Source: Oscillospiraceae bacterium (GTDB lineage Bacteria; Bacillota; Clostridia; UBA1381). From it: a DNA stretch of 32,813 nucleotides. Positions 1 to 32,813 of this stretch are shown piece by piece. The notes beneath the pieces were generated by a model, which saw only the letters and a program-made list of their open reading frames with translations, ran no database searches and was not told the DNA's origin. Where the stretch lies: positions 1-32,813 of the forward strand of contig SVJN01000008.1 of NCBI GenBank assembly GCA_015068965.1, in the 5' to 3' direction. The position numbers and the translations under genes are program-made. The stretch's first letter is position 1. Each line of letters begins with the position of its first letter.

Positions 1-662
1 TTAAAGCTCCGGCAGAGCGAGGTCTTATTCGTCCCAAATAAAAAGCAGATGTTATCCAGGGTGATGTTTTCCATATAATGCTCCCCGATATAGCTCGCAA
101 TGCCGAAAAGCTGACTGTCTGCCGGCGTGTTCTTTTGTGATGGAGACTGTGCTTGGTGAAAGTCACGAATTAAGGTAATCAGGAAGGCTTCCAGATTGAT
201 TTTTAACATCTGGTCAGCACCAAAGGGGTAGCTTTCCCGCTTTTTCATTTCCGGCGTGTTCGGGATGTCGTAGGGAGGCGCATAGACCCTCATGCCCTCC
301 TTCATGATTTCAGAAAGCATTTTTTTGTGGCTTGCCTGCAGAGTAATCGGTGTGTGCGCAAATAAATCCAAAGCATCACAATGGCATTCAAAGCCAATAA
401 TAATCACATTCGGACAGATATTTTCATCACAGTAGAGGGAATGCTTTTCGTTCGGACGGTGAATGAGAAGCTGATTGTTTCTCAATACACCGGAATAATT
501 CTCGGCACGCACATGAACCGAGCCGTTATCTACATACAAAAGCTCGCAGAATGCGTGTGCATCATCAAAGGTATGATATTGTCCGGTAAACTCAAAATAA
601 TGAATATTTGCAAGCCGGGACACCGATAGCGGCGCAGAAAATTCCTGCAATTTGAATTCCAT
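1..662 (-). CDS. AraC-family transcriptional regulator (partial, 3' end beyond window)
   Basis: The minus-strand frame opens at an ATG at 662 behind a GGAAG ribosome binding site and stays open to base 1, giving about 220 residues with no stop, so the gene runs off the window. The first ~100 residues look like an AraC-type cupin sensor domain (FCELLYVDNGSVHV, then LLIHRPNEKHSLYC). The last visible residues, ITLDNICFLFGTNKTSLCRSF, match the first helix-turn-helix of the AraC DNA-binding domain, so the second HTH is missing only because the window ends. It is divergent from the creatinase-fold operon at 861, with a 198-base shared control region, and is the natural candidate to regulate that operon. 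The ligand cannot be read from sequence; a sugar or small metabolite is inferred. Family assignment is firm, target assignment is inference. Confidence 0.85.
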   Translation of the reverse strand, partial: MEFKLQEFSAPLSVSRLANIHYFEFTGQYHTFDDAHAFCELLYVDNGSVHVRAENYSGVLRNNQLLIHRPNEKHSLYCDENICPNVIIIGFECHCDALDLFAHTPITLQASHKKMLSEIMKEGMRVYAPPYDIPNTPEMKKRESYPFGADQMLKINLEAFLITLIRDFHQAQSPSQKNTPADSQLFGIASYIGEHYMENITLDNICFLFGTNKTSLCRSF

Positions 663-674
663 AATTTCGCTTCC

Positions 675-779
675 TTTTGCACAAAATAAAATCAGTTGAA
701 TTTTATGATATTATAGCATAACGGAGTATCTTTGTCAATAAAATGGCAGAAAAGAACGCACGTTTACGATTGTGCAAAA
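675..779. promoter_or_regulatory. Candidate paired operator, inverted TTGTGCAAAA
   Basis: TTGTGCAAAA occurs on the plus strand at 770-779 and its exact reverse complement TTTTGCACAA at 675-684. One copy lies in the leader of the AraC-type gene just before its ribosome binding site; the other lies about 40 bases before the -10 of the divergent operon. The placement fits a regulator that represses itself and activates the divergent genes. The match is seen directly; the function is inference. Confidence 0.35.
710..738 (-). promoter_or_regulatory. Sigma-A promoter of the AraC-type gene
   Basis: On the minus strand there is a perfect -35 TTGACA (733-738), a 17-base spacer and a perfect -10 TATAAT (710-715). 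The start codon lies about 48 bases downstream of the -10. Such a consensus promoter suggests strong basal transcription that would need repression or autoregulation. Confidence 0.8.
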
Positions 780-820
780 ATTGTTTAATATTTTTCAAAT
801 ACAAATAAACCGGAATCCGA

Positions 821-826
821 TATAAT
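821..826 (+). promoter_or_regulatory. -10 element of the creatinase-fold operon, no clear -35
   Basis: A perfect TATAAT at 821-826 lies 34 bases before the start codon of the operon's first gene. At the 16-18 base spacing positions upstream I find no TTGACA-like hexamer, which is typical of promoters that depend on an activator. That would fit control by the divergent AraC-type protein. Confidence 0.5.
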
Positions 827-860
827 AAAATTACAAAATAAATTTTTGGAGGGAACGATT

Positions 861-2036
861 ATGGGAAACAGAATTTGTATTCCGGATTATGAGTACGCAG
901 AAAGAATCAAGCGTGCAGCAGTAATGCTCAGAGAAAAGGGCTTGGACGTTATGGTGGTTGCAAGCACCGAATCAGACTATGCAAACGCAAGATATTTCAG
1001 CGGTTTCTGGCCGTTGTTTGAACGAGCAGGTGTTGCAATTTCCGCAAACGGAGATGCGGCTTTGCTGGTAGGCCCGGAATCCGCAGTATTCGGAAGAGAT
1101 TTCGGAAAGCTGGACAAGGTGTTTGTATTAAAGGAATTCAGAGAATCCGCAGACCCGTCCTATCCGGAGCTGCATGCAGACACTTTTCTAGATGTGTTTA
1201 AGAGCATTGGTGTTACCGGAGAGCATTTAAAGATCGGTCTGGGCAGCTATGTTGAGTGTACCCTGCCGATTTATGAGGGCCTGAAGGATAGCTTCCCGAA
1301 GGCAGAAATTATCCGTTGTAATGATATCATGGTGAACCTGCGTAAAATCAAGAGTGAAAATGAGCTTGCCTGCATTCAGGAAGGCTTCCGTATCATTGAA
1401 TTGGCTACCGATGAGGTAATCCGTCAGTTGAAGCCGGGTGTAACCGAGTTACAGATGGTTGGTGTTGCACAGAAGGTAATCTATGAGGAGGGTGCAGAAT
1501 ATGAGGGTCTGCCGATGTATGTGTTCAGCGAAGAATCCACCCGCCATGCAATCAGCCGCTCCCGATACAGAACCATTGGCAAGGGCGATATTGTACAGTT
1601 GAATCTTTCCGCAAAGATTGACGGTTATTCTCCGTCCATCGGTCTGCCGGTTGTCATGGGTAAATTAGAAGGCGAACGCCGTGAGATTGTTCAGTTCTGT
1701 CTGGATGCACACAATTGGACCTTAGACCAGATTAAAGCAGGTGTAATGGCAAGTGACATTGCAAAGGGCTTTTACAAGCTCTATGAGGATAACGGCATGA
1801 AGGAGCGGTTTGTATACGGACCGTGTCACGGAACCGGTATGATTGAGGTAGAAGCTCCGTGGATGGAAACCACCAGTGATTATCTGCTGGAAGAAAATAT
1901 GACCTTCCAGGTTGACACCTTTATCTCCGGCCCGACCTTCGGAACCAGATGGGAAAAGGGGATTGTCGTAACCAAGGACGGATGCCGTTCTATGACAGAT
2001 TATCTCAAGAAAGGAATTATTGAAATTGATGTGTAA
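861..2036 (+). CDS. M24 / creatinase-fold protein with degenerate metal site
   Basis: 391 residues from ATG 861, preceded by GGAGG; a longer TTG start at 846 would bury that ribosome binding site. The protein has the two-part layout of Xaa-Pro peptidases and creatinase: an N-terminal domain (about 1-150) and a C-terminal pita-bread domain (about 160-391). In metal-dependent members five ligands (D, D, H, E, E) are conserved. Here the positions read N248 (in QLNLSAKIDGY), S259, H323 (in CHGTG), D352 (in QVDTF) and E365 (in RWEKGIVV), so two Asp are gone and one Glu is Asp. Metal-free creatinase likewise has LN in place of the first Asp, and H229 (in TRHAISR) lies where creatinase has its catalytic His. 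It is first in an operon whose third gene is creatininase-like. A metal-independent C-N hydrolase is inferred; the substrate is unknown. Confidence 0.8.
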   Translation: MGNRICIPDYEYAERIKRAAVMLREKGLDVMVVASTESDYANARYFSGFWPLFERAGVAISANGDAALLVGPESAVFGRDFGKLDKVFVLKEFRESADPSYPELHADTFLDVFKSIGVTGEHLKIGLGSYVECTLPIYEGLKDSFPKAEIIRCNDIMVNLRKIKSENELACIQEGFRIIELATDEVIRQLKPGVTELQMVGVAQKVIYEEGAEYEGLPMYVFSEESTRHAISRSRYRTIGKGDIVQLNLSAKIDGYSPSIGLPVVMGKLEGERREIVQFCLDAHNWTLDQIKAGVMASDIAKGFYKLYEDNGMKERFVYGPCHGTGMIEVEAPWMETTSDYLLEENMTFQVDTFISGPTFGTRWEKGIVVTKDGCRSMTDYLKKGIIEIDV

Positions 2037-2403
2037 GGATGGAATCGGAAAAAGAACATGGCTGATTCCCGACTGTGAGCTTCCCGAAGCAGGAGAAGGA
2101 ATCTTAAAAGGTCATGAATCGGTGATTGTTGTCAATGACAATGATAAAGATGTGAATATCAAGGTGACACTTTACTTTGCAGACCGGGATTGCTATGAGG
2201 ATATTTCCTGGCTGGTAGAGAAAAAGAGAGTCCGTTGCTTCAGGATGAACAATACCGAGGATATGTGCGGATTTTGTGTCCCTTATGACACACAGTATGC
2301 AATGAAATTAGAGGCAGACGGGAATATTGTGGTGCAGTACGGTCGTCTGGATAACCGCCAGACCAACCTTGCATATTACACCACGTTGGGATATGCCGAA
2401 TAA
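2029..2403 (+). CDS. Sensory rhodopsin transducer (ASRT) family protein
   Basis: 124 residues from ATG 2029, which overlaps the TAA of the preceding gene (ATGTGTAA), implying translational coupling. An in-frame TTG at 2020, four bases after AAGAAAGGA, is an alternative start. The sequence carries the landmarks of the Anabaena sensory rhodopsin transducer family: GKRTWLIPD at the N-terminus, GHESVIVVNDND, IKVTLYFADRD in the middle and VVQYGRLDNRQTNLAYYTTL at the end. The family is a small all-beta fold forming oligomers. Comparative genomics has proposed that it binds small molecules, and most members occur without any rhodopsin. No opsin gene is present here. Sitting between creatinase-fold and creatininase-fold genes, it probably binds or presents the operon's substrate; that role is inference. 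Confidence 0.85.
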   Translation: MCKDGIGKRTWLIPDCELPEAGEGILKGHESVIVVNDNDKDVNIKVTLYFADRDCYEDISWLVEKKRVRCFRMNNTEDMCGFCVPYDTQYAMKLEADGNIVVQYGRLDNRQTNLAYYTTLGYAE

Positions 2404-2415
2404 GGAGGAATTAGG

Positions 2416-3150
2416 ATGTATCTGGATTTATGCTTTCCGCGGGAAATCGAAGCGGCAAAAGAAAAGCATACACCGGTTGTCATTGTCGGCGGAACGGTGG
2501 AATATCACGGACCGCATTGTGCCTATGGATGTGATACGCTGATTGCACAAGGTCTGGTGGAAAAGCTTTCCGAAAAAAAGGATATCATTATTGCACCGCC
2601 AATCAGCTACAGTCCTGCAAGCTATGCGGTGGCTGATGAAAAGAGCGGAACGGTTCACGTTGAGGAAAATGCGTTTGAAGAATACCTTTACTATGTATTT
2701 ATGAGTATGCTTTCTTCAGGACTTCGTAACATCTATGTGGTGATTCATCACCAGTTTGAGCAGGAATCGCTGATGCCGATGACACTTTCTTATATGAAGG
2801 CGGCAAAACGGGCGACCATGAAGTATCTGGAAAAAACAAAAGGACAAGGCTGGTGGGGAAGCGAAAGCTACTGTGATTACTATGAAAATCTGGAAAATGA
2901 AGAGAATCCGTTTTCCTGGATTCAGGTCATTCCGACCATGAGCAAGGAGGTTCAGAATGCGACGGGATATGACCATGCCGGGAAATTTGAATGCTCCATT
3001 TTAATGTCCCTCTATCCGGAGGCGGTCAAGCTGGAACGGCTTGATGATATCAAGCATTGGTTTACAAAAAGTGCAGAGGGTGCAAACCGTGTGCTGGGCG
3101 ATGAAATGGTAAAATTGTCTTTGGATTATCTGGAAAAAAGAATTATTTGA
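2416..3150 (+). CDS. Creatininase-family amidohydrolase
   Basis: 244 residues from ATG 2416, seven bases after AAGGAGG. The creatininase signature is clear: TVEYHGPHCAYGCD gives E29, H31 and D40, with the same spacing as the Glu/His/Asp metal ligands of Pseudomonas creatininase. GYDHAGKFEC gives H187 and E192, the downstream His and Glu of the family. The usual metal-site segment (NGHYEN or NGHGGN) is replaced by IHHQFEQ, keeping E115 but with Q113 where a ligand His is expected; H111 or H112 could compensate. Family members cleave cyclic or linear amides (creatinine, formamides, mycofactocin peptides). It is the last gene of the operon with the creatinase-fold and ASRT genes, 12 bases after the latter, and is followed by a terminator. 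The substrate is unknown. Confidence 0.85.
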   Translation: MYLDLCFPREIEAAKEKHTPVVIVGGTVEYHGPHCAYGCDTLIAQGLVEKLSEKKDIIIAPPISYSPASYAVADEKSGTVHVEENAFEEYLYYVFMSMLSSGLRNIYVVIHHQFEQESLMPMTLSYMKAAKRATMKYLEKTKGQGWWGSESYCDYYENLENEENPFSWIQVIPTMSKEVQNATGYDHAGKFECSILMSLYPEAVKLERLDDIKHWFTKSAEGANRVLGDEMVKLSLDYLEKRII

Positions 3151-3191
3151 AAAAAAGTTGAGATTGCGAATCAGGCAATCTCAACTTTTTT
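3151..3191 (+). terminator. Intrinsic terminator after the creatininase-family gene
   Basis: A perfect 17-base-pair stem (3151-3167 with 3175-3191) with a 7-base loop starts directly after the stop codon. It has A-tract and T-tract ends, so it could act in both directions. It separates the three-gene operon from the alpha-mannosidase gene. Confidence 0.9.
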
Positions 3192-3246
3192 GAATGAATA
3201 GAGCATTTTTGCTCGGAAAGTCTACAAAAAATAGACACCTCTCATC

Positions 3247-3275
3247 TTGACTTTTGATGTTGTCTTGGATATAAT
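3247..3275 (+). promoter_or_regulatory. Sigma-A promoter of the alpha-mannosidase gene
   Basis: TTGACT (3247-3252), a 17-base spacer and a perfect TATAAT (3270-3275), 27 bases before the start codon. The gene therefore has its own strong promoter. Confidence 0.8.
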
Positions 3276-3302
3276 ATTCTCATGGAAAAGGAGGTTGTAA
3301 AA

Positions 3303-5978
3303 ATGAAGAAAAATGTACATATTATTTCGCATTCACATTGGGATAGAGAGTGGTATATGCCCTTTGAATACCACCGTTTCCATTTGATAGAGTTAATTGA
3401 CACCTGCATGAAGCTGTTTGAGACAGACCTGGATTTTCGTGGATTTCATTTAGACGGTCACACCGCACTTTTGGAGGACTATCTGGAAATCAAACCGCAA
3501 AGCAAAGAAAAACTCAGACAATATGTGCAGGAAGGAAAATTTGCAATCGGCCCGTGGTACGTTCTGCAGGATGAGTTCTTAACCAGCAGTGAGGCAAATA
3601 TCCGTAATCTTTTAACCGGTATGCAGATTGCAGAGGAATATGGCAAGGTGTGCCATGCAGGATATTTTCCGGACTCCTTCGGTAATGCCGGACAGATGCC
3701 CCAGATTATGAAGCAGGCAGGAATGCGTGCGATTGTATTCGGACGCGGTGTAAAGCCAACCGGGGAGAACAATACAGTTTCGGACGGCGGTTATGAGTCG
3801 CAGTTTTCCGAAATGTTCTGGGAATCTCCCGACGGAAGCCGACTCCCGGCAATTCTCTTTGCAAACTGGTACAATAATGGTTGGGAGGTTCCGGTGGATG
3901 CTAATGAGGATTATTGGCTTCCGAAGCTTGCGGCAGTTGAAAAGTATGCCGGAACGGATGAGCTTCTGATGATGAACGGCTGTGACCATCAGCCGGTACA
4001 ATGTGATATCACCGAGGCAATCAAAAATGCCGAGGAAAAATATCCGGACTATCACTTTATCCATTCGGGTTTTGAAACATATATGGATGCGTTACTGCCT
4101 AAAATGGATGAGAGCTTTACCGTGGTAAAGGGTGAGTTAATCAGCCAGGACACCGACGGCTGGACAACCCTGGTCAATACCTGCTCCACCATGGTGGATT
4201 TGAAGGTTGCAAACCGAAAAGGGGAACAGCTGTTAGAAAATATTGCCGAGCCGTTGGCTTGTGTTGCGGCACAATATGGCATGGAATATCCGCATGATAT
4301 GCTCTTGTATGCATGGAAAACTCTGATGAAGAATCATCCGCATGACAGTATCTGCAGTTGCAGCTGTGACGAGGTCAATGACGAGGTGCGGATGCGTTTT
4401 CAAAAAAGCCGTCAGGCAGCGGAGCGGATTGTGGAGGAAACCCTTTCCTATCTTGCAAAGAAAATTGACCGTACCGGCTTTGATGATTGTGATGCCGTGT
4501 TTGCGGTGTTCAATCCCTTTGGAAAACCGCAGACTGACACTGTTTGTGTCAATGTAGATGTGGAACGTCATTATGGCTATGGCGATTTTATGAAGCATGT
4601 ACAGGATATTAAGAGTCTGCCGGAGGAATCTTATGAATTGGTGGATGCATCGGGTAAGGTGATTGCCTGCAGTGTTACGAAGGCAGAGCCTCGGTTTGGC
4701 TATGACCTGCCCAAGGATAAATTCAGACAGCCCTATCTTGCAAAGCAGGTTATGGTCAGCTTTGAGGCGTGCGATGTTCCGGCAATGGGCTATGCAGTCT
4801 ATGGAATCAGAAGGGTGGAAAAGGTGAAAGAAAAGGCATCGCTGATAACCGGCAAGCATTGCATGGAAAACGAACTGCTCCGGGCACAAATCAACCCGGA
4901 CGGAACGGTAACACTTCTGGATAAAAAGAACGACCGTATCTTCTACGATCTGCTCCGCTATGAGGATGTCGGAGATAACGGAAACGAATATATCTTTGCG
5001 CCGGTACCGGGGGATATGCCGATTTTATCCGGCAATACGCCTGCAGAAATTGAACTGATTCGTGACGAGGAATTCTGTGCAGAATATAAAATTACGACCA
5101 GGATGCAGATTCCTGCCGAGGCAGATGCAAAGCTTTCGGAGGAACGTTCTGTGATGATGGGATTAAGACACCGTCAGGCAAAACGTGGGAAAGAACTGGT
5201 TGAACTCAAGCTTGAGACCTATGTTTCTTTAGAAAAGAATGCCAAGGCGTTAAAGGTCAGAACGGCGTTTACCAATCCGGCAAAGGATCACCGCTTGCGT
5301 GTGCTGATTCCGACCGGAATAAAAACCGATGTACATAAGGTGGAATCGGTGTTTGAAGCTGCACAACGGAACAACGAGCATAAACCCACATGGACCTATC
5401 CGAGCGGTTGCGAGCATCAGCAAGGCTTTGTGATGCTGTCGGATGAGCAATCCGGCTTGGCAGTTGCGAATATCGGTTTATACGAATATGAAGTGTTGAA
5501 GGACAGAACCCTTGCCCTGACCATCCTGCGTGCAACCGGAGAGCTGGGCGACTGGGGCGTGTTCCCGACTAAGCTTTCGCAATGCTTACGGGATTTCTCG
5601 TTAGAATATGAAATCATGCCCTTTGGGAATGAGGATGAGGCTTTTTCTGAAATGGCGGCATACCAGTATCCGATGCAATCGGTACAGCTTCTGTCGGAGT
5701 CGGACGGAGCTTACCAAAACGGTCAGCTTGTCTGGACGGGTGAGGAGCTTCGTATGACTGCATTCAAAAAGGCACAGGGTGGAAATAACCTTATCCTGCG
5801 TTGGGTGAACTATTCGGGGAAGGAACAAACCTTGTTTGTGAAAAAATCGGCTTGGATTTCCAATCTTTATCGCAGCAATGTGTTGGAACAAAAGCTGGAA
5901 GAATTAAAGGAATCAAAGGACGGCTGGACGGTCATAGTAAAGCCGTATGAAATTATAACCTTAGGGGTAGAGCAATAA
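3303..5978 (+). CDS. GH38 alpha-mannosidase
   Basis: 891 residues from ATG 3303, eight bases after AAGGAGG (3288-3294); an in-frame ATG at 3282 precedes that site and is not used. GH38 retaining enzymes release alpha-mannose with a zinc ion. The N-terminal catalytic domain shows SHSHWDREWY with zinc ligands H12 and D14, GYFPDSFGNAGQMP with the nucleophile D124, and NHPHDSICSC (H345, H347, D348) carrying the fourth ligand. Downstream are the helical and beta-sandwich domains usual for the family, and the length matches bacterial MngB-like enzymes. There is no signal peptide, so it acts in the cytoplasm on imported manno-oligosaccharides or a mannosyl conjugate. It has its own promoter, and an MFS transporter follows beyond a repeat element. 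Linkage specificity is not readable. Confidence 0.93.
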   Translation: MKKNVHIISHSHWDREWYMPFEYHRFHLIELIDTCMKLFETDLDFRGFHLDGHTALLEDYLEIKPQSKEKLRQYVQEGKFAIGPWYVLQDEFLTSSEANIRNLLTGMQIAEEYGKVCHAGYFPDSFGNAGQMPQIMKQAGMRAIVFGRGVKPTGENNTVSDGGYESQFSEMFWESPDGSRLPAILFANWYNNGWEVPVDANEDYWLPKLAAVEKYAGTDELLMMNGCDHQPVQCDITEAIKNAEEKYPDYHFIHSGFETYMDALLPKMDESFTVVKGELISQDTDGWTTLVNTCSTMVDLKVANRKGEQLLENIAEPLACVAAQYGMEYPHDMLLYAWKTLMKNHPHDSICSCSCDEVNDEVRMRFQKSRQAAERIVEETLSYLAKKIDRTGFDDCDAVFAVFNPFGKPQTDTVCVNVDVERHYGYGDFMKHVQDIKSLPEESYELVDASGKVIACSVTKAEPRFGYDLPKDKFRQPYLAKQVMVSFEACDVPAMGYAVYGIRRVEKVKEKASLITGKHCMENELLRAQINPDGTVTLLDKKNDRIFYDLLRYEDVGDNGNEYIFAPVPGDMPILSGNTPAEIELIRDEEFCAEYKITTRMQIPAEADAKLSEERSVMMGLRHRQAKRGKELVELKLETYVSLEKNAKALKVRTAFTNPAKDHRLRVLIPTGIKTDVHKVESVFEAAQRNNEHKPTWTYPSGCEHQQGFVMLSDEQSGLAVANIGLYEYEVLKDRTLALTILRATGELGDWGVFPTKLSQCLRDFSLEYEIMPFGNEDEAFSEMAAYQYPMQSVQLLSESDGAYQNGQLVWTGEELRMTAFKKAQGGNNLILRWVNYSGKEQTLFVKKSAWISNLYRSNVLEQKLEELKESKDGWTVIVKPYEIITLGVEQ

Positions 5979-5982
5979 GGAT

Positions 5983-6136
5983 AAGAGGGCTGTTGCGTTA
6001 AATATTTTGTGTATAAGCTATTCAAAATTGTAGGGCGGATGCTTACATCCGCCCGAATTGCGGGGCGATGTGGGCATCGCCCCCTACAAGAAAACGAATT
6101 TTTATACACAATAGGTGTTTAACACAATAGCCTCTT
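5983..6136. repeat. 154-base palindromic MITE-like element
   Basis: The two halves are imperfect inverted repeats along almost their whole length: about 53 bases from AAGAGGGCTGTTGCGTTAAA on the left pair with the right end read in reverse (AAGAGGCTATTGTGTTAAA). The core, 6028-6089, is bounded by TTGTAGGG and CCCTACAA and contains two perfect 9-base-pair hairpins: GGGCGGATG/CATCCGCCC (6033-6054) and GGGGCGATG/CATCGCCCC (6062-6083). It holds no reading frame. It looks like a small non-autonomous insertion, or one palindromic repeat inserted in another, lying between the mannosidase and transporter genes. The RNA could fold into a long hairpin and reduce read-through. Confidence 0.75.
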
Positions 6137-6207
6137 GCTTTGATGTATGATTATCGACTTTTTGCGTTCTGGACAGTTTTAACATCCCTATAAACTTTGG
6201 AGGAATT

Positions 6208-7359
6208 ATGGCAACTTTGTTACTGGTAGTTATTTATATTGCATTCATCGGATTGGGAATCCCGGATTCTTTGTTCGGAGCGGCATGGCCGGCAATGTAT
6301 CCCGAATTGGGCGTGCCGGTTTCTACCGCAAACATCATCACAACCTTCATCACCGCCTGCACCGTTTTTGCAAGTGTAAGCTCTGCAAAGGTTATCCGTC
6401 GGTTCGGAACCCCGAAGGTGGCGGCAGTCAGTACCCTGATGACAGCAGTGGGGTTATTTGGATTTTCCTGCTCGGACCATGTGCTTTGGTTTTGTCTGTT
6501 CGGGATTCCGTTGGGACTTGGTGCCGGTGCAATTGATTCGGCACTTAATAATTATGTCGCACTCCATTATCAGGCATCTCATATGAATTTTCTGCATTGC
6601 TTTTACGGAATCGGCGTTTCGTTGAGTCCTTACCTGATGTCGGTGGCTCTTGCACACACAAGCTGGCAGGCTGGCTATCGCATGGCGGCATATGTACAGA
6701 CGGCAATTGTCCTCATTGCATTTTTGTCCCTGCCCATCTGGAGCAAGGCACATCCCGAGGCAGTTGGTGAGGAGGAGACAAAAAATCCGCTTTCTCTTAC
6801 CCAAGTGGTACGACTTCCAAAGCTCTGGAATATGGTTATGATTTTTTTGACCTCCTGTGGTGTGGAATGTACCTGCGGCATCTGGGGCAGTACCTTTTTG
6901 GTGCAGGCGAAGGGGCTTTCGGCAGATACTGCCGCATGGGTGATTATGTTCTTCTATATCGGCATGGCGTTGGGACGGTTTTTGTCGGGGGTATTATCTG
7001 CAAAAATCTCCTCCTGGGGACTGATTCGGTTAGGGGAATTGGTGATGGTGGTTGCTTTTTTATTGCTACTTCTGCCCGCTCCGGCGGCGGTTTCGGGTGT
7101 CGGACTTTTTCTGATTGGGTTGGGAAACGGTCCGGTTTTTCCGAATCTGATTCATCTAACCCCGAAAATCTTCGGAGAGGAAACCTCGCAATCGGTTATG
7201 GGAGTACAGATGGGTGCGGCATATGTCGGAATCATGGTGATTCCGGTCATCTGCGGAGTTCTGATTCAGGAAATTGCGGCAGAAATCTTTGTCGGATATA
7301 ATCTGATTTTCTTTTTGCTGATGCTCTTTTTTGTGCGGACGATGCAAAAGAAAAAATAA
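6208..7359 (+). CDS. MFS transporter
   Basis: 383 residues from ATG 6208, four bases after GGAGG. The protein is almost entirely hydrophobic, with about 12 predicted membrane segments in two halves, as in the major facilitator superfamily. Cytoplasmic-loop basic motifs occur after the second segment (KVIRRFGTPK) and in the second half (GRFLSGVLSAKISSWG). The segment GAIDSALNNYVALHYQASHMNFLHCFYGIG resembles sugar-type MFS carriers (FucP/GlcP-like), where asparagine and histidine in this helix help bind sugar. It lies downstream of the alpha-mannosidase, separated by the repeat element, so import of the mannoside or its products is a reasonable inference. Substrate and direction are not provable here. 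Confidence 0.85.
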   Translation: MATLLLVVIYIAFIGLGIPDSLFGAAWPAMYPELGVPVSTANIITTFITACTVFASVSSAKVIRRFGTPKVAAVSTLMTAVGLFGFSCSDHVLWFCLFGIPLGLGAGAIDSALNNYVALHYQASHMNFLHCFYGIGVSLSPYLMSVALAHTSWQAGYRMAAYVQTAIVLIAFLSLPIWSKAHPEAVGEEETKNPLSLTQVVRLPKLWNMVMIFLTSCGVECTCGIWGSTFLVQAKGLSADTAAWVIMFFYIGMALGRFLSGVLSAKISSWGLIRLGELVMVVAFLLLLLPAPAAVSGVGLFLIGLGNGPVFPNLIHLTPKIFGEETSQSVMGVQMGAAYVGIMVIPVICGVLIQEIAAEIFVGYNLIFFLLMLFFVRTMQKKK

Positions 7360-7385
7360 ATTTTTGAAAAAATTCAAAATAACTA

Positions 7386-7414
7386 TAGACGAAACGGATA
7401 AAATATAGTAAAAT
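7386..7414 (+). promoter_or_regulatory. Probable promoter of the Asp23-fakA operon
   Basis: TAGACG (7386-7391), 17 bases, TAAAAT (7409-7414), followed 31 bases later by the start codon of the Asp23-family gene. Four of six and five of six consensus matches; the spacing is ideal. Confidence 0.45.
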
Positions 7415-7445
7415 AAGAATATATGCAAGAAAGGATGATGATACG

Positions 7446-7796
7446 ATGGCAATAAAAATCAACAGTGATTTAGGCGAGATTTTTGTGGATAACAATGTCA
7501 TTGCGTCGATTGCAGGAGCAGTAGCAACCAAGTGCTACGGCGTTGTCGGCATGGCTGCAAAGGGAAAAAAGGATGATATTGTTCAGCTTCTGAAAAAAGA
7601 GAATATGGCAAAGGGAATTAGAATAGATACGCAGGATAACGGCATCGTGATTGATATGAGTATTGTTGTGGAATACGGTGTGAACATTCACGCAATCTGT
7701 GACAGTATTATCAATAATGTCCGTTATAAGTTAGAGCATCAGACCGGGCTTAAGGTCAATAAAATCAATGTGCAGGTGGAATCGGTCAGAGTGTGA
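7446..7796 (+). CDS. Asp23/Gls24 family envelope stress protein
   Basis: 116 residues from ATG 7446, preceded by AAAGGATG. The whole protein is one Asp23 (DUF322) domain: the N-terminal GEIFVDNNVIASIAGAVATK, the YGVVGMAAKG loop and the C-terminal VNIHAICDSIINNVRYKLE followed by VNKINVQVESVRV. There is no signal peptide or membrane segment, so it is cytoplasmic or membrane-associated through a partner. In Firmicutes this gene (yloU in Bacillus subtilis) is nearly always directly upstream of the fatty-acid kinase subunit gene yloV/fakA, as it is here, and the two are cotranscribed. Its biochemical role in this context is unclear; envelope or lipid homeostasis is inferred from family and context. 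Confidence 0.9.
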   Translation: MAIKINSDLGEIFVDNNVIASIAGAVATKCYGVVGMAAKGKKDDIVQLLKKENMAKGIRIDTQDNGIVIDMSIVVEYGVNIHAICDSIINNVRYKLEHQTGLKVNKINVQVESVRV

Positions 7797-7818
7797 CCGC
7801 TGTTAGGAGGAGATTAAA

Positions 7819-9441
7819 ATTAACAGGATTGATGGAAAATTACTTGCACATATGATGATATCAGGTGCAAATAATCTATATAATAAACGGCAGACGGTGG
7901 ATGAGCTAAATGTGTTCCCGGTACCCGATGGTGATACCGGTACCAATATGTCCATGACGGTCTGTGCAATGGCAAAGGCGGTTGCGGAATTGATTTCTCC
8001 GTCGGTTTCCAAGGTGGCAGATACGCTTTCCTATGCAACCTTGCGTGGCGCAAGAGGAAACTCCGGTGTTATTTTATCCCAGTTCTTCCGTGGCATTGCA
8101 AAAAGTGTAAAAGGCAAAACAGAAATTGATGCAAAAGAGCTTGCAGATGCTTTGAAAAAAGGCTCGGATGCTGCATATAAAGCGGTTATGAACCCGACTG
8201 AGGGTACCATTTTAACGGTTGCCCGTGAGATTGCACAACGTGCAGTTTTAAAGAGTGAGGAAGAGTCGGATGTTCAGGTTGTGCTGGAAAAAGCGCTAAA
8301 GCACGGTGCAAAGGTACTTGCAAAAACGCCGGAAATGCTCCCGGCTTTGAAAAAAGCAGGGGTTGTGGATGCGGGCGGTCAGGGCTGGCTGTTCTTCTTA
8401 GAGGGTGCCCTGTACTATCTGCAAAACCAGAAGGAAATCGAAAAGAGCGAGCAGGAAACTGAACCGGTCAACGCAGAAGCACAGACCGCCGCAGAGGTTG
8501 CTAATATCCGCTTTATGTACTGCACCGAGTTCATTATCGAAAAGAAGAACCCGAACGTCAATGTGCTTGCATTCCGTGAAGCAATTGCCGAGAAGGGCGA
8601 CAGTATGCTTGTCATTGACGATGATGACATTGTCAAGGTGCATATCCACACCAACCATCCGGGCTATGTACTGGAAAAGGCGGTACAGTTAGGTGCGATG
8701 ATTAACATTAAGATTGATAATATGAAGCATCAGCACCAGAATCTGATTGATAAGGAAGAAGAAAAAGCAATTCCGAAGGAAAAACAGGAAATTGCATTTG
8801 TGGCAGTTTGTGCCGGAGACGGTATCAGCGGTATTTTAAAGGAGCTGGGTGTGAATCGCATCATTGAGGGGGGTCAGACCATGAATCCGAGTACCGAGGA
8901 TATTTTAAAGGCAGTTGCCCAGGTCAATGCAAAGACTGTGTTTGTGTTCCCGAATAATAAGAATATTATCTTAGCGGCAAATCAGGCAAAGGAGCTTTGC
9001 GAGGATGAAATCATTGTGATTCCGACTCGTTCCTTGCCGGAATGTGTTGGTGCAATGCTTGCCTACAAGGGACAAAAAACACCGGCGGATAATGAAAAGG
9101 CAATGCTTCGTGCCATTGAGGGGATTACAGTCGGACAAATTACCTATGCTGTCCGTGATACCGAGGTGGATGGAACTGTCATTTCCGAGGGTGATATTTT
9201 GGGAATTTGCAAGGGCAAAATCGTACAGACCGGAAAGGAACCGGAATCTGTTTTAAAGGAATTGGTTACAGGAATGTGCGATGAGGACAGCGAATTTTTA
9301 ACGGTTTATTATGGGCAGGATGTTTCCAAGGAAACTGCAGAAGCTTTGGGTGAGCAGTTGGAAGAGGAATATCCCGAGCTGGAGATTACCGTACAGTATG
9401 GCGGTCAGCCGCTTTATTACTATATTTTATCGGTAGAATAG
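7819..9441 (+). CDS. fakA: DAK2 / FakA-like kinase subunit, apparent ATT start
   Basis: FakA phosphorylates fatty acids bound to FakB, feeding exogenous fatty acids into phospholipid. The DAK2 ATP-binding domain holds LNVFPVPDGDTGTNM, whose acidic residues bind Mg-ATP, LRGARGNSGVILSQFFRG and GVVDAGGQGW. A linker and a FakB/DegV-like C-terminal half follow. The first ATG is 7852, but family homology begins earlier (INRIDGKLLAHMM) and the only ribosome binding site, AGGAGG (7805-7810), is 41 bases from that ATG. It is 8 bases from an ATT at 7819. The frame is closed by TAG at 7804-7806 and contains no ATG, GTG or TTG before 7852. I therefore place the start at ATT 7819 (540 residues); 7852 (529 residues) is the conservative alternative. 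It is cotranscribed with the Asp23 gene, and recG follows 10 bases downstream. Confidence 0.88.
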   Translation: MNRIDGKLLAHMMISGANNLYNKRQTVDELNVFPVPDGDTGTNMSMTVCAMAKAVAELISPSVSKVADTLSYATLRGARGNSGVILSQFFRGIAKSVKGKTEIDAKELADALKKGSDAAYKAVMNPTEGTILTVAREIAQRAVLKSEEESDVQVVLEKALKHGAKVLAKTPEMLPALKKAGVVDAGGQGWLFFLEGALYYLQNQKEIEKSEQETEPVNAEAQTAAEVANIRFMYCTEFIIEKKNPNVNVLAFREAIAEKGDSMLVIDDDDIVKVHIHTNHPGYVLEKAVQLGAMINIKIDNMKHQHQNLIDKEEEKAIPKEKQEIAFVAVCAGDGISGILKELGVNRIIEGGQTMNPSTEDILKAVAQVNAKTVFVFPNNKNIILAANQAKELCEDEIIVIPTRSLPECVGAMLAYKGQKTPADNEKAMLRAIEGITVGQITYAVRDTEVDGTVISEGDILGICKGKIVQTGKEPESVLKELVTGMCDEDSEFLTVYYGQDVSKETAEALGEQLEEEYPELEITVQYGGQPLYYYILSVE

Positions 9442-9451
9442 GGAGAATGTT

Positions 9452-11488
9452 GTGGAAAAGAAGTTGTCACAGAGTGTCCGTAGCTTAGACGGTGTCGGCG
9501 AGGTGCGTGGAAAACTGTTGGAAAACAAGCAGATTTCCACCATAGAGGACTTACTCTATTATTTTCCAAGAGCATATGAAGACAGAACGCAGGAAAAGGA
9601 AATTGCGTTGTGTGAAGATGGAGAAACGGTATGCATCAAAGCTACCGTTTTTTCGCCTGTAAAGGAAGCACGCATCCGGAAGAATATGGCAATCTATTCA
9701 ATGGAGGTCACCGACGATAGCGGCGTGATGAAAATTGTCTGGTACAATAACCGGTTCATGAAGGGCAGATTTAAAAGCGGTGAGGTCTATGTGTTCTATG
9801 GCGTAGTAAAGCGGGTTGGCAGAACCCGTGAAATGCTCAACCCGATTTTTGAAACTCCGGGAAAACAACGTCAGACCGGCAGAATTATGCCGATTTACCC
9901 GCTTTGGGCAAATCTGACACAGAACTTTTTGCAAGGCTTAACCCGGAAAGCATTGGATGCTTACCGGATAACGGACTGGATTCCGCATTCGGTCAGAAAG
10001 GCATATCATCTGGCGGAAATCGGCTATGCAATGGAGCAGATGCACTATCCGCATGATGCCGATGCACAGTTGATTGCAAGAGAACGGTTTGCATTTGAGG
10101 AGCTTTTCTTGCTTCAGCTTGCATTGTTAGAAAAACGGGGACAGGTAAAAAAATATCAAAAATCTGCCTATCGGGATACGGCTTGTGTTTCGGAGTGGAT
10201 TGGGATGCTTCCGTTTGCACTCACCGGTGCACAACGGCGAGTGATTGCAGAAATTATGGAGGACTTTGAAAAAGGCGTTCCGATGAACCGTCTGGTGCAG
10301 GGAGATGTCGGCTCGGGTAAAACTGCAGTTGCAGCAGCGGCAATGTACGTTGCGGCGAAAAACGGTGAACAGTCGGTTATCATGGCACCGACCGAGATTT
10401 TAGCCAATCAGCATTACGAAACCTTTTTGGAGTTTTTTAAAGACACCTCATTTCGGATTTGTCTGCTGACCGGAAGCACAAAGGGCAAAAAACAGCTTTA
10501 TGAGCAAATCCGAAGCGGTGCTTATGATTTGGTGGTCGGAACCCATGCTGTGATTCAGAAGGCAGTGGAATTTTCTAAGCTTGGTCTGGTCATTGCGGAT
10601 GAACAACACCGGTTCGGGGTCAAACAACGTGCTATGCTTTCAGAAAAAGGCGAGCATCCGCATTTTCTGGTTATGTCGGCAACCCCGATTCCCAGAACCC
10701 TTGCATTGATTCTCTACGGTGATTTGGATGTTTCTATCATTGATGAATTACCGCCGGGCAGAAAACCGGTTGCAACCTATGCCGTCGGGGAAAATATGCG
10801 TCAGAGGCTTTATGCATTCATCGAAAAAAATGTCAAATCCGGTACGCAAGCCTATGTGGTCTGTCCGCTGATTGAGGAGACCGAAAAAAGCGATTTGTCC
10901 AATGCTCAAACCCGTCGGGACGAGTTGGCAAGCCGGTTCCCGGATTTTCGTGTCGGCTTGGTGCATGGCAGGATGAAGGCAAAGGAAAAGGATGAAATCA
11001 TGACAGCCTTTGCCAAAGGTGAGATGGATATTTTAGTTTCCACGACCGTAATAGAGGTTGGTGTGAATGTCCCCAACAGTAATCTGATGATTATTGAAAA
11101 TGCCGAGCGGTTCGGGCTTTCCCAACTGCATCAGCTCCGGGGAAGAGTCGGTAGAGGTACGGAGCAGGCATATTGCATCCTGATAAAGCACGGCACGCAG
11201 GAAATCACCGAAAAGCGGATGAAAACCATGTGTGCCTCCAATGACGGCTTTTATATCTCGGAGCAGGATTTGAAGCTAAGAGGCCCGGGCGACTTTTTCG
11301 GAACCCGTCAGCATGGCTTGCCGGAGCTTCGGGTGGCGAATCTGTTCGAGGATATGGAAATCTTAAAGCGTGCACAGAATGCCGCCGGAGCATGGTATCG
11401 GGGCGAGCTTCCCAAAAAGGAAGCAGAGCAGGAACGGGTGGAGGAGAAAATCGAGACGATGTTCCAAAAGGCTTTGATTGATAATTAA
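9452..11488 (+). CDS. recG: ATP-dependent DNA helicase RecG
   Basis: 678 residues from GTG 9452, preceded by AGGGAGAA; the length is normal for RecG. The enzyme remodels stalled replication forks and Holliday junctions. The N-terminal wedge/OB domain (about 1-230) includes LDGVGEVRGKLLE and DLLYYFPRAYEDR. The helicase core has Walker A GDVGSGKTA, the Walker B/DEQH box in ADEQHRFGVKQR, SATPIPRTLAL as motif III, and the C-terminal motifs VSTTVIEVGVNVPNSN and QLHQLRGRVGRG. The C-terminal TRG region follows (LKLRGPGDFFGTRQHG). It lies 10 bases after the fakA-like gene, probably in the same operon, an arrangement common in Firmicutes. No hairpin terminator is obvious after it; the following 153 bases are AT-rich. 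Confidence 0.97.
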   Translation: MEKKLSQSVRSLDGVGEVRGKLLENKQISTIEDLLYYFPRAYEDRTQEKEIALCEDGETVCIKATVFSPVKEARIRKNMAIYSMEVTDDSGVMKIVWYNNRFMKGRFKSGEVYVFYGVVKRVGRTREMLNPIFETPGKQRQTGRIMPIYPLWANLTQNFLQGLTRKALDAYRITDWIPHSVRKAYHLAEIGYAMEQMHYPHDADAQLIARERFAFEELFLLQLALLEKRGQVKKYQKSAYRDTACVSEWIGMLPFALTGAQRRVIAEIMEDFEKGVPMNRLVQGDVGSGKTAVAAAAMYVAAKNGEQSVIMAPTEILANQHYETFLEFFKDTSFRICLLTGSTKGKKQLYEQIRSGAYDLVVGTHAVIQKAVEFSKLGLVIADEQHRFGVKQRAMLSEKGEHPHFLVMSATPIPRTLALILYGDLDVSIIDELPPGRKPVATYAVGENMRQRLYAFIEKNVKSGTQAYVVCPLIEETEKSDLSNAQTRRDELASRFPDFRVGLVHGRMKAKEKDEIMTAFAKGEMDILVSTTVIEVGVNVPNSNLMIIENAERFGLSQLHQLRGRVGRGTEQAYCILIKHGTQEITEKRMKTMCASNDGFYISEQDLKLRGPGDFFGTRQHGLPELRVANLFEDMEILKRAQNAAGAWYRGELPKKEAEQERVEEKIETMFQKALIDN

Positions 11489-11582
11489 ATACAGATGTTC
11501 CAAATATTGACATATTTTTGACAGAATTTTATACATTTTTTGAAAAAAGTTTGAATTTTTATAAAAAAATTACGATTTTGTG

Positions 11583-11611
11583 TTGACCTTTTCTTTGTTT
11601 TGAGATACAAT
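11583..11611 (+). promoter_or_regulatory. Sigma-A promoter of the rsmD-coaD operon
   Basis: TTGACC (11583-11588), a 17-base spacer and TACAAT (11606-11611), 30 bases before the rsmD GTG start. A second TTGACA at 11507-11512 has only a poor -10 (TATACA) at 17 bases and is less convincing. Confidence 0.75.
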
Positions 11612-11641
11612 ATAGATGTATAACATGGGAGGGACTGTATT

Positions 11642-12181
11642 GTGAGAATCATTTCCGGAAAGTTTCGGGGACGGAAGCTGTTATCCTTTGAAGGAGATTC
11701 GGTACGCCCGACAACTGACCGTGTCAAGGAATCCATGTTCAATCTGATTCAGGAGTTTGTTCCGGGAAGCCGGGTACTGGATTTGTTTGGCGGAAGCGGG
11801 GCGCTTTCTTTAGAGGCAATCAGCCGTGGTGCAGAATCGGCAGTTTGTGTAGATATCGACCCAAAGTCGATTGAGATTATCCGCAAAAACATTGCTCTGG
11901 TGCATCAGGAGGAGACCATCCGGGTACTGAATCAGTCGGCAGAGCATTTTTTGGAAAACACTCCCGGTCAGTTTCATCTTGTGTTTTTAGATCCGCCGTA
12001 TAACCGTGGGTTTATCCGTCCGATTATGGACAAGCTGGTAGAGAAAAACCTTCTTTATCCCGAGGGCATCATCGTATTGGAAAGTGATTTTTCCGATGAG
12101 CATGGGGAGATTGCGGGGCTTACCATCCTACGGCAAAAGCGTTACGGCAGGAGCTATGTCACAGTTTATCAAAGGAACTGA
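11642..12181 (+). CDS. rsmD: 16S rRNA (guanine966-N2)-methyltransferase RsmD
   Basis: 179 residues from GTG 11642, preceded by GGGAGGG. RsmD methylates N2 of G966 in 16S rRNA using S-adenosylmethionine. The N-terminus MRIISGKFRGRKL is typical, followed by RPTTDRVKESMFN. The SAM-binding glycine loop is VLDLFGGSGALSLEAISRGA, the acidic ribose-binding residue lies in VCVDIDPKS, and the catalytic N-methyltransferase motif is LDPPYN. The protein is complete and cytoplasmic. The pairing of rsmD directly before coaD (19 bases apart) is a conserved Firmicute arrangement. It is transcribed from the promoter at 11583-11611. Confidence 0.95.
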   Translation: MRIISGKFRGRKLLSFEGDSVRPTTDRVKESMFNLIQEFVPGSRVLDLFGGSGALSLEAISRGAESAVCVDIDPKSIEIIRKNIALVHQEETIRVLNQSAEHFLENTPGQFHLVFLDPPYNRGFIRPIMDKLVEKNLLYPEGIIVLESDFSDEHGEIAGLTILRQKRYGRSYVTVYQRN

Positions 12182-12199
12182 CAAAAAGGGGGCGGCAAT

Positions 12200-12676
12200 T
12201 TGAGAATAGCAGTTTATCCCGGAAGCTTTGACCCGATTACAAACGGGCATCTGGATATCATCCGTCGCTCGGCAAAGCTTTACGACCGTGTCATTGTCGG
12301 CGTTTTAGATAACATTGATAAAAAGCCGGTTTTTTCGGTTGAGGAAAGGCGGTCAATGATAGAGCAGGTCATCACAGAATTTGACAATGTCTCCTGCGAT
12401 ACCTTCAGCGGTCTTTTGGTTGACTTTGCAAAGCAGAATCATGCGTCGGTCATCGTAAAGGGCTTACGGACGGTAGCAGACTTTGAGTATGAGCTTCAGA
12501 TGGCACTTCTGAATAAGGCATTGAATCCCGAGTTTGAAACGATGTTTTTAATGACGGATACCAAGTATTCTTACATCAGCTCCAGTATGGTAAAGGGAGT
12601 CGCAAAATATCACGGAGAACTGGAAGGGCTTGTCCCGCATTCCATTATCCGTTTGATTGAGGAAAAATATCAATAA
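12200..12676 (+). CDS. coaD: Phosphopantetheine adenylyltransferase CoaD
   Basis: 158 residues from TTG 12200, preceded by a G-rich AAAGGGGGCGG ribosome binding site. CoaD transfers AMP from ATP to 4'-phosphopantetheine, giving dephospho-CoA, the penultimate step of coenzyme A synthesis. The nucleotidylyltransferase signature is PGSFDPITNGHLDI with the TxGH motif at residues 14-17. The second signature is TKYSYISSSMVKGVA, and the substrate-binding KGLRTVADFEYELQMA is intact. Length and motifs are fully normal. The TTG start is supported by the residue directly preceding RIAVYPGSFDP, the invariant beginning of the family. Confidence 0.97.
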   Translation: MRIAVYPGSFDPITNGHLDIIRRSAKLYDRVIVGVLDNIDKKPVFSVEERRSMIEQVITEFDNVSCDTFSGLLVDFAKQNHASVIVKGLRTVADFEYELQMALLNKALNPEFETMFLMTDTKYSYISSSMVKGVAKYHGELEGLVPHSIIRLIEEKYQ

Positions 12677-12696
12677 AAAGATAGGAGAATGTGGCA

Positions 12697-13140
12697 ATGG
12701 ATATTATGGAAATCATCAACATGATGGAGGAAACAATCGAAAAGGCACCGGTGGTACCCTTAAGCGGTAAAATCCTCATCGACAAGGACGAAATCATGGA
12801 CTATGTTCAGGAAATGCGTCTGGTATTCCCGGATGAAGTCAAGGAAGCAAAGTGGGTTAAGGGCGAAAGACAAAGAATCCTGACCGAAGCAGAAAGCAAG
12901 GCTGAGGGCATGATTAAGTCTGCAGAGGAAGAAATGGTTCGTATGATTGACGAGAGTGAAATCACCCGCCAGGCATATGAGCAGGCAAATGCAATGGTAA
13001 ATGATGCAGAAGCAAGAACTGCAGAAATGAAGTCAGAATTTGATCAGTATGTAAACGACATCATGAGCGATGTAGAGCGTCGTCTGGATATGCTTTTGAA
13101 AAAAGTTCAGGAAGATAAGCTTTATTTTAACAATAAATAA
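12697..13140 (+). CDS. Coiled-coil protein of unknown function downstream of coaD
   Basis: 147 residues from ATG 12697, nine bases after AGGAG; a GTG at 12691 is only three bases from that site and is less likely. No catalytic motif is visible. The first ~45 residues hold a conserved-looking segment (VPLSGKILIDKDEIMDYVQEM), followed by a long, highly charged helical stretch (about residues 50-135) rich in Glu, Ala, Lys and Met that should form a coiled coil. Similar proteins are found after coaD in many Clostridia and are often loosely labelled ATPase or DivIVA-like because of resemblance to V-ATPase subunit E/H or F0 subunit b helices. I do not assign a function; a scaffold or division-associated role is only a possibility. 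It is third in the rsmD-coaD operon. Confidence 0.8.
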   Translation: MDIMEIINMMEETIEKAPVVPLSGKILIDKDEIMDYVQEMRLVFPDEVKEAKWVKGERQRILTEAESKAEGMIKSAEEEMVRMIDESEITRQAYEQANAMVNDAEARTAEMKSEFDQYVNDIMSDVERRLDMLLKKVQEDKLYFNNK

Positions 13141-13148
13141 TCATACAT

Positions 13149-13210
13149 AAAAAAGGAGGCTGTGCAGGAGAACCGCCCGCAGGGACGGAGAATTCCGGTA
13201 TAGCCTTTTT
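13149..13210 (+). terminator. Structured hairpin with T-tract between the coiled-coil gene and fhs
   Basis: An outer stem pairs AGGCT (13157-13161) with AGCCT followed by a T-run (13202-13210). Inside it CCGCCC (13173-13178) pairs with GGG and CGG (13182-13188, one A bulged). It is most simply an irregular intrinsic terminator for the rsmD-coaD operon. Because fhs starts only 27 bases later with no other promoter obvious, an attenuator-like leader is also possible. Confidence 0.5.
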
Positions 13211-13236
13211 GCATGAAGAAAGGAAGTGTTTTTGCT

Positions 13237-14907
13237 ATGTTAACTGATATCGAAATTGCGCAAAGCGCCAAAATGCTGCCAATCAAAGAGGTGGCGGCAA
13301 AGCTGGGAATTTTAGAGGATGAGCTGGAATTTTACGGAAAATATAAGGCGAAAATGTCGCAGGAATTAATTAACCGTACCAAATCCAACCCGGACGGAAA
13401 GCTGATTTTAGTAACCGCAATCAACCCGACTCCGGCAGGGGAGGGAAAAACCACTACTACCGTCGGACTGGGTGATGCAATGAGCCTTCTGGGAAAAAAA
13501 TGTCTTCTGGCACTCCGGGAACCGTCCTTAGGACCGGTTATGGGTGTCAAGGGCGGTGCGGCTGGCGGCGGCTATAGCCAGGTTGTGCCGATGGAGGATA
13601 TTAACCTGCACTTTACCGGTGATATGCACGCAATCACGGCGGCAAATAATCTGTTGTCAGCGATGATTGATAATCATATCCATCAAGGAAATCAGTTGGA
13701 TATTGACGTAACCAATATTGTCTGGAAACGGGTTCTGGATATGAACGACCGGGCACTCCGGAATGTTGTCGTTTCCTTGGGCGGTAAAATCAACGGAATC
13801 CCGCGTGAGGACGGCTTTATGATTACCGTTGCATCGGAGATTATGGCGATTTTGTGCTTAGCATCTGATTTGAATGATTTGAAAAAACGCCTGGGTGATA
13901 TTATTGTGGCTTATAATCGGAGCGGTCAGCCGGTAACTGCAAGGGATTTGAAAGCAGAGGGTGCAATGACCGTTCTGATGAAGGATGCCATCAAGCCGAA
14001 TCTTGTGCAGACCTTAGCAAATACACCTTGTTTTATTCATGGCGGCCCGTTTGCAAATATTGCACATGGCTGTAATAGCGTGATTGCAACCAAGCTTGCT
14101 TTGAAAATGGCAGATTATGTCATTACAGAAGCCGGCTTCGGTGCGGATTTGGGTGCTGAAAAGTTTATGGATATCAAGTGCCGTTTTGCAGGCTTAAAGC
14201 CGGATGCGGTGGTTGTTGTTGCAACGGTCAGAGCATTAAAATATAATGGTGGCGTTGCAAAGGCTGATTTAAAAATCCCGAATGTAGAGGCGTTGAAAAA
14301 GGGGATTGTAAACCTCAAAAAGCATATCGAAAATATGCAGAAATACAATGTTCCGGTTGTTGTTGCCATGAACCGCTTCGATACCGATTCGGATGAGGAA
14401 TTAAAGCTTGTAATGGACGCCTGTGCCGAGTACGGCGCAGAATGCTCTTTGTCCGAGGTATTTGCAAAAGGCGGCGAGGGCGGCCTGGATTTAGCAGAGA
14501 AGGTTCTTCATGCAATTGAAACCATACCGTCTGCATATGCACCGATTTACGATGTAGAAGCAAGCATTCCGGAAAAAATCAACACCATTGTCCGGGAAAT
14601 TTATGGCGGCAAGGGTGCAGTCTTTACCACAAAGGCGGCAAAGCAGGTAAAACAGCTGGAAGAATTAGGCTTGGATAAAAAGCCGGTTTGTATGGCAAAA
14701 ACACAGTATTCGCTTTCGGATAATCCTGCCCTGTTGGGACGCCCGGAGGACTTTGAAATCACCGTTTCCAAGGTGCGTGTATCCAACGGTGCCGGATTTA
14801 TCGTGGTAGAAACCGGAGATATTATGGTAATGCCGGGACTTCCGAAGGAGCCTGCGGCAAACCGGATTGATATTGATGAGGACGGCGTAATCACCGGTCT
14901 GTTCTGA
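13237..14907 (+). CDS. fhs: Formate--tetrahydrofolate ligase
   Basis: 556 residues from ATG 13237, ten bases after AAAGGAAG; an in-frame ATG at 13213 overlaps that site and would add eight atypical residues. The enzyme makes 10-formyl-tetrahydrofolate from formate, ATP and tetrahydrofolate, entering one-carbon metabolism and, in acetogens, the methyl branch of the Wood-Ljungdahl pathway. The start [16 protein letters not shown] is the family norm. The P-loop is [18 protein letters not shown] (about residues 65-82), and [20 protein letters not shown] and [13 protein letters not shown] are the substrate-binding signatures. It is complete and cytoplasmic. tsaE follows after 23 bases, so fhs probably leads the fhs-tsaE-tsaB-rpiB transcript. 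No folD or other one-carbon gene is adjacent. Confidence 0.97.
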
Positions 14908-14930
14908 GGAAAGGAAACGGAGGAGAAAAG

Positions 14931-15359
14931 ATGCTTCATATTTCACAGAGTCCGGAGCAAACGGCAGAAATTGCCGCAGAATTTGCAAAAACCTTGCAGC
15001 CGGGTGATGTTGTAACCTTAAATGGTGATTTGGGTGTCGGAAAAACAGCATTTGTGCAAGGACTGGCAAAGGCACTTGGCATCACTGATTATATCAGCAG
15101 TCCGACTTTTACGATTGTTAATTGCTATGAGGCAGAGACTCCGCTTTATCACTTTGATGTTTACCGGATTGCAGACCCGGAGGAGATGTATGAAATCGGC
15201 TATGAGGAGTATATCAACGGCGACGGCATCTGTATCATAGAATGGGCGGAGCTGATTGCAGACATTTTGCCTGAAGAACGCTACGATGTCACCATCCGGA
15301 AAAACTATGACGTAGACGAAAATTACAGAGAAATTGAAATCGAGAAAAAGGAATCATAA
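14931..15359 (+). CDS. tsaE: tRNA threonylcarbamoyladenosine biosynthesis ATPase TsaE
   Basis: 142 residues from ATG 14931 with a GGAGG site upstream. TsaE is the ATPase that cycles the TsaB-TsaD complex during N6-threonylcarbamoylation of A37 in ANN-decoding tRNAs. The Walker A motif GDLGVGKT is at residues 32-39; SSPTFTIVN is the switch-like segment, followed by FDVYRI and the Walker B-like IIEWAE. Length is normal. It is five bases upstream of tsaB, its functional partner. The usual tsaD gene is not in this window. Confidence 0.96.
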   Translation: MLHISQSPEQTAEIAAEFAKTLQPGDVVTLNGDLGVGKTAFVQGLAKALGITDYISSPTFTIVNCYEAETPLYHFDVYRIADPEEMYEIGYEEYINGDGICIIEWAELIADILPEERYDVTIRKNYDVDENYREIEIEKKES

Positions 15360-15364
15360 AGGAA

Positions 15365-16075
15365 ATGAAAATTTTAGCAGTAGATACTTCCGCAACGGTT
15401 GCCTCCGTTGCAATCACAGACGGTGAGCGTCTGGCTGCGGAAATGATATTGAACCATAAAAAAACACATTCCGAAACACTGATGCCGATGATTGACACCC
15501 TGTTTCAAAGCAGTGAAATGAAGATTTCCGACATTGATTTGTTTGCTGTTTCTAACGGCCCCGGCTCCTTTACCGGACTGCGGATTGGGGTTGCGGCGGT
15601 AAAAGCTCTTGCACACGCCTGCAATAAGCCGGTGGTCGGGGTAAGCACGTTAGAAGCAATGGCGTATAATCTTCCTTATGCGGACGGACTGATTGCACCG
15701 ATTATGGATGCAAGAAGAGAACAGGTCTACAATGCCGTTTATCGCTGGGAGGGGGAAACCTTAACCGAAGTCACTGCACCCCGGGCGATTGCATTGGCAG
15801 ACTGTCTGGAGGAATTCCGGGAAAAGGTGTATTTTGTCGGGGACGGTGTTCCGGTTTATCGGGAACTGATTTTGCAAAAGCTTGGAAATTTGGCGGTATT
15901 TGCACCGGTTTGTGCCAATGCGCAACGTGCAGGAGCAGTTGCGGCGGCGGCAAAAGCATATGCAAAAGCCGGAAAAACCACTACCTACCTGGAACTGTTG
16001 CCGGTTTATCTGCGGAAACCGCAGGCAGAGCGGGAACGGGAGGAAATGGAAGGTAAAGGCAAAGTGCAAAATTGA
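15365..16075 (+). CDS. tsaB: tRNA threonylcarbamoyladenosine biosynthesis protein TsaB
   Basis: 236 residues from ATG 15365, preceded by AAAGGAA. TsaB is the non-catalytic ASKHA-fold partner of TsaD in t6A synthesis. Family signatures are the N-terminal ILAVDTSATVASVAI, the central SNGPGSFTGLRIGVAAVKAL and the C-terminal PVYLRKPQAE. The residues after the conserved PQAE are low in complexity and end in GKGKVQN, encoded by the beginning of a TGCAAAAT direct-repeat stretch that continues past the stop (16065-16086). The normal rimI acetyltransferase gene that often follows tsaB is absent; rpiB comes next after 58 bases. Confidence 0.95.
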   Translation: MKILAVDTSATVASVAITDGERLAAEMILNHKKTHSETLMPMIDTLFQSSEMKISDIDLFAVSNGPGSFTGLRIGVAAVKALAHACNKPVVGVSTLEAMAYNLPYADGLIAPIMDARREQVYNAVYRWEGETLTEVTAPRAIALADCLEEFREKVYFVGDGVPVYRELILQKLGNLAVFAPVCANAQRAGAVAAAAKAYAKAGKTTTYLELLPVYLRKPQAEREREEMEGKGKVQN

Positions 16076-16133
16076 AAATGCAAAATGAACAGAACATACA
16101 ACAAATAAAAGTCAATGGAGAGGAGAACAAAGC

Positions 16134-16568
16134 ATGATAGCAATTGGAAGTGACCACGGAGGATTTGAATTAAAGCAACATATTATGAAGCACTTAGACG
16201 AATTAGGTGTTGCATACAAGGATTTTGGTACTTATACGGAGGATAGCGTTGACTATCCCGACATTGCAAAGGCAGTTGCGGAGCCGATTGCGGCAGGTGA
16301 ATATGAAAAGGGTATTCTGATTTGCGGCACCGGAATCGGTATTTCGATTGCGGCAAATAAAATTCACGGAATCCGTGCGGCACTCTGCTGTGATGTTTAC
16401 AGTGCAAAAATGTGCCGTCAGCACAACGATGCAAATATTTTGTGCTTAGGCGGTCGGGTGACCGGGCGTGAGCTGGCATTTCTGATTGTAGACACTTACT
16501 TGGATGAAACCTTCGCAGGGGATCGTCATCAGAACAGAATCAATAAGATTCATGCGTTAGAAAAATAA
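16134..16568 (+). CDS. rpiB: Ribose-5-phosphate isomerase B
   Basis: 144 residues from ATG 16134, preceded by GGAGAGGAG. The enzyme interconverts ribose 5-phosphate and ribulose 5-phosphate in the pentose phosphate pathway. RpiB signatures are GSDHGGFELK at the N-terminus, the catalytic cysteine C64 in ILICGTGIGISIAANK, and RQHNDANILCLGGR with phosphate-binding residues. Allose-6-phosphate isomerases share this fold, but the housekeeping context supports RpiB. It is the last gene before a strong terminator and probably belongs to the fhs-tsaE-tsaB transcript. Confidence 0.94.
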   Translation: MIAIGSDHGGFELKQHIMKHLDELGVAYKDFGTYTEDSVDYPDIAKAVAEPIAAGEYEKGILICGTGIGISIAANKIHGIRAALCCDVYSAKMCRQHNDANILCLGGRVTGRELAFLIVDTYLDETFAGDRHQNRINKIHALEK

Positions 16569-16590
16569 TTTTTTATATATTTTACACAAA

Positions 16591-16630
16591 AAAACCTCGT
16601 CAGTTTCTTGTATTCTGACGAGGCTTTTTT
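16591..16630 (+). terminator. Intrinsic terminator after rpiB
   Basis: CCTCGTCAG (16595-16603) pairs perfectly with CTGACGAGG (16615-16623) around an 11-base loop, preceded by an A-run and followed by CTTTTTT. Confidence 0.9.
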
Positions 16631-16737
16631 ATGGCTAAAATGAAAAAAGAGGGGTATATATTATTTATGAAGCTGAAATCATGCTTATTTTTGGAAAACA
16701 AAAAAAACAAAAAAATACATAAAAGGAGGAAAACATT

Positions 16738-18810
16738 ATGCAGGATTATGCAATGGATGCGATCAGAAATGTGGCGATTATGGGTCACGGAAAGGCAGGT
16801 AAAACATCAATTATTGAAGCAATGCTTTACAATAGCGGATGTACAGACCGTCTCGGAACCATTGCCGACGGAACGACTGTTTGTGACTTTGACCCGGAGG
16901 AAATCAAGAGAAAATGTTCGATTTCCGCTTCCATTGCCCCGATTGAATGGAAGGGCATGAAGTACAACATGATTGACACACCGGGATTCTTTGATTTTGT
17001 CGGTGAGGTCAAGGAGGGCTTGCGTGCGGCAGACTCTGCACTCATCACCCTGAGTGGAAGAAGTGGTGTTTCGGTAGGAACAGAACAGGTGTTTAAATAC
17101 GCAAAGCAGAAGAATGTTCCGATTGTATTCTTCGTAAACAAAATTGACGATGAGCGTGCAAACTATCAGCAGACACTCGAACAGATGAAAGCGGCATTCG
17201 GAAAGGCGGTTACCCCGTTTGTATATCCGATTAAGGAAGGAACCGAATTCAAAGGCTTTGTTGATATCATTGATATGACCGCAAGACGGTACGAAGGTCA
17301 GGACCGTGTGGATATTCCGGTACCCGAAGGTATGGACGAGATTGTAGCACCGTTGCGGGATATGATTATGGAAGCAATCGCAGAGACAGACGATGCGTTG
17401 ATGAATAAATATTTTAACGGTGAGGAATTTACCTTTGACGAAATCAAGCAAGCAATCAGAAAAGGTGTTAAGGACGGAAGCATTTACCCGGTTTACTGCG
17501 GTTCCGGTCTGAAAAATATCGGTGTTCGCAGTCTGATGGACGGTATCGGAAAATACTTGCCGAACCCGAACGAAATTGCAGAAATTGCACATGATGCACA
17601 AACCGGTGACCCGATTGAGGTGGTTCAGGAGGTTTCTGATACCACAGCGGCAATTGTCTTTAAAACCATTACCGACCCGTATGTTGGTAAGATGTCTCTG
17701 TTCCGTGTATACTCCGGTGAAGTAAAGGCAGATAGTGTGCTTTATAACCCGAACAAGGCAGTAGACGAAAAAATCGGTAAAATCTTTATGCTCCGTGGTA
17801 AAAAGCAGGAGGATGTAAAGCGGATTCCGGCAGGAGATATCGGTGTGGTTGCAAAGCTGGATAAAACCAAGACCGGTGATACTCTGTGTGATGCCAATAA
17901 AAATATTATCTTGAGCGGAATTGATTTCCCGGCTCCGGTTTTGTCAATGGCAGTTTTGCCGGTTGCAAAGGGTGACGAAGAAAAGATTGTCAGCGGTCTG
18001 CAAAAGCTCAATGATGAAGACCCGACCTTTACCATTACCACCAATTCCGAAACCAAGCAGACCTTAATCAACGGTCAGGGCGAACAGCATATCGAAGTGC
18101 TTTCCCAGAAATTAAAGTCCAAATATGGCGTGGATATGAAGCTGGAAGAACCGATTGTTCCGTACCGTGAGACCATCCGCAGTAAGGTTAAGGTAGAAGG
18201 TAAGCATAAAAAGCAATCAGGCGGACATGGTCAGTACGGTCATGTATGGATTGAATTTGAACCCGGAATTTCTGAGGATTTGATTTTTGAAGAGCAGGTA
18301 TTCGGCGGAAGCGTTCCGAAGAACTATTTCCCGGCGGTAGAAAAGGGCTTGCGTGATGCGGCAGAGCATGGCGTTCTGGCAGGCTATCCGGTTGTGAATC
18401 TGAAAGCAACCCTCTTAGATGGCTCCTACCATCCGGTAGACTCTTCTGAAATGGCGTTCAAAATGGCGGCAACCATTGCGTATAAGGAAGGCTTGAAGCA
18501 GGCAAATCCGGTTCTGTTAGAGCCGATTGGATACTTAAAGGTATATATTCCGGAAGCAATCATGGGCGATATCATCGGTGATATCAACAAGCGCCGTGGT
18601 CAGATTATGGGCATGGGCGAAAGTGACCGTGACGGCTTGAATCTGGTAGAGGCAGAGGTGCCGATGTCAGAAATGCATAAGTATGCAACCGATTTGCGTT
18701 CCATGAGCCAAGGCAGAGGTAGCTTTGTTTATGAGTTCACCCGCTACGAGGTGGCTCCGGCGCAGGTTTCTGCAAAGGTGATTGAGGAATCTGCAAAGAA
18801 GGAAGCATAA
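16738..18810 (+). CDS. Elongation factor G paralogue (EF-G2 type)
   Basis: 690 residues from ATG 16738 with AGGAGG nine bases upstream. All EF-G domains are present: a GTPase domain (P-loop GHGKAGKTS at 16-24, G3 DTPGF at 80-84, G4 NKID), then domains II-V, ending with QIMGMGESDRDGLNLVEAEVP-like domain V. The G3 box is DTPGFFDF, so the catalytic histidine of canonical EF-G (DTPGHVDF) is phenylalanine F84. That substitution and the GHGKAGKTS loop mark the EF-G2-like subfamily rather than the main translocase FusA. Thermus EF-G2 likewise lacks the histidine. No ribosomal genes (rpsL, rpsG, tuf) are adjacent, which further argues against fusA. The gene stands alone between two terminators. A role in ribosome rescue, recycling or stress is possible but not established. 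Confidence 0.9.
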   Translation: MQDYAMDAIRNVAIMGHGKAGKTSIIEAMLYNSGCTDRLGTIADGTTVCDFDPEEIKRKCSISASIAPIEWKGMKYNMIDTPGFFDFVGEVKEGLRAADSALITLSGRSGVSVGTEQVFKYAKQKNVPIVFFVNKIDDERANYQQTLEQMKAAFGKAVTPFVYPIKEGTEFKGFVDIIDMTARRYEGQDRVDIPVPEGMDEIVAPLRDMIMEAIAETDDALMNKYFNGEEFTFDEIKQAIRKGVKDGSIYPVYCGSGLKNIGVRSLMDGIGKYLPNPNEIAEIAHDAQTGDPIEVVQEVSDTTAAIVFKTITDPYVGKMSLFRVYSGEVKADSVLYNPNKAVDEKIGKIFMLRGKKQEDVKRIPAGDIGVVAKLDKTKTGDTLCDANKNIILSGIDFPAPVLSMAVLPVAKGDEEKIVSGLQKLNDEDPTFTITTNSETKQTLINGQGEQHIEVLSQKLKSKYGVDMKLEEPIVPYRETIRSKVKVEGKHKKQSGGHGQYGHVWIEFEPGISEDLIFEEQVFGGSVPKNYFPAVEKGLRDAAEHGVLAGYPVVNLKATLLDGSYHPVDSSEMAFKMAATIAYKEGLKQANPVLLEPIGYLKVYIPEAIMGDIIGDINKRRGQIMGMGESDRDGLNLVEAEVPMSEMHKYATDLRSMSQGRGSFVYEFTRYEVAPAQVSAKVIEESAKKEA

Positions 18811-18828
18811 TTATTCCGAATCAACCGG

Positions 18829-18861
18829 GAGGGAACATGAAAATGTGTTCCCTCTTTTTTT
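18829..18861 (+). terminator. Intrinsic terminator after the EF-G paralogue
   Basis: GAGGGAACA (18829-18837) pairs with TGTTCCCTC (18846-18854) around an 8-base loop, followed by seven T. Confidence 0.9.
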
Positions 18862-18906
18862 GGTGGTAAAAACCAAGAATTGTTAAATTTTTAATAAGAA
18901 ATGATA

Positions 18907-18935
18907 TGTACAAGGGGAAGAGTATTTGCTATAAT
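18907..18935 (+). promoter_or_regulatory. Promoter of the GH172 pair
   Basis: Extended -10 TGCTATAAT ending at 18935, with a weak -35 TGTACA (18907-18912) at a 17-base spacing. The start codon is 25 bases downstream of the -10. Confidence 0.6.
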
Positions 18936-18959
18936 GGGGCTGAATGGAGGTAGAAAACA

Positions 18960-20018
18960 ATGTTTGATTCTTTTGGAAATATTTGTAAATTGTCAAATGC
19001 AAAAAGCCGTTCAATTTCAGCAGAAAACAGAAATGGCGAAAAGGGAAAGGGCGGTATGGCAACCGAAGGTACGGGTGCGAATGCCGCAAGAGAACTGGGA
19101 CAAAAATGGAAGGTTTCACCTTCGCTTTGTCTTGCTCCGGGGGAAACTGTGGTGCTTGCGGACATCGAAGGTCCGGGTGTGATTCGGCATATCTGGATGA
19201 CAACTACCGGAAACCGCAGACAAGAAATTCTGCGGATGTACTGGGACGGAAATGAAAATCCGTCGGTAGAATGTCCGGTCGGGGATTTCTTTGTTCACAC
19301 CGATGCAACAGGAACTTTCCAGGTTTCTTCGTTGGCGATTTGTGTGAATTCCTCAAATGGGATGAATAGCTATTGGCCGATGCCATTTCAGAAGTGTGCA
19401 AAAATTACCATTGAAAATCAGAATGCAGAAGATATGATAGTCTATTATCAGATTGATTATGAGCTGGATGAGGTGCCGGAGGATTGTGCATATTTCCATG
19501 CACAGTTCAGAAGAACCAATCCTCTCCCGTACAAAGAGGATTATGTGATTTTAGACGGGGTCAAGGGAAAGGGACACTATGTCGGTACTTATCTGCACTG
19601 GGGTGTGAATCATAATAACTGGTGGGGAGAAGGCGAAATCAAATTCTTTATGGATGGCGACAAAGAATTCCCGACCATCTGCGGAACCGGAACCGAGGAT
19701 TATTTCTGCGGTGCGTGGAATTTTGATATAGGCGGAGCGTATGGAAGCTTCTCTTCTCCGTATTCAGGCTTTTTCCATCATCCGACCGATCAACTGTATC
19801 AGTCGCAATGCCGGTTTTCGATGTACCGTTGGCATATTACCGATCCGGTACGGTTTGAAGAGGATTTAAAGGTCACCATCCAGGCAATCGGCTGGAGAAG
19901 CGGAGACAGATACTTACCGTTGCAGGACGATATTTCGTCGGTTGCATACTGGTATCAGACATTACCGTTTGAAAAGTTCCCGGAATTGCCGGATAAGGAT
20001 GCAAGAGAAATTATATGA
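18960..20018 (+). CDS. GH172 (DUF2961) glycoside hydrolase, copy 1
   Basis: 352 residues from ATG 18960 with GGAGG upstream. The whole protein is a DUF2961/GH172 domain. Characterised members cleave or form furanosides, for example alpha-fructofuranosidases/difructose-anhydride synthases and D-arabinofuranosidases. Conserved stretches are the N-terminal SRSISAENRNGEKGKGGMATEGT, GPGVIRHIWMTT, LRMYWDGNENPSVECPVGDFF, and the acidic pair region GEGEIKFFMDG and GTGTEDYFCGAW, which contain the likely catalytic glutamates. No signal peptide is present, so it should act in the cytoplasm. Copy 2 follows with a 12-base gap and the two are cotranscribed. Furanosidase activity is a family-level statement; the actual substrate is unknown. 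Confidence 0.9.
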   Translation: MFDSFGNICKLSNAKSRSISAENRNGEKGKGGMATEGTGANAARELGQKWKVSPSLCLAPGETVVLADIEGPGVIRHIWMTTTGNRRQEILRMYWDGNENPSVECPVGDFFVHTDATGTFQVSSLAICVNSSNGMNSYWPMPFQKCAKITIENQNAEDMIVYYQIDYELDEVPEDCAYFHAQFRRTNPLPYKEDYVILDGVKGKGHYVGTYLHWGVNHNNWWGEGEIKFFMDGDKEFPTICGTGTEDYFCGAWNFDIGGAYGSFSSPYSGFFHHPTDQLYQSQCRFSMYRWHITDPVRFEEDLKVTIQAIGWRSGDRYLPLQDDISSVAYWYQTLPFEKFPELPDKDAREII

Positions 20019-20029
20019 GGGGTGAGAAT

Positions 20030-21085
20030 ATGTTTGGAATGGATCATTTGTCAAAAGTGAAAAAGTCACACACTCGTTCAATCAGCGCAGAAAACAAAAA
20101 CGGTGAAAAAGGAAAGGGCGGAATGGCAACCGAAGGGACCGGTACGAGTGCGGCGCGGGATTTGGGGCAGAAATGGAAGATTTCTCCTTCTATCCGAATT
20201 GCACCGGGAGAGTTGGTAGAAATTGCCAACATTGACGGACCGGGTGTGATCCGGCATATCTGGTTGACCTGCGGTTTGGATAACAGACAATTGATCATCC
20301 GGATGTATTGGGACGGAAGTGAAAATCCGTCTGTAGAATGTCCGGTAGGCGATTTTTTTGCAAATCCGTGTTGTGAGAATCATGTACAGATTTCATCTTT
20401 TGCAGTTTGCGTTAATTCAAAAAATGCCATGAACTGCTATTGGTCGATGCCGTTTCGGAAGCACGCAAGAATCACGATTGAAAATCAGAATTGTGATACG
20501 GTAGAGGTATTTTATCAGATTGACTATGAGCTGGAAGAAGTGCCGGAGGATTGTGCATATTTCCACGCACAGTTCAGAAGAACCAATCCGCTTCCGTATA
20601 AGGAAGATTATGTGATTTTAGACGGTGTCAAGGGAACGGGACAGTATGTCGGAACCTTTCTTTACTGGGGCGTGAATAATTGCGGATGGTGGGGAGAAGG
20701 CGAAATCAAATTCTTTATGGACGGAGATAAAGAGTTCCCGACAATCTGTGGAACCGGTACCGAGGACTATTTCTGCGGTGCGTGGGGATTTATTGTTGAT
20801 GGAGCATATCGCAATTTCAGTACACCCTACACCGGATTTTTCCATCATCCGACCGACCAGCTTTACAGATCGCAATGCAGATTTTCGATGTATCGTTGGC
20901 ATATTACCGACCCGATTCGTTTTGAAGAAGATTTAAAGGTGACAATTCAGGCACTCGGATGGAGAAGTGAAGGAAGATTCTTACCGTTGCAGGACGATAT
21001 TTCGTCGGTTGCATACTGGTATCAGACCTTGCCGTTTGAAAAGTTCCCGGAATTGCCGGATAAGGATGCAAGAGAGATTATTTAA
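20030..21085 (+). CDS. GH172 (DUF2961) glycoside hydrolase, copy 2
   Basis: 351 residues from ATG 20030, directly after AGGGGTGAG; an ATG at 20015 overlaps the stop of copy 1 and precedes that site. It is a tandem paralogue of copy 1 with the same layout: ISAENKNGEKGKGGMATEGT, GPGVIRHIWLT, GEGEIKFFMDG and GTGTEDYFCGAW. The final 102 bases before the stop differ from copy 1 at only four positions (19914-20015 against 20981-21082), while other parts, such as the segment after the GAW motif (GFIVDGAYRNFSTPY against NFDIGGAYGSFSSPY), have diverged. This mosaic suggests gene conversion plus specificity change. The two may act on related furanosides or form a hetero-oligomer, as GH172 enzymes are oligomeric; both ideas are inference. 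Confidence 0.9.
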   Translation: MFGMDHLSKVKKSHTRSISAENKNGEKGKGGMATEGTGTSAARDLGQKWKISPSIRIAPGELVEIANIDGPGVIRHIWLTCGLDNRQLIIRMYWDGSENPSVECPVGDFFANPCCENHVQISSFAVCVNSKNAMNCYWSMPFRKHARITIENQNCDTVEVFYQIDYELEEVPEDCAYFHAQFRRTNPLPYKEDYVILDGVKGTGQYVGTFLYWGVNNCGWWGEGEIKFFMDGDKEFPTICGTGTEDYFCGAWGFIVDGAYRNFSTPYTGFFHHPTDQLYRSQCRFSMYRWHITDPIRFEEDLKVTIQALGWRSEGRFLPLQDDISSVAYWYQTLPFEKFPELPDKDAREII

Positions 21086-21095
21086 ATGAGCAAAG

Positions 21096-21145
21096 AGGTT
21101 GCTGCATTACACATTGAAAATGTCTGATGCAACAGCCTTTTTTTT
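21096..21145 (+). terminator. Terminator between convergent genes
   Basis: AGGTTGCTGCAT (21096-21107) pairs imperfectly with ATGCAACAGCCT (21127-21138), with an inner ACATT/AATGT stem, followed by eight T. It lies between GH172 copy 2 and the end of the convergent gene. Confidence 0.8.
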
Positions 21146-21151
21146 CCGAAA

Positions 21152-22669
21152 TTATTGAATTGTACTGAAGGTCAGCTCAATCATATGCTTCTGTCCTGCA
21201 GGAGCAGAGTGCAATGCCATTTCAAAAAATTTTCCGGAGGTAATCAGCATTGCATAATCTCTGTTATTTTCATGATAGCAGATTTTATCCGGAGCGAATG
21301 CGACAATGATTTTTTTGGTCATATCTGTCCGGAAGGGAAGCGAAAAGGCAGTATCTGATTGCAGACGGATTTTTTGCTCGTCCAGTACCACTGTAATTTC
21401 CCGTTCCTTTCCGGTGATGCAGATGGTACATTTTCTTTCATCCCGGGAAAGCTTGGAAATTTCACCCTTTAATATCGCAAAACCACTTGCCGCTTCTCCG
21501 TCACTCATGCGGATGCCGTCCATCACCGGCAGGGCGGTATACTCTGCATGGGAGAGATTACACGGAGTTTCATAATGTGGCTCGACCAGGGTATCGTCAT
21601 AGAGATGGATGTCGTTCATCCAGACTGTTTCTCCGTCCCGGAAAAATCCGCAACGATAGTTTTTGCAGGAATACCATGCCGATTGTTTTCCGCTTTCGTT
21701 CCAGTCATCCAATGCCGAGTAAAGATTTTCCGGAGTAGAAGCAAAGGTTTTTTGTACCAGCTTTCCGGTGTTACCGAGCGTGTCAATGATTAGCTTGCCC
21801 TCTTTTTGCAATGCAGAAATCTTTTCCATCTGCATTGGAAGCCCTTTACCAATGGCGTGCCAACCAAATGAGTTTTCCTGACCAGCTTGCGTATAGTTGA
21901 TATCAAGACTTTCATTCTCGGTGAAATTGCGGAAATACCAATCCACCCAATCCTCACGTTGACCACACTCCCATACCGGCTCTAAGGAATACAGAACATG
22001 GTCGACTCCGTTGACCTTTTCCCGGAAGAAATTGTAGTAGTTATAAATCGGGTCGGGTCCGAGCATTTTAAAGACCGGCACCTGTAACTGATTTGCCGGA
22101 TTTTGTGCAGGGAAGAGCATATGATTTTTAGATGGGAAGTAAGGACCGTTGTAATAGCCGCCCCAAAGGGTATAGCCATCGGTTCCCCATTGTTCCCGAC
22201 AGATGCAAAATGCGTCCATACCATATTTTTCCTGCATATAGTTCATAGAATAGGCATCCAGCATCCAACCACCGGCAGAACGGGGATAAAAGCCAAAAAT
22301 TTCCTTGAATTTCCTCATGATTTCATCAATCAGAAGCTCACGTTCCTTTTGGGTGTATGCAATCAGACAGTCCGGATTCACAAAGTAATCCCAGTCCCAA
22401 CCGGGTCTGCCACGCCATGGAATGCCGACACACTCGGTTAATGGTCTTGCCATTTCCATCCAGACACCCAGTTCCATATTCTCGTCCATTTCCGAAAGAA
22501 ATAATTCCTGAAAATCTGCACGTATCATTGCATCGTATTGCAGTAAAAAGGTGTTTTTAAATCCGTATTTCTTGTTTAGCTTCAATTCTTCAAGCACCGG
22601 AAGATATAAATCAACATCTTCTCTTGGCTCATATCCCCGGACAAAATTGACAATATTTAAAATGTTCAT
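21152..22669 (-). CDS. Unassigned ~505-residue protein, probably carbohydrate-active
   Basis: 505 residues from an ATG at 22669, eight bases after GGAGG on the minus strand; an in-frame upstream start at 22684 precedes that site. I do not recognise a named family with certainty. The N-terminal ~260 residues look like an alpha/beta barrel: IVNFVRGYEPR, a long helix, KNTFLLQYDAM, a GVWMEMARPLTE strand, then PRSAGGWMLDAYSMNYMQE and YGMDAFCICREQWGTDGYT. This order is reminiscent of the seven-stranded barrel shared by GH38, GH57 and NodB-type deacetylases. The C-terminal ~150 residues read as beta-rich. Aromatic residues are abundant, as in glycan-binding clefts. There is no signal peptide. It is convergent with the GH172 pair and divergent from the MBOAT gene. 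A glycosidase or deacetylase function is a guess from fold impression and context. Confidence 0.75.
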   Translation of the reverse strand: MNILNIVNFVRGYEPREDVDLYLPVLEELKLNKKYGFKNTFLLQYDAMIRADFQELFLSEMDENMELGVWMEMARPLTECVGIPWRGRPGWDWDYFVNPDCLIAYTQKERELLIDEIMRKFKEIFGFYPRSAGGWMLDAYSMNYMQEKYGMDAFCICREQWGTDGYTLWGGYYNGPYFPSKNHMLFPAQNPANQLQVPVFKMLGPDPIYNYYNFFREKVNGVDHVLYSLEPVWECGQREDWVDWYFRNFTENESLDINYTQAGQENSFGWHAIGKGLPMQMEKISALQKEGKLIIDTLGNTGKLVQKTFASTPENLYSALDDWNESGKQSAWYSCKNYRCGFFRDGETVWMNDIHLYDDTLVEPHYETPCNLSHAEYTALPVMDGIRMSDGEAASGFAILKGEISKLSRDERKCTICITGKEREITVVLDEQKIRLQSDTAFSLPFRTDMTKKIIVAFAPDKICYHENNRDYAMLITSGKFFEMALHSAPAGQKHMIELTFSTIQ

Positions 22670-22700
22670 GTCTATAACCTCCAATCGTATATTTTTCCCT

Positions 22701-22709
22701 ATTATAGCA
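22701..22709 (-). promoter_or_regulatory. Extended -10 promoter of the minus-strand gene
   Basis: On the minus strand TGCTATAAT (TATAAT at 22701-22706) lies 31 bases before the ATG at 22669. No good -35 is seen at normal spacing, so it relies on the extended -10. Confidence 0.6.
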
Positions 22710-22774
22710 ATTTTTCTCTTGGTTTCATATGGATAAAATTGTAGAAAAAGGTGGAATTTTTTTCGGGAAAAGGC

Positions 22775-22803
22775 TTGTTGTTTATTTTCTATTATGCTAT
22801 AAT
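22775..22803 (+). promoter_or_regulatory. Promoter of the MBOAT-SGNH pair
   Basis: TTGTTG (22775-22780), a 17-base spacer and TATAAT (22798-22803) with an extended TGC before it, 41 bases before the start codon. It is divergent from the promoter at 22701. Confidence 0.7.
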
Positions 22804-22844
22804 TGTTGCATACAGAAATTTATATTAGAAAAGGAGAACCAATC

Positions 22845-24332
22845 ATGCTTTTTAACTCTTTGGAGTTTTTAATCTTTTTCCCGGTGGTAACACTGGTCTA
22901 CTTTTTGATTCCGCATAAAATCAAATGGATCTGGCTGTTAATCTGCAGTTATTTCTTTTATATGTGCTGGAACCCGAAATATGCACTTTTGATGGCGTTA
23001 TCTACGGTGATTACATATGCAAGCGGTATGATGATTGACCGTTTCGGACGCATTGGGGATGCAAAAAAATCAAGGCGTTTGAAAAATATGACGGTCGCAT
23101 TGAGTTTTGTGAGTAATTTAGGGATTTTAGTTTTTTTTAAGTACTTTGATTTTTTGCTGGACAACCTCAATCCAATCATCGGTCTGTTCGGGATTGCACC
23201 GATTGTGCCGAAATTTGATGTGGTGCTTCCGGTCGGAATTTCGTTCTATACATTTCAGGCGTTGAGTTATACCATGGATGTTTACCGTGGGGAGGTTGCG
23301 TGCGAAAAGAACCCGTTCCGGTATGCGCTGTTCGTGTCCTTCTTTCCACAGCTGGTGGCAGGTCCGATTGAACGTTCAAAAAACCTGCTTCTGCAGTTGC
23401 ACGAAAAGCACACCTTTTGTTTTGAACGAGTAAAAAGTGGCTTGTTATTAATGCTTTGGGGCTTCTTTCAAAAGCTGGTGATTGCAGACCGGGCGGCGAT
23501 TCTGGTCAATGAAGTCTATAACAACTATACCAATTTCGGCGGTGTGGAAATCCTTTTGGCAACCATTTTGTTTGCCCTGCAGATTTACTGCGATTTTTCC
23601 TCTTATACCGACATCGCAAGAGGTGCGGCGGAGGTCATGGGCTTTTCCCTGATGAAGAATTTCGAGCAACCCTATTTTTCCAAAAGCATTGCCGAGTTCT
23701 GGCGGAACTGGCACATTTCCTTGTCCGGTTGGTTTAGGGACTATCTCTATATCCCATTGGGGGGTAACAAACGGGGAAAGGTCAGAAAATATGTCAACAT
23801 CATGATTGTATTTTTGGCAAGCGGTCTCTGGCACGGTGCAAACTGGACCTTTGTGCTTTGGGGCTTTTTGCATGGAATGTATCAGGTGATTGGCGGTGTG
23901 ACACTCCCGGCACGGCAGAAGCTCTGTACATGGTTGGGTATTAATCGGCACACGCATTTTTATCATCTGTTCCAACGCCTGATTACCTTTTTGTTGGTTT
24001 GCTTCGGTTGGATTTTTTTCCGGGCGAACCATGTTTCAGAAGCGTTTGGCATGATAAAAAAGCTGTTTTGTGAATGGAACCCCTGGGTGCTGACCGATGT
24101 GACCGGAATGGGGTTAGATTCCGCTCAGCTTATTGTACTGGTGTTTGCTACCATGATTTTGTTTTTGGTAAGCAGTGCACACTATTACCGTGTGCAATTG
24201 CGCAGATATGTGCTGGATGCACATCTGATTGTACGTTGGAGCCTTGCGTTTCTTGGCATTTTTCTGGTACTGATTTTCGGGATTTACGGTCCCGGTTTTT
24301 CGGAAAGCCAGTTTATCTATTTTCAGTTTTAG
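22845..24332 (+). CDS. MBOAT family O-acyltransferase (AlgI-like)
   Basis: 495 residues from ATG 22845, eight bases after AAGGAG. The protein is polytopic, starting with SLEFLIFFPVVTLVYFLIP, the usual AlgI-like N-terminus. The MBOAT core is FWRNWHISLSGWFRDYLYIP (H290) followed by FLASGLWHGANWTFVLWG with the catalytic histidine H330. These enzymes move acyl groups, usually acetyl, across the membrane to extracellular polysaccharides. The next gene, 14 bases downstream, encodes an SGNH-fold protein of the type that completes the transfer, so the pair forms an O-acetylation module as with AlgI/AlgJ. No DltA/DltC genes are nearby, arguing against DltB. The acceptor polymer is not shown here. Confidence 0.93.
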   Translation: MLFNSLEFLIFFPVVTLVYFLIPHKIKWIWLLICSYFFYMCWNPKYALLMALSTVITYASGMMIDRFGRIGDAKKSRRLKNMTVALSFVSNLGILVFFKYFDFLLDNLNPIIGLFGIAPIVPKFDVVLPVGISFYTFQALSYTMDVYRGEVACEKNPFRYALFVSFFPQLVAGPIERSKNLLLQLHEKHTFCFERVKSGLLLMLWGFFQKLVIADRAAILVNEVYNNYTNFGGVEILLATILFALQIYCDFSSYTDIARGAAEVMGFSLMKNFEQPYFSKSIAEFWRNWHISLSGWFRDYLYIPLGGNKRGKVRKYVNIMIVFLASGLWHGANWTFVLWGFLHGMYQVIGGVTLPARQKLCTWLGINRHTHFYHLFQRLITFLLVCFGWIFFRANHVSEAFGMIKKLFCEWNPWVLTDVTGMGLDSAQLIVLVFATMILFLVSSAHYYRVQLRRYVLDAHLIVRWSLAFLGIFLVLIFGIYGPGFSESQFIYFQF

Positions 24333-24346
24333 AAGGGAGCGACAGT

Positions 24347-25354
24347 ATGAAAAAATTAAAAGCAGTCAGCTCCGTTATCTTGTTTTTACTGATTTTTACC
24401 CTCTTGCTCGATGCTTGCAACGAGCTGTTCCGACGGAAAACCTTGAACGGGGCATGGAATCACACGACGAAAATTGCCGGCTTTTATAATGAACCAAAGG
24501 ATTCCTTTGATATGATGTTCTTCGGCTCGTCCAATACCTATTGCTCTTTTCATCCGCTTGTTTTGTGGGAGGAGAAAAACATCCGCTCCTATGTGTTTGC
24601 TACCCAACAGCAACCGGTCTGGGCAACCTATGCGTATATGAAGGAGGCATTAAAAACCCAGAAGCCGGATGTAATGGTTCTGGATGTGCTGATGTTTTCC
24701 AAGCATGAGGAATACTATGATGACGGTGTAAACTATTCCTTTGCAGATGACCTGCCGTTATCCTGGAATAAGGTGGAGCTTGCACGTGTATCCGCTCCGG
24801 GAAAGGATTGGGTTGGACTGATTTTTCCGTTCATCAAATATCATAGCCGGTGGAATGAACTGAATGAGCAGGATTACGCCTATGAGGCGGACAAGCAACG
24901 GGACTATTTAAAGGGATATGTTTTGCTGGAGCAGACCACCAATGAAGCAGTCAGACCGGATGTGTCCGACATCACAGAGGCCGCAGAGCTTTCAGAAAAA
25001 GAGCTTTCCTATTTCCATAAAATCCGGACGTTATGCGAGGAGGAGGGAGTCAAGCTTCTGTTGGTAAAGACGCCCTGTAACCCGGATGCGGACTTACAAA
25101 AGCATCTAAATTCAGTTGCGAAGCTTGCCGAGGAGCATGGATTGCAATATATTGATTTCAATCAGTATTATAACGAAATCGGTTTAGACTTAAATACTGA
25201 TTTTTACGACAAAACACATCTGAATTATAAGGGTGCAGAAAAGTTTACCCGTTATTTTGCAACCTTGTTTGACAAACAGGAATCCCCGCAGAATACGGCA
25301 GATTGGAACAAGGATTTACAACAATACCACTCCTATTTGGCAACTATTTCATAA
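24347..25354 (+). CDS. SGNH-fold protein partner of the MBOAT acyltransferase
   Basis: 335 residues from ATG 24347, directly after GAAGGGAG that overlaps the MBOAT stop. Residues 1-24 form a hydrophobic signal anchor (KAVSSVILFLLIFTLLLDA), so the rest faces outside. SGNH block I is MFFGSSNTYCSF with the candidate nucleophile serine at 61 or 62. The C-terminal DxxH dyad is DKTHLNYKGAEKF (D288, H291), which completes a Ser-His-Asp triad. Such proteins (AlgJ/AlgX-like) transfer the acetyl group delivered by MBOAT proteins to a polysaccharide or peptidoglycan. Overlap of signals and close spacing indicate one transcript with the MBOAT gene. Target polymer unknown. Confidence 0.88.
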   Translation: MKKLKAVSSVILFLLIFTLLLDACNELFRRKTLNGAWNHTTKIAGFYNEPKDSFDMMFFGSSNTYCSFHPLVLWEEKNIRSYVFATQQQPVWATYAYMKEALKTQKPDVMVLDVLMFSKHEEYYDDGVNYSFADDLPLSWNKVELARVSAPGKDWVGLIFPFIKYHSRWNELNEQDYAYEADKQRDYLKGYVLLEQTTNEAVRPDVSDITEAAELSEKELSYFHKIRTLCEEEGVKLLLVKTPCNPDADLQKHLNSVAKLAEEHGLQYIDFNQYYNEIGLDLNTDFYDKTHLNYKGAEKFTRYFATLFDKQESPQNTADWNKDLQQYHSYLATIS

Positions 25355-25379
25355 AAATGTGAGAAATTCGCATAAAACC

Positions 25380-25408
25380 TTGACGAAACAAGAAATATCT
25401 GTTAAAAT
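25380..25408 (+). promoter_or_regulatory. Sigma-A promoter of the glycyl-tRNA synthetase gene
   Basis: TTGACG (25380-25385), a 17-base spacer and TAAAAT (25403-25408), 41 bases before the chosen start. The leader is too short for a T-box. Confidence 0.7.
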
Positions 25409-25449
25409 AATTGAGAATGATAAAAAAGAGAAAGGCGTGTAACAAGGAA

Positions 25450-26841
25450 ATGAAAAATACAGAAAAAACAATGGACAAAATTGTAGCACTTTCCAAGGGC
25501 AGAGGCTACATTTTCCCGGGTAGTGAAATCTACGGCGGTCTGGCAAATACTTGGGACTACGGCCCGTTGGGTGTTGAATTTAAAAATAACGTAAAAAAAG
25601 CATGGTGGAAAAAGTTCATTCAGGAGTCTCCCTATAACGTAGGTGTTGACTGTGCCATTCTGATGAACCCGCAGACCTGGGTTGCATCGGGACACGTTGG
25701 CGGTTTTTCTGACCCGTTGATGGATTGTAAGGAATGTAAGGCACGTCACAGAGCGGACAAGCTGATTGAGGACTATGCGTTCCAGAATAACGAAAGCCTT
25801 GTTGTAGACGGCTGGAGCAACGAAAAAATGATGGAATATATCGACGAACACGGCATTGTCTGCCCGGAATGCGGTAAGAAAAACTTTACCTCAATCCGTC
25901 AGTTTAACCTGATGTTCAAAACCTTCCAGGGTGTTACCGAGGATTCCTCCTCAACTGTATACCTGCGTCCGGAAACAGCACAGGGTATCTTTGTAAACTT
26001 CAAGAATGTACAAAGAACCAGCCGGAAAAAGGTTCCGTTTGGTATTGGTCAGGTTGGTAAATCCTTCCGGAACGAAATTACACCGGGTAACTTTACCTTC
26101 CGTACCCGTGAGTTTGAGCAGATGGAATTGGAATTCTTCTGTGCACCGGGTAAGGATATGGAATGGTTCTATTACTGGAAAGATTTCTGCATGAACTGGC
26201 TGAAATCCTTGGGTATGAAGGAAGAAAACTTAAGATTCCGTGACCATTCTCCGGAAGAATTATCCCACTATTCCAATGCAACCACCGATATCGAGTTCGT
26301 ATTCCCGTTTGGCTGGGGTGAGCTTTGGGGAATTGCAGACCGTACCGACTTTGACTTAAAGCAGCACCAGGAGCATTCAGGTGAGAGTATGGACTACATT
26401 GATCCGATTACCAATGAGCGTTATGTACCGTACTGTATCGAGCCGTCGTTAGGTGCAGACCGTGTAACCCTTGCATTCTTGGTAGAAGCATATGACGAAG
26501 AGGATTTAGGCGATGGAGATAGCCGAGTGGTTCTTCACCTGCATCCGGCATTGGCTCCGGTAAAAGCCGCAATTCTTCCGCTTTCTAAAAAGCTTTCAGA
26601 GGGTGCAGAAAAGGTTTTTGCTCAGCTTTCTAAGAAATATAACTGCGAATATGACGAAGCAGGCTCTATCGGAAAACGTTATCGCCGTCAGGATGAAATC
26701 GGAACTCCGTTCTGTATCACCTACGACTTTGATTCCGAAGAAGATGGCTCTGTAACCGTTCGTGACAGAGACACTATGCAGCAGGAACGTATTAAGATTG
26801 AAGATTTAGAACAGTTCTTAGAAGAGAAACTGGCGTTCTGA
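25450..26841 (+). CDS. glyS: Glycine--tRNA ligase (dimeric type)
   Basis: 463 residues from ATG 25450; AAGGAA touches this codon and AGAAAGG is 14 bases upstream, so the start is less certain than the product. In-frame starts at 25411 and 25417 lack a site and add atypical residues, and ATG 25471 is the other reasonable choice. The enzyme charges tRNA-Gly. It is the alpha2, eukaryote/archaea-like form (also called glyQS), not the split glyQ/glyS form. Class II motifs are visible: [18 protein letters not shown] at the N-terminus, [21 protein letters not shown] as motif 2, and the motif 3 region [14 protein letters not shown]. Cysteine pairs CKECK and CPECGKKNF may bind zinc. The C-terminal anticodon-binding domain follows ([19 protein letters not shown]). 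It has its own promoter and a terminator-like hairpin downstream. Confidence 0.96.
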
Positions 26842-26860
26842 TCTAAAAAATAGAGACAAC

Positions 26861-26936
26861 AGCTGTATCTCAACAAATATTTATGTTTACCGGAAAAAAC
26901 GGTGCGTATTTATGGTTGCGATACAGCTATTTTTTT
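26861..26936 (+). terminator. Long hairpin terminator after glyS
   Basis: AGCTGTATC (26861-26869) pairs perfectly with GATACAGCT (26920-26928), continued by CAAC/GTTG and an inner ACCG/CGGT stem, and followed by A and seven T. The stem-loop is unusually long (about 68 bases) for a terminator. Confidence 0.75.
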
Positions 26937-26956
26937 CCATATAGGAGGTTGCCGGA

Positions 26957-27736
26957 ATGCTTTTTTGCGAAAATCACAAGCTACAGTTTGAAAGCATTGG
27001 TCTGTTCTCAACACAACGGGAATGGATTCATCCGGCACGCATCATTGATTCGGATGAAATCATCCTGATGATGAAGGGGGAGGCGTTTATCGAGGAGGAC
27101 GAAGTTTGCTATCATCTTGTTCCGGGCGATGTTTTGTTGTTAGAAGCCGGAAAAAAGCATTGTGGCTATCAGGTGTCCGGAACGGAAACCTCCTTTTACT
27201 GGTTGCATTTTAAAACCGATATTCCAGTTTCGTTCAAGTGCTTTCATCCGGTAGAGGGGTATGAGCTTCGCACGCTTTTTAAATCACTTCTGCACAAAAG
27301 CAGGTCACCGGGATATACCGGTATGGAATGGGATGCGCTGACACTTCTGATTCTTCGTGAGCTGCAGCTTGCGGCACAACAGTCCACAGAAGCAGGAGAT
27401 TCTCTGATGCATCAGCTTGTGGAGTATATCAGAATCAATATCGGTTATGAGCTTACCGTGAAAAAGCTATCTGAGCAATTTGGTTATAACGAAACCTATT
27501 TAGGACGGCGGTTCCGGAAATTTTCGGGCTTTGGCTTAAAGGAGTATCTCTGCCGGGAAAAAATGCGTCATGCAAAGGACTTGTTGCAGAATACCGATTT
27601 TTCGGTCAAGGAAATTGCCGGAATGTGTGGATATCGGGAAGAAAATCTGTTTTTGAAATTCTTCTGCTATCATGAGGGCATCAGCCCCTCGGGATTCCGG
27701 AATCTCTACTGCCACACGCATATGAATAACCGATAA
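26957..27736 (+). CDS. AraC-family transcriptional regulator
   Basis: 259 residues from ATG 26957, preceded by AGGAGG. The N-terminal cupin sensor domain (about 1-140) includes EIILMMKGEAFIEEDEV, LVPGDVLLLEAGKKHCGY and FYWLHFK. The C-terminal AraC DNA-binding domain (about 155-259) contains two helix-turn-helix units: LTVKKLSEQFGYNETYLGRRF and FSVKEIAGMCGYREENLFLKFF, closing with ISPSGFRN. It lies upstream of, and in the same direction as, the polyamine transporter operon, which has its own promoter, so it may regulate that operon or a distant target. The ligand is not readable. It is unrelated in detail to the AraC-type protein at the left edge. Confidence 0.93.
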   Translation: MLFCENHKLQFESIGLFSTQREWIHPARIIDSDEIILMMKGEAFIEEDEVCYHLVPGDVLLLEAGKKHCGYQVSGTETSFYWLHFKTDIPVSFKCFHPVEGYELRTLFKSLLHKSRSPGYTGMEWDALTLLILRELQLAAQQSTEAGDSLMHQLVEYIRINIGYELTVKKLSEQFGYNETYLGRRFRKFSGFGLKEYLCREKMRHAKDLLQNTDFSVKEIAGMCGYREENLFLKFFCYHEGISPSGFRNLYCHTHMNNR

Positions 27737-27763
27737 AGGAATCGATTTTTTTTGACAAAACTA

Positions 27764-27792
27764 TTGACAATTCCACTTTTTTACGTTAAAGT
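27764..27792 (+). promoter_or_regulatory. Promoter of the potABCD operon
   Basis: Perfect TTGACA (27764-27769), a 17-base spacer and TAAAGT (27787-27792). A second TTGACA begins 12 bases upstream (27752-27757), giving a direct repeat that might be part of an operator. Confidence 0.65.
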
Positions 27793-27825
27793 GATATTGA
27801 CTACAAATCTATGGAGGTGTATTGG

Positions 27826-28875
27826 TTGAAAAACATTATCAGTTTGCAAAATATCGTCGTGGATTTTGACGGCGAAAACATTTTACAAAACATCAGTCTG
27901 AATATTCGGGATAAGGAATTTGTAACGCTTTTAGGGCCGTCAGGGTGTGGTAAAACAACAACTCTGCGGATTATTGGTGGTTTTTTGGAACCGAATAGCG
28001 GTACGGTGTTATTTGACGGGAAGAAAATCAATAATCTTCCGCCCTATAAGCGGAACGTCAATACTGTTTTTCAGCGATACGCACTATTTCCGCATTTGAA
28101 TGTTTATGATAATATTGCCTTTGGCTTAAAGGTACAGAAGCTCCCGGAAAAGGAAATCAGAACCAGAGTTGCCGAAATGCTGGAGCTGGTAAACCTTCGT
28201 GGCTTTGAAAAGCGGGGCGTCAATCACCTGTCCGGCGGTCAACAGCAACGTGTTGCAATTGCGCGTGCGTTGGTCAACCGTCCGAAGGTACTCTTGCTGG
28301 ACGAGCCTTTGGGTGCTTTGGATTTAAAACTCAGAAAAGAAATGCAGATTGAATTAAAACGCATTCAGCAGAGCCTTGAAATCACCTTTGTTTACGTTAC
28401 CCACGATCAGGAGGAAGCACTTACCATGAGTGATACCGTTGTGGTCATGAACAAGGGAAACATCCAGCAAATCGGAAGTCCGGTTGATATTTACAATGAA
28501 CCGGTCAATGCCTTTGTTGCCGATTTTATCGGTGAGAGTAATGTGTTAAAGGGTGTTATGCTGAAGGACTGTCTGGTAGAAATCAGCGGCAGACAGTTTG
28601 AATGTGTCGATAAAGGCTTTGCAGAAAACGAAGCAGTGGATGTTGTTATCCGTCCGGAGGACGTACAGCTGATTCCGGCAGAGCAGGCACAAATTACCGG
28701 CGTGGTGGATTCGGTTACCTTCAAGGGTGTGCATTATGAAATGCTGATAGAAGCCTATGATTTCCGTTGGATGGTGCATTCGACAAAGGCGGCAGAGCTT
28801 GGCTCGACTGTTGGCATGACCTTTGACCCGTATGATATCCATGTCATGAAAAAAATGAAGGATGAGACATTTTAA
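27826..28875 (+). CDS. potA: Spermidine/putrescine ABC transporter ATP-binding protein
   Basis: 349 residues from TTG 27826, eight bases after GGAGG; an ATG at 27811 overlaps that site. It powers polyamine import. The ABC domain (about 1-235) shows Walker [10 protein letters not shown], the Q-loop in [16 protein letters not shown], the signature [15 protein letters not shown], Walker [13 protein letters not shown] and the H-loop in [11 protein letters not shown]. The C-terminal TOBE domain (about 260-345) includes [15 protein letters not shown], usual for PotA and related importers. It is first in a four-gene operon with two permeases and a lipoprotein, so the substrate call rests mainly on the PotD-like binding protein. 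Confidence 0.93.
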
Positions 28876-28893
28876 AAGAAAGGGGCTGTATAA

Positions 28894-29703
28894 ATGAAAC
28901 AGAAATTGATTGCAGCGCCGTATCTTGTCTGGATGGCGGTATTTATTGTTGTTCCGCTTCTGATGGTGGCATACTTTGCCTTTACCGATGGGGAGGGACG
29001 TTTTACACTTGATTATATTGCAGAGGTCGGAAAGTACACGGATATTTTTGTCCGCTCTATCTGGCTGGCGGCAATTGCGACGGTGATTTGTCTGGTGATT
29101 GCATATCCGCTTGCCTACATTCTGACCAAAATGGAAAAAAAACGGCAGAGCACCATGTTAATGATTGTGATGCTGCCGATGTGGATGAACTTTTTGTTAA
29201 GAACCTATGCGTGGATGACCTTGCTGGGAAACAATGGCATTATCAATACGTTGTTGGGATATGTCGGCTTAGGTCCTTATAAAATGCTCAATACCGAGGG
29301 AGCGGTGGTTCTGGGAATGGTTTATAACTATCTTCCTTATATGATTCTTCCGCTTTATTCGGTGATGGAAAAGATTGATAAAAGCCTGATTGAGGCGGCG
29401 GCTGACTTGGGCTGTAACGGTGCAAGAGTGCTTGCAAAGGTGATTTTCCCGCTTTCTCTGCCAGGTGTTACCTCCGGCATTACCATGGTGTTTGTGCCGG
29501 CAATCAGTACCTTTATTATTTCCAGAATGCTTGGCGGCGGTGGAAATCTTCTGATTGGTGACCTGATTGAAATGCAGTTTTTGGGAAATTCCTATAACCC
29601 GAATTTAGGTGCCGGAATTTCGCTTGTACTGATGGTGATTATTCTTCTGATTATGACGATTATGAACCAGTTTGACAGCGATGATGAAAAGGTTCTGATA
29701 TAG
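28894..29703 (+). CDS. potB: Spermidine/putrescine ABC transporter permease PotB
   Basis: 269 residues from ATG 28894, preceded by AAAGGGG. It has about six membrane segments, beginning with LVWMAVFIVVPLLMVAYFAF. The cytoplasmic EAA loop that docks on the ATPase is IEAAADLGCNGARVLAKVIF, followed by PLSLPGVTSG. These are typical of the PotB/BPD_transp_1 family. It pairs with PotC to form the membrane channel. It lies 18 bases after potA, and its stop codon overlaps the ribosome binding site of potC. Confidence 0.93.
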   Translation: MKQKLIAAPYLVWMAVFIVVPLLMVAYFAFTDGEGRFTLDYIAEVGKYTDIFVRSIWLAAIATVICLVIAYPLAYILTKMEKKRQSTMLMIVMLPMWMNFLLRTYAWMTLLGNNGIINTLLGYVGLGPYKMLNTEGAVVLGMVYNYLPYMILPLYSVMEKIDKSLIEAAADLGCNGARVLAKVIFPLSLPGVTSGITMVFVPAISTFIISRMLGGGGNLLIGDLIEMQFLGNSYNPNLGAGISLVLMVIILLIMTIMNQFDSDDEKVLI

Positions 29704-29712
29704 GAGGTAGCA

Positions 29713-30507
29713 ATGAAAAAACTGTCTAAAATTTATGTATCGGCAGTATTGCTGTTTCTGTATCTGCCGATTTTTGTCCTGATTATCTTTTCGTTTAATG
29801 CAACGAAAAGCCGGAGTGTGTTTTCAGAATTTACCTTTGACTGGTATATCCGTCTGTTTCAGAACGAGTTGATTATGACCTCGTTCCGGAACACTCTGAT
29901 TGTTGCAACAATTGCATCAGTTTGTGCAACGGTGCTGGGAACAGCGGCGGCAATCGGTATCAATCGGATGAGCAAGGCGGGAAAAGCGGTTGTGATGAAC
30001 ATCACCAACCTGCCGATTATCAACCCGGAAATTGTAACCGGTGTATCCCTGATGCTGGTTTTTGTGTTCTTTGCAGCACGGATGCATTTAGAATTTGGAT
30101 TTATTACCCTTTTGATTGCACATATCACCTTTAATGTGCCTTATGTGATTCTAAATATTATGCCGAAATTCCGTCAGATGAATCCGCATCTTTACGAGGC
30201 GGCACAGGATTTGGGCTGTAGTCCGGTCAAGGCGTTTTTCAAGGTGGTTCTGCCCGAAATCATGCCGGGTATCATGTCAGGCTTTTTGATGTCGCTGACC
30301 TTTTCGCTGGATGATTTCATCATCAGTTATTTCACCAGCGGACCGACCTCACAGACCTTGCCGATTACCATTTATTCCATGACAAGAAGAAAGGTAAGTC
30401 CGGAAATCAATGCACTTTCCACCATTATCTTTTTGATTGTTGTGATTGTGCTGATTGGAAAGAATATTCTGGAAAACCGTCATGCAAAACGTGATAAGGC
30501 AATGTAG
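29713..30507 (+). CDS. potC: Spermidine/putrescine ABC transporter permease PotC
   Basis: 264 residues from ATG 29713, six bases after TAGGAGG, which contains the stop codon of potB. About six membrane segments, the first being IYVSAVLLFLYLPIFVLIIF. The segment FNATKSRSVFSEFTFDWYIRLF and the EAA loop YEAAQDLGCSPVKAFFKVVL are typical of PotC, as is LSLDFSLDDF-like SLTFSLDDFIISYFTSGP. It forms the heterodimeric channel with PotB. potD follows after 19 bases. Confidence 0.93.
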   Translation: MKKLSKIYVSAVLLFLYLPIFVLIIFSFNATKSRSVFSEFTFDWYIRLFQNELIMTSFRNTLIVATIASVCATVLGTAAAIGINRMSKAGKAVVMNITNLPIINPEIVTGVSLMLVFVFFAARMHLEFGFITLLIAHITFNVPYVILNIMPKFRQMNPHLYEAAQDLGCSPVKAFFKVVLPEIMPGIMSGFLMSLTFSLDDFIISYFTSGPTSQTLPITIYSMTRRKVSPEINALSTIIFLIVVIVLIGKNILENRHAKRDKAM

Positions 30508-30526
30508 GAAGGAGTGCGTACAAGGG

Positions 30527-31771
30527 ATGAAAAAATTGCTTTTCGTGCTTACTTTATTGGGATTATTTTTTACTGCAGGCTGTAGCACAGCAACAGAAGA
30601 GGTTGAGGAGATAGAAGCGCAAACCCTGACCGTTTCCGACCATGCGTATTATGAGCGGTTTCAAGGAAAAGGAATTTCTATCAATGTATATAACTGGGGT
30701 GAGTATATTTCAGACGGCAGCGAGGAAGGAACCTTGGATATCAATGCAGAATTTACCGCGCTGACCGGCATTGAAGTAAACTACAGTACCTATGCAACCA
30801 ATGAGGAGCTTTATGCAAAATTAAAGGGCGGCGGTGCATCCTATGATGTGATTATCCCGTCCGATTATATGATTTCCAGAATGATTAAGGAGGATATGCT
30901 CCTCCCACTCAATTTTGAAAATCTGCCGAATTTTTCCAATATTATGGAGAATTTCAAAAATCCACTCTATGATCCGCAAAATCAATATACCGCACCCTAT
31001 ACCTGGGGTACGGTGGGGATTATCTATGATAAGACTGCCATTGATGAAGAGGACATCGACTGGGATATTCTCTGGAATGAGGAATATGCAGACCGGATTC
31101 TGATGTTTGATAACCCCCGGGATGCGTTTGCAATTGCAGAAATTCTTCTGGGGTATTCCTTAAATACCGAAAATCCGATTGAATTGGAACAAGCGGCAAA
31201 GAAATTAGGAGAGCAGAAACGGATTGTCCAGGCGTATGTCATGGACGAAATCTTTGATAAAATGGGTGCAGGCGAAGCACTGTTAGCACCTTATTATGCC
31301 GGTGATGCACTCACGCTGATGGATGAATATGACCATCTCGGCTTTGTGATTCCGAAAAGTGGAACCAATCTGTTTGTGGATGCGATGTGTATTCCGAAAT
31401 CTGCCCAGCAGAAGGAAGCGGCAGAAATGTACATCAACTTTATGATGGAGCGGGATATTGCTTACGCAACCACCGATTATATCGGTTATTCCACACCGAA
31501 TGCCGCGGCGTTTGAACTGTTGGATGAAGAATCGCAGGCAGATACCATTTCCTATCCGGCGGATGATTTTATCAACGAAAAAACAGAGGTTTTCAAAAAT
31601 CTCTCGGATGAGGCAAATCTGCAGATGCAAAGCCTTTGGACCGAAATGAAATCCGCACAGGACGAAAATCAGAATAAATGGGCAATCCCTGTTTTCATGC
31701 TGATTTGCGTGCTGACTTCTGTAGGGATTTTAATCAGACGGTACCTCAAAAAGAAAAAAGATATTTTTTAA
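30527..31771 (+). CDS. potD: Polyamine-binding lipoprotein PotD with C-terminal membrane segment
   Basis: 414 residues from ATG 30527, after AGGAAGGAG; an in-frame start at 30455 inside potC is rejected. The N-terminus is a lipoprotein signal with lipobox FFTAGC, giving a lipid-anchored cysteine at about residue 20. The mature part has PotD features: INVYNWGEYISDGS, FTALTGIEVNYSTYATNEEL, YDVIIPSDYMISRM and PYTWGTVGIIYD. It should deliver spermidine or putrescine to PotBC. Unusually, the last ~30 residues (WAIPVFMLICVLTSVGILI followed by RRYLKKKK) look like a transmembrane helix with a positively charged tail, so the protein may be tethered at both ends. Last gene of the operon; no terminator is seen before the next promoter. 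Confidence 0.93.
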   Translation: MKKLLFVLTLLGLFFTAGCSTATEEVEEIEAQTLTVSDHAYYERFQGKGISINVYNWGEYISDGSEEGTLDINAEFTALTGIEVNYSTYATNEELYAKLKGGGASYDVIIPSDYMISRMIKEDMLLPLNFENLPNFSNIMENFKNPLYDPQNQYTAPYTWGTVGIIYDKTAIDEEDIDWDILWNEEYADRILMFDNPRDAFAIAEILLGYSLNTENPIELEQAAKKLGEQKRIVQAYVMDEIFDKMGAGEALLAPYYAGDALTLMDEYDHLGFVIPKSGTNLFVDAMCIPKSAQQKEAAEMYINFMMERDIAYATTDYIGYSTPNAAAFELLDEESQADTISYPADDFINEKTEVFKNLSDEANLQMQSLWTEMKSAQDENQNKWAIPVFMLICVLTSVGILIRRYLKKKKDIF

Positions 31772-31772
31772 C

Positions 31773-31800
31773 TTGCAATTTTTCTAAAATATGTTACAAT
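31773..31800 (+). promoter_or_regulatory. Promoter of the ROK glucokinase gene
   Basis: TTGCAA (31773-31778), a 16-base spacer and extended -10 TGTTACAAT (TACAAT at 31795-31800). It begins one base after the potD stop codon. Confidence 0.65.
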
Positions 31801-31836
31801 AATAGAAGTGAATTCATTCAGAAAGGAAGAAAAACA

Positions 31837-32775
31837 ATGTATATTGGTGTAGATTTAGGCGGAACAAATATTGCCGCAGGTGTGGTAGATGAGGCAGGTA
31901 AGATTTTAGCAGAGGGTTCTGTACCGACCGGGGCAGAACGTCCCTATCAGGAAATCATCAAGGATATGGCAGACCTTTGTAAGGAGATTACCAAAAAGGC
32001 AGGTCTGGAAATTTCTGATATCAGGGCAATCGGTATCGGTAGCCCCGGAACCATTGATAATGAAAACGGTGTTGTGGTGTATTCCAACAATATCAAGATG
32101 GAGCACGCCCCGATTGCGGCAGAGCTTCAGAAGTATATCAACGTGCCGGTGAATATGGAAAATGATGCCAATGCGGCGGCAATGGGTGAATATGTAGTAA
32201 ACGGTGGCGATGTCGATAGCTTTATCTTCATTACCCTCGGAACCGGTGTTGGCGGCGGAATTGTATTGAACAAAAAGATTTACCGTGGCTTTAACTGTGC
32301 AGGTGCAGAGTTGGGACACATTACCTTGATTCATAACGGTCAGCCTTGTACTTGTGGCAATAACGGATGTTGGGAAGCATATGCTTCGGTAACCGCTTTA
32401 ATTCGTCAGACCAAGGAAGCAATCGAAAAGAACCCGGATTCTCTGATGGCAAAGCTTGCTGAAAAGGAAGGTAAGGTCAGCGGACGGACTGCATTCGATG
32501 CGGCGAAGCAGGGAGATGCGGCAGCACAAGCGGTGGTTGACCAGTATATCGAGTATGTGGCAGACGGTCTGTTGAGTATCGTCAATATCTTCCAACCGGA
32601 AAAGCTGGTCATCGGCGGCGGTATCAGTAAGGAAGGCGACTACCTCTTGAACCCGATTCGTGAGTATATCAAAAAGTATGACTATAATAAGTATATGCCG
32701 AGAGTGGATATCAGCATCGCAACTCTGTTTAATGATGCAGGCATCATCGGTGCGGCATTGGCGGCAAAACAATAA
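31837..32775 (+). CDS. glk: ROK-family glucokinase
   Basis: 312 residues from ATG 31837, preceded by AAAGGAAG; an in-frame start at 31678 would lie inside potD and is rejected. It phosphorylates glucose to glucose 6-phosphate; related ROK kinases accept mannose, fructose or N-acetyl sugars. The ATP phosphate loop is GVDLGGTNIAAGVVD (residues 4-18), the catalytic region VNMENDANAAAMGEY includes the base aspartate, and LGTGVGGGIV is the second phosphate motif. The sugar and zinc site reads GAELGHITL and CTCGNNGCWEAYAS, with the ROK-type CxCGxxGCxE cluster. It is complete and has no DNA-binding N-terminus, so it is a kinase rather than a ROK repressor. It has its own promoter. Given the nearby alpha-mannosidase, mannose could also be a substrate; that is speculation. 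Confidence 0.92.
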   Translation: MYIGVDLGGTNIAAGVVDEAGKILAEGSVPTGAERPYQEIIKDMADLCKEITKKAGLEISDIRAIGIGSPGTIDNENGVVVYSNNIKMEHAPIAAELQKYINVPVNMENDANAAAMGEYVVNGGDVDSFIFITLGTGVGGGIVLNKKIYRGFNCAGAELGHITLIHNGQPCTCGNNGCWEAYASVTALIRQTKEAIEKNPDSLMAKLAEKEGKVSGRTAFDAAKQGDAAAQAVVDQYIEYVADGLLSIVNIFQPEKLVIGGGISKEGDYLLNPIREYIKKYDYNKYMPRVDISIATLFNDAGIIGAALAAKQ

Positions 32776-32813
32776 GAAAGAATCTCCTGTACATTTAGGT
32801 GGGTAGTAATAAG

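Follow-up and report, generated by a model that had tools for sequence, protein, structure and literature searches.

The trio and its boundaries

The window, by which we mean the entire 32,813-nucleotide stretch of DNA analysed, carries three tightly packed genes on the forward strand that encode an M24/creatinase-fold protein with a degenerate metal site (861..2036, +), a small β-sandwich protein of the ASRT/ASRAH family (2029..2403, +) and a creatininase-fold metallohydrolase with a full metal/catalytic residue set and a WW-containing insertion at approximately residues 142-158 (2416..3150, +). The M24 gene starts at ATG 861. The ASRT gene starts at the conserved ATG 2029 (ATGTGTAA) and not at TTG 2020, its homologues beginning with MC; these 8 bases are shared with the end of the M24 gene, and 12 bases separate the ASRT stop codon from the start of the creatininase-fold gene.

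In Pfam, the M24 protein matched Peptidase_M24 (PF00557, 88 bits) and Creatinase_N (PF01321, 39 bits), both above cut-off, the ASRT protein matched PF07100 with 106 bits against a cut-off of 25, and the creatininase-fold protein matched PF02633 with 102.5 bits against 31.3. The AlphaFold2 model of the M24 protein (pLDDT 90.8) has the pita-bread fold together with the creatinase N-terminal domain; it is structurally closest to creatinase (7yto/1chm, Z 39.9) and, level with it, to Xaa-Pro dipeptidase (Z 39.8), the SPT16 domain is also among the matches, and the solved proteins closest in sequence are prolidases and aminopeptidase P. The creatininase-fold model (pLDDT 75) matched creatininase structures with Z 17-18, compared with at most 6.6 for unrelated folds. 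The ASRT protein matched PDB 2ii7 with an E value of 1e-15 and carries Trp11 on strand 1 and Asn36 in the turn between strands 2 and 3, residues diagnostic of ASRT and ASRAH domains and invariant in all aligned relatives. Since the Pfam scores and, for the two larger proteins, the structure models agree, the initial sequence-only reading was right in describing three overlapping or closely spaced genes of these families.

Directly 3' of the creatininase-fold stop codon lies an intrinsic terminator (3151..3192, +) with a perfect 17-bp stem (-23.2 kcal/mol, z -7.7), and comparable hairpins were found in 42 of 81 loci versus 2 of 81 shuffled controls. A scan for consensus terminators did not list this hairpin, probably because its U-run is base-paired within the stem. 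An 11/12 sigma-70 promoter follows at 3247-3275, just 5' of a GH38 alpha-mannosidase gene. Among 80 other loci (the best 80 of 118 relatives, see below), GH38 gave three weak matches near the trio and the gene of the major facilitator superfamily (MFS) transporter gave none. The terminator, the separate promoter and the absence of conservation indicate that alpha-mannosidase and transporter most likely form a unit of their own outside the trio operon, and the functional tie to them that had been suggested from the sequence is not supported.

On the other side, a divergent gene whose 3' part is cut by the contig end (3..662, -) encodes a product 66% identical to AraC-family proteins that, in roughly half of the relatives, are encoded divergently from the trio on its upstream side. 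Pfam gave no match with the partial product itself; all 51 of its blast matches fell into that cluster, which is AraC by Pfam, and a 12/12 sigma-70 promoter precedes the gene on the minus strand (738-710). The AraC gene is the conserved neighbour of the trio and likely its regulator. Downstream, DUF4432 proteins make up 16 of 44 same-strand neighbours in the relatives, the others including GH38, GH3, PL8 and further glycan enzymes; none of these is among the 25 first-listed of the 49 families of 44 control genes. A few trio neighbours are Gfo/Idh/MocA dehydrogenases, and in gut Clostridia the trio has neither a transporter nor a sugar kinase as a conserved neighbour. A PDB sequence search with the DUF4432 neighbour returned no match. 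A family of ~709 residues also occurs downstream in ~7 loci, e.g. at 8737-10866 of L130, whose member matched nothing in Pfam or in a PDB sequence search.

Conservation of gene order and active sites

Scanning one genome per species across 84,980 species yielded 118 relatives of the creatininase-fold gene, the best 80 of which were kept, and the presence of the trio genes was scored by tblastn and HMMs. Of these 80 loci, 67 extend 1.7 kb or more upstream of the creatininase-fold gene; the M24 gene is present in all 67 and the ASRT gene in 61, with the order M24-ASRT-creatininase and the strand kept. The co-occurrence in this order that the first reading had called for is therefore found, and the gene order is conserved far beyond chance. 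In the other six of the 67 loci ASRT is missing beside M24, and a search of their genomes turned up no ASRT in two cases, so that ASRT is not essential. The three proteins correlate in their pairwise distances (Mantel r 0.39-0.65; no value as high in 999 permutations), part of which common ancestry could explain, and median dN/dS values of 0.05-0.09 indicate strong purifying selection on the trio. In L043/L091 (~1140-2325) the M24 gene is split over two overlapping frames by a frameshift or assembly error, the trio being otherwise intact.

The carriers are uncultured Clostridia, mostly metagenome-assembled genomes (MAGs) from the hindgut of grazing animals (ruminants). Clostridia account for 79 of the best 80 records, one being unplaced, and none of the carriers seen at these 80 loci is cultured. 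Caecum, colon or rectum is given in 48 of the 52 records with a named ruminant gut site, a skew that stems partly from the available MAG catalogues.

In the M24 protein the metal ligands D,D,H,E,E are replaced by N248, S259, H323, D352 and E365, so that three of five are lost and the five-ligand set of M24 metallopeptidases is incomplete. The pattern N,S/A,H,D,E holds without exception in 76 relatives, varying (S/A) at the second site only; the degenerate metal site noted at the outset is therefore real. H323, E331, D352, E365 and R233 are invariant in the trio M24 proteins. The position of the canonical M24 substrate histidine, which we take to be creatinase His232 (with Glu262 and Glu358 presumably the other catalytic residues of that enzyme), is occupied by isoleucine. 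Other M24 paralogues of the window genome keep the canonical D,D,H,E, and the canonical residues are present in the paralogue L192. Metal loss in the trio M24 could equal loss of catalysis. Creatinase and ectoine hydrolase are M24-fold enzymes that catalyse without a metal, and thus a lost metal need not mean a lost activity.

The creatininase-fold protein has the residue set of the PF02633 superfamily: E29, H31, D40, H112, E115, H187 and E192 are invariant in 81 of 81 sequences, the first six corresponding to creatininase E34, H36, D45, H120, E122 and H178, which we take to be its metal and catalytic residues. Given this complete active site, the protein should bind two metals and hydrolyse some substrate, i.e. 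it is predicted to be an active two-metal hydrolase. Both enzymes had been described as divergent; this holds for the metal site of the M24 protein, while the creatininase-fold protein diverges in sequence but retains its active site. Its WW-containing insertion of some 15 residues is, among the compared sequences, common only to the nearest distant relative (L170).

Against the curated NCBIfam models, the creatininase-fold protein scored 60.7 bits with creatininase proper (TIGR04448, cut-off 235) and 55.9 bits with IolN (NF041098, cut-off 245), the second-best match, and it stayed below the MftE cut-off; the M24 protein scored 41-42 bits with ectoine hydrolase DoeA (cut-offs 575-613). None of the three proteins reaches the curated cut-off of a characterised enzyme. 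The trio is a real and conserved combination of known families, and apparently an undescribed one.

Two ASRT clades and a wider M24 family

Within the taxonomic order to which the window belongs, 23 of 27 ASRT loci with readable flanks have an M24 gene nearby. The ASRT tree splits into two starred clades, one made up of the M24-linked proteins (33 of 34 rows) and the other of all the rest (25 rows). The sole exception in the M24-linked clade, L049, has no M24 gene; its neighbours encode phosphotriesterase-like (PTE), GH3 and isomerase-like proteins. In that locus (4561-11692) the ASRT gene lies between GH3 genes and the PTE-family gene, with the isomerase-like gene after it. The haloarchaeon Natrononativus has a D-arabinono-1,4-lactone-oxidase-like gene with an ASRT gene on either side, apparently all in one operon (L190, 4995-7026).

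All ASRT-linked M24 proteins tested carry the lost-ligand signature and cluster in the tree (97/94, with warnings about long branches), and the signature is absent from canonical M24 proteins. When 398 genomes of the phylum were scanned with a profile, a clean gap separated signature M24 proteins above 300 bits (in 4 genomes) from ordinary M24 proteins at no more than 206 bits. By these sequence comparisons, the signature proteins are a clade of their own within M24, which follows one of the two ASRT clades.

Near signature M24 genes the metallohydrolase is exchanged, a PTE being found in L040 and L053 and an M81 protein in L055 and L056. One distant genome, G396, holds four signature copies. 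Two are located in ribose-type ABC operons under LacI (L170), one together with a creatininase-fold gene and the other with ASRT and a NodB-type deacetylase; a third has as neighbours a NodB-type (NodB/CE4) protein, an FGGY sugar kinase and two zinc dehydrogenases (L236), and the fourth is the last gene of an ABC operon that also holds a cyclase-family hydrolase (L237). The CUT2 importers near signature M24 genes all come from this genome. Its distant creatininase-fold copy was, among 60 relatives of G396, found in G396 itself only, and a plasmid search with a distant creatininase-fold relative returned only remote members (24-33% identity). In L034 and L035 no hydrolase adjoins the distant signature M24 gene; at 9937-11685 of L034, a serpin with S-layer homology domains is encoded near an M24-ASRT pair.

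A candidate catabolic operon and its alternatives

ASRAH domains have been proposed to be sugar binders, and ASRT to act through protein-protein interaction (De Souza et al. 2009, PMC2739507). The ASRT protein of the trio shares with the proteins treated there (Thermotoga TM1070, Anabaena ASRT) the family, the diagnostic Trp/Asn pair and sugar-related neighbourhoods, but belongs to the separate M24-linked clade. The main text of that paper, which has its neighbourhood list in the supplement, makes no mention of creatinase, creatininase or peptidase, and our literature search found no paper pairing "sensory rhodopsin transducer" with creatininase or Xaa-Pro. The function of ASRT outside the Anabaena rhodopsin has been without agreement since the sugar-sensor proposal of 2009.

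We tentatively favor, at somewhat less than even confidence, a self-contained catabolic operon for a sugar-like compound, probably under the divergent AraC regulator. The substrate would probably be small and sugar-like and bear a cyclic amide, a lactone or a 1,3-dicarbonyl group. The creatininase-fold enzyme, on the strength of its complete active site, would open or cleave the cyclic group with its two metals, and the metal-free M24 protein would then act on the product, by analogy with creatinase and ectoine hydrolase. ASRT may sense and bind the substrate or product and tune or assist a partner, as the earlier proposal (PMC2739507) and clade co-inheritance suggest; this co-inheritance makes the M24 protein the most likely partner. 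What we infer here about the serial action of the enzymes, the order and chemistry of the steps, the role of ASRT, control by AraC and the substrate class builds on direct observations of gene order, conservation, selection, residue sets, clade co-inheritance, hydrolase swapping, the sugar-uptake contexts of relatives and the operon limits. An undescribed pathway for an amide- or guanidine-bearing sugar or related metabolite had been suggested at first sight; conservation, scores below every curated cut-off and the sugar contexts in relatives leave a sugar-like amide or a related compound as the best guess, and the guanidine is unsupported.

In a more speculative extension, which we regard as possible but rather doubtful, the metal-free M24 branch, hitherto undescribed, might be a common second-step catalyst, each copy working with ASRT or with one of several interchangeable ring-opening metallohydrolases (of the creatininase, PTE, NodB, cyclase or M81 type) in the catabolism of amide- or lactone-bearing sugar derivatives, with the herbivore-hindgut trio as its most widespread form. 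The trio offers a compact and strongly selected system for co-expressing and screening an ASRT protein together with an intact metallohydrolase and an altered M24 protein. If the catabolic reading is right, it establishes a new subfamily of M24 proteins and a catabolic step distributed among uncultured herbivore-gut Clostridia.

Action of ASRT by protein-protein interaction (PMC2739507) would also suit a signalling system, in which the M24 protein is a ligand-binding pseudo-enzyme, ASRT the sensor subunit and the creatininase-fold enzyme the maker or destroyer of the ligand. The clade-wide loss of three metal ligands and the joint inheritance of M24 and ASRT clades fit such a system, and pseudo-enzymes of the M24 fold exist, e.g. 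the SPT16 domain. However, the invariant H323, E331, D352, E365 and R233 suggest a working pocket, related loci lie within uptake and catabolic operons, and creatinase and DoeA catalyse without a metal, so that we consider signalling unlikely. Still within catabolism, the operon could be a branch of the pathways that break down inositol or keto-sugars, with the creatininase-fold enzyme hydrolysing a diketo-inositol or keto-sugar in the manner of IolN. The IolN score of this enzyme nearly equals that for creatininase, and DUF4432 and a few Gfo/Idh/MocA dehydrogenases are among the neighbours; that score is nevertheless far below the cut-off, the dehydrogenases adjoin few loci only, and to our knowledge M24 proteins have no part in the known inositol route, which renders this branch quite improbable.

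The classical route from creatinine through creatine to sarcosine and urea would account for both partner folds side by side, and the first reading had mentioned the known creatinine and creatine pathways. A specific tie to these compounds is not borne out by the creatininase score of 60.7 bits against 235; the isoleucine at the presumed His232 position may also disfavor the route, and the ASRT link and the hydrolase swapping suggest a broader chemistry, making this pathway very unlikely. A search of the window genome for the glycine/sarcosine-reductase subunit GrdB gave no match, and the control sequences likewise gave none. Membership of the trio in a glycan-utilisation operon with GH38 and the MFS transporter, which lie nearby on the same strand, the former also near the trio in three of the other loci, was rejected as highly improbable given the strong terminator, the promoter before GH38 and the lack of conservation. 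Equally remote is ordinary peptide salvage by an Xaa-Pro dipeptidase with accessory proteins: prolidases and aminopeptidase P are indeed the closest solved sequences, but three of five peptidase metal ligands are lost in every member, and two canonical M24 enzymes are already present in the genome.

The catabolic operon that we favor resembles several known systems in part. It shares with the creatininase-creatinase pathway the two adjacent folds, the metal site being full in the first and degraded in the second, but differs in scores far below cut-off, an ASRT gene in between, the isoleucine in place of the substrate histidine and the WW insertion. Ectoine hydrolase (DoeA/EutD) likewise combines an M24 fold with lost metal ligands, but the lost set is another one and the M24 protein scores 42 bits against a cut-off of 575. 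IolN has the creatininase fold, but its score of 55.9 bits compares with a cut-off of 245 and no inositol genes are conserved beside the trio. Actinobacterial plasmids of Paenarthrobacter aurescens TC1 and Rhodococcus jostii RHA1 carry an M24-like gene directly 5' of a creatininase-family gene; these pairs, however, lack ASRT, belong to another M24 clade with the ligands E,A,Y,H,G, and are followed by MFS, PLP-enzyme and RidA genes. The pairs, with the MFS, PLP-dependent enzyme and RidA genes after them, were located at 3748-5762 of L181 and 3642-5777 of L182, and for the RHA1 M24 protein ectoine hydrolase is the closest match.
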